Assembly: GCF_000429165.1 (NCBI RefSeq)
Contig: NZ_AUBI01000002.1
Coordinates: 186,001-250,000, forward strand
Reading direction: 5' to 3'
Source: Acetobacter nitrogenifigens DSM 23921 = NBRC 105050
GTDB taxonomy: Bacteria > Pseudomonadota > Alphaproteobacteria > Acetobacterales > Acetobacteraceae
Length of the DNA: 64,000 nucleotides
Shown here: positions 1-64,000 of the stretch, in pieces
Layout: every line of letters begins with the position of its first letter
How positions within the stretch are numbered: position 1 is the first letter of the stretch
Position numbers and translations under genes: made by a program
The notes under the pieces: generated by a model
What the model was told of the DNA's origin: nothing
Seen by the model: only the letters and a program-made list of their open reading frames with translations
Databases searched by the model: none

Positions 1-795
1 GTGTTTTCCCGCGCCGCGCGGTGCGTCGCTGTCGCCACGCGCTCCATCCGGACGGTCTTTCGGCGCGGAGCCCGTCAGACGCATGACCCACGGATAGCGT
101 TTGGCTTCGTCAACGTTGTAGCCGAGGTTGAAGACGCTTGGGCTACGGGTTCGGGCGCGGGCGTCAACGTAATAGGTGCCCAGCGCGCGATCGACCACGT
201 AACTCGTGATGCCGAAATTGCCGTCTTCATCATGGAAGTGATGCAGGACGTGGCGCGCCTTCATGCGCTGTATCCACGCTGCCTTCGGCTTGTAGTTCAG
301 ATGCTGGATGCAGTGAAAGAATTCGTAGACGCAGGTGATCACGACCCCTGTCCCGAACGCTGTGGCCGCCGCGCCGGGGCCGCCTATCATCCAGCCGACT
401 GGAAGGGTGATCACGGCGATGGTCGGAAGAGTGGTCGACGGCGCCCCGAACAGGACGTCCAGCAGATGCGGGTCCTGATGATGATCGAAGTGGATGCGTT
501 TCCAGAACGCCGCCGTCCAGCGGGATTTGTAGAGATACTGCCCATGCAGCACATAGCGATGCAGCAGATACCAGACGACCGGGTAGATCAGCACGACCGC
601 CAGAATTGAAGCGCAGGTCGCCCCCCACCCCGCGAAGTTGCGCGCCGCCAGAATCAGACTCGCAAGCGCAAGCGCGAAATACAGAAGGATGGTCGGGTAG
701 GTGAGATACGCGACCCAAAGCTGCCGCAGGTTCATCTTACCCAGATCGAAGCTGCGCCCGGACCGGATGGTCGAGTTGCGCAAGGTCCCGCTCAT
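1..795 (-). CDS. sterol desaturase / fatty acid hydroxylase family protein (3' end outside window)
   Basis: Integral-membrane di-iron hydroxylase/desaturase; the substrate (fatty acid, hopanoid or carotenoid) cannot be read from sequence. The frame is open from the ATG at 795 to position 1, giving 265 codons, so the C-terminus lies beyond the left edge. The histidine clusters of the family are present: HRYVLH near residue 73, HFDHH near residue 93, HCIQH near residue 140, and HVLHHFH near residue 160. Hydrophobic segments lie before the first cluster and between the second and third. The start overlaps the lptG stop in an ATGA, so it is probably the last known member of the metallophosphoesterase-lptF-lptG transcription unit, which fits an envelope-lipid role. 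No alternative family fits the histidine spacing as well. Confidence 0.85.
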   Translation of the reverse strand, partial: MSGTLRNSTIRSGRSFDLGKMNLRQLWVAYLTYPTILLYFALALASLILAARNFAGWGATCASILAVVLIYPVVWYLLHRYVLHGQYLYKSRWTAAFWKRIHFDHHQDPHLLDVLFGAPSTTLPTIAVITLPVGWMIGGPGAAATAFGTGVVITCVYEFFHCIQHLNYKPKAAWIQRMKARHVLHHFHDEDGNFGITSYVVDRALGTYYVDARARTRSPSVFNLGYNVDEAKRYPWVMRLTGSAPKDRPDGARGDSDAPRGAGKH

Positions 796-1931
796 TGCTC
801 TTCGTTCCTCAAAAGCACGGCGCCCGCCGCCATGGTGAAGATCAGCAGTCCGGGAACGGTCGCGACCGGGGCAGGAAGAAGCCCCGCATTGCCCATCGCG
901 CGGAACATGCCTTGCACGATGATGAAGAGCAGTCCGCCCCCCAGACACCAGACGGGCAGCCAGCTGCGCATCCCGGTACGCGGAGGGATATAGACCACCG
1001 GCGTCGCAAGCAAAAGCATGACCAGCAATGCAAGCGGACGCAGCAGGCGTTCGATGAGCGCAGCGCGCAGGTAACCAGGAGCCAGACTGGTCGCCACCCG
1101 ACCGTCCAGCGCCCGCCAGATGTCGAACGAAGACAACGGCGCGGTGTCCATGGACAGGCGCAGCATATCACTGGCGCGGAACGTGTTGCCCCAGCGCACC
1201 TGTGGCTCTGTGCTCACCTGCACTCGCGCGGCGTCGCCGTCGGGCGCGACGACAGAGCGCTTCACCTCCCACAATGTCCAGCCGCCCTCGTCATATGTCG
1301 CACGCGCTGCATGGGTCACGCCGAGAAGTCTGCCCTCCGCGTCCCTGTCGTACAAGTCGACGCCAAACGCGCTCTTACCCACGTCCTTGACATACCCGAC
1401 ATGCGCCAGTTCGCTGGCCACGCCCCCACTTCGCGATACGTCTTCAGGAACAGCGAACCAGAAGGAGCGTCCGTCCTCCGGATGCGGGTCGCTGTGGCTC
1501 CACCACGCCGCCAGAGCCAGTTCGGACCGGGGCGTAAGCTGATCCTCCACCACCACGCCGAACAGCCCAAGCGCCAGCGTCGCCGGCGCCAGACGCACGA
1601 CGAGGCCGAGGGTGGAAAGTCCGGAGGCGCGCAGGATCGCCGTCTCGTTGCTGACGGTCATCTGGGTCAGCATCAGCAGCGCGCCGACGAGCACGCTGAG
1701 TGGCAACGCCGTCTGGAGCATGAGCGGCAAATGCAGCGTCATGTAGGTCAGCACGCCGGTCACGCCGAGATGACGACGCAGGATTGGCGTCATCTGCTCC
1801 AGCAAGCCGAGCAGTTCCATCAGCGCGATCAGAATCGCGCAGCACATGGCCACGCGGGTCGTAAGCAGGAGGGAGAGATACCGCAGCAACACATGGCGCG
1901 GCCCAGCTGACCGGAGTAGCGGGGCGTTCAT
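792..1931 (-). CDS. lptG: LPS export ABC transporter permease LptG
   Basis: Inner-membrane permease of the LptB2FG complex, which extracts lipopolysaccharide from the inner membrane for transport to the outer membrane. The 379-residue product has N-terminal transmembrane segments, a large periplasmic jellyroll-type domain in the middle, and C-terminal membrane helices, the usual YjgP/YjgQ layout. I use the ATG at 1931 because the longer frame runs back into lptF and because this ATG overlaps the lptF stop as ATGA; the added residues would be hydrophilic and unlike the family start. The 3' end overlaps the start of the hydroxylase gene in the same way, so these genes are probably translated in a coupled manner. 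Confidence 0.88.
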   Translation of the reverse strand: MNAPLLRSAGPRHVLLRYLSLLLTTRVAMCCAILIALMELLGLLEQMTPILRRHLGVTGVLTYMTLHLPLMLQTALPLSVLVGALLMLTQMTVSNETAILRASGLSTLGLVVRLAPATLALGLFGVVVEDQLTPRSELALAAWWSHSDPHPEDGRSFWFAVPEDVSRSGGVASELAHVGYVKDVGKSAFGVDLYDRDAEGRLLGVTHAARATYDEGGWTLWEVKRSVVAPDGDAARVQVSTEPQVRWGNTFRASDMLRLSMDTAPLSSFDIWRALDGRVATSLAPGYLRAALIERLLRPLALLVMLLLATPVVYIPPRTGMRSWLPVWCLGGGLLFIIVQGMFRAMGNAGLLPAPVATVPGLLIFTMAAGAVLLRNEEQ

Positions 1932-3247
1932 CGAGCCTCGCCCGACAGCCGCCGCCGGAAAAGACGCATCCGGGCGACGTCCTGCAGGACCGCCCGAAGA
2001 TTCGCTGGCGCGATCATGTCCGCGCGCGCCAGAATCAGCGCCGTGCAGGCCCCACAAAACAGAAGCGTCGGCGCCCAGATGACGAGGAGCGGCGAGCTGC
2101 GTCCCGTCGCCACCAGACTTTCTCCGAATTGCAGCGCGTGGTCGTACGTCACAAGGATGACGACAGCGACCGCCAGCCCGGCGCTGCCCCGCTTGCGTTT
2201 GCCAAGGATAGCCAGCGAGGCGGCGAGGATCGGGATGAAGGGAATGGACAGGCTGCGAGCCAGGCGGAAATTCAGTTCCGCCCGCAGGCTTTGCGGCGGT
2301 ATGTCTTCCGAGGCGAACTGTTGCTGTGAAGCGGAGGGGGGCGTGACTGTGTCCACGAGGCCCCTGGCCGCGCGGGCGTCACGATGCAGTTCCCGCGACA
2401 GTTCTCCCGACGTCAACTCACGCTCGTCATCGCCTCGATTGCGGAACTGCGATTGCTGGGCATGGCTGATCAGACGAGTCGCGTGATCGAAATATGTGAC
2501 GCTCGGCTCGCCTTTTTGCGGGATGGTCAGGATGGAGCCGTCCGTCAGATCGATCTGGGCTTCGGCCTTCGCCGTGTTTACGCGGACGTGGCCGCGTTTC
2601 GCGACGATATCACGCTCACGCCCGTCGCTCGTATCGCGGATGAACACGCCTGTCAGATCCGTGCCGTCATGACTGACGCCATCGGCCCGTAATGAAATGG
2701 TGGGGGACGGCGTTGCGAAGACGCCCGGCTGCAGCACCGGCGCCCAGCCCGCGTGGCTGGCCAGATAAAACCCCTCGCGGAACTGATACCGCGCGTGCGG
2801 CTGGATATAGCCGTAGAGCAACATGGACATCACGCCGAGCGCGGCCCCGGCGATGGCGAACGGGCGACAGACGCGCAGAAGAGACACGCCGCTGCTCATC
2901 AGGGAGTCGAGTTCGTTTGTGTCGCTCATCCGGCGCACGACGGCGAAGATCGACACGCACAGCGCGGCGGGAAGCGCCAGCCCCATGTAGTGAGGCAACA
3001 GGTCGGCGAGCAGTCGGAGCAGCGTCGAGAACGGACTCGCCTCCGCCGCCAGCAGGTTCAACAGAACCAGAAGCCGTTCCAGCAACAATGCGATGAGCAC
3101 GACCGACAGGGCGATGACGAATGGAGGCACGGCCTGCGCCAGCAAATACGCATCGAGCGTGTTCGGGCGGACCACCGCCGGGACGTGCGCGAAAGGCGGT
3201 TCATAGAGACGCGATTGGCTCTTCACGATAAGCCGCTTTCGACGCAT
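1928..3247 (-). CDS. lptF: LPS export ABC transporter permease LptF
   Basis: Partner permease of LptG in the LPS transporter. The 439-residue product has an N-terminal hydrophobic block near residues 38-70, further helices near 80-105 and 125-150, a periplasmic domain in the middle and three C-terminal helices, as expected for YjgP/YjgQ family members. The sequence MSDTNELDSLMSSGVSLLRV around residues 105-125 is typical of the cytoplasmic coupling segment. The annotated ATG lies 25 bases inside the metallophosphoesterase gene. A later start is possible, but the N-terminal residues before the first helix are plausible. lptF followed by lptG is the common bacterial order. Confidence 0.88.
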   Translation of the reverse strand: MRRKRLIVKSQSRLYEPPFAHVPAVVRPNTLDAYLLAQAVPPFVIALSVVLIALLLERLLVLLNLLAAEASPFSTLLRLLADLLPHYMGLALPAALCVSIFAVVRRMSDTNELDSLMSSGVSLLRVCRPFAIAGAALGVMSMLLYGYIQPHARYQFREGFYLASHAGWAPVLQPGVFATPSPTISLRADGVSHDGTDLTGVFIRDTSDGRERDIVAKRGHVRVNTAKAEAQIDLTDGSILTIPQKGEPSVTYFDHATRLISHAQQSQFRNRGDDERELTSGELSRELHRDARAARGLVDTVTPPSASQQQFASEDIPPQSLRAELNFRLARSLSIPFIPILAASLAILGKRKRGSAGLAVAVVILVTYDHALQFGESLVATGRSSPLLVIWAPTLLFCGACTALILARADMIAPANLRAVLQDVARMRLFRRRLSGEAR

Positions 3248-4221
3248 GGCCGAAGGAATTCAAGACGAGGCAGCGCATGAAGCAGGCCGTCGGTCCCGAG
3301 CCTCCGCCGCTCCACGCCAATCCGCCATGCGACGAGACCCGGGCGGGCGGGAGAAGGGGCGGGTCGACCGCCTGAGGGCGGCGCGTCAGCAGCGCCAGAG
3401 ACATCGGCGCGGCGCTCCACCGGCTCGACGACGATCCGATTCCAGCCAGCCGCCCGATCCAGCCTGCCGGGGCTATGCGACGCCGAGGTCACGCCAATCA
3501 GCGGCGTGTCGGAACCGGGCACGACGCTGTCGGTGCCGCGATGAGAGTGGCCGTGCAGCACAAGCTCCGCCCCGGCCTCCGCTATCGCCTCCGCGAACAT
3601 CCCCGCATCCCACAAAGCCTTGCGCGGAACCACCAGACCGGGGCGCGGCGGATGGTGGATCATCACGATCCGGCACAACCCCTCGGTCCGAAGACGGTGC
3701 AATGTCGCGATCAGCCGCTCCGCCTGATCCCGGCCGATTCGTCCTCCGGCCATAAAGGGCGGCGTCGGGATGGCGGAGTTAACGCCGACCAGCGCCACGC
3801 GCCCGAGCGTCGTGACGGCTGGCTCGCCGGGGTCGGCCATGCCTCCCAGATCAGCCCACAAGCCCGGTCCCTCGTTCCACGCAATCGGCGCCATCGCATC
3901 ATGATTGCCCGGGATAACCGCGACAGGACGGTCGAAGCGTCGCAGCCATGCCGCAGCAGCGCGGAATTCGGACCCTGTGCCCAGATTGGTCAGATCGCCA
4001 GTCACCGCCAGAGCGTCAACCGCGCTCGCCTCGATGTCCGCCAACACGGCGGCCAGCGGTCCCTCACGGTGCACAAAGCGCCTGCGCAACCCCCACGACA
4101 GCAGGCTCAGGGCGCGCTTGCTCATCAATTCGCGCACGCCGGGATATGTCCGTAACGGCAGATGCGGATCGGAGAGATGCGCCAGAACGGCTGACAAAGC
4201 GGTGTTTCCTGACCTCTTCAT
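3223..4221 (-). CDS. calcineurin-like metallophosphoesterase
   Basis: A two-metal phosphoesterase of the calcineurin-like superfamily with 332 residues. The metal-binding motifs are complete: SDPH (Asp18, His20), GD (Asp76), GNHD (Asn106-His107), HHPP (His189-His190) and GHSH (His225, His227). No signal peptide is visible, so it is probably cytoplasmic. Its 3' end overlaps lptF by 25 bases and it is the first gene of the minus-strand group, which suggests but does not prove a role in envelope-lipid metabolism. The long proline- and alanine-rich C-terminal stretch from about residue 275 is unusual for the family. The physiological substrate is unknown; cyclic nucleotides or lipid head groups are both possible. 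Confidence 0.8.
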   Translation of the reverse strand: MKRSGNTALSAVLAHLSDPHLPLRTYPGVRELMSKRALSLLSWGLRRRFVHREGPLAAVLADIEASAVDALAVTGDLTNLGTGSEFRAAAAWLRRFDRPVAVIPGNHDAMAPIAWNEGPGLWADLGGMADPGEPAVTTLGRVALVGVNSAIPTPPFMAGGRIGRDQAERLIATLHRLRTEGLCRIVMIHHPPRPGLVVPRKALWDAGMFAEAIAEAGAELVLHGHSHRGTDSVVPGSDTPLIGVTSASHSPGRLDRAAGWNRIVVEPVERRADVSGAADAPPSGGRPAPSPARPGLVAWRIGVERRRLGTDGLLHALPRLEFLRPCVESGLS

Positions 4222-4537
4222 GCGACCCTGTTCCCCGAAGCGCTTTTATAGCGGGTCGAAGCACGGTCCACGCACACTAGCATACGTTCCGGGTTTTCGT
4301 CCGGCCGCAGGACGTCAACACCGCCATCGATCCCTTAAACTCGCCAACGGATCAAGTGCGGAGCACGTATCGCCGCAGCTCACGACAGCTGGCGGAGAAT
4401 TAGCGGGACGAGCGGCGTGTGACAATTGCGGCCAGCCTGTCTATATCAGCCGACCAGCCGGGGAGACCCGCCTGCCCCGACACTGAGACGTCCCCTCACG
4501 ACGCCTCGCACGACGAGCAAGATTTGCGGAATATCCA
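4222..4537. other. divergent intergenic region
   Basis: This 316-base gap separates the divergent metallophosphoesterase and diacylglycerol-kinase genes and must hold promoters for both. I see no convincing reading frame, RNA gene or strong palindrome in it. Confidence 0.5.
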
Positions 4538-5518
4538 GTGACGTCACGCCTCGCCCTGATTCATAACCCGCGGAGCCGCCGCAACGCGCGCGACGGCGAC
4601 GGCGAGTTCGAACGGGAAGCTGCGCGTCAGCTCGGTCCGATGTTCCTCACCCCGTCCGACCGGGACGAGCTGTTCACGGAAATCAAGGCGCTGGCCGCTC
4701 AGGGCGTTCGCTGCATCGTCGTGAACGGCGGCGACGGCACGGTCAGCGACGTGATGAGCGCCATCATCGCCGTCTACCCTCCCGGCGAACTACCCGCCCT
4801 CGCGATTCTGCCATCCGGAAACACGAATCTGATCGCCGAGGACGTCGGTCTGAAGAATCGCGGCGTCGCCGCGTTGACGACGCTGCTCGAGCGCGAGCGG
4901 AATGGCACGCTGTTCTCCAACACGCAGACCCGGCGCCCCATCCTGGTGTCCTGGCCGGGTTCGAACCGCGCGCCGATCGCCGGAATGTTCTGCGGCCTGG
5001 CCGCTTTCACGCGCGGGATCGAACTTGCCCATCAGCCTGCGATCCTCAATCGTTACTCTCATGACATGGCGGTGCTGGCGACGGTGATCTGGGCAGTGCG
5101 TCAGTTGCTCCGCAAAGAGACCCGGCGCCGCTGGATGAACGGCGAGGTGATGTCGCTTGCGATCGACGAGGGCGCGCCGGAAGACGCCGCCCGATTTCTG
5201 TTTCTCTGCTCCGCCCTGCACCGACTGGGCCACGGCGTATGGCCGTTCTGGAACAACAGGACGCCTGCGAACGGCGGTTTTTTCTACCTCGACATCCTCG
5301 CCAATCCGCAGAAGCTGCCCCGCGCCGTCGCGTCGCTGATGCGTCGCCAGAAGCCCGGCTGGCTCCGGTCATCGTCAACCTACCGCAGCGGTCAGGCAGG
5401 GTCGGTCCGGATCGAGACGCGCGATCGGCTCGTGCTCGATGGCGAAGAACTGGACACCGGCCCGGATGGCTGCATCCTGCTCGCACAAGGGCCGGGCATC
5501 GCTTTCGTCAACGCCTGA
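4538..5518 (+). CDS. diacylglycerol kinase family lipid kinase
   Basis: Member of the DAGK catalytic family (YegS/DgkB-like), which phosphorylates diacylglycerol or sphingoid-type lipids with ATP; 326 residues. The nucleotide-binding motif GGDGT is at residues 64-68, after the first strand-and-loop HNPRS, and PSGNTN is at 92-97. The start is a GTG at 4538, preceded by a weak GCGGA ribosome site; no better ATG occurs before the conserved N-terminal strand. It is the first gene of a plus-strand run with a nucleotidyltransferase-like gene and NAD kinase. If the substrate is diacylglycerol, the product would be phosphatidate, the substrate of CDP-diacylglycerol synthesis. The precise lipid is not determinable from sequence. 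Confidence 0.8.
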   Translation: MTSRLALIHNPRSRRNARDGDGEFEREAARQLGPMFLTPSDRDELFTEIKALAAQGVRCIVVNGGDGTVSDVMSAIIAVYPPGELPALAILPSGNTNLIAEDVGLKNRGVAALTTLLERERNGTLFSNTQTRRPILVSWPGSNRAPIAGMFCGLAAFTRGIELAHQPAILNRYSHDMAVLATVIWAVRQLLRKETRRRWMNGEVMSLAIDEGAPEDAARFLFLCSALHRLGHGVWPFWNNRTPANGGFFYLDILANPQKLPRAVASLMRRQKPGWLRSSSTYRSGQAGSVRIETRDRLVLDGEELDTGPDGCILLAQGPGIAFVNA

Positions 5519-5528
5519 GCGAGCTGAC

Positions 5529-5654
5529 ATGACGGCGGCTCTGGAGGGCGCCGTCGTTGACGCGTTCACGCGCCGCTTCGGACGACTCGCAGACGCTATG
5601 GTCGGAATTGAAGCCCGGGAAACATGGCAATCCAGAAGCAGGGCCTCTCCATGA
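5529..5654 (+). CDS. candidate small protein of 41 residues, coupled to the next gene
   Basis: A short open frame lies between the lipid kinase and the nucleotidyltransferase-like gene. It begins at an ATG ten bases after the kinase stop and ends in a TGA that overlaps an ATG of the next gene as ATGA at 5651-5654. The predicted peptide begins MTAALEGAVVDAFTRRFGRL and could form an amphipathic helix, but I recognise no family. The stop/start overlap matches the style of other overlaps in this window (lptF/lptG, hscC/J-like gene, kinase/regulator). It is too short for composition to be conclusive, and it may be only a chance frame in the upstream region of the next gene. Confidence 0.35.
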   Translation: MTAALEGAVVDAFTRRFGRLADAMVGIEARETWQSRSRASP

Positions 5655-6691
5655 TCAGTTCCACCCGCACCGGCTTGTCACTGAACGCAGCGGGCGCCGT
5701 TGCGAATACCTTGGTGGCGGAGCTGACGCGGCCCACGCCGCCTTCGGTCACGCGTTTCGCAGCGGCGATCGTCGGTACGGCGCGACCGCTGGGCGTGCTG
5801 TTCTATGGCTCCGCAGCGCGGTTGCTGGACAATACGGCCCCGGAAAGGAACGCTGGCGCGACTGCCGGAGCAGGCTCCGCGGAAAACGACGCTGATCTTT
5901 CCGACAGCGTGCTTGATTTTTACGTGATCGTGGAGCGTCAGCGCGACTGGCCGCGTGGACGGGTCGCGCGCATCGCCAATGCCCTGCTGCCGCCAAACGT
6001 CGAATATCATGAGCGATCAATCGACGGGCGCGTGATGCGCGCCAAAGTCGCTATCCTGTCGCTGGCGCAGTTCCGCCGCCTGACGCGCCCGGACGCCTTC
6101 GACACGACGGTTTGGGCGCGTTTTTCGCAGCCCGCGCGCCTTGTCTGGGTCAGGGACGCGGCGGCGGCCGACGCGATTCTGCGTTGCGTGGTGCGGGCCG
6201 TCGCCACGGCGGCCCTTTGGGCTGCCAAACTCGGGCCAGAACGGGGAGACGCGGAGCAGTACTGGCTCGGGCTGTTCGAACGCACCTACGCAGCGGAATT
6301 GCGAGTGGAATCGTCGCGGCGCCCGGCCAGTCTGCTTGGCGGGGCGGAGGCGCGTTACCGCAGGCTGCTGCCGTTGTGCTGGCTCGCCGGGGATCTGCCT
6401 GCTTCGGCAGACGGGGCAATGCTCGATCCCGGCCTGCCGACGGCCATGCGCCCCCCCGCGTCTCGCCGCTGGCGCATCCGGGCCGGAATGGGCCGGCCGC
6501 TGAACGTCGCGCGGCTGATCAAGGCGTCTTTCACCTTTGCGGGCGGAGCCAGATATCTGGTCTGGAAGATATCGCGCCACACTGGCGTAGCGCTGACGCT
6601 GACGCCATTCGCCGAACGCCACCCGCTGCTGGCTGCGCCGGGGGTCGTGATCAGGCTGATGCGCGCGGGTGTTTTCCGCCGCAAGGCATGA
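5651..6691 (+). CDS. nucleotidyltransferase-like protein, possibly Tam41-type phosphatidate cytidylyltransferase
   Basis: A soluble protein of about 346 residues. A nucleotidyltransferase-like signature is visible in the first third: FYGSAARLL, followed some 35 residues later by an acidic strand [12 protein letters not shown]. This resembles the GS...D pattern of polymerase-beta folds and of Tam41/MMP37 CDP-diacylglycerol synthases. The C-terminal half ([20 protein letters not shown]) also recalls Tam41-like proteins, but I identify this from memory only. I chose the ATG at 5651 because it overlaps the preceding small frame as ATGA; an ATG at 5624, which adds nine residues, is an equal alternative. 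Lying after a diacylglycerol kinase, it could convert phosphatidate to CDP-diacylglycerol. That role is inference. Confidence 0.55.
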
Positions 6692-6761
6692 ATTACGATG
6701 GCGCGGGGCGTCCTCCGCACGCCGATGGTCCCGACGTCGCAATACAGGTAGACTCAGCGCA

Positions 6762-7565
6762 ATGAGCCTTGATCCATCCGCCTTTCCTCCGCTGCGCGAT
6801 CCGCCTGCCCGGCTCTGCTTCCTGGCAACGCAGACGCCTGTCGCGCAGGAGGCCTATCAGCGCCTTGTCGATCGCTACGGCGATTGCGCATTTGACGATG
6901 CGGAGGCGGTGATCTGCCTTGGCGGCGACGGTTTCATGCTCGAGACGTTGCGGCGTGCGACCGGACGGTACATCCCGGTCTACGGCATGAATTGCGGGTC
7001 GGTCGGATTTCTGATGAATCCGTTCGATGAAGATGATCTTCCAGCGCGTCTGGCCGTCGCCCAGCTCGCGACGCTATACCCCCTGATCATGCGGGCAGTT
7101 TGCGGCGATGGAACCGAGCACGAGGCCTATGCGCTGAACGACGTCTTCCTGTTCCGACAAACCCGGCAGGCGGCCAAAATCCGAATCGACATCGACGGAC
7201 GGGAGCGGATGCCGGAACTGATCTGCGACGGCGTGCTGGTCTCCACGCCAGCAGGCTCCACAGCCTACAATCTCTCGGCGCACGGCCCGATCGTCCCGCT
7301 GTCGGGCAATCTGCTGCCCCTCACGCCGATCAGCGCGTTCCGGCCCAGACGTTGGCGCGGCGCGCTTCTGCCGTCGACGGCGGAGGTCACGTTCACGGTG
7401 CTTGAGGCGGAAAAGCGGCCGGTGGCGGCCGTGGCGGATTTTACCGAAGTGCGTGACGTCGTCTCCGTGACGGTGCGGGAAAATCGCGACCAGTCTGTAA
7501 CAGTGCTGTTCGATCCGGGGCAGAATCTCTCCGAACGCATCATCGCCGAACAGTTCTCCGCATGA
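6762..7565 (+). CDS. nadK: NAD kinase
   Basis: Phosphorylates NAD to NADP with ATP in the cytoplasm. The 267-residue protein is typical of short alphaproteobacterial NadK. Visible motifs are GGDG at residues 54-57, the [10 protein letters not shown] stretch that follows, an NDVFLFR segment, and the NAD-binding [17 protein letters not shown] region. I chose the ATG at 6762; the frame is open upstream, but that part overlaps the preceding gene and does not resemble NadK. It is the last gene of the plus-strand group that begins with the lipid kinase, with about 70 bases between it and the previous gene. Confidence 0.93.
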
Positions 7566-7580
7566 TCGTCGATACGAGAA

Positions 7581-7613
7581 CGTGTGCTCATAAAATGTGT
7601 CCATGAGCACACG
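7581..7613. repeat. inverted repeat between nadK and hscC
   Basis: A 10-base arm CGTGTGCTCA at 7581-7590 is repeated in inverted orientation at 7604-7613, separated by 13 bases. The flanks add a partial outer match (GATACG to the left, TATCG to the right). It starts 16 bases after the nadK stop and has no T-run, so it is either a factor-dependent terminator hairpin for nadK or an operator for the hscC operon. Confidence 0.55.
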
Positions 7614-7856
7614 TATCGAACAAGCAACTGCTGCCACGGTATTGGCGTTAGGGCATACGAAAGTGCGTGACGGCGCCCTTTCTTGGGGCGAACAGCAGAA
7701 TCGAAATGTTGCGCCGGACGTCCCGCAGGCGACCGGTTTGAGTCGTGGATAGAACGGTTGTCAAAGCGCACAGCGGATGCTTGAGTTGTAACCTCTTCCG
7801 GTCAAAACAATCATGACGAACGGCCGGGTTCGCGATTCATTGCTGAAGAGCACACG

Positions 7857-9557
7857 GTGATTATCGGGATAGACCTCGGAACGACCAACAGCCTGGCCAG
7901 CGTCTGGAAGGACGGCAGGCCTGTGCTCGTGCCTCAGGCGCATGGCGGCCACCTCACGCCATCGGTCGTCAGCGTTGACAGGAACGGTGAAATACTGGTC
8001 GGGCAGACCGCGCGCGAACGGTTGACGACGCATCCCGACCGCACCGCTGCGGCGTTCAAGCGCATCATGGGAACAGCACGCACGGTGACGCTTGGCGGAC
8101 AGACATTCCGCCCGGAGGAACTGTCGTCTTTTGTTCTCCGTTCCCTGAAAGCCGACGCAGAGGCCTTTCTGGGCGAACGGGTGACCGAGGCAGTCATCAC
8201 CGTGCCCGCGTATTTCAACGACACGCAACGCAACGCAACGCGGGCTGCGGGAAGACTCGCGGGACTGAAGGTCGAACGTCTGCTCAACGAACCGACCGCA
8301 GCCGCTCTCGCCTATGGGCTGCAGGAGCAGGAAGAAGACGGGAGCATCCTCGTCTTCGATCTTGGGGGCGGCACGTTCGATGTTTCGGTTCTGGAGCTGT
8401 TCGACGGCGTCATGGAGGTTCGCGCAACTGCGGGGGACAATTTCCTCGGCGGCGAAGACTTCGACGATGCACTGATCAGCTGGTTTCGGGGCGAAACCGG
8501 TTGGCGGGCCGATCCGCTGTCAGCCGCCGGGATCGTCGAAATCGCACGGCTGCGGGCCGCGGTGGAACAGGCGCGTCATCGGCTCAACAGCGAGGGCTCC
8601 GTCGAGATCGTGCTGCGCGGCGAGGCCGGGACTTTCAACGCCACCCTGACCGCGAACGAATTCGCAGTCATCACCGCCCCCCTGCTGGAACAATTGCGCC
8701 GCCCAGTGGAGCGCGCCCTGCGTGACAGTCGCATACAGCCGCGAGAACTCAGCCGCGTCGTGCTGGTGGGCGGGGCGACACGCATGAAGCTCGTGCGCAG
8801 TCTCGCCGCCACCATGTTCGGACAATTTCCATTGCAACAGATCAACCCGGACGAAGTGGTGGCCTGCGGCGCCGCGGTGCAGGCGGGCCTGAAAATGCGC
8901 GACGCCGCGCTGGACGACGTGGTGCTGACTGACGTCGCGCCCTACACTCTCGGTATCGAAGTTTCTGAAATGGGCGCCTCCGGTTCCTCCGCCGGGCGAC
9001 TGCTGCCAATCATTGAACGCAACACCGTCGTGCCCGTCAGTCGCGTACAACGCGTAACGCCGACCAAGGACTATCAGGGCGGCGTCGAGGTCCGCGTGTT
9101 TCAGGGTGAAAGTCGGCTGGTCAAGGACAACATCCTTCTCGGCAAGCTGCAGATGATGCTTCAACCCCGCCCGGCGGCGCAGCAGGCCATCGACGTTCGT
9201 TTTACCTACGACATCAACGGCATTCTTGAAGTGACAGCGCAGGACGTCGAAACCCGGTCGATTGAACGCCTGGTGATCGAGGAAAACCCCGGTCTTCTGA
9301 GCCAGGAAGAAATCGAAGCGCGGCTTGAGGCTCTGTCCGAGATCAAGATTCATCCGCGCGAGGAGGTGCCGACCCGCCTGCTCCTCGCCCGGGCCGAGAG
9401 GCTTTACGAGGAAACGCTGGGCGCGACGCGCGCCTCTCTCGCGACCGAGATCGGCCTGTTCGAGCGCGCCTTGACGGCGCAGGATCGTCAGTCGATCAAC
9501 GACGCGGCGGACCGACTGAAAGCGGCGCTCGAATCTCTCGCAGCGACAACCCTGTGA
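7857..9557 (+). CDS. hscC: Hsp70-family chaperone HscC
   Basis: A short Hsp70-class ATPase of 566 residues, close to the length of E. coli HscC (about 556) and well below DnaK (about 640). ATPase motifs include [10 protein letters not shown] at residues 3-12, [11 protein letters not shown] near 164-174 and VLVGGATRM near 305-313. The substrate-binding half is present, including [13 protein letters not shown], which closely follows the HscC version of this segment, and the helical lid is short. The start is GTG at 7857 with GAAGAG upstream; the conserved first strand begins directly after it. The next gene starts inside its stop codon (GTGA), and a DUF1266 gene follows, so this is the HscC module rather than DnaK or HscA. 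HscC chaperones are thought to serve specialised clients; none is identified here. Confidence 0.9.
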
Positions 9558-10885
9558 CTGGCGAAGGACACACGCCGCACGGACGCGACTGCTGGTCGAT
9601 CCTTGGCATTGACGCCACCCGGGACGAACGGGCCATCAAGCGGGCCTACGCCCGGCTTTTGCGATCAACCAACCCGGAAGACGATCAGGAAGCGTTCCAG
9701 CTTCTCCGCGCCGCCTACGAGTCCGCCTGCGCTCTCGCCCGGCTTCCGAACGCGACGCCTGAGCCTGAAAAACTGCCGGGCGAGCCGCCGATCGAGGAAT
9801 TTCTTGAAAGTTTCGACTCCCTGCGCCGCACCGGCAACGCGCAGGTTGCGATGGCGCTGCTGGAACAAACCATTCGCGACATCCCTCCCCGGCCCGGCCG
9901 GAGCGACGGGCTCGAATGGGCGTTGTTCGGGCGACTTCACCCATTTCTGACGATCTCAGCCGGATTAATCCGCGCCCTTGCGGATCGTTTCGACTGGCGC
10001 GATCCGGCATCGCTACCTGCACGACGTGAGCCCGAGTGGCACAAGGCGCTCCTCGATCGCCTCGAAGCGGAAGATTGGCTGGACCTGCTCCACGATCCGA
10101 AACGCCACCCTTATGGGCAGGCCGCAGCGATTGCGCTCGCCACTTCTGAAAACCTGTCGAAGCTGCTGCCGCCCGGCGGACGACTGGATGGCGCGGAGCG
10201 CGCCCGCGCCCAGGCGCTGCTGCGCGACGCTTGGGACCGCCGCCGCTTTCTTCATGGTCGTCTTGCGCCAGCGGCGCTTGCCGCGCTGCGAACGGCCGTG
10301 GAGGGACCGCCTGTGCTTGCAGCGCCCCTCAATGTCGGACGCGGCCATCTGATCGACGCCGAAACTACGGCGGGCTCTCGGGAGAACAGGCGGCGCTTCG
10401 CACGTCCGCCAATAGCGATAGCGGCAGCGGCCGCCTGCGTGTTTCTTGTCGCCACATCATTCGCAGGCGCATTTCTGTTGCACAGAGAGCCCGAGGCCCG
10501 GCATACGACCGTCGTCGCCAACGTCGCCCCTCCTGCTACTTTCGCAGTAGACGCACCAGCGCGCGCTCGCGACGCTCTCGAGCGTCAGAACGTGCGGTGG
10601 ACCACCGTGACACGTCGGTTCGACAGGACGACGGTCTGGTTTGCAACTCTGGTCGCCAATCGGGCTGCTCTTTCAGAAGTACGGTATGGATTCGATACGG
10701 AAGCGCCCAATCTTCTTTTTCCACTACCTGCGGGCGGCAAAGACCAATGGCCGCAACCGCTGGGGCCAGGGGCAAAGCTATCGGCCCGCGGACCAGAATC
10801 TGCGAAAAGCGTCTCTGTGCAGCTGAAATTTCGTGACGGAACGCTGTCCGAAGTACGAACGTATCTCGTAAGCAACGAGATCTGA
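9554..10885 (+). CDS. J-domain-like, membrane-anchored co-chaperone (DjlB/DjlC type)
   Basis: A 443-residue protein whose first 60 residues resemble the J domain of DjlB/DjlC: WSILGID near 14-20, [11 protein letters not shown] near 28-38 and an [11 protein letters not shown] helix near 46-56. Where classical J proteins carry His-Pro-Asp between helices II and III, this protein reads TNPEDD, so the tripeptide needed for Hsp70 stimulation is altered. The middle region is helical and alanine/arginine-rich. One transmembrane segment lies near residues 286-308, followed by a domain of about 135 residues, presumably periplasmic. The start is a GTG overlapping the hscC stop as GTGA, indicating translational coupling. 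In E. coli the same pairing of HscC with DjlB/DjlC is known; the partnership here is inferred from context. Confidence 0.78.
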
Positions 10886-10897
10886 CGGGAATACGCG

Positions 10898-11707
10898 ATG
10901 CTGCTCAGAACCGCGACCCCGAAGCTGCGCTTCGCCCTTCCCACCGGTCACCCGGAGAACGCGCAACGCGCATGGGCGCTCGCCATGGGAGCGCCGCTCG
11001 TCGCAAGCGAAGGGTATGCGCTGGACGCTCTAACGCAACCCGACGCACCGGGAACCGCCGCGTTGAAGGCGCGCGTCGCCACCCGGATGAAGACATTCTG
11101 GAGCGTGCAGGACCGCCGGACGCTGATCGCCACACTTAACTGGCTGGGGCGGGAGGGGCACCGCGTCGGACACATGGCCCGGTTGACCGACTACAGCGTC
11201 AGCCCTTTGCAAAACATTGCGGAGCGGCGCAAGGAACTGGGGAAAACCGCCGATTACGACGAAGATGCCCGCGCCGAACTCTACCGGATCGACGCGCTTC
11301 TCAGTGATCATCTTGGGATGCTGAAAGCCAAATTCCTCGCCTTCGACACGGCACGCGCCGTCATGCTGGTTTACGGCGGCCGACTGCATGATTGGCTGAG
11401 CGAGGACGAATGCTGGCCATATCTTTTCGACATGGCCCGTGACGTGCAGCGCACCTATGAATCGTGGGGCGATTATGCCGAAGATTTCTTGCGCGGCAGA
11501 AGTTTCTGGAAAGGCGCAGAGTTCAGCGAGCGCAATGAGATCGACCGGCTGACCCAGAAACTGCTTTCGACGCGGCACAGCCCCTGGCGCCTGACTTGGG
11601 CGCAACCGTTGCCGCCGCAGGTCGCGCCCGCACGTCTGCGGGATGTATCGGAGCCCATCTCGCAAGGGCCTGTCTGGTGGCTGGAGAAGACTGGCGACGC
11701 TCTCTGA
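10898..11707 (+). CDS. DUF1266 domain protein (YbeR/YbeU-like)
   Basis: A 269-residue protein that follows the J-like gene after 12 bases. The C-terminal half carries the hallmark of DUF1266: FDTARAVMLVYGGRLHDWLS, then E-x-x-CWPYLFDMARDVQ, and SWGDYAEDFLRGRSFW near residues 188-206. No signal peptide or membrane segment is visible. The molecular function of DUF1266 is not known. In E. coli K-12 two proteins of this family, YbeR and YbeU, are encoded beside djlB, djlC and hscC, so the same three components recur here in a distant lineage. I infer that it belongs to the HscC system, as a client, adaptor or regulator. Confidence 0.75.
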   Translation: MLLRTATPKLRFALPTGHPENAQRAWALAMGAPLVASEGYALDALTQPDAPGTAALKARVATRMKTFWSVQDRRTLIATLNWLGREGHRVGHMARLTDYSVSPLQNIAERRKELGKTADYDEDARAELYRIDALLSDHLGMLKAKFLAFDTARAVMLVYGGRLHDWLSEDECWPYLFDMARDVQRTYESWGDYAEDFLRGRSFWKGAEFSERNEIDRLTQKLLSTRHSPWRLTWAQPLPPQVAPARLRDVSEPISQGPVWWLEKTGDAL

Positions 11708-12150
11708 TCGTCGTCGCCCGTAACGTCCGATGGCGACATCGACGCCAGACTACACCGCACACTCGGATACTCTTTTTAACAAGAAATCGAAAAACGATTC
11801 ATCACGCCAATTCATCGACCGCACTGCGCAGCGCAGGTTCCGCAAATCGAAAGGCCCAATCTCAACTCAGGTTTTCGAAACACTAACGCCAGCCTCCCCT
11901 TTAAGCGGCGAACGCATAGGTGATGCGTATCGTTCGTGGCGGCGAAACGCCTGACCCGCGCGCCCTGATTCCAGGCTGCGAAACAAGCGCCTTACGCGTC
12001 AAGGTTTTTCACCCACACGCTCAACGACGCCTGCTCGCGAGGCGCGCCCGGGCCAAGAATCGCCACCCTGGGGCGGCCTCGCCCGTCCATCGTATTGCAA
12101 ATGCCTCTCACTATCGTTAGAACCCCTGCGAAATCAGGCAGGAGCCAGTC
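11708..12150. other. intergenic region upstream of siderophore receptor
   Basis: A 443-base gap with no convincing frame. It holds the probable promoter of the TonB-dependent receptor gene and, near its end, a Fur-box-like sequence described separately. The receptor gene has a clear AGGAG ribosome site at about 12132-12136. Confidence 0.5.
12099..12113 (+). promoter_or_regulatory. possible Fur-box-like site
   Basis: The 15 bases AAATGCCTCTCACTA match 11 of 15 positions of a common Fur-box core (AAATGATTCTCATTT). The site lies 38-52 bases upstream of the receptor start codon, a sensible place for iron repression. It is not a good palindrome, and other iron regulators (Irr, RirA) are used in alphaproteobacteria, so the call is tentative. 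Confidence 0.3.
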
Positions 12151-14364
12151 ATGATATCCGGCGGACACCGCGCACGACTTCTTTTCCTCATCCCCCTGTC
12201 GCTGTGCGTAGGCGGCAAGGTTCGTGCCGCGGACCAGAAATCACCGCTGCCTGTAACAAAAACGACCGCCGACAGTGGAAAGCCCGCCCCTAAGCCTGTG
12301 ACGCCGGGCGCTCGGGCGACGGCAATCGAACAGGTGAAAATCCGCGGGAAAAGATCCGCCACTGTCGCGTCTTCCGCCACCAAGATGGACACCCCCCTCG
12401 TAGACACAGCGCAGTCCGTGACCGTCATCTCTCGTGACGAAATGGATGTACGGGGTGTTTTGTCGCTTAATCAGGCCGTGCGTTACGCGGCGGGAATCAC
12501 CCCGGATCTGCGTGGCGGCATCGGCACGCGTTACGATCAGTACCTGTTGCGTGGCTTCAGCATACCCAGTTTTCTCGATGGGCTAAAACTGCAGGACAGT
12601 CCTACGGGTTATGCGGTTGCCCAAACCGATACGTCGCGCCTTGATCGTGTGGAGATTCTCAAGGGACCGGCCTCCGCACTTTATGGGCAGTCCAGCCCCG
12701 GCGGTCTGGCGGCGCTGTCAAGCAAGCTTCCGACCGACCAGCGGTTTTATGGTGGCGTAAACGCCACTGGCGGCATGTTCGACCTCTATCGCGTCGACGC
12801 CGACGTGGGGGGCTACGCCACCGATAACGGCTTTGTACGCTATCGGCTTTATGGAACGGTAAACGGGCAGCACACCCAGTTGTCCAAAACGGGAAGCCGC
12901 CGTTTCTCCATCAGCCCGGCTTTCACGTTTGGCGGAGACGGACCGACCACGCTGACGCTGCTCGGAAATTACCAGTACGACCCCGAAAGCGGCACATATG
13001 GCGGCGTGCCGCTGGTGGGGTCGCTCAAGCGGGCGTCCTTCGGTTATCTGCCACGCAATTTCTATGACGGAGACGTCGGCGTAGAAAAATTCAACCGAAA
13101 GCACGGGTCCTTTACGTATATTTTCAATCACCGATTTAACGACGCCTGGAGCTTCAGTTCGCGCGGGCGCTACGACGATATCAAAGTCATCAACCGCAGC
13201 GTCTATGACGCCGGATATTACAACACCCCGGATACCGTTCCCAGATACGCCTACGGCACGAACGAACACGTTCATAATCTGGCGTTCGACAGCCAGTTCA
13301 AGGGTCATGTGCGCACCGGTCCTCTGACGCACACGATGATGTTCGGCTTCGACTACATGTGGCAAAGCGCCTCCGAAACTTATACGTCCGGAGACGCCCC
13401 TGATCTGAACGTGCTGCATCCGAACTACCACATGGTTTTCCCCGCCCAGCAGGTCGGCGCGCGCTACACGGCTGATTCACATCAGATCGGCGCTTATGGT
13501 CAGGACGAAATTCGCTGGCGTAACCTCATCCTGACGGGGAGCCTGCGAAACGACTGGTACCGTTCCCGGCAGGTAGAGCATCTTTCAGGATCAGATACTC
13601 GCGAAAGCCCGAGTCAGATCACGTGGCGTGCGTCAGGCCTCTATCATTTCAATTTCGGCCTTTCTCCTTACATCAGCTATTCAACATCCTTCCAGCCGCA
13701 ATCGGGACTGGTATCCAGCGACGGCGGAGCCACGCTTCGCCAGGCCGACCCGTCGATCGGAAAACAACTTGAGGGTGGAGTTAAGTTTCAGATTCCCGGG
13801 ACGCAGGTTCTTTTGACTGCTGCGGGCTTTCACATTGAACAGACCAATGTTCTCGTCGCCGTCGGCAATCTTGGTTACAGCACCGAGAGCGGCAAGGTTC
13901 ATTCCGATGGTTTCGAATTCGAAACCCATGCAGATCTCTACAAGAACCTGCTGATCACGGCCGCTGTAAGCGTGCAGAAGGTTCGCGACGATTCGACTGG
14001 AAAACCGCTGATCCAATCCGGCAAGGGCAACGCCTCGCTGTTCGCGTTCTACACTATGCCGTCCGGCCCGGCGAAGGGGCTGGGGTTTGGCGCCGGAATG
14101 CGTTACACGTCAAAAGCTTATGGCGGCGAGGCGACTTACGGAAGCGTCTGGGTTCCGCAATACGCCCTGTTCGACGGCTCGCTACGGTACGATCTGTCGA
14201 ATCTGTCCCGCTCGCTGCGAGGGTGGACTGTCGGAGCAAGCGTTCGCAATATTTTTGACAAACGCTTTGTATCGAACTGTCTGGCCTACGCCTCTTATGG
14301 ACAAGAATTCTGTTACTACGGCGAACGGCGGAACGCGCAGGCCACCATCGGATTCACTTGGTGA
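12151..14364 (+). CDS. TonB-dependent siderophore receptor
   Basis: Outer-membrane receptor importing a ferric siderophore with energy from TonB-ExbBD; 737 residues. A signal peptide ends near residue 26. A TonB-box-like EQVKIRG lies near 54-60. The plug domain follows, with VDTAQSVTVISRDEM near 87-101, YLLRGFSIPSFLDG near 130-144 and VEILKGPASALYGQSSPGG near 167-185. The 22-stranded barrel ends in the canonical ATIGFTW with an aromatic last residue. The plug signatures place it in the siderophore-receptor subgroup (FhuA/FoxA-like); the ligand cannot be deduced. No siderophore synthesis or ABC transporter genes are adjacent, so it probably uses a siderophore taken from other organisms or encoded elsewhere. 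Confidence 0.9.
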   Translation: MISGGHRARLLFLIPLSLCVGGKVRAADQKSPLPVTKTTADSGKPAPKPVTPGARATAIEQVKIRGKRSATVASSATKMDTPLVDTAQSVTVISRDEMDVRGVLSLNQAVRYAAGITPDLRGGIGTRYDQYLLRGFSIPSFLDGLKLQDSPTGYAVAQTDTSRLDRVEILKGPASALYGQSSPGGLAALSSKLPTDQRFYGGVNATGGMFDLYRVDADVGGYATDNGFVRYRLYGTVNGQHTQLSKTGSRRFSISPAFTFGGDGPTTLTLLGNYQYDPESGTYGGVPLVGSLKRASFGYLPRNFYDGDVGVEKFNRKHGSFTYIFNHRFNDAWSFSSRGRYDDIKVINRSVYDAGYYNTPDTVPRYAYGTNEHVHNLAFDSQFKGHVRTGPLTHTMMFGFDYMWQSASETYTSGDAPDLNVLHPNYHMVFPAQQVGARYTADSHQIGAYGQDEIRWRNLILTGSLRNDWYRSRQVEHLSGSDTRESPSQITWRASGLYHFNFGLSPYISYSTSFQPQSGLVSSDGGATLRQADPSIGKQLEGGVKFQIPGTQVLLTAAGFHIEQTNVLVAVGNLGYSTESGKVHSDGFEFETHADLYKNLLITAAVSVQKVRDDSTGKPLIQSGKGNASLFAFYTMPSGPAKGLGFGAGMRYTSKAYGGEATYGSVWVPQYALFDGSLRYDLSNLSRSLRGWTVGASVRNIFDKRFVSNCLAYASYGQEFCYYGERRNAQATIGFTW

Positions 14365-14676
14365 AGACGTCATTTTCAAAGCCCGTCCGACCGGACGGGT
14401 CTTCCTGCCGCGTCATGCTTCTCACTCAGCCAGAGCAAAGCGTCATCCACGGACCAACGTGAGGGGATGAGGTTTTGCATCCAGAATGCGATAAAGAGCT
14501 TTTATTACACGAGGCGCAACAGAACAGGCTTTTCTTCCCATGCCCGTGGCGCCTTACAGCAAACATGGGGAATGGGAGCCAGAAACTGGCTCCCATTCCA
14601 TAAAGACACGGGCTTCCACAGAGCGTTGCGATGCAACGCCCTGCCCCCGCCTAGAGCGCAAGGGAAACCCCTCCGC
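14365..14676. other. intergenic region between convergent genes
   Basis: A 312-base gap between the convergent receptor and oxalate decarboxylase genes. It holds a GC-rich hairpin soon after the receptor stop (CCCGTCC / GGACGGG near 14379-14396) and the strong hairpin listed at 14569-14599. No frame looks real. Confidence 0.55.
14569..14599. terminator. strong bidirectional hairpin between convergent genes
   Basis: A perfect 14-base stem: GGAATGGGAGCCAG at 14569-14582 and its complement at 14586-14599, with a three-base AAA loop. It sits about 78 bases past the oxalate decarboxylase stop and 205 bases past the receptor stop. No long T-run follows in either direction, so it may halt transcription with a factor or protect transcript ends. 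Confidence 0.6.
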
Positions 14677-15915
14677 TCAGGCTGGCATGAAATCGGGTCT
14701 GTTCGTCGGGAAACGCTTGATAACATCCAGAGGCAGGTTAAGCGTCTGGGCGACCATTTCCGGCGGAACATGCGTCAACCAGTCGGTCAAGGTCACCTCG
14801 GCGAACCGATCCGATTTGAAGACCGTCAAAACGACAAAATCTTCATCTCCAGTGTTTTCTACATAATGACCCAAGCTTTTCTTTATGTACCATATATCGC
14901 CCGGATTGAAATCGGTCGTCTGGGCGCGCGGCCCCGTGTTAAACACGGTCACCCTCGCCTTCCCCTTGAGGACGAGCGCCCATTCGTCCGCATTGGGGTG
15001 CCAGTGCATCTCCCGCAGCGCTCCGGGCTTTATGGTTTCCAGAGTCGACGCGATCGTCTTCGAAATCGGAAAGTTGCGGCTGTCGACAATCTGCGCCTGT
15101 CCGCCATTGCTCAGCGCAACCGGCTTGGAGCGCGACAGGCGGTAGATGACTTTTTGCGCGCCCGGCTGAACGTGGGAATTCTTCTGGTCAGTCGCAAGGT
15201 CGCCAGGAACGTCACCCTGAAAAATCCAAAGATTGTCGAGAGGAATATTTTTGAATGCGTCTGCTGGCACACCGAAGTTTTTCGCCAGAACTTCCGGCGG
15301 CGTATGCGCCACCCAGTCGGTCAGCAGCAATGTATTGAACTCGGACGACATGCCGTTGTCGAAGGCGAGAACGAATTCAGCGCCGTCTGGACCCAACCCT
15401 TGCAGTGAATGCGGGAGACCGGGTGGAAAATACCAGATATCGCCCTGTTCAACGTCCTCGACGCTGGGCCGTCCCTGCTCGTCGAGAGTGGTGATGCGGC
15501 ATTTTCCGGCGATCATGAACGCCCATTCTGCCTGCTGATGCCAATGCATTTCGCGAATTCCACCCGCACTGAGGCGCATATTCACTCCGGATATGTCTTC
15601 CGAAATCGCGAAATCTTCCTGCGTCACCTCGCGCGCCCATCCGCCATTCTGGTAGCGTCTGTGTGCATTGTTGAACGACGCCCAGAACAGGGGCATGCCA
15701 TTGACGTCCGTCGCGGGAGGATTCTGAAACGACGGGAACTGCGATGCGAGAGCCGGGTTCACAGGCCCCGGATCGGACAGACTCGACGCCGTCTTGGCGT
15801 TGATTTTACCTTCCGGCGGACGGTCAGGATTTCCGAAAGTGGCGGCGTTGGCGACGCCCGCCACACCGAGCAAACTGGCTGCGGACAGGAAACCGCGACG
15901 CTGTAAAGGATCCAT
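14677..15915 (-). CDS. oxdC: oxalate decarboxylase, bicupin, Tat-exported
   Basis: Manganese-dependent bicupin converting oxalate to formate and carbon dioxide; 412 residues. The N-terminus has a twin-arginine signal (RRGFLSAASLLGVAG, residues 6-20), indicating export of the folded metalloprotein to the periplasm. Cupin 1 supplies His124, His126, Glu130 and His169; cupin 2 supplies His304, His306, Glu311 and His350. The lid over the N-terminal metal site reads S-E-F-N-T (191-195), where Bacillus OxdC has S-E-N-S-T, so the key glutamate of the decarboxylase lid is retained and oxalate oxidase activity is less likely. The gene is monocistronic. A role in oxalate or acid tolerance is inferred. 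The symbol is used by homology. Confidence 0.88.
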   Translation of the reverse strand: MDPLQRRGFLSAASLLGVAGVANAATFGNPDRPPEGKINAKTASSLSDPGPVNPALASQFPSFQNPPATDVNGMPLFWASFNNAHRRYQNGGWAREVTQEDFAISEDISGVNMRLSAGGIREMHWHQQAEWAFMIAGKCRITTLDEQGRPSVEDVEQGDIWYFPPGLPHSLQGLGPDGAEFVLAFDNGMSSEFNTLLLTDWVAHTPPEVLAKNFGVPADAFKNIPLDNLWIFQGDVPGDLATDQKNSHVQPGAQKVIYRLSRSKPVALSNGGQAQIVDSRNFPISKTIASTLETIKPGALREMHWHPNADEWALVLKGKARVTVFNTGPRAQTTDFNPGDIWYIKKSLGHYVENTGDEDFVVLTVFKSDRFAEVTLTDWLTHVPPEMVAQTLNLPLDVIKRFPTNRPDFMPA

Positions 15916-16637
15916 GGGTCACCTTCCAAATGTATTCAAGCGCCTGAACCGTTACCTGCGAAATTAATGCAGATCGATTATACTCAGGTATATGGGGCCG
16001 GGCGTTTACGCCGCTTTTCGCCACAAACTCGCCCCTAGAATGGGGGATGACGTAGCGACGACAGCAGTCGCCAACGCGATAAATTTTCCACAATTACAGT
16101 AATTTATCTATGATCGCGTCTGTCGTATGAACCCGCAGCGCGGTATTCTCGACCAGTCTCACGAACGTGATCTACGGCCGACAACGCCGCCACCCGATGC
16201 CTGTTCCGCCTGATAAATAAAAACCAGAAATTCTGAAAAATATCGGCCAACCGGATGTTCGCCGAAGCATATCTTTGTGGACACTCGGCGAAGACCACCG
16301 GGCCACCTCCGCAAGATAACCCACCCGAGCAGGCGTCAAACGTATCGGAATTACGTGACGCCGCGCTTCAGGTGAAGTGCGGTGTCAAAGTGCATAAAGT
16401 ATCTATGGACCCACGGATTTAGAGGCAAAGCAGACCATTTTCGATTTACGAAGTTAAAACATCGAAGGGCAAACCGTATTGTCGAAAAACACTTCGATAT
16501 TGGCTTACAAATAAAATCTCTTTTTCATTACGCAACACACATGCGCCCCGTAGCAATGCAGCCTCCGCTGACGGGTGGCGCCCCAGCGTGTTGCGCCCCC
16601 GCCCCCCCCGGCAGCCAAGCTGCGGCGCGGCCTGCCG
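15916..16637. other. long intergenic region upstream of oxalate decarboxylase
   Basis: A 722-base gap between the oxdC start and the ltaE stop. Short open frames occur on both strands, but none has a plausible ribosome site or protein-like composition. The section at about 16380-16550 is relatively AT-rich and a C-rich run lies near 16590-16607. It should contain the oxdC promoter; I see no recognisable RNA gene. Confidence 0.45.
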
Positions 16638-17765
16638 CTATGCTACGGCGGACAGAGAGGCCAGCAGCCCGTCAATATCGTCCGGCGTCGTATCGTAACG
16701 CGTGACCAGCCGGATCAGCACGCCTTCGACGCCCGGCGGCGTCGTCCAGCGATAGAAATCGTATCCGGCCTGCTCCAGCCCCTGAACAAGGGGCTCAGGC
16801 AATACGACGAACACCTCGTTGCTTTCGATCGCATACGGAAGTGTTGCGCCAGGTTGACGCAGCAGGCCTCGCGCCAAACGCGACGCCATGTCATTGGCGT
16901 TGCGGGCGTTGCGCAACCACAAATCATCGGCGAACCATGCGAGAAGCTGCGCGCTGAGGAAGCGTTGCTTCGACCAGACATGCCCCGCGCGCTTGATCCG
17001 CCGCTCCATCTCCACCGCCCGAACGGGATCGAAAACGATGAGCGCTTCAGCCGCCAGGGCTCCGTTTTTTGTGGCGCCTAGCGAGAGGATATCCACGCCA
17101 GCGCGCCACGTCATATCGGCTGGCGAGCAGCCGAGATGCGCCAGCGCGTTCGAGAAGCGCGCACCGTCCATATGCACGCCAAGACCTGCTCCCCGCGCCA
17201 GATCGGTCACTTCGCGCAGGTGCTCCAGAGAATACGTTGCGCCCCACTCCGTCGCCTGTGTGACGCTGAGAGCGGAAAGCTTGCTCAGATGGAAACCCCT
17301 GTCCGCATGTCCGTTGAGCGCGCGCGCAAGCAGCGCCGGGTCGATGCGGCCATCCGCGGAAGGGAGCGGGCGCAGCTTCGCGCCATGGGTGTAAAATTCC
17401 GGGGCGCCGCATTCCTCGTTGTCGATATGCGCGCTTTCGTCACACAGCACGGCGCCCCAGGGCGGGCATAAAGCTGATAACGCGAGCCCATTGCTCGCCG
17501 TTCCCGTGGTCACAGGAAAGACGGCCGCGTCGGTTTCGAAAATCTCAGCAACCCTGGCTTTCAGACCCGCGGTCCAGGGGTCTGCGCCGTAAGAGGGCGC
17601 GGCGCCCACATTGGCCTCGCCAATGGCCGCCAGGATTTCCGGACAAACCGGCGCGACGTTGTCGCTGGCGAAGTTCTTGCGTATGTGTTCTCCAGCCTGA
17701 CGGGCAGCCTGTGCGTCTGGGGCCGGGGCGTTGGCGGATATCTGTTCGCCGGTGTTCTGTTCCAT
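16638..17765 (-). CDS. ltaE: low-specificity L-threonine aldolase
   Basis: PLP enzyme of fold type I cleaving L-threonine or L-allo-threonine to glycine and acetaldehyde; 375 residues. The lysine that should bind PLP is in LSLGATKNG (Lys233), and [11 protein letters not shown] near 198-208 supplies the conserved cofactor-binding aspartate and arginine. [14 protein letters not shown] near 32-45 is the usual N-terminal motif. The ATG at 17765 is chosen; the frame extends upstream but would overlap folD on the opposite strand and does not look like an aldolase. It is divergent from folD with 60 bases between start codons. Glycine production and folate one-carbon metabolism make a sensible pairing. 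Confidence 0.88.
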
Positions 17766-17825
17766 CTCGCGCTTCCGCTTGTCCGTTCCATTTTCATGAC
17801 CTGCCGCCTGAGCGAAAACCAGACC

Positions 17826-18794
17826 ATGTCCGATTTCAGTTCGCCCGAATTTCCCCACGCCCGCAAGGCTGCGGCGCATCGCGAGGGCGGAGCATCCGGC
17901 AGCGCCGCGGCGGGCCGTGAGAAATTGATTGACGGGAAGGCCTTCGCGTCGGCGCTGACGAAGGAGACTGCGGAACAGGTCCGCGCCTTCCATGCCGAGC
18001 ACGGCGTCACCCCCGGACTGGCCGTGGTTCTGGTCGGCAACGATCCCGCCAGCGAAGTTTACGTGCGCAACAAGGCGCTGCAGACGCATCGCGCCGGTAT
18101 GCGCTCATTCATGCACATGCTGCCGGAAACGACATCCGAGGCCGAGTTGCTGACGTTGGTTGACCGGTTGAATCGCGACCCCGAGATTCACGGCATACTC
18201 GTGCAGTTGCCTTTGCCTGCCGGAGTCGACGCCAGACGCGTGACCAATGCGATCGCGCCGGAGAAGGATGTAGACGGGCTAGGCGAGGTGAACGCCGGGC
18301 GGCTGGCGCTGGGACTGCCCGGACTGGTCCCCTGCACCCCTCTGGGCTGCATGATGCTGTTGAAATCCGCCGTCGGAGAGTTGCGTGGCCTGAACGCTGT
18401 TGTCGTCGGCGCTTCAAATCTGGTCGGCAAGCCCATGGCGTTGCTGTTGCTGAACGAGGGCTGCACGGTTTCCGTCGCCCATATCGATACGGTCGATCCG
18501 CAGGCGCTGGCGCGCACGGCGGACATTCTGGTCGTTGCGACCGGCCATCGCGCGCTCGTGACGAAAGACTGGGTGAAGCCCGGCGCGACTGTGATCGATG
18601 TCGGCATTACGCGCATTCCGACGGACTCCGGGAAGACGAAGCTTGTTGGCGACGTCGCGTTCGATGAGGTGGCGCCGATCGCAGGACGAATCACCCCCGT
18701 GCCGGGCGGCGTCGGGCCGATGACGATCGCGTGCCTGCTGCGTAATACGTTGACGGCGGCTAATATGTCCGTGACGCCTCACGAAGCTGATTGA
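17826..18794 (+). CDS. folD: bifunctional methylenetetrahydrofolate dehydrogenase / methenyltetrahydrofolate cyclohydrolase
   Basis: Interconverts 5,10-methylene-, 5,10-methenyl- and 10-formyl-tetrahydrofolate using NADP. The 322-residue protein has the substrate-site [14 protein letters not shown] segment near residues 79-92 (Lys of the YxxxK motif), [12 protein letters not shown] near 123-134, the NADP-binding [14 protein letters not shown] stretch near 193-206 and the C-terminal [15 protein letters not shown]. About 35 residues before the conserved LIDGKAFA start are extra, rich in Ala and Ser and probably disordered. The ATG at 17826 leaves 60 bases to the divergent ltaE; a start nearer the domain is possible but no better ATG is present. 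It is otherwise an ordinary FolD. Confidence 0.93.
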
Positions 18795-19225
18795 ACATTC
18801 CTTCTGAAATTTGGTTTCTCTCTGCGATGCAGGCTGCACTGATTACTGACAGGGCGTTTTGCAGACATGGCCATCCCTTAGCCTGGATTGCCAGGCTGGC
18901 TCAGACTGTGCGGCTGAATATCCATTCAACGGACAACACCTTTTGAGCTGAACTGAAGTTTCATCGAATCCTGGCGTCAAAGGACACGTCGACGCGCCAT
19001 CAACGAAAAATCCAGTCTGGCGATAAATAATATTAAAGACACTATCCACAAATCGAAATGCCCGCACCACCGCAAGCGAAGGCGCCCGTTCAAAACCGGG
19101 ATTTCCTCAACCCCTCTCGAGGCAAAGTCCGGCTACAAACTGCAGAACGTTCCACCCAACCGCCTCTTGCAATCGCGGAATTTTATCCTTCATATAAATC
19201 CAGCGCCAGTCGGAAGACTGGTTGC
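18795..19225. other. intergenic region downstream of folD
   Basis: About 430 bases between folD and the FMN riboswitch. No convincing coding frame, RNA gene or strong terminator was seen. The riboflavin operon promoter should lie in its last part. Confidence 0.45.
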
Positions 19226-19385
19226 GGACGTTCTCAGGGCGGGGTGAAACTCCCCACCGGCGGTAAATCGTTCCGTGCGCAGGCACGGTCGAAAGCCCGC
19301 GAGCGCCCGCCGCTCTTGCGGCGGGGTCAAGCAGATCCGGTGTGAATCCGGAGCCGACGGTCATAGTCCGGATGAGAGAGAACGG
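19226..19385 (+). promoter_or_regulatory. FMN riboswitch (RFN element)
   Basis: The conserved RFN core is plain: TTCTCAGGGCGGGGTGAAA at 19231-19249, CCCACCGGCGGTAAA at 19253-19267, AGCCCGCGAGCG at 19294-19305, a variable GC-rich arm, CAGATCCGGTGTGAATCCGG at 19332-19351 and GGATGAGAGAGAACG at 19370-19384. It lies 96 bases upstream of ribD. By established RFN behaviour, binding of FMN lowers expression of the riboflavin operon behind it. A GC-rich stretch follows (19397-19435), but no T-run, so control is more likely of translation initiation than of termination. Confidence 0.95.
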
Positions 19386-19480
19386 TGGATCGAAGCGCGT
19401 GCTCCGCAGTGCGGGGGGCGTGCGCCCGTCCATATTCGCCCTGAGACGCCCGTGGTGTGTTGACCAGATGGCGGACGGGG

Positions 19481-20572
19481 ATGACAGCGTTTCAGACCGG
19501 ACAGCAGCGTGACGATACGGCGATTGCGGCGGGTTTCCGCGCAGCGATCGACGAAGCGCGCCGTTTTGTCGGCGCTACGGCGCCCAACCCGCCGGTCGGC
19601 TGCGCGCTGCTTGACCGTGACGGTGCGATCCTGACGGCGGCCGCGCATCATAAGGCGGGCACTTTTCACGCCGAGGCGCGCGCGCTGGCGCAGTGCGCCG
19701 AACTGGGGCTGACCGATCGTATCCACACGGCGGTCGTGACGCTCGAACCTTGCAACCATACAGGCCGCACCCCCCCGTGCTCCGAGGCGCTGCTCGTCAC
19801 TCCGGTCAAGACCGTGTGGGTCGGTTGCGCCGACCCCAATCCGCGCGTGGCGGGCGGCGGCGGCGCACGGCTGACTGCGGCCGGGCGTACAGTGCGATGG
19901 TTGTCTGAAGCGACCACGCTGCCCGACCAGCGCGCATTGCTGGCGGAATGCCGGGGCCTGATCGCACCGTTCGTATATTGGGCGTCCAGCCGAAAGGCTT
20001 GGTTCACCGTGAAACAGGCCGTGGACGCCGGGGGTTCGATGATCCCGCCGACCGGTCGCACGACATTCACCTCCCCCGCCGCGCTCGACCTCGCCCACGC
20101 GTTGCGCCGCGCGACCGACGCCGTGGTCACCGGGATCGGCACCGTGCGCGCCGACCTGCCCGGACTCGACGTCCGCAGGGTCGCGGATCACGTAGAACGG
20201 CGCCGGATTCTGCTGGTCTGCGGACGCCGCGACAATGCTCCCGCCGCATGGCTGGAGCAGGCCGAACGACGCTTCGACGTGCGCTTCTGCGCCGCCGTCG
20301 AGGACGCTCCGGCCATGCTGGCCGAGGCGGGCGCGCTTTGGGCGCTTGTCGAGGCGGGGCCGACGCTCCTCGCCGCGATGCGCGCCGGAGACGTCTGGGA
20401 CGACTGGTTGCGCATCGAACAACGTGCTGCGGGCGGCGAACGGCTGACGGTCGCAAGCCGACATCGCGACACGCCACTGGCGCTGTTCGCCGATCGCGGT
20501 CTCGATTTCGTCGAACCCACCAAGGCCGATCAGATTATCAAGAAAGAGGACGCCGCATGTTTTCCGGCATAA
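19481..20572 (+). CDS. ribD: bifunctional riboflavin deaminase/reductase RibD
   Basis: Second and third steps of riboflavin synthesis: deamination of the pyrimidine, then NADPH reduction of the ribosyl chain. The deaminase domain holds the zinc site: HAE at residues 63-65, Cys91 and Cys100 in the P-C-x4-GRTPPC motif. The reductase domain occupies roughly 160-350. I chose ATG 19481; a GTG at 19457 in the same frame would add eight residues. The protein is 363 residues, normal for the family. The gene is first behind the FMN riboswitch, and its 3' end overlaps ribE by 16 bases. The segment ADPNPRVAGGGGARLTAAG differs from the more usual GGGxxxLxxAGI form only slightly. Confidence 0.92.
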   Translation: MTAFQTGQQRDDTAIAAGFRAAIDEARRFVGATAPNPPVGCALLDRDGAILTAAAHHKAGTFHAEARALAQCAELGLTDRIHTAVVTLEPCNHTGRTPPCSEALLVTPVKTVWVGCADPNPRVAGGGGARLTAAGRTVRWLSEATTLPDQRALLAECRGLIAPFVYWASSRKAWFTVKQAVDAGGSMIPPTGRTTFTSPAALDLAHALRRATDAVVTGIGTVRADLPGLDVRRVADHVERRRILLVCGRRDNAPAAWLEQAERRFDVRFCAAVEDAPAMLAEAGALWALVEAGPTLLAAMRAGDVWDDWLRIEQRAAGGERLTVASRHRDTPLALFADRGLDFVEPTKADQIIKKEDAACFPA

Positions 20573-21174
20573 TCGAGCATCTTGGCGGCGTAGCCGCCGT
20601 GCAGTCCGGCAACGCGTCGTGTCTGCTCGACATCGACACCGGCATCACGGACGTGGCGCTTGGCGAAAGCATCGCCGTGAACGGCGTGTGCCTGACCGCG
20701 ACGGAGTACGACGCGAACGGCCGCGTGCGCTTCTTCGTCAGTTCCGAGACTCTGGCGCGCACCGCGCTGGGGCGGCTCTCCGAAGGAGGCCGGGTCAACC
20801 TTGAACGCGCAGTGACGCCGTCGACGAGGCTCTCGGGGCATATCGTGCAGGGCCATGTGGACGGCGTCGCACGACTGGTCTCGGTCGAGGACTCCGGAGA
20901 CGCCCGACGGATCGTCTTCGCCGTCCCGTCCGCCCTGCGCCGTTACATGGTCGAGAAAGGCTCCGTCACGCTGGACGGCATCAGCCTGACGCTCAACGAG
21001 GTTGGCGCTCCCGGAGAAGGCGGCGCCGAAGCCGATACGTTTCATATCGCCCTGATGATCATCCCTCACACCTGGGACCACACCACTCTGGGCGCGCTTT
21101 CGTCGGGCGATCCGGTGAACGTCGAAGTGGACGTGATCGCGAAGTATGTGGAGACACTATGTCAATATCGCTGA
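20557..21174 (+). CDS. ribE: riboflavin synthase alpha subunit
   Basis: Catalyses dismutation of two 6,7-dimethyl-8-ribityllumazine molecules to riboflavin. The 205-residue protein starts with the hallmark [10 protein letters not shown] and has two lumazine-binding domains: the first includes [11 protein letters not shown] near residues 40-50 and the second [11 protein letters not shown] near 96-106 and [15 protein letters not shown] near 134-148. The ATG at 20557 follows an AAGAAAGAGGA ribosome site inside the end of ribD. The stop is overlapped by 16 bases by ribBA, so ribD, ribE and ribBA appear translationally coupled. Confidence 0.94.
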
Positions 21175-22487
21175 ATTCCGCGTCGCGTCCCGAAATGCCG
21201 GAGACGCTGGCGCGCGCGGTCGAGGCCATCCGGGCCGGTCGCATGGTCGTCATGGTCGATGACGAGGATCGCGAGAACGAGGGCGATCTGGTCATGGCCG
21301 CCGAGTTCATGACGCCTGAAGCCATGAACTTCATGGTCACGCACGGGCGCGGGCTGGTCTGCCTGCCGATGACGCCCGAGCGCGTCGCGCATCTCGACCT
21401 GCCGATGATGACGCGCGTCAACACGGCGCCACGCAGCACGGCGTTCACCGTGTCGATCGAGGCGCGAGAGGGCGTGACGACCGGCATCTCCGCGCATGAC
21501 CGCTCCCGCACGGTGCTCGCCGCCGTAGCGCCTGACGCGCAGGCTGCGGACCTTGTCTCACCGGGACATATCTTTCCGCTGCGGGCGGCTCCCGGCGGCG
21601 TTCTGGAGCGTGACGGCCACACGGAAGGGTCGATCGATCTCGCCCGTCTCGCCGGATGCAGCCCCGCCGCCGTAATTTGCGAGATCATGAGCAAGGACGG
21701 CTCAATGGCCCGTCGTCCTGAGCTTGAGGACTACGCCGCCCTGCATGGGCTGGTGATCGTCTCCATCGCCGAACTGACCGCCTGGGTGCGCGAACACGGA
21801 ACCACGCCGATCACCCCCAACGCCAGAACGTCGCTCGCTGCGGCGCTACGGCCGTCGCGGGCGGACGCTGTGACAGCCGAACTGGCTGAGGCGGCCCTGC
21901 CGAGCGCGTTCGGCGGAGAACAGCTGGTCATCCACGCCTTTCGCGACACGGACGGCACGGAGCACGTCGCGCTGGTGAAGGGCGATCCGTCCGCGCCGGG
22001 AACGGTGCCGCTGGTGCGGCTGCACTCCGAATGCGTGACCGGCGACGCGCTCGGTTCGCTGCGTTGCGACTGCGGTCCGCAACTGCGGGGCGCGCTGGAG
22101 GAGATCGGTCGGTCGGACTGCGGCGCACTGCTCTACATTCGCGGGCATGAAGGGCGCGGCATCGGTCTGGGCAACAAGGTCCGCGCTTACGCGCTGCAGG
22201 ATCAGGGGCTGGATACCGTCGACGCCAACCACAAACTCGGTTTCGCGACGGACACGCGCGACTGGTCGGCGGCGGCGTCGATCCTGCGCGATCTTGGCGT
22301 CGACACGCTCGATCTGCTGACGAACAATCCGCAGAAGGTGACGGCGCTTGAAGAACGCGGCTTCACCGTGCGTCGGCGCATCGGGCTGGAGATCGCGGCG
22401 AACCCGTTCAACCGGGCTTATCTGGACGCCAAACGACGACGTCTGGGTCATGTGCTGCGCGCGGAATCGGTCGGCGCGGCAGACTGA
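21159..22487 (+). CDS. ribBA: bifunctional DHBP synthase / GTP cyclohydrolase II
   Basis: Supplies both precursors of riboflavin: 3,4-dihydroxy-2-butanone 4-phosphate from ribulose 5-phosphate, and the pyrimidine from GTP. The N-terminal RibB domain (about 1-205) has [11 protein letters not shown] at residues 34-44 and the HTEGS motif near 154. The C-terminal RibA domain (about 230-430) retains the zinc cysteines 292, 303 and 305 in RLHSEC...LRCDCG, and [10 protein letters not shown], so it should be active as a cyclohydrolase. Some alphaproteobacteria carry RibBA with a dead RibA half; that does not apply here. The gene overlaps ribE by 16 bases. Confidence 0.94.
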
Positions 22488-22644
22488 CCGTCCGCACAAG
22501 GCTGGACCCGTCTTCGTTCACAGGTCGGCGGCCAGCGCGTCGTCGTCCAGTCGCGGGGAACCTCACTCGGTCGACCATCAACGCCTGACCGAATGACGTC
22601 CCACCCGTTGCAAATGTCTTCATTCACACACGACAGGAAAAGTT

Positions 22645-23127
22645 ATGAGCACGCGTTCTCCCGCCTCCGTCCCCAACCTGAACTTGTCCCCGGCGCCTCG
22701 CCTCGCGCTGGTGGTCAGCCGTTTCAACGAGGACGTGACGGGCGGCTTGCGCAACGGTGCGATCGAATGGCTCGGCGAGCACGGGATCACGGTCGCCGAC
22801 GGTGATTTTTTTCCTGCGCCGGGCGCCTTCGAACTTCCGCTGCTGGCGCAGGCCCTCGTCCGGACCGGACGCTACGAGGGCGTGATCTGCCTCGGCTGCG
22901 TCATCAAGGGCGATACGGCGCATTTCGAGTTCATCAGCCTCGGAGCGACCGTCGGAATCATGCAGGCGTCACTCGCGACGGAAACTCCTGTCGCGTTCGG
23001 CGTTCTCACTACCTACACCGAGCAGCAGGCCGTCGACCGCTCCCGTGAAGATATCCATAACAAGGGGCGCGAAGCGGCCGCTGCGTGTGTGGAATCGATT
23101 GCACTGTTACGACAGATCGCCGGATAA
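22645..23127 (+). CDS. ribH: 6,7-dimethyl-8-ribityllumazine synthase
   Basis: Condenses the RibA/RibD pyrimidine with the RibB product to lumazine, the substrate of RibE. The 160-residue protein has the ligand-binding VVSRFNEDVTGGL near residues 23-35, PGAFELPLLAQAL near 59-71, and KGDTAHFEFI with the catalytic His93. The start is 157 bases after ribBA, a larger gap than elsewhere in the operon, so an extra promoter is possible. nusB, which often follows ribH in alphaproteobacteria, is absent; an unrelated membrane protein gene follows instead. Confidence 0.93.
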   Translation: MSTRSPASVPNLNLSPAPRLALVVSRFNEDVTGGLRNGAIEWLGEHGITVADGDFFPAPGAFELPLLAQALVRTGRYEGVICLGCVIKGDTAHFEFISLGATVGIMQASLATETPVAFGVLTTYTEQQAVDRSREDIHNKGREAAAACVESIALLRQIAG

Positions 23128-23215
23128 TCGGCATATCGAAAAGGATCGCCCCCCGGGTGGCGTCGATCCTGCGCCGGTATCCGCTGCTGGTTAAGGGGGG
23201 GAGGCCCGCCTGACG

Positions 23216-24214
23216 ATGAGGCGCTTGACGGTCCTGGCCGGAATTCTTGGCGTCGGACTGACCGCGTGGATGCTGGCCCAGTTCGGGGCGGCCGCCACGT
23301 TGACCCTTGTCGCCGCCGGGGGCTGGGGCGTTCTCTTCGCGATCCTCTTCCATTCCGTTCAGGTCCTGCTTTCCGCCCACTCCTGGCGCGTCATCTCCGG
23401 GCGCCGGGGCGCGGGCGTTCCGCTGCGCGATTATGCCCTGCTCCGTTGCGTGCGGGAGGGTGTGAACAATCTGCTTCCCGTTGCGCAGATCGGGGGAGAG
23501 GTCGCATCAGCGCGCCTTCTTGGTCGTCGGGGTCTTGGGCTTCGTCACGCCGCGGCCGCCACCATCTGCGATTTGACCATCGAATTGCTAAGTCAGGTCG
23601 CTTTCACCGCCGTCGGCCTTCTGATCCTGTTTCTGCTCGTTAAACGCTCGACAATTACCGACGAATTGATGGAGAGCGGCGGTGTTGCGCTCCTGATCGG
23701 AGCCGCCCTGTTCGGCAGTCAGTGGTTCGGCGCGATTTCCGTCGTCGAGAGACTTCTGGTTCGGATCGCAGCGCATCTGGGCTGGAGCGGCGTCGACGGC
23801 ATCCGTGGCCTGCACGACGAAATCATGTCTCTCTACCGCGCGCCCCGCCGGGCGATAATCGCCGGGTGCGCGCAATTCGCCGGATGGTCGCTGGGCGCGG
23901 TTGAGGTCTGCATCATCCTGCATTTTCTGGGCCATGACCGCTCTCTCGCCACAGGTTACGTGATTGAAAGCGTCGGGCAGATCGCAAAATCCGTCGCCTT
24001 CGCCGTTCCTGGAGGACTGGGCGTTTCGGAAGGCGGGTACGTGTTGGTCGGCGGCCTGTTCGGCCTGCCGCCGACAGTGTCGATCGCACTTTCGCTGATC
24101 AAGCGGTTACGCGAAATCGCCTGGGGCCTGCCTTCGCTCGCGGCATGGCAATATCTGGAACATCGCTGGCGTCCGGTGGGCGCCGCGCCACCTGTAAGCG
24201 CACGCGGCGGGTAA
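23216..24214 (+). CDS. HpnL-like lysylphosphatidylglycerol-synthase-type membrane protein
   Basis: A polytopic membrane protein of 332 residues in the LPG synthase transmembrane family (UPF0104). Seven or eight hydrophobic segments are visible. The family signature REGVNNLLPVAQIGGEVASA near residues 79-98 closely follows the HpnL subgroup, which is associated with hopanoid biosynthesis loci. A second signature, VPGGLGVSEGGYVLVGGLFG, lies near 262-281. It starts 88 bases after ribH, so read-through from the riboflavin operon is possible, but no functional link is apparent. No other hopanoid genes occur here, and the exact role of HpnL proteins is only partly known. Confidence 0.72.
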   Translation: MRRLTVLAGILGVGLTAWMLAQFGAAATLTLVAAGGWGVLFAILFHSVQVLLSAHSWRVISGRRGAGVPLRDYALLRCVREGVNNLLPVAQIGGEVASARLLGRRGLGLRHAAAATICDLTIELLSQVAFTAVGLLILFLLVKRSTITDELMESGGVALLIGAALFGSQWFGAISVVERLLVRIAAHLGWSGVDGIRGLHDEIMSLYRAPRRAIIAGCAQFAGWSLGAVEVCIILHFLGHDRSLATGYVIESVGQIAKSVAFAVPGGLGVSEGGYVLVGGLFGLPPTVSIALSLIKRLREIAWGLPSLAAWQYLEHRWRPVGAAPPVSARGG

Positions 24215-24526
24215 GGTTGAACCCATTCAGGTCGATCAGTCTTCGCATCTGGCTGGGCGGCCTGATTGATCATGTATTTTCGCAAAACCGCTTACCTGCA
24301 ACGCGTGATCCCCGCGAAGGATGATGACAATACCGCCGACCGGCAGTCCCGTTTCACACAGCGCGCGCCAGAAGGCGAGCGGAACAGAGCACAACGCCTC
24401 AAGGCACAATACGACGTGACGTCGAACGCCGCATGCAGTCTGAAACTTGCGTAATGCAGAGCATTCTCCGCTACCGCCCAATTTTGCAACGCATCGGACC
24501 ACCGTATAGTCCCGCCATCGCGCCGC
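24215..24526. other. intergenic region upstream of S10 peptidase
   Basis: A 312-base gap between plus-strand genes. I see no convincing frame or RNA gene; it should hold the promoter of the peptidase gene. Confidence 0.45.
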
Positions 24527-26233
24527 ATGGAGATTATCGCGTTGACCAGAGTCTCTCGTTCCCCGTCCTCATGTCTCACTTTTTCCGCTTCGCTGCTCGC
24601 GCTGCTCCTGTCGTCCACAGCTTTACCCGGATCACGGGCAGTCGCGGCGGAAGACAAGTCTGCGACGGCAAGCTTCTCCCACGCTCAGCCTGCGACGCCG
24701 CAGACGACCGACCGGCGCGAGAGCGCCGGAAGCGTCACGATCGGCGGTCAGAAAATCGACTACCGCGCCGTCGCTGGCACGCTGATTGTGCACCCTAAGG
24801 GGTGGGATGATTCGACATCAGTCGTTGAGAGCCGGCTTGGTCTTCATACGGACAACAAAGGCGACGGCAAGGCCGACGACGGCAATCCAGACGCCGCCGC
24901 GGCAATGTTTTACGTCGCCTATTTCAAAAAAGACGCCAAACCGGAAGGGCGACCGATCACGTTCGTCTATAACGGCGGCCCGGGCTCCGCGAGCGTATGG
25001 CTGCATATGGGCGCTTTTGGTCCGCGTCGTATCGTCACAATGAACGACGCCCACGACCCCGCCGCGCCATATCAACTGGTCAATAACGAGGCCAGCCTGC
25101 TCGACGTGACGGATCTTGTGTTCATTGACGCGCCTGGCACCGGGTTCGGACGCATTGCCGGCAAGGATCGCGAAAAGTCTTTTTGGGGCGTGGACGCCGA
25201 TGGGCACGCATTCGCCAACTTTATCACCCAGTTCCTCGGCGAGTTCGGGCGTTACAACTCGCCGAAGTTCCTGTTTGGGGAAAGCTACGGCACGCTCCGT
25301 TCGGCCGTTCTGGTCAACGATTTGCAAAACGAGGACAATATCGACTTCAACGGAGTCATCCTTCTTTCTCAAATTCTCAGCTATGATAATGAAGGAGATG
25401 AACCAAAACTCAATCCCGGCAATGACCTTCCATACGTTCTGGCGTTACCAACCTACGCAGCAACCGCGTGGTACCACCATCGCCTGCCCGACAATCCTCC
25501 CGATCTCAAGGCTCTGCTCAAGGACGTCGAGCAATTCGCATCCAACGATTATCTGCTGGCGTTGCAGAAAGGCGCAGATCTGACTGCTGAGAGCAAGCGT
25601 GCCGTCGCCGAGAAGCTGCATACCTATACCGGCCTGCCGGTGGATTATCTTCTGCGGGCCGATTTGCGTGTCGATGTAGGAGAGTTTGAAAAAACGCTGC
25701 AGGAAAATGACGACACCACGACGGGACGCCTGGATTCCCGCTTCTCTGGCCCCACGATCAATCCGCTGAGCGAAGAGGCGGACTACGATCCGCAGTCCGC
25801 AGCGATCAGTTCCGCCTATATCTCCGCGTTCAACGATTACACACGTAAAACGCTCGGGTACGGAAACGGACAGGAATACAGAGGGGGCATAGACACCCAT
25901 TGGGATTTCCGACACACGCCGCCCGGCGAAGGGCAGGCGTTTGACGGCTCCGCAAACGTGATGCCGGATCTCGCCTATGCGATGAAAACCAACCCAACTT
26001 TGAAAGTCATGTTGAACGCTGGGTATTTTGATCTTGCGACGCCATATTACGAAGGCGTTTATGAGATGAAGCATCTGCAGATTCCAAATCGTCTGCAATC
26101 GAACATCGAATATGCACGGTATGAGTCGGGGCACATGGTGTATGCGAATGAGACGGCGTTGAAGCAGTTGCACGAGAACGTGGCTTCTTTCATCACGCGA
26201 TCCAGCAATGTGAACCCCGCCCACACAGAGTGA
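24527..26233 (+). CDS. S10 family serine carboxypeptidase, exported
   Basis: A 568-residue secreted serine peptidase. The signal peptide spans roughly residues 17-41 (LTFSASLLALLLSSTALPG core, AVAA end). The fold is alpha/beta hydrolase: the oxyanion region FVYNGGPGSASVW near 146-158, the nucleophile in GESYGT (Ser253), the acid in NAGYFDLATPY and the His in ESGHMVY near the C-terminus. These are the serine carboxypeptidase motifs; enzymes of the family remove C-terminal residues at acidic pH, which would suit an acid-producing organism. The start at 24527 places a short n-region before the hydrophobic core; a later ATG at 24572 is also possible. Confidence 0.85.
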   Translation: MEIIALTRVSRSPSSCLTFSASLLALLLSSTALPGSRAVAAEDKSATASFSHAQPATPQTTDRRESAGSVTIGGQKIDYRAVAGTLIVHPKGWDDSTSVVESRLGLHTDNKGDGKADDGNPDAAAAMFYVAYFKKDAKPEGRPITFVYNGGPGSASVWLHMGAFGPRRIVTMNDAHDPAAPYQLVNNEASLLDVTDLVFIDAPGTGFGRIAGKDREKSFWGVDADGHAFANFITQFLGEFGRYNSPKFLFGESYGTLRSAVLVNDLQNEDNIDFNGVILLSQILSYDNEGDEPKLNPGNDLPYVLALPTYAATAWYHHRLPDNPPDLKALLKDVEQFASNDYLLALQKGADLTAESKRAVAEKLHTYTGLPVDYLLRADLRVDVGEFEKTLQENDDTTTGRLDSRFSGPTINPLSEEADYDPQSAAISSAYISAFNDYTRKTLGYGNGQEYRGGIDTHWDFRHTPPGEGQAFDGSANVMPDLAYAMKTNPTLKVMLNAGYFDLATPYYEGVYEMKHLQIPNRLQSNIEYARYESGHMVYANETALKQLHENVASFITRSSNVNPAHTE

Positions 26234-26242
26234 CCAAATGGA

Positions 26243-26274
26243 GCTTCGTCCCGGCTCAACGTCCGGGGCGAAGC
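26243..26274 (+). terminator. hairpin after S10 peptidase gene
   Basis: Arms GCTTCGTCCCGG (26243-26254) and CCGGGGCGAAGC (26263-26274) form a 12-base stem with one G-U pair and an 8-base loop, ten bases after the stop. A short T-run occurs 15 bases further on. It probably ends the peptidase transcript. Confidence 0.65.
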
Positions 26275-26464
26275 TTCACCATGGTCGTTTTTTCCTCTAC
26301 TCACCTGTGAAAAGTGGCGCGCCACTAGGATGGCGCCGCGTCACTCTCGTTTCTGCCGCTGTTGCAACCGTGACTTTACTTATTGTGAAACGCCTCGAAC
26401 GCGCGTTCCTGCTCGTGGAAGATATATACCGGCATAAATCCGACGATATTTTGAAAATGATCAC

Positions 26465-27139
26465 TCACGAAGCGAAATCAGCAATATGGCCATTGACCCA
26501 GCGCAACGCCGCTACCTGATCTTCAAATCCGTAATTGACGAAATTCTCTGATTGCGTGCCGCCGCCCCTGAAAGAACGTGTGTCAAATGTTCCAAAACGG
26601 CCGAGACGATAGTTGAAACTGACGACGACAACGCCCTGCCGCGCAATCGGCGCTCCGGAGTAAACGGCAGGCGAGCTTCCTCCGTTCACGAACCCTCCTC
26701 CATAAATCCACACCATGACAGGCAGACCGGGCGATTTCGTTTTCGCAGCCAATACGGGCCGCCAGATATTGAGATAGAGGCAGTCCTCTGACACCGGTCC
26801 GCCCAGCGGCGCCGCGTCGCTGGGAAAGGGCTTCTGCATACAGTCCGCCCGAAAATGCGTCGCATCCAGGACTCCGACCCAGCGGGATGCAGGTTGTGGC
26901 GCTGCCCACCGCAACATCCCGATGGGGGGCTGAGCGAAAGGAATGCCCTTGAAGGCTTCGACTCCGCCCAGTTCCGTTCCCACGATTTCGCCCAATGCCG
27001 TCGAAATTTTCACATCGTGCATAGAAGGAGCTGCTTCGCGCGCAGGCGACGTCGAACGCGCAGTTCCATGCGAGAGCAGAAGCGCAAGGGCAAGCCAACC
27101 CGGGCCAGAGAATTTTTTTTATATCCGGGTTGCACTCAC
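26465..27139 (-). pseudogene. type B carboxylesterase remnant with internal stop and missing 3' half
   Basis: The remnant encodes about the first third of a type B carboxylesterase: GEIVGTELGGVEAFKGIPFA, then SEDCLYLNIWRP, the oxyanion motif MVWIYGGGFVNGG and FGFEDQ-like YGFEDQVAALRWVNGHIADF. Normal family members have about 500 residues; this frame stops just before the GESAG nucleophile, so no active enzyme is possible. The 5' end is also damaged. An AGGAG ribosome site precedes a GTG at 27139; the frame reads V-S-A-T-R-I and meets TAA at 27121-27119 beside an eight-base A-run. The signal peptide (GWLALALLLSHGTA) then continues in the same frame without a start codon of its own. The ATG at 27022 would begin after the signal. 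It lies 167 bases after a TonB-dependent receptor gene on the same strand. Confidence 0.8.
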
Positions 27140-27306
27140 CTGCGTCTCCTGTCTGAATAATCACTTCCCAAAACATGCGGACGCTACGAGGATTGTTGTC
27201 ATCAGACAACGTATGTCGGGCGATATTATCCTGGTCAGACGCAAGTCTGCGAGGCGCGTCCAAATCGCGTCGTTGCGTCAGATCCGACGCGGCGGAAACA
27301 CGAGCG

Positions 27307-29691
27307 TCACAGCTTGTATTCGGCGGTCACGAAGATCGTGCGGGGATCTGCGAACGCCGCCGCGTAGTTCACGGGCGAGTAAGCCCCATGCGACGCTGAA
27401 CCGAGCGTATATGACAAGGTCTGCGGATACCTGCGGTCGAGAATATTGCGGACCTGCCCGGTGATGGTCCATCGTCTGTCGTCGCTTGTCCATGTCGCGA
27501 TGGCGTTGAAATATGTCTGCGGCGACAGTCTTGTCTGCGCGTTTTCATTCCCGTCGAGATAGAGCGAAGACTGCCATGAAACGTCGGCGCCGATGCTGAA
27601 CCGGCCCGGCGCACGGCGCAACGGCACACGATAGAAGACGGACGCGTTCATCTGCCAACGTGGAGAATATGGAAGCCGTGCGCCCGAATGCGGCGCGTTA
27701 TTGTATGCACCTCCGTCGGCCAGTTTCAGGGGAGCCGTGGAGACGCCGTCGAAATGGTCCAACTGCGCATAGAGATAGGACGCCGTGTAGTGCATATCCC
27801 AGTTCGATCCGATATGCGCAGTGGCCTCCATCTCCGCGCCTGCGGAGTGCCCTTTGCCCGCATTAAATCTGTGTGAGAGCGCAGTCGTCGCGTCATAAGT
27901 CGTCATCTGGATGTTATTAAAATTATTCCAGAACAGGGCGCCGTTTACTTCCAGAATATGGGCGAGCGGACTGGTCTTCGCGCCAATTTCGAACGTCGTC
28001 ACCAGCTCCGGCTTATAAGGCAGCAAAGCCTGCGCCATATTGGCTGCGCCGGGCGTCTGTGCGCGATAATCGTATCCGCCCGATTTGCTTCCCTGCGAGA
28101 TCGATACGTAGGGCATGACACTTGGCGTGATCTGCCAGGTCAAAGCGCCTTTCGGCAGCAATTGCGTCCAGTCGGCATGGGCTGCGGCGTGCCCCGGCCA
28201 TGCCGAAGCGCCCGGGGCGCCGGAGTAAAGAGCGCCTGTGACGCCCGGCCAGCCCACGGAATGATTGCCGCCAGCTACGAGGTAGTTCAGGTCTTCCGCA
28301 TTCGAATGAGATTCATGATTGAATCGCAACCCCACCGTCGCTGTCAAAGTCGGCGTAATTTTGTATTCCGCCTGCCCATATAAAGCCCAGATACGTGTCA
28401 ACTGATCGATTTTGGCATATACTGGCGTGTAGCTCTGAAGAGAGGCGGCCTGTGAATCCGGGTACCATGCCCCGTTCGTATTGTTCGCCCGCCGTGCAGT
28501 ATACCAGTCTTCGTACATGAAATACGCACCAACGGTGAAGGAGAGCCGTCCATAATCACCGTGCAGATTTAAATCCTCGGAATACGCGCGGTCTTTATAA
28601 TAAAGAAGTTGCGACCGCTGAATGTATTTCGTCCCGTAGTTGTCATAATATCCTGTGTCGTCATACCCCCGAACGGCCGTCGTCGAATGCAGCTGCAGGT
28701 GAGAGTTGACGACATAGTTGACGTTTCCTGTAAATCCGACCTGACTGTAATTATTTTTAGGATAAATCGAAGAATATAAGCCATGGGTGTAGCCATTCAG
28801 CAGATTGCCATACCCCCGGTTGGTCGAGCCATCCACCGTTCCGTCGAACGCGAGCGTAATGTCCCAGCGATCGTTCGGCGTGAAGCGCAATTTTCCACGC
28901 GCCTGCGTGTAATCAATATTATTCTCGGTCTGGTTGAGCGTGTAGTTGCGATCAAAGCCGTCACGGCCGTGACGATCGAAGGCGAGGCTGGCGTAAACAC
29001 GATCCTTCACGAGCGCGCCGCTCGCCAGAAACGCGGCCCTGTATTCATTATATGATCCATATCCAACCAGCGCGCGAAACTGCCTTGTATTTCCTGGCGC
29101 AACGGTGTTGATGCGCACTGCGCCGCCTTCGGCCTGGTGCCCTGCAGTAAAGCCGACCGGCCCACGGTCGATCTGCACGTTATCCACATCCAGCAATTCC
29201 TGCATCGTACCTATAGTCCGCGGCAGATAAACGCCGTCGATATAGGTGCCGACTGACGGCTCTCCTTGCGGGTCAAGTTCTCCAATGCCACGAATGAAAT
29301 AGTTGGTGGCCGAAAACCCCACTGTCGCACGCGGTTCGTACAAATTTGGCGTCAAGTTCGCCAGTTGTCGCACATCCGTCACCCCAAGTTGGCGCAGACG
29401 CTCTCCTGTCAGCAAAGAGATAGACGCTGGAGTGCGTTGCAACGCGGCATGCAGACGCGCGCCGTGCGTCTGTCCGGTAACTGCAATGCTTTCGGCCTTC
29501 CCCACGGACGCTCGGGGCGCCGGATGGCGAACTTGCGCCGCATCGCGGGATTTATGCGCCCCCACAGATCGAGACTGCGATACGTCGGAAGACGCCGCCA
29601 AAGCCGTTGAGGATGTAAAGGCTGACACCAGCAGCATCAGGCGATGGCCGTTTTTCAGGGCGCGTGAAGAATTAACACAAGCTAGCGTCAT
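27307..29691 (-). CDS. TonB-dependent receptor
   Basis: An outer-membrane receptor of 794 residues. A signal peptide is present near residues 17-33 (LMLLVSAFTSSTALA), a TonB-box-like ESIAVTG near 67-73, then a plug with RTPASISLLTGERLRQLGV near 85-103, NYFIRGIGELDPQGEPSVGTYIDGVY near 129-154 and QIDRGPVGFTAGHQAEGGAV. The barrel ends in TIFVTAEYKL. The plug signatures are of the general (cobalamin/FecA/catecholate-like, 'iron complex outermembrane') class rather than the siderophore-specific group. The ligand is unknown. A broken esterase gene lies directly downstream and may once have acted on the imported compound. Confidence 0.88.
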   Translation of the reverse strand: MTLACVNSSRALKNGHRLMLLVSAFTSSTALAASSDVSQSRSVGAHKSRDAAQVRHPAPRASVGKAESIAVTGQTHGARLHAALQRTPASISLLTGERLRQLGVTDVRQLANLTPNLYEPRATVGFSATNYFIRGIGELDPQGEPSVGTYIDGVYLPRTIGTMQELLDVDNVQIDRGPVGFTAGHQAEGGAVRINTVAPGNTRQFRALVGYGSYNEYRAAFLASGALVKDRVYASLAFDRHGRDGFDRNYTLNQTENNIDYTQARGKLRFTPNDRWDITLAFDGTVDGSTNRGYGNLLNGYTHGLYSSIYPKNNYSQVGFTGNVNYVVNSHLQLHSTTAVRGYDDTGYYDNYGTKYIQRSQLLYYKDRAYSEDLNLHGDYGRLSFTVGAYFMYEDWYTARRANNTNGAWYPDSQAASLQSYTPVYAKIDQLTRIWALYGQAEYKITPTLTATVGLRFNHESHSNAEDLNYLVAGGNHSVGWPGVTGALYSGAPGASAWPGHAAAHADWTQLLPKGALTWQITPSVMPYVSISQGSKSGGYDYRAQTPGAANMAQALLPYKPELVTTFEIGAKTSPLAHILEVNGALFWNNFNNIQMTTYDATTALSHRFNAGKGHSAGAEMEATAHIGSNWDMHYTASYLYAQLDHFDGVSTAPLKLADGGAYNNAPHSGARLPYSPRWQMNASVFYRVPLRRAPGRFSIGADVSWQSSLYLDGNENAQTRLSPQTYFNAIATWTSDDRRWTITGQVRNILDRRYPQTLSYTLGSASHGAYSPVNYAAAFADPRTIFVTAEYKL

Positions 29692-30323
29692 ATCATGTCA
29701 TTCCGAAGCAACGAGAACAACACAATTAATATCTATATTTTTTCCAAAATATACAATTTCTATATTGATTTATTTAAAGTAATTTCATTGCAAAATCAAA
29801 TACAACAACATAAATTGAATAAATTTCAATACAATTCATATTTAATATTATAACTATTCATGTTGTTTTTGAAAATCTGCCATTCGCTCGCCTCATGTAT
29901 CCGCCACACCCATGGCCCGTGCGAATACGAACGGAATTTATGCCCGAACGGGCGCAAGGAAAACTGCAGATGTTTCACAAGTCATAAATTAAAAGATCAG
30001 GACCACGGGATGATTTTCTATAAATCTCAGTAATTTAATTATCTATCGGAAATTCGTTTGCAGCATTACGTCAACTCGACTTACATTATTTCCAACATAC
30101 GAAAATCTGCGGCCGCCCCAACAGACTCGCTTGCGCAGGGAATGTGCGGGTCATCTATAAGATATAATTGTCCAAAAAACATTTTCTTTATGAGAAAATT
30201 TTCCCAATACCTTCATTTATTCCAAGAAGGGCATACTGCTTTCAAATTTCAATAGACAAAAACGATCAATCTGGAGCTTGGCATAACAATTGCCTCACTC
30301 CAGACATGAACACCCGACGCGCA
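29692..30323. other. AT-rich intergenic region upstream of the second TonB receptor
   Basis: A 632-base gap between divergent... receptor start and the rhodanese stop on the same strand. Much of it, especially 29720-29880 and 30030-30260, is clearly richer in A and T than the rest of the window. It holds the promoter of the receptor gene. A 65-codon frame at 30058-30255 has no ribosome site or recognisable sequence and I do not call it. No RNA gene is visible. Confidence 0.5.
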
Positions 30324-31913
30324 TCACCCTTTTAAAACACGGAATCCGTGTGTCCCGTCACGCTCAAGCTGCGCAATCAAACCAAATTCCCAGTCAAGAT
30401 AAGCCTGCATCGCCTTTGCAGAGTTATCGGCTCCCTCATAAGGACGTTTGTAGATATCGTTCGGTTCAGACAGCGCAGCTTCCGGCGTCAACCCCACCTC
30501 GATCGGCTGCTTCGCCGCAAGCCATGCGTTCAGCCCCCCCTCCAGAACCTCTACGTCAAAACCCTGGGCCTCAAATTCCGGCGCCGCCAGACGTGCGGCA
30601 AGGCCATCCGGAGACGTCAGGACAATCTTGCGAGCACCTATTTTTCCGAAAATGTCTTCGACATCACTACGAATCGCAAAATGCGATCCTGGAATGTGTT
30701 TTTTTCGAAATTCTGGACTCGTGGCGAGATCAATTACAAACGGGGCCACACGTTCGGACAAATCTTTCACCGAGACGAAGCGCACATCCGGCAGCGGACC
30801 AGCGAGCGGCGCCTGCTCGACACCGCTCTCGCGCGGCAGATCGGACCAGTCCGTCAGAACATAAACCTCATTCCAGCCGAGCTGCCGCAACCAGTGCCCC
30901 GTCATGCGGGCGCGCACGCCGTCATCGTCGGTCAGAACGATCGTTCCATGTCGCACGCCGACCCATTCATCCGTGGCCTGCACCAGCTGGCCGCCAGGCG
31001 CCGACCGAAAACCTGCGAGATGGGACGCCTCGTATTCTTCCGGAGAGCGAACGTCGAGCCGGTACAGCGTACGCGCTGTGTCCGCCGCCAATTCGGCGAC
31101 GCCTGCGGCGTCGATCAACCGCACCCCTGCTCGCTCCGCCAGAGAAATCGCCCCCTGCAACGCGGCTTCCCGGTCATCTTCCAGCACGTCGCCAGCCCGC
31201 TTTGTCTCTCCATGCGCGAGCTGTAATCCCTCAAGCGTCCAGCCAATCGTTCCGTTGCGCAGCGCGAAGACAGGATTGGGAATACCTGCGTTGATCAGCG
31301 ATTGCGCGCCGATAATGGAGCGCGTGCGCCCCGCGCAGTTCACGACAACGGTCGTCTGCGGCGATGGCGCCAGACCACGAACGCGCAACGCCAGTTCCGC
31401 GCCAGGCACTGAACGGCCGCTCGGGATGGACATGGTCGTATATTCGCTGAACCGACGCGCATCGAGCACCACGAGGTCATCCCCCCGCTCGAGGCGTTCA
31501 TACAGTTCCCGCGCAGGCAACGACGGCGTGCCGCGCTCGTGCTCGACCAGTTCGCCGAAAGATTTGGATGGCACATTGACGTCGATGAAAATTTCGCCGC
31601 CCGAATTGCGCCACCCCTCCAGACCACCAGCAAGCGCCGAGACATTCGTGTAGCCCAGCCGCCGGAAAATCGGCAACGCCTTCGCAACGCGCCCTTCCCC
31701 GTCGTCATAAATCACGATGGGCGCGTCGCGACGCGGAGCGAGCCCCGCAAGCCGCTCTTCAATACGCCCGAGCGGCAGGTTCACCGCGAACAGGGGATGC
31801 GCGGCGGCGAACGGGCCTTCCTCCCGCAAATCAAACAGCGCAATCTCCTCGCCGTCGCGAAGTTTTTCGCGAACCACCGTTGAAGACACATGCGGAGAGG
31901 AAAATGCGTTCAT
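30324..31913 (-). CDS. multidomain rhodanese with one catalytic cysteine
   Basis: A 529-residue protein with four rhodanese-like domains, at about residues 10-105, 125-235, 265-370 and 378-475. Only the second has the catalytic loop cysteine (VVVNCAGRTRS, Cys193). The equivalent loops read YDDGEGR in domain 1, LTDDDGVRAR in domain 3 and LTSPDGLAAR in domain 4. The enzyme probably moves sulfane sulfur with the one active domain, and the others may bind substrates or partners. It starts three bases after the thiol dioxygenase stop on the same strand. Pairing of a rhodanese with a Gln-type thiol dioxygenase is known from other proteobacteria. Sulfinate or thiol-derived sulfur is the likely substrate; that part is inference. 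Confidence 0.85.
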   Translation of the reverse strand: MNAFSSPHVSSTVVREKLRDGEEIALFDLREEGPFAAAHPLFAVNLPLGRIEERLAGLAPRRDAPIVIYDDGEGRVAKALPIFRRLGYTNVSALAGGLEGWRNSGGEIFIDVNVPSKSFGELVEHERGTPSLPARELYERLERGDDLVVLDARRFSEYTTMSIPSGRSVPGAELALRVRGLAPSPQTTVVVNCAGRTRSIIGAQSLINAGIPNPVFALRNGTIGWTLEGLQLAHGETKRAGDVLEDDREAALQGAISLAERAGVRLIDAAGVAELAADTARTLYRLDVRSPEEYEASHLAGFRSAPGGQLVQATDEWVGVRHGTIVLTDDDGVRARMTGHWLRQLGWNEVYVLTDWSDLPRESGVEQAPLAGPLPDVRFVSVKDLSERVAPFVIDLATSPEFRKKHIPGSHFAIRSDVEDIFGKIGARKIVLTSPDGLAARLAAPEFEAQGFDVEVLEGGLNAWLAAKQPIEVGLTPEAALSEPNDIYKRPYEGADNSAKAMQAYLDWEFGLIAQLERDGTHGFRVLKG

Positions 31914-31916
31914 GGA

Positions 31917-32516
31917 TCAGGCCGCTTTCGCGTTGAGGGATCGATCCCAGAGATTGGGCGTAACGCCGCTTGAGTAACCAGAGATGAACGGACGTTCCTC
32001 GCCGGTCTCGATATCGTAAACCGCGCGCGAAACGCCGCCAATATTGCCGCCGTAGACGTGGATGGACACGGACGCCCTGTCCTCCAGCGCGTTCGCTACG
32101 ACATGATAGTCATTGACGTCCGGCTCCAGGGACGCAACCTCGCCCTCTTCAAGAAAACTCACGTCTACGCGTTCAAAGCCGCCATCAGAATTCCGCCGGA
32201 ATTGCGTTTCGCTCTCCCGTCCCCGCAGCATTCCGATCAATCCCCAGACCCGGTGATCGTGCAATGGCGTCGTCTGGCCGGGCCCCCACACGAAGCTGAC
32301 GACCGAAAACCGCTCGAGAGGGTCGCAGTGCAGAAGATACTGACTGTATCGCTCAGGATTTGGAACCGCGAAGACGTCCGGCAGCCAGTCGTCCTTGCTG
32401 ACCAGTGTCCGCAAAAGGGAAGCCCCCTCCTGCTGCACAGCCGAAGGAGAGAGACCTCGCTCGAACAGCGCGGTGAAACGGGTAACGAACTCCCGCAAGG
32501 GAACAATGCTGCTCAT
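31917..32516 (-). CDS. Gln-type thiol dioxygenase, 3-mercaptopropionate dioxygenase-like
   Basis: A non-heme iron cupin of 199 residues that oxidises a small thiol to its sulfinate with O2. The iron ligands are His86 and His88 (PLHDHRVWG) and His138 (NDYHVVAN). The Ser151-His153-Tyr155 triad (SIHVYGG) is intact. Where mammalian-type cysteine dioxygenase has a carboxylate-binding Arg (YTRNL), this protein has Gln59 (YSQYLLHCDP), the mark of the Gln-type group typified by 3-mercaptopropionate dioxygenase. There is no cysteine for a Cys-Tyr cross-link; glycine occupies that region. The most likely substrate is therefore 3-mercaptopropionate, with cysteine as an alternative. The gene is followed after three bases by the rhodanese and preceded after six by a class II aldolase gene. 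Confidence 0.85.
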   Translation of the reverse strand: MSSIVPLREFVTRFTALFERGLSPSAVQQEGASLLRTLVSKDDWLPDVFAVPNPERYSQYLLHCDPLERFSVVSFVWGPGQTTPLHDHRVWGLIGMLRGRESETQFRRNSDGGFERVDVSFLEEGEVASLEPDVNDYHVVANALEDRASVSIHVYGGNIGGVSRAVYDIETGEERPFISGYSSGVTPNLWDRSLNAKAA

Positions 32517-32522
32517 CGAATA

Positions 32523-33326
32523 TCAGTCCAAAAGATCCGGCTCCTGTGCGACTATCCAGTCCCACAGAGGTTGGAAAGAATAGTAACCGCCCTGATGCGT
32601 GCCGACCTGACTGGCCGTCAGCTTCGCGATGTCGGGCGCAATAGGCTTAAGCGGACCTGCCGCCTGCGCAAGCAATTGCGTCTGCGCGGCGTTGTCCATG
32701 GTGATGAACCACCATGCGGCGGCCTCTACGGTCGGACCTACGGTAAGCAGCCCGTGATTCTGCAGGATCAACGCCTTGCGGTCGCCGAGAGTCTGCGCAA
32801 GCCGCTCCCCCTCGCTGTCCTCCAGCACCACGCCGCTGAACGGGTCGAAAACGACGTGATCTTCGTAAAAGGCGCAGGAGTCCTGCGTAATGGGCAGCAG
32901 TTCCGTTCCCAGCGCGGAAAACGCCTTTCCATAGGTCGAATGTGTATGCGCCGCCGCGATCACGTCGGGACGCGCCCGGTGCAACGCAGAATGAATGGTG
33001 AAACCTGCGGTGTTGATCGGCCTGTCGCCGATCAGAATGGCGCCGTCATGATCGACGAGTTGCAGATCCGAAACCTTGATCTGGGAAAAATGCACAGCGA
33101 GCGGATTGATCCAGTATTGATCGGGAAATTCCGGATCGCGCGCGGTAACATGCCCGGCCAGACCCTGATCGAAGCCGTAGCGGGCAAAAAGCCGAAACGT
33201 CGCGGCAAGGCGCTGCTTGCGGTGAAGTCTTTCCTCCGCGAAAGACGCTGCGGGCCGACGTGGCTCCAGTTTTCGGGCGCGGGCCTGCTGATCATTATGG
33301 CGGAGCGGGGCTGCGATGACGTTCAT
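32523..33326 (-). CDS. class II aldolase/adducin family protein
   Basis: A 267-residue zinc-type aldolase or adducin-like protein. The family motifs are NHVT-like GHVTAR near residues 58-63, AAAHTHSTYG near 124-133 (zinc histidines) and QNHGLLTVG near 189-197 (third histidine). Many proteins of this sub-type are annotated only as class II aldolase; substrates range from sugar phosphates to short keto acids. It is in one run with the thiol dioxygenase and rhodanese, six bases apart, so I infer a step on a three-carbon product of organosulfur degradation, though the reaction is not established. The ATG at 33326 leaves about 40 residues before the domain; a start closer to residue 28 is possible. 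Confidence 0.78.
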   Translation of the reverse strand: MNVIAAPLRHNDQQARARKLEPRRPAASFAEERLHRKQRLAATFRLFARYGFDQGLAGHVTARDPEFPDQYWINPLAVHFSQIKVSDLQLVDHDGAILIGDRPINTAGFTIHSALHRARPDVIAAAHTHSTYGKAFSALGTELLPITQDSCAFYEDHVVFDPFSGVVLEDSEGERLAQTLGDRKALILQNHGLLTVGPTVEAAAWWFITMDNAAQTQLLAQAAGPLKPIAPDIAKLTASQVGTHQGGYYSFQPLWDWIVAQEPDLLD

Positions 33327-33419
33327 TGGACGTGACCCTTTTGCTTACCGGTTCGATTGACGCGACGATGGACGACCGCGCGGCCCACCCGATCAAGGCG
33401 CCGCAGCACAGAAAATTTC

Positions 33420-34517
33420 TTACGCAGCCTCACGCCCCGCGCCAGAGCGCGCGTCCTCCGCCGCGATCAAACGTCGGGCGAGAGGAATAAGATCCCGTCC
33501 GTAGACATAGGCGTCCTGCAACGGATCGAAGCCCCGGATCAGAATGTTGGTCACGCCCAGACGATAGTAGTCGAGCAGAGCGTCCGCCACCTGTTCCGCG
33601 GTGCCGACCAGCGACGTGGAATTGCCCCGTGCGCCGGTCAGCGCCGCCAGCCCCGTCCACAACCGCTTGTCCAGCCGCGCCCCCTGCGCCGCAGCCGCGA
33701 GCAGACGCCGCGACCCCTCGTTGGGCACAACCGATGGGCGGGCGTAGCCGGTTTGCTCCTGCAAGCCGCGCGCCGTCTCCAGAATATGCTCGGCCTTCGC
33801 CCAGGCCGCCTCCTCCGTCTCGGCAAGAATGGGACGGAGGGACAGCGAGAACCTGACCGTGCGGCCATGCTGCGCCGCAGACGCCTTCACGCGCGCGATC
33901 GTCTCACGCACCTGGTCGTATGTCTCGCCCCAGAGCGCGTAAATATCAGCGTGCTTGCCGGCGACCGCAATCGCCTCCTCTGAAGAGCCGCCAAAAAAGA
34001 CGGGAATGGATGAGCCGTTCTGGGGGCGGATAGCCGAATGAGCGCCACGCACCTTGTAATACTTTCCATCATAGTCGAAGGGCGCATCGCTGCTCCATTC
34101 ACGGCGCACGATGTCGAGGTATTCGCTCGTCCGGGCGTAACGCTCAGCCTTCGTCAGATGGTCGCCGTCCGCCTGCAACTCCCGATCGTCGCCGCCCGTG
34201 ATGATATGCACGGAAGCGCGGCCGCCGCTGATAGCGTCCAGCGTGGCGAACTGCCGCGCCGCAAGCGTCGGCGCAGTGAAACCCGGTCGATGGGCGACCA
34301 TCAGACCGAGCCGACGAGTCACGTTGGCGACATGCTGGGAGATCAGGATGCTTTCCGGGGAATTCGAATGGAAGGCGACCAGAACCCGGTCAAACCCCCC
34401 GTTCTCATGGATTTTCGCGGCCGCCTCGACATGGTCGAGATTCACCACCGGCCCTTCCGCCGGGATAATCTCCGAATGGTTGCGGCCGTTGACGAAGCCA
34501 ATGAAATCAACGGGCAT
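33420..34517 (-). CDS. LLM-class flavin-dependent monooxygenase, SsuD-like
   Basis: A 365-residue TIM-barrel protein of the bacterial luciferase-like family. It follows alkanesulfonate monooxygenase over most of its length: LMVAHRPGFTAPTLAARQFATLD near 73-95, HIITGGDDRELQADGD near 104-119, VFFGGSSEEAIAVAGKHADIYALWGE near 172-197, and GNSTSLVGTAEQVADAL near the end. The active-site cysteine of E. coli SsuD (SCEDAW) is replaced by serine-asparagine (SNSPES). FMNH2 would come from a separate reductase, not encoded here. Probable role: oxidative C-S cleavage of a sulfonate or related compound. It is 93 bases from the aldolase gene and probably co-transcribed with it. The exact substrate is unknown. 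Confidence 0.82.
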   Translation of the reverse strand: MPVDFIGFVNGRNHSEIIPAEGPVVNLDHVEAAAKIHENGGFDRVLVAFHSNSPESILISQHVANVTRRLGLMVAHRPGFTAPTLAARQFATLDAISGGRASVHIITGGDDRELQADGDHLTKAERYARTSEYLDIVRREWSSDAPFDYDGKYYKVRGAHSAIRPQNGSSIPVFFGGSSEEAIAVAGKHADIYALWGETYDQVRETIARVKASAAQHGRTVRFSLSLRPILAETEEAAWAKAEHILETARGLQEQTGYARPSVVPNEGSRRLLAAAAQGARLDKRLWTGLAALTGARGNSTSLVGTAEQVADALLDYYRLGVTNILIRGFDPLQDAYVYGRDLIPLARRLIAAEDARSGAGREAA

Positions 34518-34675
34518 GACGCGCTCCTGATGACTATTTCACTAAAAAAAGTGCCGTTGGCGCTTAATCTACCGTTTTTTTCGTAATTAATGCCATCAAA
34601 AAAACTCAAATCCACCATCAAGATTCGCTCAATAATCCCTTCTCCTGCCGGGACCCCGGACGGCGGTCTGGCCGA

Positions 34676-35575
34676 TTACAGGGACGCAATCGCTGTTTTT
34701 CGACGACGCGGCTTTAATTCACTGGCCACGACGCCCGCCACGATGAACGCCGCGCCCAGAATGGCGAGCGGGGGCAGATGCTCGCCTGCGATCCACCCAA
34801 CGAGGCCAGCCCATACGGGCTCTCCGGCGTAAATGATGGTCGCCCGCGCGGGCGAAACCGCCCTCTGCGCCCAGTTCATGGTCAACTGGATGAGCGCGCT
34901 CGCCATGCCCAGCCCTACCGCAGCGGACAGCCACACCCATGAGAATGACGGCGCAGACTCTCCAGCGATGGGCATGACGACGAATGACAGGACGCCGACC
35001 GTCAGAAGCTGCACGACGGTCACACGAACGCTGTCCACTTTCGATGCGAAACGTCCGATCAGAATGATTTCCGCCGCGATTGCGCAGGCCGAAGCGAAGG
35101 TCGCGATTTCTCCGCGCCCAAGCCCGACGGACATCGCCCCCGGCCCGGTCAGACACAGCAACCCCGTAAACGCAAATCCGATGCCGACCCACGTCATCAG
35201 CTTCGGGCGCCGCTTCATCACCGCCCATTGCAGCAGCGGCGTAATCGGCACGTACAGCGCCGTCAGAAATGCGGAAATACCACCGTCGAGCGTCTCCAAT
35301 CCGTACGTCTGAAGACTGTATCCCAGAAAAATCGAAACGCCGATCAAGGCCCCCGCGCCTATTTCCTTCACGGTCACGGCGCGCATCGTTCGGAGAAACA
35401 GGAGCAGACTCAATCCTCCCGCGATGCTGAACCGGAGTCCGACGAAGAACAACGGCCCGCAATGTTGCATCGCCGTGTGCACGATCAGAAAGGTCGCGCC
35501 CCACAGGACCGTAATGCCCAGCAACGCCATTTCTTCAGGGGAAAAGAACGTTTTGCGAGCGATTAAGGCGGACAT
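34676..35575 (-). CDS. DMT superfamily (EamA) transporter
   Basis: A polytopic inner-membrane protein of 299 residues with ten hydrophobic segments and the two EamA repeats: repeat one from about residue 18 to 148 and repeat two from about 160 to 290. ITVLWGATFLIVHTAM near 21-36 and MASALIQLTMNWAQRAVSPARATIIYAGEPVWAG near 224-257 are typical. EamA proteins usually export amino acids or small metabolites. The gene is the first of the minus-strand run that continues into the organosulfur genes after 158 bases, so it may move a substrate or product of that pathway, but EamA neighbours are common and the link is weak. Confidence 0.85.
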   Translation of the reverse strand: MSALIARKTFFSPEEMALLGITVLWGATFLIVHTAMQHCGPLFFVGLRFSIAGGLSLLLFLRTMRAVTVKEIGAGALIGVSIFLGYSLQTYGLETLDGGISAFLTALYVPITPLLQWAVMKRRPKLMTWVGIGFAFTGLLCLTGPGAMSVGLGRGEIATFASACAIAAEIILIGRFASKVDSVRVTVVQLLTVGVLSFVVMPIAGESAPSFSWVWLSAAVGLGMASALIQLTMNWAQRAVSPARATIIYAGEPVWAGLVGWIAGEHLPPLAILGAAFIVAGVVASELKPRRRKTAIASL

Positions 35576-36136
35576 GACGCTAGATCTCTTCGGTCTGTTT
35601 CAGGAACGTCGCCTCTGAAGCACGCCGGGAGATAGCCGTCTATGTGAATGGGGCCGATGAAGGGCCTGAAGACACGATTGCATGACTTGCGGATGCGACT
35701 GCTCATCCAATCATGAGCAGATCGGCTGCCAGCTTTCAGCCAGCGAACAGCCTCCACCTCACGCACGGAAGACTCGGCCTGCTCAAGCAGCGTGATTTCG
35801 ACAAACGCCAATAGCGAAAACGGATCGCAATCGGCAATTCACGACCGATCCAGAACAATATCAGACTAAAATACACACTGCATTCACAGCATTAATGGCA
35901 ATAATGACGATATATATAAATAATTTATTTATAAATTTAAGTTAAAATTATACGACAATTAATTATTACAATACCCATCCAATGCGCCAGCCCGGAAGGA
36001 GCCACACCAGGGCCGTCAAGCATCAGGGTATGAAATCAACACAATATGTCAAACAGTGACAAACTATGACACTGTTTCATGATTGAGACTTGTGGCATTC
36101 CGTGCCGGACGCCTTTGCGCCACGGAGAGTTTGTTC
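35576..36136. other. AT-rich divergent intergenic region
   Basis: A 561-base gap between the divergent EamA and outer-membrane barrel genes. The part at 35880-35975 is strongly AT-rich. A minus-strand frame with a TTG start at 35563-35811 is open for 82 codons but has no recognisable product and overlaps the start of the transporter gene. The operator-like repeat at 36046-36077 is listed separately. Confidence 0.5.
36046..36077. promoter_or_regulatory. compound inverted repeat, candidate operator
   Basis: Within 36046-36077 two symmetrical elements overlap. TGTCA and TGACA flank five bases (36047-36061), and AAACAGTG (36051-36058) pairs with CACTGTTT (36070-36077) across 11 bases. TGACA recurs at 36067-36071. 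The block lies 60-91 bases upstream of the outer-membrane barrel gene, where a repressor or activator would bind. No regulator gene is adjacent. Confidence 0.5.
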
Positions 36137-37105
36137 ATGAGTTCCAGACGATGTCACGCCATTCCAAAGATCGTTCTGCTTGGCGCCGCATCTGTGGCGG
36201 CGTCATTCGGCGCATGTGTGACGACGCCCAATGCGTTCGCAGAAACGTCGCCCGTCGTTGCGGTCAACCGCGAGGTCGGCCTGTCGATCACCGGGAATTA
36301 TGATGCGCTCGCTGGAACAGCTGGCCTGAACACCGCGATCACGTCGCCCTACTACCCACAATACGACTGGAGCGACCGGACCTCTTCGCGCGCGCACCTA
36401 ACAAGCTGGCGGCCAGGCTTTCGGGCCGATGCTCAATACATGTTCGATATCGGGCGGGTCAGAAACCTCTACGCCGCAGGCATATTCAACCTTGGTAGTG
36501 GGGATATGTCGGCGCAACAGGATTATGTCTGGACAAATGTAGACGGCGGCAGACGTTCGGCGAGCGGAGCGCGTTATCGAGACAACTTTACGCATAATAC
36601 GATCAATGTCACCGGCGAGATCGGAAAGGGATTTCAACTCGCCCATAACAGGCTGATGCTTACCCCTGTATTTCAGGGTGGATACACAGCGGGCGGCGGA
36701 AACTCGTTCACGAGTCTGGGCCTTGGGTATGTTGGACTTGCCCTGCATGCGGATTATGCCCTCACGAAGCGACTGGTCATCCGAGGGCGCGCCGGGTGGG
36801 CGGAATATCTCGATGCGGGGAGCGCTGATCTGGTCTATGGCTCCAACGGAGCCCGACCGGAGTGGAGCGGGGACGTCGCACTTGATTACCGGATGACGCG
36901 TCGGCTCCACCTGACCGGCGGGGTAAGATACGCGTACATGGATTATGGACACACCCACTCTTCCGATATCTGGAGGAAAGCCAGCGGCCCGGAAATTTTT
37001 ACGGCTAATTTCTATGGAGAGGACGCAAAGTTCACCTCAGCGTCGCGCGCCGGGACACGCTCGAACGCTGTCCAACTGCGCCTGGGGCTTGCTTACCAGC
37101 TCTAG
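36137..37105 (+). CDS. outer-membrane beta-barrel protein of unknown function
   Basis: A 322-residue exported protein. The signal peptide covers about residues 1-35 (IVLLGAASVAASFGACV core, NAFAE end). The rest is built from alternating hydrophobic strands with many Gly, Tyr and Asn residues, and ends in LRLGLAYQL, a typical barrel C-terminus. I use the ATG at 36137 because GGAGAGT lies just upstream and because it begins the signal peptide; a longer frame opens upstream without a good ribosome site. No specific family is recognised, but size and pattern suggest a 12- to 14-stranded barrel. No neighbour gives a clear function. The compound inverted repeat upstream suggests control by a specific regulator. 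Confidence 0.6.
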   Translation: MSSRRCHAIPKIVLLGAASVAASFGACVTTPNAFAETSPVVAVNREVGLSITGNYDALAGTAGLNTAITSPYYPQYDWSDRTSSRAHLTSWRPGFRADAQYMFDIGRVRNLYAAGIFNLGSGDMSAQQDYVWTNVDGGRRSASGARYRDNFTHNTINVTGEIGKGFQLAHNRLMLTPVFQGGYTAGGGNSFTSLGLGYVGLALHADYALTKRLVIRGRAGWAEYLDAGSADLVYGSNGARPEWSGDVALDYRMTRRLHLTGGVRYAYMDYGHTHSSDIWRKASGPEIFTANFYGEDAKFTSASRAGTRSNAVQLRLGLAYQL

Positions 37106-37208
37106 CCCCGAGTCACCTTTCAAACAGAAGCGCCGCTCCCCTACTCACCGACTGCGCGCCAGTATCACGACGCGCCGAACGCTCCCGCAACGTCAGGATC
37201 GTCTGCAT

Positions 37209-37415
37209 CTAAGGACGATCGGGCGCCTTCCGGTCCCAGACCAGCCAGCAGATCGCCATACATCCGCTGGTCAGGGCGAAAACCGCCAGCGACGCCGCGA
37301 TCACGACCGGAAATCCCAAGACTGTCCCATGAACAAGGCCAACAACGGGAATAAGGGCCAACGTCGCGACGGCGGGGATTCCCAACCCGACGCCAAGACG
37401 GGCGGCGGCGCTCAA
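37209..37415 (-). CDS. small two-helix membrane protein coupled to amidase gene
   Basis: A 68-residue protein with two hydrophobic segments (about residues 11-34 and 36-60) and a charged C-terminal tail WDRKAPDRP. The start is a TTG at 37415 overlapping the amidase stop as TTGA, with a GGGAGG ribosome site at a normal distance upstream, inside the end of the amidase gene. Hydrophobicity and the GFP motif in the second helix recall DUF3311 proteins, which often precede sodium:solute symporters. No symporter follows here, so the match is weak. I infer translation coupled to the amidase, but no function is known. Confidence 0.6.
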   Translation of the reverse strand: MSAAARLGVGLGIPAVATLALIPVVGLVHGTVLGFPVVIAASLAVFALTSGCMAICWLVWDRKAPDRP

Positions 37416-38836
37416 ACCCCCGCCTCCCGCGCGTAAAGTTCAGGCCAGACCGGGCCGACGGCGCGTTCAATCGTCTCCCCCGCCATCAGGCAGAGATCTT
37501 CGCGGAAACGGTCTGCGATGATCTGCACGCCCGTGGGCAAGCCGTCGACGACACCGGTGGGAATCGACAGCGCAGGCAGGCCGAACAGCGCGGCTGGCAG
37601 CAACGGCGCCTGATCGCGCAGCGTCGCGACGCAATCTTCTTGCGAGCGCACGTCGAGATCGACGGGAAACGGCGGCGCAAAAGACACGGGAGTCAGCAGG
37701 ACGTCATAGGCGTTGAGGAAGAGCGACCACTCGCGCGCCAACGTGAACCGACGGGCGAAACACGCCGCCCAGGCCTCCCGGTCCAACGTTTTCGTCACGC
37801 CAACCGAATAGGCGAGCGTGCGCCGCAAAGCCTCGTCCCCCAGTTCGCTCATTTTCTCGAAAGCGGCGCCGCTGAGATCGTTGAAAACCAGCGCAGCCCA
37901 CAGAGCGGCGGAGTCATCGAAGTGCGGCGGCGCGGCGTCTTCGATGACGTATCCATCCTCGGCAAGCGCGGCGGCCGCGCGATCCAGAGCGACGAGCGAC
38001 GCCGGATTCGTAGAGCCGGGATCGGTCCCGCGAAATACGGCGACCCGCTTGCCCGAACGAAAAGACCCGGCGTGATCCAGAGGAGCAGGCACATAACCGG
38101 GGTCGCGCGGGTCGGGGCGCGCCATGGCGCGCAGCGCCAGACCCAGATCCGCGACGCAGCGCGCCAGAGGCCCCTGCACGGACATCATCTGGCTGGTCAG
38201 GCTGCGTTCGACAGTCGAAGAAGGGTTATACGCGGCTACACGACCAGCCGACGGCCGCAATCCTGCAACCCCGCAGCAATAGGCCGGATATCGTATCGAC
38301 CCGCCGTAATCGTTGCCGTGTCCGATCGCCCCCATGCCCGTCGCCACCGCGACCCCCGCCCCTCCGCTTGATCCGCCGGGCGTCACGGCCGGGCTCCACG
38401 GGTTGACGGTCCGGCCATGCAACGCGTTGTCGGTGAACCAGCGCATTGAGAAGGCTGGCGTGTTCGTCCTCCCGATCACGATAGCGCCTGCCGCCTTCAA
38501 TGACGCGACCTGTGGCGAGTCCTCTTTCGCAATGGCGTCCCGCAGGGCGACGACGCCGTTGGTGGTGGCGTAGCCCTTCTGGTCCACGTTCACCTTGATG
38601 GTGATCGGCACGCCATGCAGCGGGCCGACCTCCGCGCCCGAACGCGCGGCCCGGTCTGCTTCGTCCGCCTGCCGGATGGCGTCCTCCGCCATGAACTGCA
38701 CGACGGCGTTGAGGCGCGGATTGAGACTTTCGACGCGCGAGAGGGCCGCCTGAACGCATTCGCGAGCCGAAACCTCGCCCGTGCGGATAGCTTCGGCCAT
38801 GCGGGTCGCGGGCCATAAAAACAGCGGCGTCGTCAT
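37412..38836 (-). CDS. amidase signature family hydrolase
   Basis: A 474-residue amidase of the AS family, acting on an unidentified amide. The Ser-cisSer-Lys triad is visible: Lys in ITIKVNVD near residue 80, Ser in GGSSGG near 155 and Ser in DYGGSIRYPA near 179. The N-terminal helical region and C-terminal end (ALSIPTGVVDGLPTGVQII) are typical. It lacks gatC/gatB neighbours and is not the tRNA amidotransferase subunit. A small membrane protein gene overlaps its stop codon, so transport of substrate or product is conceivable. Divergent from the MATE transporter gene. Confidence 0.85.
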   Translation of the reverse strand: MTTPLFLWPATRMAEAIRTGEVSARECVQAALSRVESLNPRLNAVVQFMAEDAIRQADEADRAARSGAEVGPLHGVPITIKVNVDQKGYATTNGVVALRDAIAKEDSPQVASLKAAGAIVIGRTNTPAFSMRWFTDNALHGRTVNPWSPAVTPGGSSGGAGVAVATGMGAIGHGNDYGGSIRYPAYCCGVAGLRPSAGRVAAYNPSSTVERSLTSQMMSVQGPLARCVADLGLALRAMARPDPRDPGYVPAPLDHAGSFRSGKRVAVFRGTDPGSTNPASLVALDRAAAALAEDGYVIEDAAPPHFDDSAALWAALVFNDLSGAAFEKMSELGDEALRRTLAYSVGVTKTLDREAWAACFARRFTLAREWSLFLNAYDVLLTPVSFAPPFPVDLDVRSQEDCVATLRDQAPLLPAALFGLPALSIPTGVVDGLPTGVQIIADRFREDLCLMAGETIERAVGPVWPELYAREAGV

Positions 38837-39076
38837 CAGAAGGATCCTCTGCGATGGCGTGATGCGGCGTGGAGCGCGGCAGATCGTTTCTCGATCATTA
38901 TGAAATCTCGCCCAGCCCCGCGCAACAACCCAAATGGCGCGCCGCCGTCATCGTGGAGCCTCAATTTACTGTCCGCAATGCGCAATCGAGCATTCGCGCC
39001 ACGGCGTGAACGTGCCATACTTGTGATGAACGACAGTCGGAGCCGCTGCGGGACGCTCGCAGCGGACGGGGTTTCA

Positions 39077-40534
39077 ATGAGCGGAAAGACAGCGCCGGGA
39101 CGCGGCGCATGCTTCGTCACCGGAAGCATCATGCGGCATGTGATGGTCATGGCGGGAACGGGCGCCATCGGCCTTATGGCCGTCTTCGCCGTCGATCTGC
39201 TGAACATGATCTATATCGCCCATCTCGGCGATCCGGCGCTGACCGCCGCGATCGGTTTCGCTAGCGCGATCGGCGGCGTGCAGATCGCGGTGTCCATCGG
39301 ACTGACGATCGGACTCGGCGCCTGCGTGGGGCGAGAGATAGGGTCAGGCCGGTTCGACGTTGCGCAACGCGTGGCCTCCTCCTTCATGACCACCACGTTC
39401 GTCCTGACGCTGCTGCTGGGCGTTGCGACGGCGCTTTTCGCAGACCCGATCCTGCGGCTTCTCGGCGCATCAGGAGAAGCGCTGACGCAGGCGGAGCGCT
39501 TCCTCTATATCGTTTCGCCGTTCCTGCCGTTCGTAGCGCTCGGCATGTCCAGTTCCGCGCTTATGCGGTCCGTCGGCGACGCCAGACGCTCCATGAACGT
39601 GACGCTGGGCGGCGCCATCGTCGCGGCGATCCTCGACCCGGCGCTGATCCTTGGCATGCATGAGGGGCTGACAGGCGCGGCGATAAGTTCCGTCCTTTCG
39701 CGTTTTGCGGTCCTCATGCTGGGCATGCGCGGGGCGGGGGCGCACGGATTGCTGCGCAAGCCGCAACTACATGCGATTCCCGGCGACACGAAACGCGTCG
39801 CCTCCATCGCCGGCCCCGCGATCCTCACCAACCTCGCCACGCCGGTCGGTTCTGCTTACGTGACGGGAAACATGGCGCGGTTCGGGCTCGATGCAGTCGG
39901 CGGACAGGCGTCCGTGGAGCGTATCGTCGTCGTGGCGTTCGCGTTCGTTTTCGCCCTGACCGGCGCGGTCGGGCCGATCATGGCGCAAAATCTCGGGGCG
40001 AAGAAACTCGACCGCGTGCGTGAAGTGCTGCGGTCGTCGCTGACGCTGGTCGCTCTGTGCGTCGCGACAACCTGGGTCGTGCTCGCGCTCATCCAGAACC
40101 TGCTGGTCGCCGGCTTCCACGCCACAGGCAACGGCGCGACGCTGATTCACCTGTTCTGCTCGTGGACGGTTTCGTCTTACCTGTTCGTCGGCATGTTGTT
40201 CGTGGCCAACTCCGCTTTCAACAATCTTGGCCACCCGATCTATTCGACGCTGTTTAACTGGGGGCGCGCGACGCTCGGGACCATTCCGTTCGTCACAGTC
40301 GGCGCGCGTTACGGCGCGGCAGGCGTGCAGATCGGGCAATCGCTGGGCTGCGTCCTGTTCGGCTCCCTGGCCGTGGTCGTGGCCTTTCGCGTGGTCGCAA
40401 ACCTGAACGTCGGGCAGGTTACGCCAGAAACGGACGCCATCGTCGCAGCGTCGGACGTGCCGACGCTGAGCCCGGAAGCCGCCATGGCGGATCTCGACGC
40501 CATCGAGGAAGCCGCGCTGTCCGAATCGAAATAA
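39077..40534 (+). CDS. MATE family efflux transporter
   Basis: An inner-membrane antiporter of 485 residues with twelve hydrophobic segments, exporting cationic or organic compounds against Na+ or H+. The two MATE repeats start near residues 12 and 240. Signatures such as IGFASAIGGVQIAVSIGLTIG near 52-72, PFVALGMSSSALMRSVGD near 148-165 and VGPIMAQNLGAKKLDRVREVL are of the family. I chose the ATG at 39077, preceded by GGACGGGG; ATG 39026 in the same frame would add 17 hydrophilic residues and has no ribosome site. The C-terminal tail of about 45 residues is acidic. Substrate unknown. Confidence 0.85.
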   Translation: MSGKTAPGRGACFVTGSIMRHVMVMAGTGAIGLMAVFAVDLLNMIYIAHLGDPALTAAIGFASAIGGVQIAVSIGLTIGLGACVGREIGSGRFDVAQRVASSFMTTTFVLTLLLGVATALFADPILRLLGASGEALTQAERFLYIVSPFLPFVALGMSSSALMRSVGDARRSMNVTLGGAIVAAILDPALILGMHEGLTGAAISSVLSRFAVLMLGMRGAGAHGLLRKPQLHAIPGDTKRVASIAGPAILTNLATPVGSAYVTGNMARFGLDAVGGQASVERIVVVAFAFVFALTGAVGPIMAQNLGAKKLDRVREVLRSSLTLVALCVATTWVVLALIQNLLVAGFHATGNGATLIHLFCSWTVSSYLFVGMLFVANSAFNNLGHPIYSTLFNWGRATLGTIPFVTVGARYGAAGVQIGQSLGCVLFGSLAVVVAFRVVANLNVGQVTPETDAIVAASDVPTLSPEAAMADLDAIEEAALSESK

Positions 40535-40574
40535 GACGGTTTCAAAACTGTCTGCCCTGAAGAGTAAGACGCCC

Positions 40575-40775
40575 ATGTCGAAGCTGAGCAAGGCCGAGCG
40601 GGACGCATTGCCCGACGACGCATTCGCGCTGTCGGGACGACGCTATCCCATTCCGGACGCAGGTCATGCCCGTGACGCTTTGGCGCGTGCGAGCGAGTTC
40701 CATCGCCGGGGCGAACTGAGCGACGAGGAATACGAAACAGTGGTCCACCGCGCCCGAGCAGTGCTTGGCGAGTAA
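40575..40775 (+). CDS. small DUF6582-like protein
   Basis: A 66-residue cytoplasmic protein with the pattern LSKAERDALPDDAFALSGRR, YPIPD, then GHARDALARASEF and a C-terminal helix. This layout resembles the small DUF6582-type proteins found singly or in phage-related contexts, where a conserved FALPG-R-YPI-D-HARNAL stretch occurs. It follows the MATE gene by 40 bases on the same strand and may share its transcript. The function is unknown. The charged, compact sequence and good match to a known small-protein pattern make it a real gene. Confidence 0.75.
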   Translation: MSKLSKAERDALPDDAFALSGRRYPIPDAGHARDALARASEFHRRGELSDEEYETVVHRARAVLGE

Positions 40776-41262
40776 CGACGACCACTCTTCACGAAAGCTA
40801 TAAAGCCTGCTGCCCGAGCCACACGCGAGAGCTTGTGTTAGGCCAATCCGGCAGGTCCGCCCATTTTGCAATAGCTCTCAATAAACCAGACGCTGCCGAT
40901 GCCCGGCAACAGTGGCTGAGCGCCGCGAATATGCGCCTTCGGGCCCATATCCTCCGAACCCCTCGTCTCACGAAGCGGCAGAGCATCGCCTGCCTGAGGG
41001 CCCGTTTGCAGGCGTGACGACGCTTGCGCAGGCTTGCGTTTTACGCCGGGTGAACAGGGACATACGCGGGCGCGCCGACGCGACCGCCTGAGCGCTGCTT
41101 GCCTGCGGCGCGCCACGGGGGCAGGATCGGGGCGTGGTCGCGCCTCGCGTTTGTCCTGAGGCGTACGCCGCCTTGTCCGGCCGCGCTCTGCCAAGGACGG
41201 CGGCGTCCACAATCCGGTCGCCGGGGCTGCAAGGCGCGTGGCGAGCGAGTAAGGAAGACGAC
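40776..41262. other. intergenic region upstream of 2OG oxygenase-like gene
   Basis: A 487-base gap between plus-strand genes. Longer open frames here are shadows of GC-rich sequence, with no ribosome sites. No RNA gene or strong palindrome was found. Confidence 0.45.
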
Positions 41263-41931
41263 ATGACGAATACAGACACAACGTCCGACGCGGCGCTTCT
41301 GACCAATTTCAAGGGCGCGCTCGCGGCTGCGACAGTCTCGACCCACCCGTTCCGCCACTGGACGATCGACAACGTTCTGCCGAAGCCCGCCTGTGACGCT
41401 CTGGTTGCCTGGGAAGCCGCCGCAGGCGAGATGGCGGGCGACACCGGCGGACGGCGGGAAACCCGTAACGGCGCGCGGGTGTTCGTCGAGCCCGGCGCGC
41501 GGGCTCGCGACCAGCGCCTGAACGAGATGGCGGAGGTGCTGGACAGCGCAGAGGCCCGACGCGCGATTTCAGCTATGTGCGGCGCGGACCTCGACCACAC
41601 GGCGCTCAGGCTCGAGCTGAGCCTGGACACCGACGGTTTCTGGCTGGAGCCGCACACCGATATCGGAGCCAAGAAGCTCACCCTGCTGGTGTCGCTGTCC
41701 ACCCACGCCGACGCGGAGCAGTGGGGCACCGACCTGATGACGCCCGATGGCGTTCCCGCCAAACGCAGTTCGGGACGCTTCAATACCGGCACGCTGTTCG
41801 TCCCGGGCGACGACACGTGGCATGGTTTCGCGGCGCGACCGATCACAGGTCTGCGGCGCGGACTGATCGTCAATTATGTCGATTCGACGTGGCGGGCGAC
41901 TCACGAACTCGCCTTCGGTCCGGCCTCCTGA
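41263..41931 (+). CDS. 2OG-Fe(II) oxygenase-like protein
   Basis: A 222-residue protein. The metal-binding pattern of the 2OG-Fe(II) superfamily is visible: LEPHTDIGAKKLT with the H-x-D pair near residues 131-133, and WHGFAARPITGLRRGLIVNYV, which supplies the third His and a following Arg. The N-terminal TNFKGALAAA and HWTIDNVLPKPACDALVAWE segments suggest the prolyl-hydroxylase-like subgroup. The ATG at 41263 follows a GGAAG ribosome site; the frame upstream overlaps intergenic sequence and adds arginine-rich residues. The substrate is unknown. No neighbouring biosynthetic cluster indicates one. Confidence 0.72.
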   Translation: MTNTDTTSDAALLTNFKGALAAATVSTHPFRHWTIDNVLPKPACDALVAWEAAAGEMAGDTGGRRETRNGARVFVEPGARARDQRLNEMAEVLDSAEARRAISAMCGADLDHTALRLELSLDTDGFWLEPHTDIGAKKLTLLVSLSTHADAEQWGTDLMTPDGVPAKRSSGRFNTGTLFVPGDDTWHGFAARPITGLRRGLIVNYVDSTWRATHELAFGPAS

Positions 41932-42316
41932 TCTCGCACACAGCCTGAAATTTCCTGACAGCGGCGGACTTGCGCGTCGCAAGGTGACGTAGCGGCGGTC
42001 ATGCGCCGCCCCGACATCCGGCGACGGACCATGCCAACATCTCATAACTTCCCCTACTGCCCCCAGTTTCCGCATTCGTCAGGTTGCAACCTGACGGTTG
42101 ACCTGTCCGTTTTCTAACGCGAATCAGTCGTGTGTCCGGAGGCGTCCTTGTCTTCGGCGTATCGACGAAGCGGTTTGCCTGTGTCAGAGGAACCGCGACA
42201 GAAGATTTTTGCGGCGAAAACGGGCTCCCAGGAGCATGGAGCCGACGAACCGCGCGGTGGAACCGCCTTGCACTGCGGAGGCGCCCGCCGGGCAACGGAG
42301 ACGGAGTAGAGAAGCT
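41932..42316. other. intergenic region upstream of ETF-QO gene
   Basis: A 385-base gap. The upstream extension of the ETF-QO frame in this stretch is cysteine- and arginine-rich and not protein-like. It probably holds the ETF-QO promoter. Nothing else is recognised. Confidence 0.45.
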
Positions 42317-43948
42317 ATGAGCACACGCGAGGCGATGGATTTTGATGTCGTCGTCGTGGGTGGAGGGCCTGCGGGACTGGCGGCTGCGATCCGCCTGCGG
42401 CAGGTCGCGCCGGACGCGACTGTCTGCCTGATTGAGAAAGGCAGCGAAATCGGCGCGCATATCGTCTCCGGCGCTGTGATCGAGCCCCGGGCGCTGGAGG
42501 AACTTCTCCCCGACTGGCGTGATCTCGGATCGCCGATCAAGACCGAAGTGACCGAGGAGGAGATGTATTTCCTCACCGAATCGCGCGGCTTCAAGGTTCC
42601 GGCGCTTGAGAAGGTGATGCCGCATCTCGCCAACCACGGAAATTATGTGGTCAGTCTGGGCGAGGTGTGCCGCTGGCTGGCGGAACAGGCCGAGGCGCTC
42701 GGCGTCGAGATCTATCCCGGCTTCGCCGCTTCCGAGGTTCTGATTGAACAAAATCGCGTCGTCGGCGTCGCCACCGGCGACATGGGCGTGACGCGCGAAG
42801 GCGAGCACGGCCCCAATTACGCCGAGGGCATGGAGCTGCGCGGCAAATACACCCTGTTCGCCGAAGGCTGCCGTGGCTCCCTGACCAAGCAGGTCATGGC
42901 GCATTACGACCTGCGCAAGGGCGTCGACCCGCAGACCTACGGGCTGGGAATCAAGGAAGTGTGGGAAATCCCCGCCGCCAACCATCGCCCCGGCCTCGTG
43001 GTGCACAGCTTCGGCTGGCCGCTCGACGACCACACCTATGGCGGCGCGTGGCTCTACCATTTCGGCGAAAACCTCGTCTCCTACGGCTTCGTCACCGGGC
43101 TGGATTACCGGAACACCTGGATCTCGCCGTATGACGAGATGCAGCGCACGAAGCTGCACCCCGTTTTCAAGCCGCATTTCGAAGGCGGACGTCGTCTGAT
43201 CTATGGCGCGCGCGCCCTGTCGGAAGGCGGGTTCCAGTCCATCCCCCGCCTGACCTTCCCCGGCGGCGCGCTGATCGGCGATAGCGCAGGCTTCCTCAAC
43301 ACGCCCAAGATCAAGGGCACGCACACGGCGATGAAGTCCGGCATGCTGGCCGCCGAGGCCGTGGCCGATGCGCTGAAGACGGAGCAGGTCGAACCCGCGT
43401 CCTTCACCAGCCGCGTGCGCGGATCGTGGCTGTATGACGAGCTGAAGACGGCCCGCAACGTGCGGCCCGCGTTCTCACGCTGGGGAACGAAGCTCGGCGC
43501 GCTGTACTCAGGTTTTGACGCCATGGTGTTGCGCGGCAAGGCGCCGTGGACGCTGCGCTTCAGGCACGCGGACAACGAGACCCTGACGCCAGCGAGCACG
43601 TCGCAGCCGATCGCCTATCCGAAGCCGGATGGAAAGATCACGTTCGACAAGCCGTCGTCCGTTTTCCTCTCCAACACCAACCACGAGGAAAACCAGCCGG
43701 TCCACCTGAAGCTCCGCAACGCCGCGCTGTGGAAGACGGTGAACTGGGACGTCTTCCGCGCGCCGGAGAGCCGGTATTGCCCGGCAGGCGTTTACGAAGT
43801 CGGGGACGAAGCCAGCGATCCGCGTCTGGTGATCAACGCCCAGAACTGCGTGCATTGCAAAACGTGCGACATCAAGGATCCGGCGCAGAACATCGACTGG
43901 TGCACGCCCGAGGGCGGCGGCGGTCCGAACTATCCGGGCGGGATGTGA
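42317..43948 (+). CDS. electron transfer flavoprotein-ubiquinone oxidoreductase
   Basis: Membrane-associated enzyme passing electrons from reduced ETF to ubiquinone; 543 residues. The FAD-binding motif VVVGGGPAGLAAAIR is near residues 11-25. Middle regions include GCRGSLTKQ and GDSAGFLNTPKIKGTHTAMKSG, typical of ETF-QO. The C-terminus holds the [4Fe-4S] cluster cysteines: RYCPAG and NCVHCKTCDIKDP near residues 488-528. The ATG at 42317 starts just before the Rossmann strand. etfB and etfA follow at 44075 on the same strand, so the whole ETF relay lies together. No acyl-CoA dehydrogenase is adjacent. Confidence 0.93.
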   Translation: MSTREAMDFDVVVVGGGPAGLAAAIRLRQVAPDATVCLIEKGSEIGAHIVSGAVIEPRALEELLPDWRDLGSPIKTEVTEEEMYFLTESRGFKVPALEKVMPHLANHGNYVVSLGEVCRWLAEQAEALGVEIYPGFAASEVLIEQNRVVGVATGDMGVTREGEHGPNYAEGMELRGKYTLFAEGCRGSLTKQVMAHYDLRKGVDPQTYGLGIKEVWEIPAANHRPGLVVHSFGWPLDDHTYGGAWLYHFGENLVSYGFVTGLDYRNTWISPYDEMQRTKLHPVFKPHFEGGRRLIYGARALSEGGFQSIPRLTFPGGALIGDSAGFLNTPKIKGTHTAMKSGMLAAEAVADALKTEQVEPASFTSRVRGSWLYDELKTARNVRPAFSRWGTKLGALYSGFDAMVLRGKAPWTLRFRHADNETLTPASTSQPIAYPKPDGKITFDKPSSVFLSNTNHEENQPVHLKLRNAALWKTVNWDVFRAPESRYCPAGVYEVGDEASDPRLVINAQNCVHCKTCDIKDPAQNIDWCTPEGGGGPNYPGGM

Positions 43949-44074
43949 TTTCCCGACCGGCGTACGCTAGACCTTCTGTCGCTTAGGGCAGTCATTTTCT
44001 CAGGCGGCGCGATGCAGGGGCGTCCTCAGGACCCCGCTTCGCACCGCCGCCAACGGGTATCAGGCAAGAAGACC

Positions 44075-44824
44075 ATGAAAATTCTCGTCCCGGTAAAACG
44101 TGTCGTCGATTACAACATCAAGGTCCGCCCGAAAGCCGACGGGACAGGCGTCGAGACCGCAGGTCTCAAGATGTCGATGAACCCGTTCGACGAAATCGCC
44201 GTCGAAGAGGCTCTGCGGCTGCGCGAGAAAGGCGCTGCGACGGAAGTCGTCGCCGTGTCGATCGGCGTGCAGCAGGCGCAGGATACGCTGCGCACGGCGA
44301 TGGCGATGGGTGCGGACCGCGCCATTCTGGTGCTGACGGAAGAAAGCCCGGAGCCGCTGGCGGTCGCGAAGATCCTCAAGGCGATCGTCGAGCGCGAGAC
44401 GCCCGATCTCGTGATCCTCGGCAAGCAGGCCATCGACGACGACATGAACGCCACCGGCCAGATGCTGGCCGGCTTGCTCGGCTGGCCGCAGGGCACGTTC
44501 GCCAGCAAGGTGGAACTGGCCGACGGTCGCGCCGAAGTCGCGCGTGAAGTGGATGGCGGCACGGAAGTCGTCTCCATCGCGCTGCCCGCCATCGTGACGG
44601 CCGATCTGCGCCTCAATGAACCGCGCTACGCCTCCCTGCCCAACATCATGAAGGCGAAGAAGAAGCCGCTTGAGACGCTGCAGGCCAGCGACCTCGGCGT
44701 CGATACGACGCGGCGCCTGACCGTCGTCTCCGTCGCCGAACCGCCCGCCCGCAAGGCCGGCGTCAAGGTCGGCTCCGTCGAGGAGCTTGTTGAGAAGCTG
44801 CGTAACGAAGCCAAGGTGATCTGA
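44075..44824 (+). CDS. etfB: electron transfer flavoprotein subunit beta
   Basis: Small subunit of ETF, 249 residues, accepting electrons from acyl-CoA and other dehydrogenases. The N-terminus is [19 protein letters not shown], and the ETF beta signature region [26 protein letters not shown] lies near residues 180-205, matching the family signature for the contact with dehydrogenases. The ATG at 44075 is the first good start; the frame upstream has no coding character. It starts 126 bases after the ETF-QO stop and ends two bases before the etfA start. It forms the conventional etfBA pair. Confidence 0.95.
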
Positions 44825-44826
44825 TC

Positions 44827-45762
44827 ATGACCGTTCTTGTTTTTGTCGAGACCGAAGCCGGTCACGTTCGTCAGGCCTCCCGCAGCGCCATCGCCGCAGC
44901 GTCCAAGCTGGGCGAGGTCCATGCCCTCGTGGTCGGCGACGCCGCATCCGTCGGCGCGGGCGCCGAAGCCGCCGCGAAGATCCCCGGCGTGACGAAGGTC
45001 CTGAAGGCCGGAAGCGACGCCCTGGCGCACACGCTGGCCGAACCTCTGGCCGACCTCCTCGTGTCGCTCGCTGGCGATTACTCGCACATCGTCGCCGCCG
45101 CATCGTCCGTGGGCAAGAACGTGCTGCCGCGCGCTGCCGCCCTGCTCGACGTGCAGCCGATCCCCGACGTGCTGGACATCGTCGACGCCGACACGTTCGT
45201 CCGCCCGATCTACGCCGGCAACGCGCTCGCCACGGTCAAATCGGCGGACGCCAAGAAAGTGCTCACCATCCGCGCGACCAGCTTCGACCCGGCCCCGGCC
45301 GAAGGCGGTTCCGCCTCCATCGAAGACGCCGCCGCTCCCGCTGCGGGCGACACGTCGCGTTTCGTTTCCGCCGAGACGCCGACCAGCGACCGACCAGAAC
45401 TGGAGTCCGCGCGCGTGATCGTCTCCGGCGGCCGTGGGCTGCAGAACGGCGAGAACTTCAAGACCGTGCTGGAGCCCCTAGCCGACAAGCTGGGCGCCGC
45501 CATCGGCGCATCCCGCGTCGCCGTGGATTCGGGCTACGTGCCCAACGATTATCAGGTCGGCCAGACCGGCAAGATCGTCGCGCCGGAGCTGTATATCGCT
45601 GTCGGCATTTCCGGCGCGATCCAGCATCTGGCGGGCATGAAGGACAGCAAGGTCATCGTCGCCATCAACAAGGATGAAGACGCGCCGATTTTCCAGGTCG
45701 CGGATTATGGGCTTGTCGGCGACCTGTTCGACGTCGTTCCCAAGCTCGCCGCCGCGCTGTAA
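44827..45762 (+). CDS. etfA: electron transfer flavoprotein subunit alpha
   Basis: FAD-binding large subunit of ETF, 311 residues. The N-terminal domain runs to about residue 185. The C-terminal FAD domain has [16 protein letters not shown] near 197-212, [40 protein letters not shown] around 233-272 and [20 protein letters not shown] near the end, all characteristic. It starts two bases past the etfB stop and is followed by a rho-independent terminator, so the etf unit ends here. Confidence 0.95.
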
Positions 45763-45796
45763 ACGCCGCACACGGCAGTCTGCAGATCGCGGTTAA

Positions 45797-45826
45797 TGAA
45801 AATCCCTGCTTAGGCGGGGATTTTTT
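45797..45826 (+). terminator. rho-independent terminator after etfA
   Basis: The stem AAAATCCC / GGGGATTTT around a TGCTTAGGC loop, followed by a T-run (45820-45826), lies 34 bases after the etfA stop. It is a standard intrinsic terminator for the etf operon. Confidence 0.88.
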
Positions 45827-46328
45827 ATTGTGAAGTCTCGAGTGTTCGCCTTCTCGTGAGGATTGGCGCGTCGACACTCCGTCAGGGGGAGCCGAAGCGC
45901 CACAGTGGCTCAGCCGCGCAGAACGGCGGCAGGCGCACCTTTCGAACCGAGCCACATTTTTAGCGTCGACTCTCGTTCCATTGTCAGGACTCAGACGCAT
46001 CCACCCGCTATGAGCCAGAGTTTCCCCCGCGCTCCGTCGATGCGTCGTCGCCCTCGGTGAATACCGCCATATTCGACCAAAAAAAGCGGATCGGGCCAAT
46101 GAATATGAAACGATGGCGCCGCCCTACATGCTCCCCTTTCCTTGAATAGACGAAGCAAAACGCCGCAGCTTACAAAAGCGGATGGTCGACCTGTTCTCCG
46201 ATAATGCGCCGCAGATCAGGGTGACGGCGTCTGCGCCATGGTTTAGGGTCATGGCGTTTCGCGCCTACGTTCAGACGCCTCTGACATCGCGGAAAAAGAC
46301 CGCCCGGAAACAGGAAAACAGCATCGCC
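45827..46328. other. intergenic region upstream of histidine kinase gene
   Basis: About 500 bases after the etfA terminator. No convincing gene is visible on either strand. The kinase frame is open from 46182, but the residues before the first membrane helix are of uncertain status. Confidence 0.45.
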
Positions 46329-48107
46329 ATGACTCCGATACGGTGGTTGATCGTTCTGATCCTGAGCATCGGCGTCTTTCTTTTTAGCACGGTCGTGTCG
46401 ACGCATGACGCGCTGGCGGTTCTGTATGTCCTGTGCATCCTGTTCATCGCCGAAGCTGGCAGCGCCCGCACTATCGTAGCCGCCGGAGCAACCTATTCGA
46501 CGTTGGCGGTGATCTCCTTTCTGATCAAACATTACGGAGAATCTTTCAACAGCGCCTATATCCGGCTCGGCATCAGCCTGGTCGCGATTATGGTCGCAAC
46601 CTTCCTGTCACGTCGCGCACAGGCGGGACGTTCCCGGCTCTCGGAACAGAGCCTGTGGCTGGCTCTCACGCACGATACGGTCATCATCCGGGACAACGAC
46701 GACAGGATCATCGACTGGAACGAAGGCGCGACCCGTCTTTACGGCTGGTCGAGAGACGAAGCTCTGGGCAAGAAAGTCCAGTCGCTGCTCAAGACATCTT
46801 TCCCCGCGACAAGCGCCCCCCGCCTTGCGCCGGGCGCGCTGTGGTCCGGAGAAATTACGCGGCTGGATAGGGACGGCCGCCCCATGATCCTCACCAGCAC
46901 ATGGATGGGAAAAGTGGGCGAATATGGCGGCGAAGGGGGCGTGATCGAACTCAGCGCCGACCTCACGCAGGAACGTCTCGCACAGGCCGGGCGCATGGAA
47001 TCGGAAAGCCGTTACAAGGCGATTTTCAACGGCGCAGGCGTGCCGATTTTCGAATTATCGACCGACTCCCACGGAGCAGACGCCATCGTGCTGGCGCAGA
47101 ACGAAGCCGCCGACCGTCTTGTCGGCCCGAAAGTAGCCTACGCCGCCGATCTTACGAAGATCCTTGATGACGAAGGCCGCCGACTGTTCCGCGACGCTAT
47201 TATTCGCGCGCTCGCCGAAGGCGTCCGGCAGGAACTGTCATGCACGGTCATGCCAAGGGAATCCTGCCAGAGAGACGTGGCGTTCACCGTCAGCCATGGC
47301 GCGCAATACGGAGAAAGCCACACGATCCTCGTCACCGCAGTGGATATGACCGAACGCAATCAGGCGCGCACGAGGGTAGAACAGATGCAAACAGACCTCG
47401 CGCACGCATCCCGCATCTCCGCCCTTGGACAGATGACGGCGGTCGTGGCGCATGAGATTAATCAGCCTCTTATGGCGACAGTGACTTTCGCCCGCTCCGG
47501 GCGGCGCTGGCTTCGTCGCGACACGCCTGATCTGGATGAGGTAGGGCGGTGTCTGGACGGCATCGTCAGCACGGGGGAACGAGCCGCGCGTGTGGTCGAA
47601 CGTATCCGCGCCATGAGCCGCCGCCAGACGCCGGAACATGAAAAACTCTCTCTTGCGAACGTCATTACAGAGACTGTCGAAATTCTCTCGTCCGAATTTC
47701 AACGCTACGGCGTCCGCGCCGAGAACCACGTCACCGCGCCGGATTTGTATTTCGTCGGCGACAGGGTGCAGATTCACCAGGTGCTGGTGAACGTCATGTT
47801 AAACGCTGCCCAGGCCATGAGCGCAGTCTCCGACCGTCCACGAAATCTTATACTAAGTGCCGCGAAAGATGTATCGCGAGCGAGCCTAACGCTGACCGTT
47901 GAAGACAGCGGAACGGGTTTCCCGCCAGAACTTCTGGAAGATGGCGTCGCTCCGTTCATAAGCAGCAAGGAAGGCGGCGTAGGGCTGGGCCTTTCTGTGT
48001 CGAGAACAATCATGGAAACGCATGAAGGACGCCTTGGCGTGAAAAATCGTCCCGAGGGAGGAGCGTCCGTCGAACTTCAATGGCCTTCAACGGAGGAATC
48101 TCGATGA
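46329..48107 (+). CDS. membrane-bound PAS sensor histidine kinase
   Basis: A sensor kinase of about 592 residues. Four hydrophobic segments lie in the first 100 residues (starting WLIVLILSIGVFLFS). Two PAS-type domains follow: one containing IIDWNEGATRLYGWSRDEALG and a second, more divergent, from about residue 230. The H-box is ALGQMTAVVAHEINQPL, the N-box NVMLNAAQAM, and the G-boxes VEDSGTGFP and GVGLGLSVSRTIMETHEG. This arrangement resembles FixL/DctB-type kinases. No conserved heme ligand was identified in the PAS domains, so an oxygen-sensing role is not claimed. ATG 46329 precedes the first helix; the frame runs back to 46182. The response regulator overlaps its stop. Confidence 0.85.
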   Translation: MTPIRWLIVLILSIGVFLFSTVVSTHDALAVLYVLCILFIAEAGSARTIVAAGATYSTLAVISFLIKHYGESFNSAYIRLGISLVAIMVATFLSRRAQAGRSRLSEQSLWLALTHDTVIIRDNDDRIIDWNEGATRLYGWSRDEALGKKVQSLLKTSFPATSAPRLAPGALWSGEITRLDRDGRPMILTSTWMGKVGEYGGEGGVIELSADLTQERLAQAGRMESESRYKAIFNGAGVPIFELSTDSHGADAIVLAQNEAADRLVGPKVAYAADLTKILDDEGRRLFRDAIIRALAEGVRQELSCTVMPRESCQRDVAFTVSHGAQYGESHTILVTAVDMTERNQARTRVEQMQTDLAHASRISALGQMTAVVAHEINQPLMATVTFARSGRRWLRRDTPDLDEVGRCLDGIVSTGERAARVVERIRAMSRRQTPEHEKLSLANVITETVEILSSEFQRYGVRAENHVTAPDLYFVGDRVQIHQVLVNVMLNAAQAMSAVSDRPRNLILSAAKDVSRASLTLTVEDSGTGFPPELLEDGVAPFISSKEGGVGLGLSVSRTIMETHEGRLGVKNRPEGGASVELQWPSTEESR

Positions 48108-48718
48108 CGATGCGTGGCCGGGTGCATGTCGTCGACGACGACGCGGATGTTCGCGGCTCCCTCGACAGCCTGCTTCGTTCGGAAAATTTCGAGATTTTCC
48201 TGCACGAAAATTCTTCTGTCTTTCTCGACGCCTACGACCCGCTCACCCCCGCCTGCCTGCTGCTGGATATAAGGCTGGAAAAAGAAGACGGTCTGGAGGT
48301 GCAGGAGAGGCTTCTTGCTGAGGATATCCTTCTGCCGGTCGTCATCATGACCGGACATGGCGACGTTCCCTCCGCCGTGCGCAGCATGAAGCAGGGAGCT
48401 GTGGATTTTCTCAGCAAGCCGTTTTCCGACGACGCTCTTCTTGCAGCTCTGGACAAGGCGCTTTCCGCCGACCGGGAAAGACTGCGCGCCCAGAGCAGCC
48501 GCAGCGCCCTCGACGCGCTTTACGCGACGCTGACCCCCCGCGAAAAAGACGTGGCGGCGCTGGCGGTTTCCGGCCTGATGAACAAGCAAATCGCGGCTGA
48601 ACTCGGCATCGAGACCATCACGGTCAAGGTTCACCGGGGAAAGGTGATGCGCAAGATGGAGGCCAGATCGCTGGCCGACCTGGTGCGTATGCTGGAGGCT
48701 CTGGGAGTTCGCAGGTGA
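48104..48718 (+). CDS. FixJ/NarL-type response regulator
   Basis: A 204-residue DNA-binding regulator. The receiver domain has the acidic pocket VDDDAD near residues 10-15, the phospho-acceptor Asp55 in LLLDIRL and the conserved lysine in FLSKPF. The C-terminal LuxR-type helix-turn-helix reads LTPREKDVAALAVSGLMNKQ, IAAELGIETITVKVHR. The ATG at 48104 overlaps the kinase stop as ATGA with GGAGG upstream, so the pair is co-translated. It is FixJ-like in architecture; target genes are unknown and no fix or nif genes lie nearby. Confidence 0.9.
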   Translation: MTMRGRVHVVDDDADVRGSLDSLLRSENFEIFLHENSSVFLDAYDPLTPACLLLDIRLEKEDGLEVQERLLAEDILLPVVIMTGHGDVPSAVRSMKQGAVDFLSKPFSDDALLAALDKALSADRERLRAQSSRSALDALYATLTPREKDVAALAVSGLMNKQIAAELGIETITVKVHRGKVMRKMEARSLADLVRMLEALGVRR

Positions 48719-48827
48719 TGTAGGGCTTCGATGCGTCAGCGCCACACCGTGGCGAAGGGCATGACAGGCATTGGGGGAAGCAGAACGTCGGCTATTGCGT
48801 AAAAATCATGAAAAGTTCATGCCTCCC

Positions 48828-49745
48828 CTACCTTGGGGAAATCCATTCGCTTTTCTGACACGTCATAATATGCTCCGACCAGTCCATGAATGCTCGGACA
48901 CGTGGCGCAAGATGTCGACGGGCCGGATACATGATCGAAAGCGGTCGACGCAACTTCCGCTCTTCGGGCAAGACCTCGACAAGCTTTCCCGTTTCGAGGT
49001 GATCCGCCATGCAGGCGCCGGGACCTTGTGCAAGCCCCATTCCGGCCAGCGCAGAAGCAATGAACGCTTCTGTGTCGTTTACCAGCACGCCGCTTTTGAG
49101 CGTAATTTCGCGAACCCCATCGCGATCGGGTATCTGCCAAGGCATCGCTCGATGACCTCGGCCAGAAAAATAATTAACAGCACGGTGATTAACGAGATCA
49201 GAAAAGGTTTTAGGAAAACCATACCTTGCGAGATACTCTGGCGATCCACAAATCGCTATTGTCATCTGCGCGATAACTCGGCTTACCATACTAGATTCAG
49301 GTAATTTTCCGAGACGAATTACACAATCCACTCCGTCGGCCAGTAAGTCGACTGGCTGATCGCTAACTCCCAAAATAATTTCTATATCTGGATAAGCTCG
49401 AATGAAGTCCGGGAGCGCAGGAATAATAAAAGGCTTAGCAATCGCCACAGGTATGTCGACTCGCAACCTGCCGTGCGGGCGCTCGCCTGAGCTACCGAAT
49501 AGACCTTGCACGTCATCGACGTCAGCAAGCAGATGTATGGCCCGCTCATAAAGCTGCTCTCCTTCACCTGTGAGCAAAACGCGTCTGGTGGTCCGGTGCA
49601 GAAGACGCACTCCGACACTGTCTTCCAGGGCGTTAATCGCGCTTGTCACACCGGGACGTGTCAGCCGCAAAGCTTCCGCAGTCCGGGCAAAGCTGCGATG
49701 CTCTGCGACACCGACGAAGATGCGAAGCTGTTGAATAAAATCCAT
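48828..49745 (-). CDS. LysR family transcriptional regulator
   Basis: A 305-residue LysR protein with an N-terminal winged helix (FARTAEALRLTRPGVTSAIN near residues 20-40, RLLHRTTRRVLLTGEG near 49-64) and a C-terminal effector domain from about 92. The start ATG at 49745 gives the usual MDFIQQLRIFVGVAEHRS. Subgroup motifs such as GRLRVDIPVA and the YPD-I segment place it near the CrgA/AaeR-like group. It is divergent from a quinone oxidoreductase gene 151 bases away, the normal arrangement for a LysR regulator and its target. The inducer is unknown; it probably regulates that neighbour. Confidence 0.88.
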   Translation of the reverse strand: MDFIQQLRIFVGVAEHRSFARTAEALRLTRPGVTSAINALEDSVGVRLLHRTTRRVLLTGEGEQLYERAIHLLADVDDVQGLFGSSGERPHGRLRVDIPVAIAKPFIIPALPDFIRAYPDIEIILGVSDQPVDLLADGVDCVIRLGKLPESSMVSRVIAQMTIAICGSPEYLARYGFPKTFSDLVNHRAVNYFSGRGHRAMPWQIPDRDGVREITLKSGVLVNDTEAFIASALAGMGLAQGPGACMADHLETGKLVEVLPEERKLRRPLSIMYPARRHLAPRVRAFMDWSEHIMTCQKSEWISPR

Positions 49746-49896
49746 GCTCAGCATCTTAATTGTTATCGATAGGCATAACAATGAAATCAGGATATCGACG
49801 GTTCCGACCCAGGAATGACGCGCCTAGATATGTGCGGGATGACGGCGTACGCCGCCACATTTTCTGACTCTACGTCCTGAGAGGAGAAAACGCGCC

Positions 49897-50886
49897 ATGT
49901 CACGTGTTGTCCGTTTCCATGAGTTTGGTGATGCAGATGTTTTGCATATCGAGGACATCGACGTTGCGCCGCCAGCTGCCGATGAAATCCGGATCGCCGT
50001 CGAGGCGATCGGGTTAAACCGCGCCGAAGTGATGTTCCGGCGGAACGCCTATGTCCAGAAAGCGGTATTTCCGAGCCGACTCGGCTATGAAGCTGCGGGC
50101 ATAGTCGAGGCACTTGGAGACAACGTTACCGGGTTTTCCATCGGTGATGCGGTCAGCGTCATTCCGACCGAAGACATGGCCCGCTGGGGTACGTATGGGG
50201 AACTTATCAACATCCCAGCCCGCCACGTCGTGAAGCATCCCGCCAATCTGTCCTTCGCTCAGGCGGCCGCTTCATGGATGATGTATATCACAGCCTGGGG
50301 CGCGTTGATTGAGCAGGCGAAGCTGACAAGCGAGGATTTCGTGATCGTCTCAGCAGCGTCAAGCAGTGTCGGCATAGCGTCATTTCAGATTGCTCATGCC
50401 GTGGGAGCCAAGGTCATTGCGACGACGCGAACTAGCGCAAAACGTCAGGCATTGCTCGATGCTGGTGCTGATCACGTCATCGCCACGGCAGAAGAAGATC
50501 TGGTCACAACTGTCATGGCACTCACGAAGGGTAAGGGCGCGCGCGTCGTATTCGATCCTATCGGCGGGCCGGAAATCGCCATTTTGACAGAAGCAATGGC
50601 TCGCCGAGGCATTCTGCTCGAATATGGCGCCCTTAGTCCGGATACGGGGATATTCCCGCAATTCACAGTTCTCGGCAAAAGCCTTACTTTAAAGGGCTAT
50701 CTCTACAATGAAATAGTCGATGATGACGATATGCTTGCGCGCGCAAAGACATTCATTCTTTCTGGCCTTGGAAACGGCTCCCTGAACCCGTTGATCTCGA
50801 AAACTTTTCCTTTCGATGAGATTCAAAATGCCACTCGCTTTCTTGAGTCAAACGAACAGATTGGAAAGATCGTCGTCATCGTCTGA
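49897..50886 (+). CDS. zinc-independent quinone oxidoreductase-like MDR protein
   Basis: A 329-residue medium-chain dehydrogenase/reductase-superfamily protein. The GroES-like N-terminal domain includes IGLNRAEVMFRRN near residues 38-50 and LGYEAAGIVEALGDNVTGF. The nucleotide-binding domain has VIVSAASSSVGIASFQIAH near 150-168, a variant of the AAxGGVG fingerprint that favours NADPH. The cysteine ligands of structural and catalytic zinc are absent, so it is not an alcohol dehydrogenase of the zinc type. It could reduce a quinone or an alpha,beta-unsaturated carbonyl. The divergent LysR gene probably controls it. Confidence 0.82.
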   Translation: MSRVVRFHEFGDADVLHIEDIDVAPPAADEIRIAVEAIGLNRAEVMFRRNAYVQKAVFPSRLGYEAAGIVEALGDNVTGFSIGDAVSVIPTEDMARWGTYGELINIPARHVVKHPANLSFAQAAASWMMYITAWGALIEQAKLTSEDFVIVSAASSSVGIASFQIAHAVGAKVIATTRTSAKRQALLDAGADHVIATAEEDLVTTVMALTKGKGARVVFDPIGGPEIAILTEAMARRGILLEYGALSPDTGIFPQFTVLGKSLTLKGYLYNEIVDDDDMLARAKTFILSGLGNGSLNPLISKTFPFDEIQNATRFLESNEQIGKIVVIV

Positions 50887-50945
50887 CACCCGAGATGTCA
50901 GCTTCAAGGACAAGGCAGGCGTATTCAAACACACCATAACCCCAT

Positions 50946-50980
50946 AAAAAAAGCCCACGACGCAGCAAAGCGTCGCAGGC
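50946..50980 (-). terminator. rho-independent terminator after ilvC
   Basis: On the minus strand, arms GCCTGCGACGC and GCGTCGTGGGC (50970-50980 and 50953-50963) form a stem with two mismatches around a six-base loop, followed by a run of seven T (50952-50946). It is 47 bases after the ilvC stop. Confidence 0.82.
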
Positions 50981-51026
50981 CGGACAACCACGGGGAAGAG
51001 CGCCGCCCTTCCCCGCCGCGTATGTC

Positions 51027-52073
<1,047 letters not shown>

Positions 52074-52127
52074 TCACGAGGCGGCGCAGGGAACGCGTCC
52101 CGCGCCGTCAGTCGTATGGGTGTATCC

Positions 52128-52688
52128 TCAGAGCGAGCGCGGCCCTCTGGTCAGGGCGGCGACGCCGGTGCGGGAAACCTCGGCCAGCCCGAGCGGGCGC
52201 ATCAGCTCGACAAAACTGTCCAGCTTTTCCGATGCGCCTGTCAGCTCGAACACGAACGAACTTGCGGTGGTGTCGACGGCGCGGGCGCGGAACGCCTCGG
52301 CGATGCGCAACGCTTCCGTGCGCGCCTCTCCGGTGGAGACCACCTTCACCAGAACCATCTCGCGGGCGATGTGCGGGCCAAGCGTCGTCAGGTTGGCGAC
52401 GCGGCAGACAGGCACAAGGCGATCGAGCTGCGCGCGAATCTGCTCGATGATCGCGGGCGTGCCGGAGGTGACGATGTTGATGCGCGAACGGGCGCCGTCA
52501 TCTTCGACCGGAGCCACGGTCAGGCTCTCGATGTTGTAGCCACGGCCGGAGAAAAGACCGACCACGCGGGCGAGAACGCCGCTTTCATTGTCGACCAGCA
52601 CGGAAATCACCGCGCGGTATTCGTCGTTGTCACGTCCGGAAGGAGAGGTGGAGGTCGTCGCTGACGACGCCCCTGCTGCGTGTTTCAT
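52128..52688 (-). CDS. ilvN: acetolactate synthase small (regulatory) subunit
   Basis: Regulatory subunit that binds valine and confers feedback inhibition on the large subunit. The 186-residue protein has the ACT domain AVISVLVDNESGVLARVVGLFSGRGYNIESLTV near residues 26-58, the typical IlvN/IlvH pattern, and a second C-terminal domain. The ATG at 52688 follows an alanine-rich leader of about 20 residues; the frame upstream lies partly in the ilvB-ilvN gap. It lies 162 bases after ilvB and 75 before ilvC. Confidence 0.93.
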   Translation of the reverse strand: MKHAAGASSATTSTSPSGRDNDEYRAVISVLVDNESGVLARVVGLFSGRGYNIESLTVAPVEDDGARSRINIVTSGTPAIIEQIRAQLDRLVPVCRVANLTTLGPHIAREMVLVKVVSTGEARTEALRIAEAFRARAVDTTASSFVFELTGASEKLDSFVELMRPLGLAEVSRTGVAALTRGPRSL

Positions 52689-52850
52689 CGTTTTGATCCG
52701 CGATCCGCCCCGCGACGAGAATTGATGGCCTGTACTCGCCACGGCGGCAAAAGAAAAGGGCGTCCCGGCGCGGAAACCTGCCACGCGCGGGAGGGAAGCC
52801 CGGCGGCGACGGCCCAGAACCGACGCCGCCAGGCGATGCCTGCGACTGTG

Positions 52851-54668
52851 TCAGACGAGCATCTTGCCCTCGTTCGTCACGACAGCGCCCTGCGCCTCCT
52901 GCTCCGGCCCAAGGATCATTTCGTTGTGAGCGGCGCCCGACGGGATCATCGGGAAGCAGTTCTCGCCCTCGGCCACGCACAGATCGACCACCACAGCGCC
53001 GTCATGCGCCAGAGCCGCGCGGATGGTGTCGTCGAGTTCCGCCATCGTGCGGGCGCGGAAGCCTTTCGCGTGGAAACTTTCGGCCAGCTTCACGAAATCA
53101 GGGAGCGCAGAGCTGTAGCTTTCTGAATACCGCGAACCGTGCAGAAGTTCCTGCCACTGCCGCACCATGCCCATATACTGGTTGTTGATGATGAACAGCT
53201 TCACCGGCAGGCGGTACTGCGCGATCGTGCCCAGTTCCTGAATGTTCATCAGGGTGGAGGCCTCTCCCGCAACGTCGATGATCAGCGCATCCGGATGTGC
53301 GAGTTGCGCGCCGACCGCCGCTGGCAGGCCGTAACCCATCGTGCCGAGCCCGCCGGAGGTCAGCCAGCGGTTCGGCTGCTCAAACTTGAAGAACTGCGCC
53401 GCCCACATCTGATGCTGACCGACTTCGGTGGACACGTAAGTGTCGCGCCCCGTCTCAAGCGCCAGTTCGTAAATGCGCTGGATAGCCTTCTGCGGCTTGA
53501 TGATCGCGTCGGGCGCCGGGTCCTGCGTGAAGCGCAGGCAATCCAGCGCGCGCCATCCCTCAATATGTTCCCACCAGTTCTTCAGCGCATCGGCGTCGGG
53601 CGCCGGGCCCTCGGCCCGCTCCCATTCCTCGATCATCGCTGCGATCGTCCGACCGGCGTCGCCGATGATCGGGATATCGACCTGAATGATCTTGTTGATC
53701 TGCGACGGGTCGATATCCGCGTGAATCTTGAAGGAACGCGGGGAGAACGCGTCGACGCGGCCCGTCACGCGATCGTCGAAACGCGACCCCAGGGCAATCA
53801 GCACGTCGCAATCATGCGTGGCGAGATTCGCCTCGTAAGTTCCGTGCATGCCGAGCATGCCGACGAATTGCGGGTCGCTGGAAGGAAACGCGCCAAGGCC
53901 CATCAGCGTGGACGTGCAGGGGAAGCCGGTCATGTGCACAAGGCGCCCCAGCGCCTCGCACGCTTCCGGTCCCGCGTTGATCACGCCGCCGCCCACATAG
54001 AACAGCGGACGCTTGCCGCGGCGCATCGCCGCGACCGCTTCACGCACTGCCTCGCGGTCAGGCTCAACGCGCGGCTGATAGGAACGACGGCCCTGCGTCG
54101 AAGGCGGCGCATAAGGCGCCGGACCGACGGTGATGTTCTTCGGCAGGTCGATCAGAACCGGACCCGGCCGACCGGAGCGGGCGATCTCGAACGCCTCGTG
54201 CACCGTGCGGGCCAGATCTTCCGGCTTCTTCACGAGATAATTGTATTTCGTCGCGGGGCGCGTGATGCCGGTCGTATCGGCTTCCTGAAACGCGTCGTTG
54301 CCGATCAACTGCACCGGCACCTGTCCCGAAAGACACACCAGCGGCACGGAATCCATCAGCGCGTCGAGCAACCCCGTCACGGCGTTGGTCGCGCCCGGTC
54401 CGCTGGTCACCAGCACGACGCCCACGCGGCCTGTCGAACGGGCGTAACCCTCCGCCGCATGGACGGCGGCCTGCTCGTGGCGGACCAGAATGTGGCGAAT
54501 GCGATCCTGCTGAAACAGGGCGTCGTAAATCGGAAGGACCGCACCGCCAGGATATCCAAAGACGACCTCGACGCCCTGCTCCTCAAGCGCGCGCAAAAGC
54601 ACTTCGGCGCCGGAGAGCGTCGTGCTTGCGTTGGGCTGGGCGGCGGTCGTCTGAGTGGCGGCGTTCAT
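52851..54668 (-). CDS. ilvB: acetolactate synthase large (catalytic) subunit
   Basis: Thiamine-diphosphate enzyme joining two pyruvates, or pyruvate and 2-ketobutyrate; 605 residues. The catalytic glutamate is in RHEQAAVHAAEGYAR near residues 63-77. VFGYPGGAVLPIYDAL near 35-50, VTSGPGATNAVTGLLDAL near 86-103 and the C-terminal TPP motif GDGA...-NN, here DVAGEAS...IINNQYMGMV, are visible. The ATG at 54668 follows a GGGGGAG ribosome site. It is first in ilvB-ilvN-ilvC. I see no BCAA-rich leader peptide in the 137 bases upstream. Confidence 0.93.
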   Translation of the reverse strand: MNAATQTTAAQPNASTTLSGAEVLLRALEEQGVEVVFGYPGGAVLPIYDALFQQDRIRHILVRHEQAAVHAAEGYARSTGRVGVVLVTSGPGATNAVTGLLDALMDSVPLVCLSGQVPVQLIGNDAFQEADTTGITRPATKYNYLVKKPEDLARTVHEAFEIARSGRPGPVLIDLPKNITVGPAPYAPPSTQGRRSYQPRVEPDREAVREAVAAMRRGKRPLFYVGGGVINAGPEACEALGRLVHMTGFPCTSTLMGLGAFPSSDPQFVGMLGMHGTYEANLATHDCDVLIALGSRFDDRVTGRVDAFSPRSFKIHADIDPSQINKIIQVDIPIIGDAGRTIAAMIEEWERAEGPAPDADALKNWWEHIEGWRALDCLRFTQDPAPDAIIKPQKAIQRIYELALETGRDTYVSTEVGQHQMWAAQFFKFEQPNRWLTSGGLGTMGYGLPAAVGAQLAHPDALIIDVAGEASTLMNIQELGTIAQYRLPVKLFIINNQYMGMVRQWQELLHGSRYSESYSSALPDFVKLAESFHAKGFRARTMAELDDTIRAALAHDGAVVVDLCVAEGENCFPMIPSGAAHNEMILGPEQEAQGAVVTNEGKMLV

Positions 54669-54774
54669 TGTCCTCTGGCTCCCCCGACGTTCGACGGCGC
54701 ATCTGATCGCGCTGACGTTCATTCGGTATCTGGCCCGGCGCGCCGCTCCATCCGGCAGCGCCCTGGCGATTTGA

Positions 54775-54795
54775 CCTGCCGGAAAACCCGGCAGG
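54775..54795 (-). terminator. hairpin between miaA and ilvB
   Basis: CCTGCCGG (54775-54782) and CCGGCAGG (54788-54795) form an eight-base stem around a short loop, 11 bases after the miaA stop. It has no T-run after it on the minus strand. It may stop miaA transcripts or reduce read-through into ilvB. Confidence 0.5.
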
Positions 54796-54805
54796 GAGCG
54801 CGGGT

Positions 54806-55831
54806 TTAACCCTGCTCCCCGGCCGCGTCAATCGCCTCTTTCGCAAAAGATACAATCGACGTTATTTTTCTTTCCATAAATTGCGTCTCATCGCCAATTC
54901 TCTTTTCGATTGTAATCACGTCACCTTCACCCGCCAGAGCGTGATGGTTGAACCACGTGGCCTGACGCCTCGTGTAGCGCCCCGTAGCCAGCACGGCGCG
55001 GTCGCGGGCTTCAGTCACGTCGAACTCGCCCCGCAGCATCGCCGTCAGTTCCGGCACGCCATGCGCACGCATGACCGGGCAGGACGGATCGAGTCCAAAA
55101 GAAAGCAGGCGCTGCACTTCCTCCACCGCTCCAGCGGCAATCATCATGTCGAACCGCCGGGCGATGGCGGCGCGAAGCTCGCTGCGGTCCGGGTGCAGCC
55201 GCACCGCAAGGAAACGGCACTCCGCGGCAGGCAGGCCGGGCTGACGTCGCCACCAGGCGAGGCCGTGCCCTGTCGAGCGCCAGACCTCCCACGCGCGCGC
55301 CAGACGCTGCGCGTCGGTCGGACGCAACTCCCCGCCGGTTTCCGGATCGACCTCAAGGAGGCGCTCATGCAGCGCCGCCGGTTCAAGCGCGAGGCGGCGC
55401 GCCTCCTCGCGCGCCTCCGCCGTCGGCGCAGGCACTTCGGCGAGCCCCTCGATCAGCGCGCGCAGATACATGCCCGTGCCGCCGCACAACACGGGCGTCC
55501 GGCCTTCGGCCCAGGCGGCCTCCATGGCGGCAAGCGCTTCGGCCCGCCACCACGCGACGCTGCCGACATCCGTGGCGGGCAGCACTCCGTACAGCCGATG
55601 TGGAACCCGCGCCTCTTCTTCGGGCGTCGGACGAGCAGTCAGAATGTGGAGTTCACGATAGACCTGCATCGAGTCCGCGTTGATCACGACGCCCGGCAAT
55701 CGCTCCGCAACGCCAAGCGCCAGTGCGGATTTGCCCGAACAGGTCGGCCCGGCGACGATCAGCGCGACGCGCGACCGCGATCCAGAGCCATCCGACCGCA
55801 AAACGTTCTCGGGTTTGTCGCCTTGCCTCAC
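54806..55831 (-). CDS. miaA: tRNA dimethylallyltransferase MiaA
   Basis: Adds a dimethylallyl group to A37 of tRNAs reading UNN codons. The 341-residue protein has the P-loop AGPTCSGKSAL near residues 27-37, the NADSMQVYRELHILTARP segment near 50-67, GGTGMYLRALIEGL near 116-129 and the C-terminal GRYTRRQATWFNHH motif, in which the family usually has R-x-YAKRQxTWFRN. It is divergent from serB with 30 bases between starts and is followed by ilvB on the same strand after 137 bases, so a transcript running into ilvB is possible. Confidence 0.93.
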   Translation of the reverse strand: MRQGDKPENVLRSDGSGSRSRVALIVAGPTCSGKSALALGVAERLPGVVINADSMQVYRELHILTARPTPEEEARVPHRLYGVLPATDVGSVAWWRAEALAAMEAAWAEGRTPVLCGGTGMYLRALIEGLAEVPAPTAEAREEARRLALEPAALHERLLEVDPETGGELRPTDAQRLARAWEVWRSTGHGLAWWRRQPGLPAAECRFLAVRLHPDRSELRAAIARRFDMMIAAGAVEEVQRLLSFGLDPSCPVMRAHGVPELTAMLRGEFDVTEARDRAVLATGRYTRRQATWFNHHALAGEGDVITIEKRIGDETQFMERKITSIVSFAKEAIDAAGEQG

Positions 55832-55861
55832 ACCGCCATCCCTGCCACACGCATTTTTACC

Positions 55862-56758
55862 ATGGACTTCATTATGACTCTGGTCGCCGACCGGCGGACG
55901 ACCGCTCTCTCCACCGCCGACATCGACACCGCCCTTGCTCTCAGCGAAGGGCGCAGGGACCGCACCCTGTCAGCCGAAGAGGCGGAGGACATCGCCTGCA
56001 CTCGCCTGTCAGCCGAACGTTTCGAGACGATTCGCGCCGCGCTGGCCTCCCGTCGGATCGACGTCCTGATGACGCCCGCCGACGGGCGGCGCAAGCAGCT
56101 TCTCGTTGCTGACATGGACAGCACGATGGTGGCGAACGAAACGCTGGACGACATCGCGGCCCATGCGGAGGCGTTGCGCCCCGGCGTCGGAGAGGACGTC
56201 GCCGCCGTCACCCGCCGGTCCATGAACGGCGAAATCGACTTCGCGACCGCGCTGCGCGACAGGGTGGCGGTGCTCGCCGGTCTGCCGTCCTCCCTGCTGG
56301 AAGAGGCGTGGGGGAGCCTGCGGCTGAATGAAGACGCACGCACGCTAGTCGCCACCATGAACGCGCACGGCGCACGCACAGCCCTCGTCTCAGGCGGCTT
56401 CACATTCTTCACCGCGCGGGTCGCGAAGCTGTGCGGTTTTTCGGAGCATCACGCCAACCGGCTGGTCGTAACTGGAGACCAACTGGACGGAACCGTGGAA
56501 GACCCCATCCTCGGCCCGGACGCCAAGCTGGCGCAATTGCGACGCCTGCTGGCTCTCGACGGGCGGCCGGACACCGCGGCCCTCGCCATCGGTGACGGGG
56601 CGAACGACTTGCCAATGTTGCGGGCGGCGGGCCTTGGCCTGGCGTTTCACGCAAAGCCCGTCGTGCGTCAGGAAATCGCCAACCGCATCGATTACACATC
56701 TCTGCGGACGGCCTTGTTCGCACAGGGATACGCAGCCTCCGATTTCGTTCTGGACTGA
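55862..56758 (+). CDS. serB: phosphoserine phosphatase SerB
   Basis: Last step of serine synthesis: hydrolysis of phosphoserine. The 298-residue HAD-family enzyme has the nucleophile motif VADMDSTMVANET (Asp84, Asp86) near residues 82-94, LVSGGFTFF as motif II and IGDGANDLPML as motif IV. The N-terminal 75 residues are a short helical/ACT-like region. ATG 55862 is preceded by no clear ribosome site; ATG 55874 (MTLVADRR) in the same frame is a realistic alternative. The start lies 30 bases from the divergent miaA. Confidence 0.9.
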   Translation: MDFIMTLVADRRTTALSTADIDTALALSEGRRDRTLSAEEAEDIACTRLSAERFETIRAALASRRIDVLMTPADGRRKQLLVADMDSTMVANETLDDIAAHAEALRPGVGEDVAAVTRRSMNGEIDFATALRDRVAVLAGLPSSLLEEAWGSLRLNEDARTLVATMNAHGARTALVSGGFTFFTARVAKLCGFSEHHANRLVVTGDQLDGTVEDPILGPDAKLAQLRRLLALDGRPDTAALAIGDGANDLPMLRAAGLGLAFHAKPVVRQEIANRIDYTSLRTALFAQGYAASDFVLD

Positions 56759-57285
56759 TGTCACAGTGAACGGCACGGTCCACCGCCTGCGACGCCATCG
56801 GGCATCGGAAGCACGCAATGAATGTAACACGAAACAGACCCGTTTGGGCGTCTCAAACCCGCCACATCTTTTCAGATAGCGCAGCGCACTTTTCGCCGCC
56901 GTGACGAGTTCTTGCGGCAAGCACGCACAAGTCTTTCCATCCCGGTTGAGATACAAAGAATCAGGGCTTTTGCACCGGCTGAAAAAGCGAAGACCCTGAT
57001 ACAATGCGAGGGCGGAAGGCGCAAAATAACATGAAAGAACTTCCGCAGGCTATCGTCTTTTAACGCCGCTGGATGACGTTTTCATGGCGCCACAACAAGT
57101 ATTCGTCTCAATGAATATGATAAAATTAAGGCGATCCTCGTCAGAAACCTCCATCGTTATCAAAACTTAATTCGAGACGAAACAACGCGCGCCGTGTTAC
57201 GGGTGCCGCAGCCGCTCTCCACCGGTCGACACTCGCGATCGTGGACCTTAGACTCCCGAGCAGGCGCTGTATTTTGGAGACTATC
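56759..57285. other. intergenic region between serB and small secreted protein gene
   Basis: A 527-base gap with no convincing frame on either strand; a longer minus-strand frame at 56390-57004 is mostly antisense to serB. Local AT-rich patches occur around 57090-57170. No tRNA or structured RNA was recognised. Confidence 0.45.
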
Positions 57286-57570
57286 ATGAAGTCAACTCGT
57301 CTTTTCGCCGCGCTCTCCCTGATCGCCATGACCGGCGCCGCACCGGCCTTCGCTCAGACCGCCACGGATCCGACCGCCGCTGCGACCGCGCCTGCCGCCA
57401 GCGCTCCCGCTGAGACTGCCCCTGCAGCCACAACCACCGCTGCGCCGGCCGAAGCGACGACAGCTCCGACGACGACCGACGCCGCTACGCCGACGACCAA
57501 GAAGCACCACAGCAAGAAGCACCATCACCACAAAAAGAAGACTGCTTCCTCGACCACTCAGAGCAACTGA
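57286..57570 (+). CDS. small secreted Ala/Thr/Pro-rich protein with His/Lys-rich tail
   Basis: A 94-residue exported protein. The signal peptide is clear: MKSTRLFAALSLIAMTGAAP, ending in AFAQ near residue 23. The mature part is low-complexity Ala, Thr and Pro to about residue 70, then a cationic tail, KKHHSKKHHHHKKK near 72-85. I recognise no named family; small proteins of this layout are seen in acetic acid bacteria and relatives. The tail could bind metals, nucleic acid or the anionic cell surface. It stands alone, with a palindrome and an intrinsic terminator directly after it, so it is probably a well-expressed single gene. Confidence 0.75.
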   Translation: MKSTRLFAALSLIAMTGAAPAFAQTATDPTAAATAPAASAPAETAPAATTTAAPAEATTAPTTTDAATPTTKKHHSKKHHHHKKKTASSTTQSN

Positions 57571-57584
57571 TCTCCGTCGAGGTC

Positions 57585-57602
57585 GGCCCGGTCGACCGGG
57601 CC
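57585..57602. repeat. 18-base perfect palindrome after small secreted protein gene
   Basis: GGCCCGGTCGACCGGGCC is exactly self-complementary. It lies 14 bases after the stop codon and 11 bases before the intrinsic terminator. It may be an extra terminator hairpin or a DNA-binding site. Confidence 0.6.
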
Positions 57603-57613
57603 GTACGGGAAAA

Positions 57614-57640
57614 AGCCGGCTCGTCCGGCTTTTTTCTTTT
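57614..57640 (+). terminator. rho-independent terminator after small secreted protein gene
   Basis: The arms AGCCGG and CCGGCT around TCGT, with A-residues on the 5' side and a T-rich run (57630-57640) on the 3' side, form a standard intrinsic terminator. Confidence 0.9.
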
Positions 57641-57832
57641 TGAGCGGACTACGTTACGCGCGCTGCAGCGGACACTCTCCGGTCAGGATTTTTCTTCCAA
57701 ACAGAGAGTCTTCTGATCCATCCGAACGCCCCCCGGAAAGACAGAACGGCGTTACGACCAAAGCCCTGTCCCACGCAAGAAAATATCCAACTCCGTCAGG
57801 CGAAAGTCGCCATGCCAAATACTTTTAATCGC

Positions 57833-59521
57833 TTATTGCACCCACACTTTTGAAAACAGCAACTGATAGACGTTCGTATAAAAGTAGTTACCCAGGCGCG
57901 GAGAAGTCAGCGACACGGCGTTGATCTCGATAACAGGTGCGATGGGAGAGGCCCGCATCAAACGGACATCGGCCTGCCTCCAGAGCGCCAGCGTGCGCTC
58001 AGGTGTCAACGTAGCGTCAGATCTCGCCTGATCCATGATCTCCTGAATGGATCTGTCGCAAAATCCCGGCATGTTGATCGAACTGTCCGATCCAGGGTGA
58101 AAATTCTCACACCCGAGCAAATCATCGAGGAAGTTTGAAGGTGACGGATAATCCGCCGCCCACGATTTGATCGAAATTTGCACATGATTTGAACTGTTCT
58201 GGATATATGAAAACATAACCCCTGGACTGAGCGCCCGCACGGAAGCCTGATAGCCGATATCCTGCAATGTATTGCGCAGGTAATTCCCCATCGCGAGATC
58301 GACAGTTCCGTTCCCGACCACAACAGTCACTTTCTGCCCTGCCGTGCCGCTTTCACGCACCAGTGCGCGCGCTTTGGCGATATCGGGCGCAACCCAGCGC
58401 GGCGCGGGGCGGTTGAAGTCCGCGCCTGCCGAATAAGGGCAGGCCTCCGTATGCCCCACAATCGACGAGGGGATCATGTCGCACAGCGGACGCGCGAGCG
58501 CCGGGCCGCCGTAGAAAATGACCATCGCCTTGCGTCCCATGGCGTAGTTGACCGCCTGCCGCGCCTTCTCGTTGTCAAATGGAGGAATATTGACGTTCAT
58601 CGGCGCGAAAAACGCCATCGGATGCGGATCGACATGCGTCTGCGCCGTATGGCGCGCGCCCAGTTCCCCAAGGCGATCCAGCGGGATCGGATCGTACATC
58701 CAGTCGTACTGACCGTTTTCGACCGCAGTCACCGCCGCTTCGTCCGGCACGCCGAACGTGTAGAGAATCGCGTCCGCATATCCGTCCGGCTGCGCTTCCT
58801 CGCTCCACAACTTGAAAAATGAATTGCGCTCCAGCCTTAGAAACCGGTTGGGGTCGTAGGCAACGACCCGGTAAGGCCCGGTCCCCGGCGCAGGCGTGTT
58901 GCCAAGGTCATGCGTCGGCGTATCGGCGGGAAGAATGCTCGCGTGCGTAAAGGCCAGTTTCTGAAGAAACTCTCCGTCGGGCTCCTTCAGGTGAAAGGTG
59001 ATGGTGCGTGCGGCCGCATCGCCCACGACGCCCCCGTCCAGGGTGCAGCGGGCGGCGTCGCGCAGACATATGTCGGCGCCGACGATACTCGAATAGAACG
59101 ATCCCGCCGTGGGAGACCCGACAAGGAAAATACGTCGCATCGACGCAACGACGTCATCGACCGTCACCTCCCGCCCATCGGAAAACTTTACCCCGCGCCG
59201 CAGTGTGAAAACCCAGGTTCGCCCGCCATCCTGCGGCGCAGGCAGAGCTTCAGCAAGGTCCGCGACGACCCCGTCCCCACCGCCGCCCCGCACTTTGCGA
59301 AATCCTGTCAGCCCATCGTAAATCCCGGCGAAAAGGTCTATATATTGCGCCGAATATCCGATCTGCGGATCGAGCGTCCCGCCAGAACTCGCCGCGACAA
59401 GCCGCAAGGTCCCGCCCCTGTGAGAATCATCAGCTCTCGCGCCGAGGACGGGCCAAAGCAGAGACAGCGCCGCAAATAATCCTGCGCCATATAAAGACTG
59501 TTTTCTATGCACGCTCGTCAT
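57833..59521 (-). CDS. ABC transporter substrate-binding protein, family 5 (peptide/nickel type)
   Basis: A periplasmic solute-binding protein of 562 residues. The signal peptide covers roughly residues 11-30 (GAGLFAALSLLWPVLGARA). The family 5 signature is visible: GGTLRLVAASSGGTLDPQIGYSAQYIDLFAGIYDGLTGF near 36-74, then WVFTLRRGVKFSDGREVTVDDVVASMRRI near 102-130. The rest follows the two-lobe fold. No permease or ATPase genes are adjacent, so its partner transporter is elsewhere, or it works as an orphan receptor. The ligand, peptide or other, cannot be deduced. It lies 105 bases after putA on the same strand, but no link is proven. Confidence 0.85.
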   Translation of the reverse strand: MTSVHRKQSLYGAGLFAALSLLWPVLGARADDSHRGGTLRLVAASSGGTLDPQIGYSAQYIDLFAGIYDGLTGFRKVRGGGGDGVVADLAEALPAPQDGGRTWVFTLRRGVKFSDGREVTVDDVVASMRRIFLVGSPTAGSFYSSIVGADICLRDAARCTLDGGVVGDAAARTITFHLKEPDGEFLQKLAFTHASILPADTPTHDLGNTPAPGTGPYRVVAYDPNRFLRLERNSFFKLWSEEAQPDGYADAILYTFGVPDEAAVTAVENGQYDWMYDPIPLDRLGELGARHTAQTHVDPHPMAFFAPMNVNIPPFDNEKARQAVNYAMGRKAMVIFYGGPALARPLCDMIPSSIVGHTEACPYSAGADFNRPAPRWVAPDIAKARALVRESGTAGQKVTVVVGNGTVDLAMGNYLRNTLQDIGYQASVRALSPGVMFSYIQNSSNHVQISIKSWAADYPSPSNFLDDLLGCENFHPGSDSSINMPGFCDRSIQEIMDQARSDATLTPERTLALWRQADVRLMRASPIAPVIEINAVSLTSPRLGNYFYTNVYQLLFSKVWVQ

Positions 59522-59626
59522 TCACCTTTCCCGCACGCGGGCATCCAGATTCATTCCACGATAATTCGTTCGACGAGCACTGCAGATTCTGGCCGCCATA
59601 CCACCGCAACAAGCACACGCACCGAA

Positions 59627-62600
59627 TCACCCGATCATCATCAACTGCGCGTTGCCGCCCGCCGCCGTCGTATTCGTGCTGCTCGTACGCTCCTGCAAAA
59701 GCCACGCGGAGGGCGTCAACCGTTCCGCCGAACAGCGGAACACCGGCGTTATCGGCCCATCGCGCATGGCCACGCGCTGCGTCAGAGTCCGCAAATCGTC
59801 GTCTTCGCCAGAGAAAAGAACAAGATCGAACGGTTCGCTCTCGGGGTTTGCACTGACGATGACTCCGTCGCGCCCCCCCTCGGGCAACAGAGCGTTATCA
59901 GCCATCAGCGCACGATTGCCAGTACGGGTGCAACGTTCGATTTGCGCGGCGAGATCTTCCGCCTTCGCTGCGACGCACAGAGCCACCCCGCGCCCCCGCG
60001 TCCGGTAGCGATTTTCTTCGCCCACAGGGCCGGGCAATAACAAATCCCCCTCCGTCGCCGTGAAGTCTGACGGAGCCTGCGCCAGCAACCGCACCAGATA
60101 CAGCGGCCCGCCCGCCTTCGGCCCGGTGCCTGAGAGACCATGCCCGCCGAAAGGCTGACTGCCCACGACGGCGCCCACGGTGTTTCGATTGACGTAAATG
60201 TTTCCGGCGTCCGTACGCGCCGTAACGTGACGGATGGTCCCGTCTATCCGCGTATGCAACCCAAAGGTCAGGCCATAACCTGTCTCGCGGATCGCCGCCA
60301 GAACTGCATCCAGCTCTTCGCGCACGTAGCGCCGGATATGCAGGACCGGACCGAACACCTCCCGCTTCAGATCGCCCACTCGTCCGATTTCTATCAGTGT
60401 CGGCGGCACGAAAAAACCATCGGCGCAGGAGGCAGGCAGGGCGACCTGAAACACGTCGCACCCCTTGGCCCGCATTCGTTCAATATGCGCGTTAATCCCG
60501 TCGCGCGCATCCGCCGAAATGACGGGCCCTATATCCGTGGCGAATCTGTCTGGTCGCCCAACCGACAATTCCTCCATCGCACCCTTCAACATTTCGACGA
60601 CGCGATCCGCCACGTCTTCCTGCACGCACAAAATGCGCAAGGCGCTGCATCGCTGCCCGGCGCTGTCGAACGCAGAAGTCAGAACGTCCTGCACCACCTG
60701 CTCCGCGAGCGCGGACGAATCGACGATCATCGCATTCTGCCCGCCAGTTTCCGCGATCAGCGTCACAGGGGACCCATCGGGGTTAACCCGATCAGCGAGC
60801 GTTCTCTGGATCAGACGCGCCACTTCGGTCGATCCCGTAAACATGACGCCTTTGACACGATGATCCGCGACAATCCGCGCCCCGACATCTCCACCACCCG
60901 GCAGCAGACGTACCGCATCCTCCGGCGCCCCTGCCTCGACAAGAATCGCCACCGCCTGCGCGGCGATCAGGGGCGTCTCCTCCGCGGGTTTCGCGACGAC
61001 GACGTTGCCCGCCGCCAGCGCGGCGGAAACCTGTCCCATGAAGATCGCGAGGGGAAAATTCCACGGACTGATGCAAGCGACGACGCCAAGAGGACGATGC
61101 GTGTCGTTGGAGAATCCCGTCCTGACCTGTTCCGCGTAATAGCGCAGGAAATCGACAGCCTCCCGAATCTCGGCGACCGCGTTGGTCAGCGTCTTGCCCG
61201 CCTCCCGCATGATCAGGCCGAGCAGAACCGGCGTGCGTTCCTCCAGAAAAACGCTGGCGCGATCAAGAACCGCCGCCCGCTCTTCTGGCGATCGGCAGGC
61301 CCATCCGGGTTGCGCCTGCGCTGCCGCGATTAACGCGACGTTGACAGCTTCCGGCGTCGATTCAACATAATGGCCGACCACGTCAGAGAGACTCGCCGGA
61401 TTTAATGTCTCCCGCATGGGCGTTCCGGCCTCCGTCCCCAGAGGCGTAGCACTCCACGAAAGCTCCACAGCGCCCGCGAACGTTTCAGCCAATCGGGCGA
61501 GCACGCCCTCGTCCGCGCTGTTGACGCCGCGGGAATTTTCCCTTCCGGGACGGAAAAGATCGGAAGGCTTCGCGATACGCGCGTGCGGCGCCCCGGCAGG
61601 GTCCGCCGCCGCGACGACGGTCGCCGGATCGGCGGTCAGTTCCGAGATCGAGACCGCCGGATCCTGCAAACGGTTGACGAAGGATGAATTCGCGCCATTT
61701 TCCAGCAACCGCCGGACAAGGTACGCCAGCAGGGTCTCATGGGAGCCTACCGGCGCATAAATCCGACACGGACGACGCAGCTTATCGGCGCCGACGATCT
61801 CCTCGTACAACGGCTCGCCCATGCCGTGCAGGCACTGGAATTCGTAATCGCCCGGCTTGAACCCTTGACCCGCCATACGCATGATAAGCGCCGCCGTGTA
61901 GGCGTTGTGGGTGGCGAACTGAGGAAACACGGCGTCCCGCGCAGCGAGAAGCTTCCGCGCGCACGCAATGTAAGACAGATCCGTGTGGACCTTTCTGGTG
62001 AAGACCGGAAAGCCCTCCACGCCGTCAACCTGGGCGCGCTTGATCTCGCTGTCCCAGTATGCGCCCTTGACCAGCCTGACCATCAGGCGACGACCGGTGC
62101 GACGCGCCAGATCTATGATCCAGTCCAGCACAAACGGCGCGCGCTTCTGATAGGCCTGCACGACGAAGCCGACGCCTCCCCACCCTGCAAGACCTTCTTC
62201 GAGGCAAAGGGTTTCGAGGATATCGAGGGACAACTCCAGCCGGTCGGCTTCCTCCGCGTCGATGTTGAGCCCGATGTCGTATCGCCGAGCGAGAAGCGCC
62301 AGCGCCGTGACGCGCGGCGCCAGTTCCGCCATGACCCGCGCGCGTTGCGACCGGGCGTAACGCGGATGCAGCGCTGAGAGCTTGATCGAAATTCCAGGCC
62401 GCTCGTATGGGCCTGCGCCTGCCGCCGCACGTCCGATAGCGTGAATCGCCGCCTCATACTCGCGATAATAACGCGCCGCGTCCTGCGCCGTCATCGCCGC
62501 TTCTCCCAACATGTCGTAGGAGTAGCGGAAACCTTTCTCCTCCATGCGGACGCCGCGCCCAAGAGCCTCCTCGATGGTGCGCCCGGTCACGAACTGCTCG

Positions 62601-63142
62601 CCCATCATTCGCATCGCGAAGTCCACGCCGCGCCGAATCAGCGGCTCGCCGCCACGCGCGATCAGGCGCGTCAAAGCTGCGCCAAGCCCCGCTTCGTCAA
62701 CAGTGGTCGTGAGCTTGCCTGTGACGATCAGACCCCATGTCGCGGCGTTGACGAAGACTGAACGTCCTCGCCCCACATGCGCGCGCCAGTCGCCTCCGGC
62801 GACCTTGTCACGAATCAGCGCATCTCGCGTCGGAGAGTCCGGGATGCGCAGCAACGCCTCCGCCAGACACATCAACGCCACGCCTTCCTGACTCGAAAGA
62901 TCGTATTCACGAACAAGAGCCTGAACCGCGCCGCGTCCGCCCTTTTCCCGCAACGCGCCAATCAGCCGAGCGGCGAGCCCCCGCGCCTCCTCGACCACGG
63001 AAGGGGGGAGCGTCGCCTGTGGCAACAGGCGGCCGACGCACTCCGGTTCCGACGCAAGATAATGGTGCGTAATCGCATCGCGAAGGGGCGACGACGGGGG
63101 AACGCTGTCGAGAAACGCAGAAAACGGCGCGTCGGGCGGCAT
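59627..63142 (-). CDS. putA: bifunctional proline dehydrogenase / P5C dehydrogenase PutA
   Basis: Oxidises proline to glutamate: the FAD-dependent proline dehydrogenase passes electrons to the quinone pool, and the NAD-dependent dehydrogenase oxidises glutamate semialdehyde. The 1171-residue protein begins with the PutA arm region and has no ribbon-helix-helix DNA-binding domain at its start, so it is not a transcriptional repressor, unlike E. coli PutA (1320 residues). The proline dehydrogenase barrel spans about residues 130-460, with RLVKGAYWDSEIKRAQ near 355-370. The aldehyde dehydrogenase part lies at about 560-1010, with its catalytic cysteine in SAGQRCSALR near 831. A further domain of about 130-150 residues follows. 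It is divergent from the amine dehydrogenase gene. Confidence 0.93.
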   Translation of the reverse strand: MPPDAPFSAFLDSVPPSSPLRDAITHHYLASEPECVGRLLPQATLPPSVVEEARGLAARLIGALREKGGRGAVQALVREYDLSSQEGVALMCLAEALLRIPDSPTRDALIRDKVAGGDWRAHVGRGRSVFVNAATWGLIVTGKLTTTVDEAGLGAALTRLIARGGEPLIRRGVDFAMRMMGEQFVTGRTIEEALGRGVRMEEKGFRYSYDMLGEAAMTAQDAARYYREYEAAIHAIGRAAAGAGPYERPGISIKLSALHPRYARSQRARVMAELAPRVTALALLARRYDIGLNIDAEEADRLELSLDILETLCLEEGLAGWGGVGFVVQAYQKRAPFVLDWIIDLARRTGRRLMVRLVKGAYWDSEIKRAQVDGVEGFPVFTRKVHTDLSYIACARKLLAARDAVFPQFATHNAYTAALIMRMAGQGFKPGDYEFQCLHGMGEPLYEEIVGADKLRRPCRIYAPVGSHETLLAYLVRRLLENGANSSFVNRLQDPAVSISELTADPATVVAAADPAGAPHARIAKPSDLFRPGRENSRGVNSADEGVLARLAETFAGAVELSWSATPLGTEAGTPMRETLNPASLSDVVGHYVESTPEAVNVALIAAAQAQPGWACRSPEERAAVLDRASVFLEERTPVLLGLIMREAGKTLTNAVAEIREAVDFLRYYAEQVRTGFSNDTHRPLGVVACISPWNFPLAIFMGQVSAALAAGNVVVAKPAEETPLIAAQAVAILVEAGAPEDAVRLLPGGGDVGARIVADHRVKGVMFTGSTEVARLIQRTLADRVNPDGSPVTLIAETGGQNAMIVDSSALAEQVVQDVLTSAFDSAGQRCSALRILCVQEDVADRVVEMLKGAMEELSVGRPDRFATDIGPVISADARDGINAHIERMRAKGCDVFQVALPASCADGFFVPPTLIEIGRVGDLKREVFGPVLHIRRYVREELDAVLAAIRETGYGLTFGLHTRIDGTIRHVTARTDAGNIYVNRNTVGAVVGSQPFGGHGLSGTGPKAGGPLYLVRLLAQAPSDFTATEGDLLLPGPVGEENRYRTRGRGVALCVAAKAEDLAAQIERCTRTGNRALMADNALLPEGGRDGVIVSANPESEPFDLVLFSGEDDDLRTLTQRVAMRDGPITPVFRCSAERLTPSAWLLQERTSSTNTTAAGGNAQLMMIG

Positions 63143-63305
63143 TGTTGTTTAAACTCCGGAACACACGGCCAGAGACTAATTCCATTCCGTATTGGAGTTT
63201 ACAATGATCGCCGCGCGGAATTCGAAGGACGCGCCGATCTCACTTGTTGGACGTCATGATTTACGGCAGAAGGGAAAAATGTTTCACAGGAGGAACAGCC
63301 GAACA

Positions 63306-64000
63306 ATGCGTGACAGGCGAAGGGACGTCCCCCGGAAAGCGGCGTCCGCTCTATTCTTCCGTCTGCTTGCGCCGCGGCTCGTTTTCGCAACCTGCCTCGG
63401 CGCCGCATTGTTGTCCTCCACAACGCACGCGCGCGCCGAAGAGCCGGTCCTTCAGACAGAACAGAGCGATATCGCCAAACTCTCCCCGGCCGGACCACAC
63501 CGTATCCTCGTTATGGACGCGGATTACCCGCACGCGAAGGACGGGCGCGTCTATGTCGTCGACGCGGATGCCGGCAAGCTGCTCGGCATGGTGCAGGCCG
63601 CCTATAACGGCAACATGGTGCAGGCGCCGGACGGCCGCTTCTTCTCCGTGGCCGAGACCGTCTGGTCGCGCGGCAATCGCGGCGACCGCGCCGACCTGCT
63701 CGCCACCTATGATCCCTCGACGCTGACCATATCCAACGACGAGGTCCTTCCCGGCCGTGCGCTCGTGACGCCGAAGGCGAACGATCTGGCGATCAGCGCC
63801 GACGGCGGGCGCATCTACGTCTATGACATGATCCCCAGCAACGCCGTCCATGTCGTCTCCACGGCCACGCACATGATCGAGACCAATGTCGACATACCGG
63901 GTTGCGCGCTGATCTACCCCTGGGGCCCGGCGGGCTTTTCCTCCCTGTGCGCAGATGGCGGCCTGTCGAATGTCACCCTCTCGGCAGGCGGCGCGCCCAA
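63306..64000 (+). CDS. amine dehydrogenase large subunit, MauB/AauB type (5' part only)
   Basis: The gene runs past the right edge; 231 codons are seen. After a signal peptide ending in THARA (near residue 46) the sequence reads EEPVLQTEQSDIAKLSPAGP, then HRILVMDADYPHAKDGRVYVVD, GKLLGMVQAAYNGNMVQAPD and TVWSRGNRGDRADLLATYD. These are the beta-propeller blades of methylamine or aralkylamine dehydrogenase heavy chains, periplasmic subunits that work with a tryptophan tryptophylquinone light chain. The ATG at 63306 has AGGAGG about 11 bases upstream; ATG 63279 in the same frame would add nine residues. The light chain and maturation genes should lie to the right of the window. Methylamine and aromatic amine use cannot be separated on this part. 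Confidence 0.82.
   Translation, partial: MRDRRRDVPRKAASALFFRLLAPRLVFATCLGAALLSSTTHARAEEPVLQTEQSDIAKLSPAGPHRILVMDADYPHAKDGRVYVVDADAGKLLGMVQAAYNGNMVQAPDGRFFSVAETVWSRGNRGDRADLLATYDPSTLTISNDEVLPGRALVTPKANDLAISADGGRIYVYDMIPSNAVHVVSTATHMIETNVDIPGCALIYPWGPAGFSSLCADGGLSNVTLSAGGAP

Follow-up and report, generated by a model that had tools for sequence, protein, structure and literature searches.

An Acetobacter locus in which a gene labelled as a class II aldolase lies within a compact run of genes for a monooxygenase, a thiol dioxygenase and a rhodanese raises the question of whether these four proteins serve a common function, and what the aldolase-like protein contributes to it. A preliminary description of this locus had proposed a single pathway, in which C-S cleavage by the SsuD-like monooxygenase is accompanied by thiol oxidation and sulfur transfer, and the carbon fragment is used by the aldolase. 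The DNA analysed here (referred to below as the window) is a stretch of 64,000 nucleotides, and its host genome is close to that of Acetobacter sacchari.

Organization of the Gene Set

An ORF check of positions 30324–34517 identified four ORFs, all on the minus strand and separated by 93, 6 and 3 bases, and both these gaps and the families of the encoded proteins agree exactly with the preliminary description. The features of the locus are as follows.

34518..34675, minus strand: leader/promoter region upstream of LLM, with AGGAG ahead of the ATG
33420..34517, minus strand: LLM, 365 aa, PF00296; FMNH2-dependent group C monooxygenase of predicted SsuD/MsuD-like fold, with a substituted sulfonate pocket
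32523..33326, minus strand: ALD, 267 aa, PF00596 class II aldolase/adducin fold, NF004855/PRK06208; predicted to oxygenate a 2-oxo or 2-hydroxy acid at a 3-His Fe(II) site
31917..32516, minus strand: TDO, 199 aa, PF05995; Gln-type thiol dioxygenase, by its residues of the 3-mercaptopropionate dioxygenase group
30324..31913, minus strand: RHO, 529 aa, four PF00581 domains; four-domain rhodanese with a single active-site cysteine, Cys193
27307..29691, minus strand: TonB-dependent receptor downstream of RHO, PF00593/PF07715; operon membership uncertain

A promoter scan of the leader region revealed no sigma-70-like site, the number of sites being equal to that in shuffled sequences, and no terminator-like or promoter-like sites were found by a simple scan of the gaps between the four genes. 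When the regions upstream of LLM were compared by eye no shared regulator site was seen, the window and its near-identical A. sacchari counterpart (locus L021) being unlike other members of the genus. The EamA gene at 34676–35575 was also considered as a part of the operon and was set aside, as it was matched only in locus L021; a weak EamA match (28%) was observed about 7 kb from ALD in locus L167. Relatives of the TonB-dependent receptor (55–58%) are found next to RHO, in opposite orientation, in several loci of the genus (L114–L118, L120, L123, and L127), and farther from RHO in locus L121. It is possible that this receptor acts as the outer-membrane importer of the operon substrate.

The Monooxygenase, Thiol Dioxygenase, and Rhodanese

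In profile searches LLM was assigned to the luciferase-like monooxygenases (PF00296, 232.7 bits), and its best sequence match in the PDB was MsuD/SsuD. The predicted model of this protein (pLDDT 91.3) superimposed upon MsuD with a Z score of 42.4 (2.5 Å over 344 residues, 33% identity), whereas SfnG and sulfoquinovose monooxygenase were farther away (Z scores of 36.0 and 36.1, respectively). However, LLM scored only 225.7 bits against the SsuD equivalog model TIGR03565, far below the cut-off of 518.2. The residues Cys54, Arg226, His228, Arg297, and Tyr331 (numbered without the Met), which we take to be the active-site set of SsuD, correspond to S53, S226, R228, T294, and F330 in LLM. The absence of the active-site cysteine, which had been noted earlier as a hint of a different substrate, extends to the relatives of this protein, none of 81 having Cys at this position, and the hint is strengthened by the replacement of Arg226, His228, and Tyr331 by Ser, Arg, and Phe in all 81. 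As an internal control, an SsuD-like paralogue in locus L144 retains all five SsuD residues. Before these counts and those for the other three proteins were made, we excluded rows that contained stops, had low coverage or duplicated another sequence. The active site of LLM thus points to a substrate other than that of SsuD, which would not be a classical alkanesulfonate.

The thiol dioxygenase aligns with the 3-mercaptopropionate dioxygenases of P. aeruginosa and Azotobacter, and it carries every residue of the Azotobacter enzyme (Av3MDO) that was checked, viz. H86, H88, H138, Q59, R164, S151, H153, and Y155, every one numbered 4 lower than its counterpart. The Av3MDO counterparts include the Fe ligands, Gln63, Arg168 and the Ser-His-Tyr residues. 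With the exception of S151, these residues are invariant (at most one exception) in 92 relatives. The thiol dioxygenase of the preliminary description is therefore supported by its sequence as an enzyme of the 3-mercaptopropionate type. In RHO, an active-site cysteine is present in only one of the four domains (Cys193 in domain 2, within the motif CAGRTRS), and it is kept in all 109 relatives that were compared. The rhodanese of Acetobacter genome G029 is split into two pieces, one of which has an internal stop.

The Aldolase-Like Protein

ALD matched the model NF004855 (PRK06208) with 430.5 bits, above its curated cut-off of 255. The three metal-binding histidines of FucA (92, 94, and 155) are retained as H127, H129, and H191 in 39 of 39 sequences, whereas the position of the catalytic Glu73 is occupied by G108 in ALD and by Gly (23) or Ala (15) in its 38 relatives. 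Asn29, Ser71, Ser72, and Tyr113 of FucA, which complete the active-site residues as they are given in the paper on pyruvic oxime dioxygenase (POD), are also replaced, by H59, T106, A107, and Q148. By sequence, the nearest proteins in the PDB were NovR, 4xxf, and TqaM, in that order; by profile, the highest scores were obtained for 3ocr (318 bits), 4xxf (294), NovR (287), and TqaM (201). Of these, 3ocr is a solved relative without stated chemistry and 4xxf was deposited as a fuculose-1-phosphate aldolase. In fold searches, for which the ALD model was weak (pLDDT 65.9), NovR was the best match (E 1.6e-22), with TqaM at 2.9e-19 and FucA at 3.7e-10 at best; 4xxf was within the first five rows of the same search.

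In the papers describing them, NovR and TqaM carry out the oxidative decarboxylation of 2-oxo or 2-hydroxy acids as Fe(II) oxygenases, and POD is an Fe(II)-requiring homologue of class II aldolases that lacks the other active-site residues of FucA. ALD lacks the catalytic Glu, and the closest structures whose chemistry has been studied, those of NovR and TqaM, belong to such oxygenases. Aldol cleavage is therefore less likely than oxygenation, and despite its label ALD is probably an iron-dependent oxygenase. Hence, the suggestion that an aldolase makes use of the carbon fragment was not borne out, although one close structure, 4xxf, carries an aldolase name.

Conservation of the Gene Set within and Outside Acetobacter

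Among 37 genomes of the genus, TDO and RHO are present in the same 16, of which 15 contain ALD and 15 contain LLM, while ALD is absent from all 21 genomes lacking TDO (E 1e-50). The association with TDO, by Fisher tests that ignore kinship of the 37 genomes, has P values of 7.8e-11 for RHO and 1.7e-9 for both ALD and LLM. The grouping of the four genes within this genus exceeds chance. In genome G034 and in locus L034, however, LLM, TDO, and RHO occur without ALD beside them, and in G029 and G031 ALD is located elsewhere in the genome.

Outside the genus, the same gene order as in the window is found in Paraburkholderia, and at most one gene separates LLM from ALD in Paraburkholderia, Azospirillum, Roseomonas, Burkholderia, and Nostoc. 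In Burkholderia cenocepacia all four genes lie within 10 kb, but their mixed orientations argue against the reading that we favour below. Among 80 named loci, which are the best 80 of at least 542 rhodanese matches and are rich in Pseudomonas, TDO and RHO are adjacent in 77, and an ALD of at least 50% identity is near RHO in 24; the absences are to be read as lower bounds, since some contigs are short and loci L151 and L156 are covered in part. The ALD-like genes of gammaproteobacteria (34–44%) were tallied separately. In 17 alphaproteobacterial loci anchored on the ALD family, LLM (at least 50%) is found in three, the dehydrogenase described below in three and TDO/RHO in two, and 13 have neither such an LLM nor the dehydrogenase. 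As these genes so seldom accompany it, the ALD family also appears to work elsewhere, which tells against a tight linkage of the set and against the favoured reading. ALD matches (E 1e-60) were found in 44 plasmid records, and of 11 picked by hand, six contain LLM (at least 50%) and three TDO with RHO; two more of the 44 (L101 and L106) were reached via TDO. Rare co-occurrence in other genomes had been named at the outset as the result that would speak against a single pathway. Within the genus the reverse is observed (15–16 of the 16 genomes with TDO), and outside it co-occurrence is indeed partly sparse, as the 24 of the best 80 rhodanese-matched loci and the 3 of 17 ALD-anchored loci indicate.

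The loci of relatives also hold sulfonate-type ABC genes and genes for an SfnB-like flavoprotein, a LysR regulator, and a flavin reductase, and in locus L101 an SsuA-family binding protein scores above the curated cut-off. No sulfonate-type importer, flavin reductase or LysR gene is present beside the four genes of the window; on contig C9 of the host genome, however, relatives of the LysR (82%) and SfnB-like (66%) proteins are accompanied by substrate-binding proteins, ABC genes, a permease and a flavin reductase. A D-2-hydroxyacid dehydrogenase gene is often beside ALD in relatives; of 42 ALD genes (at least 50% identity, some genomes being counted twice), 29 have it no more than 400 bp away. 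The best match to this dehydrogenase in the host genome is 35%, so that no close one is present, which again argues against the favoured reading. A fusion of the dehydrogenase and ALD genes, suggested by one open frame over both in locus L140, was rejected: the C-terminus of the dehydrogenase appears to run on in another frame, and a frameshift or sequence error is thus indicated.

Proposed Function of the Operon

The explanation that we favour, with a probability of roughly 0.55, is that the four genes form an accessory sulfur-assimilation operon in which ALD works by a 3-His Fe(II) mechanism. LLM, supplied with FMNH2 by a separate reductase, would oxygenate its substrate and split a C-S bond, TDO would convert a carboxylated thiol (3-mercaptopropionate or like) to the sulfinate, and RHO, via Cys193 alone, would transfer or detoxify the released sulfane sulfur or sulfite. 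ALD would use O2 to decarboxylate a 2-oxo or 2-hydroxy acid oxidatively rather than act as a sugar-phosphate aldolase, and in many relatives it would be supplied by the D-2-hydroxyacid dehydrogenase next door. The net result would be a supply of sulfite or sulfide from which cysteine could be made under sulfate scarcity. LLM, TDO, and RHO would form the core, with ALD and the dehydrogenase as an accessory cassette that broadens the substrate range. Of the single pathway proposed earlier, the conserved organosulfur unit is thus kept, but not the use of the carbon fragment by an aldolase.

That original pathway, with ALD as a true metal-dependent aldolase, accounts for the gene order and families, for the retained metal histidines and for the high rank of 4xxf by sequence and fold; in view of the replacement of all five other FucA residues, and of the oxygenase chemistry of NovR (best by both sequence and fold) and of TqaM (the next characterised match), we regard it as quite unlikely. 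A reading that is unlikely, though less so, takes ALD, with the dehydrogenase in relatives, as a bystander cassette acting on a substrate of its own, the sulfur operon comprising LLM, TDO, and RHO only. The separation of ALD from the other genes in G034, L034, G029, and G031 and the 13 of 17 ALD-anchored loci agree with this, whereas the co-occurrence of ALD with TDO in Acetobacter and the recurrent proximity of LLM and ALD in five other genera argue for a shared role.

Two further alternatives concern the purpose of the operon. In P. protegens, deletion of 3mdo led to more extracellular 3-MPA, whereas deletion of tst (rhodanese) had no significant effect on 3-MPA, and in a paper on Variovorax a rhodanese near the related mercaptosuccinate dioxygenase is discussed with sulfite removal. 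Of these, the 3mdo and Variovorax results are in keeping with an operon mainly for thiol or sulfite detoxification, while the tst result counts against the favoured reading; the importers and SsuA-family binding protein in the loci of relatives suggest uptake rather than clearance, and we consider detoxification as the purpose improbable. Breakdown of 3-mercaptopropionate or thiodipropionate as a carbon source, along the lines of Variovorax and Advenella (Mdo, a CoA transferase or ligase, and the Acd desulfinase), would fit the Mdo-type residues of TDO, the tripartite tricarboxylate transporter genes beside TDO-RHO in Sodalis, and the CoA transferase beside a TDO relative, without RHO, on a Bradyrhizobium plasmid. 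The 3-sulfinopropanoyl-CoA desulfinase model also gives a weak match to an acyl-CoA-dehydrogenase-like protein encoded nearby in relatives; however, this protein was set aside as such an enzyme, as its 95–97 bits are far below the cut-off of 600 and the SfnB model fits slightly better. As none of the window's four genes encodes a CoA transferase, a CoA ligase or TctC, this alternative is very improbable.

A bolder extension of the favoured sulfur-assimilation reading, which we view as distinctly doubtful, is that the operon and the dehydrogenase of relatives form an O2-dependent route from a sulfur-bearing 2-oxo or 2-hydroxy acid to sulfite. In such a route ALD would decarboxylate, e.g., 4-methylthio-2-oxobutanoate (from methionine) to 3-methylthiopropionate, which LLM would S-dealkylate to 3-mercaptopropionate and TDO would then convert to 3-sulfinopropionate. 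The methionine-derived substrate is a guess, hinted at by the neighbouring dehydrogenase and by methionine-transporter-annotated genes (MetQ/NlpA, permease) in a Nostoc plasmid cluster with the LLM–ALD pair. If true, this route would provide a physiological substrate source for 3-mercaptopropionate dioxygenases and bring the aldolase fold into sulfur metabolism.

Comparison with Known Systems

No title or abstract opening found in a literature search pointed to the four-gene set, and PMC12581299 gave no match to related gene names. Among the closest known arrangements is the 3mdo-tst unit of Pseudomonas (PA2602–PA2603 and the P. protegens homologues), which shares the TDO and RHO pair with the window. 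In Pseudomonas, however, LLM is often upstream of the LysR gene, and in many loci the aldolase-like gene is more distant (34–44%) and on the other strand, whereas in the window LLM and ALD belong to the same run on one strand. The catabolic Mdo-Acd systems of Variovorax and Advenella are expected to share the dioxygenase chemistry of TDO, but the window's four genes include none for CoA activation; the Advenella cluster has TctC receptors and a desulfinase.

LLM resembles the Ssu and Msu enzymes SsuD and MsuD in its fold, its FMN-dependent group C type and the sulfonate-type ABC neighbours of its relatives, and differs from them in its equivalog score and in the replaced Arg226, His228, and Tyr331. 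ALD is like NovR/CloR and TqaM in its three histidines and in lacking an equivalent of Glu73; those enzymes serve antibiotic or fungal amino-acid biosynthesis, whereas ALD, for which Fe/O2 use is predicted, is encoded in a putative sulfur operon. By profile POD is farther away (E 1.2e-35 vs. 8.3e-85 for NovR), and no nitrification context like that of POD was seen around ALD. The aldolase label on the NF004855-type subfamily may misguide pathway reconstruction, and if ALD is an oxygenase there is a different chemistry to look for. The structures of 3-mercaptopropionate-type thiol dioxygenases are well studied, and the conserved link of such an enzyme with a diverged relative of SsuD and with what is likely an Fe(II) oxygenase leads to concrete candidate substrates.

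Organization and Distribution of the Four-Gene Cluster

The 4.27 Mb genome that contains the window carries a run of four genes on the minus strand (30324-34517), whose gaps of 93, 6, and 3 bases agree exactly with the preliminary description.

33420-34517, minus, LLM: luciferase-like monooxygenase (Pfam)
32523-33326, minus, ALD: class II aldolase (Pfam); NF004855
31917-32516, minus, TDO: cysteine-dioxygenase-type protein (Pfam)
30324-31913, minus, RHO: rhodanese (Pfam, four stretches)

The curated cut-off of NF004855 was passed by ALD, and that of SsuD was widely missed by LLM. As judged by eye, AGGAG precedes the ATG of LLM, and no comparably strong site of this type lies within 25 bases before the ALD, TDO, or RHO starts. 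The gene order is shared by Acetobacter sacchari (L021), whose rhodanese is 97% identical to RHO.

Of the genus, 37 genomes were compared, and 16 of them have TDO; a rhodanese of at least 64% identity was found in exactly these 16, and ALD (at least 80% identity) and LLM (at least 73%) each in 15 of them, none of the four being detected at these thresholds in the remaining 21 genomes. The association with TDO was significant by Fisher's test, which ignores shared ancestry (p = 7.8e-11 for RHO and 1.7e-9 for both ALD and LLM). The colinear arrangement LLM-(dehydrogenase)-ALD-TDO-RHO, where the dehydrogenase is a D-2-hydroxyacid dehydrogenase, was observed in 12 of the 16 TDO genomes, including that of the window. 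Genomes G029 and G031 keep LLM-TDO-RHO together with ALD at another site (the G029 rhodanese is in two pieces), G034 lacks ALD, and in G030 no LLM was seen next to the remaining genes. Genome G017 contains two near-identical operons that include the dehydrogenase (L118 and L119; C1:1624799-1629934 and C1:2140229-2145364), separated by about 0.5 Mb; the operon seems to have been duplicated recently.

In a wider comparison, 80 named rhodanese-anchored loci, the best 80 of at least 542 matches and rich in Pseudomonas, were compared. In these best 80, TDO adjoins the rhodanese in 77, LLM (at least 50% identity) lies within 9 kb in 56, and a sulfonate-type binding protein, an SfnB-like protein, and the dehydrogenase occur within this distance in 55, 51, and 28, respectively. 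ALD (at least 50%) is equally near in 24 of the same 80: 12/13 from Acetobacteraceae, 7/10 from a mainly Caulobacterales group, 5/19 from beta- and 0/38 from gammaproteobacteria. As a control, an ALD-family search of 385 alphaproteobacterial genomes yielded 18 over the cut-off, including this genome; of the 17 other loci, LLM (at least 50%) was nearby in three, TDO with RHO in two, and the dehydrogenase in three. Because ALD-anchored loci seldom carry these genes, the ALD family has other roles too, and strong linkage is limited to part of it. Neighborhood conservation of the four families, expected if they serve a single pathway, holds within the genus and on Paraburkholderia plasmids, where the four-gene order is identical to that in the window, but in few of the 17 alphaproteobacterial ALD loci.

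At most one gene separates LLM from ALD in Azospirillum, Roseomonas, Burkholderia, and a Nostoc plasmid, and in Rhizobium both belong to one cluster; LLM (at least 50%) was found in six of 11 plasmid loci examined for ALD, hand-picked from 44 records. In Sodalis, TDO-RHO adjoins tripartite tricarboxylate transporter genes, and in Bradyrhizobium a TDO relative without RHO is next to a CoA transferase. The cyanobacterial plasmid pNe_5 of Nostoc edaphicum (L161) has its LLM-ALD pair in a cluster that also contains a second LLM, an acyl-CoA-dehydrogenase-like gene, and genes annotated as methionine transporters; the pair may have spread horizontally. The Azospirillum thermophilum operon (L158:17465-20709) is near a type II CRISPR locus with cas9 annotated as two overlapping pieces.

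Accompanying Genes

In relatives, the four genes neighbor genes for LysR, flavin reductase, NMT1/SsuA-type binding proteins, ABC permease and ATPase, and an acyl-CoA-dehydrogenase-like protein. The best curated match of the latter is SfnB (101-117 bits; cut-off 430.9), followed by 3-sulfinopropanoyl-CoA desulfinase (95-97 bits; cut-off 600), both below cut-off. As relatives of LysR (82%) and the SfnB-like protein (66%), together with binding-protein, ABC, and flavin reductase genes, are located on contig C9 of this genome, which also holds an AhpC/TSA-like protein, the module is split here. A close dehydrogenase copy is absent from this genome (best match 35%). At 44012-45762 on the plus strand, the window has an electron transfer flavoprotein beta-like gene next to one for the alpha domain.

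Altered SsuD-Type Site of LLM

Cys54, Arg226, His228, Arg297, and Tyr331 are positions with known roles in SsuD. In all 81 LLM relatives (at least 48% identity), Arg226, His228, and Tyr331 are replaced by Ser, Arg, and Phe; Thr or Leu takes the place of Arg297 in 75, and the Cys54 position is Cys in none, which confirms the initial observation that LLM lacks the SsuD active-site cysteine. An SsuD-like paralogue beside one LLM relative retains all five residues. MsuD and SsuD share conserved active-site residues, according to excerpted text of PMC8234197; LLM has their fold, but the equivalents of Arg226, His228, and Tyr331 are replaced. From these replacements, the LLM substrate likely differs from that of SsuD, as had been suspected. 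A second SsuD-like gene, on another contig of this genome (C25:1187-2254; about 60%), has the same replaced residues and is near a nitroreductase-family gene.

ALD: Aldolase or Oxygenase

In an alignment with the genome-record sequence of E. coli FucA (fuculose-1-phosphate aldolase), ALD and the other sequences compared, 39 in all, conserve the three metal histidines, as these are in pyruvic oxime dioxygenase, an Fe(II)-requiring aldolase homologue that, in the excerpt of PMC5216522, retains the histidines alone. Glu73 is changed to Gly or Ala, Asn29 to His, Ser72 to Ala, and Tyr113 to Gln (Arg once). In a single-sequence search of solved structures NovR was best, followed by 4xxf, deposited as a fuculose-1-phosphate aldolase, and TqaM; in a profile search 3ocr and 4xxf outscored NovR and TqaM. 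A fold search with a mediocre model (pLDDT 65.9) placed NovR first (E 1.6e-22), with FucA at about 4e-10. As described in parts of the respective sources, CloR/NovR decarboxylate first a 2-oxo acid and then a 2-hydroxy acid with the help of O2 and a three-histidine iron (PMC13111500), and TqaM carries out oxidative decarboxylation of a 2-hydroxy acid (PMC11880133). Among the 42 ALD genes with at least 50% identity in the loci compared, 29 have the dehydrogenase no more than 400 bp away, some genomes being counted twice. In view of these residues, nearest structures, the published chemistry, and the dehydrogenase neighbor combined, the likeliest predicted role of ALD is that of a 2-oxo/2-hydroxy-acid oxygenase. 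The suggestion that an aldolase uses the carbon fragment probably names the wrong reaction type, given the loss of Glu73 and the likeness to NovR and TqaM.

At L140 (8609-10399) the dehydrogenase and ALD occupy a single 596 aa open frame; this was rejected as a gene fusion, the dehydrogenase end being frameshifted, either naturally or by sequence error. An ALD relative (51%) on an Agrobacterium deltaense plasmid (L165) occurs with a lactate 2-monooxygenase-annotated gene and a ketopantoate reductase family gene, once more a 2-hydroxyacid/2-oxoacid setting; no sulfur gene is among the annotations shown there.

TDO, RHO, and Relation to Known Systems

The residues of Azotobacter 3-mercaptopropionate dioxygenase (Av3MDO), with equivalents of Arg168 and Gln63 among them, recur in TDO, where the numbering is shifted by 4 throughout (reference residues from an excerpt of PMC8050391). 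RHO has a single active-site cysteine, Cys193 in its second domain, which is kept in 109/109 relatives. The P. protegens homologues of both apparently form one transcription unit, according to partial text of PMC12947264. In the same text, loss of the dioxygenase raised extracellular 3-mercaptopropionate, which supports the dioxygenase assignment of TDO, and loss of the sulfurtransferase caused no significant change, which argues against a large rhodanese role in 3-mercaptopropionate turnover under the conditions used.

The proposal of a compact organosulfur set is borne out, as regards conserved grouping, by co-occurrence in the genus and the Paraburkholderia order; the four genes are a real, conserved set, predicted to be an accessory organosulfur operon. 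No description of the four-gene set was found among the PMC papers that literature searches listed, as judged by titles and the beginnings of abstracts. The operon is a new variation on the known 3mdo-tst pair of Pseudomonas, a dioxygenase with a rhodanese, which corresponds to its TDO and RHO part and upon which the operon in the window builds.
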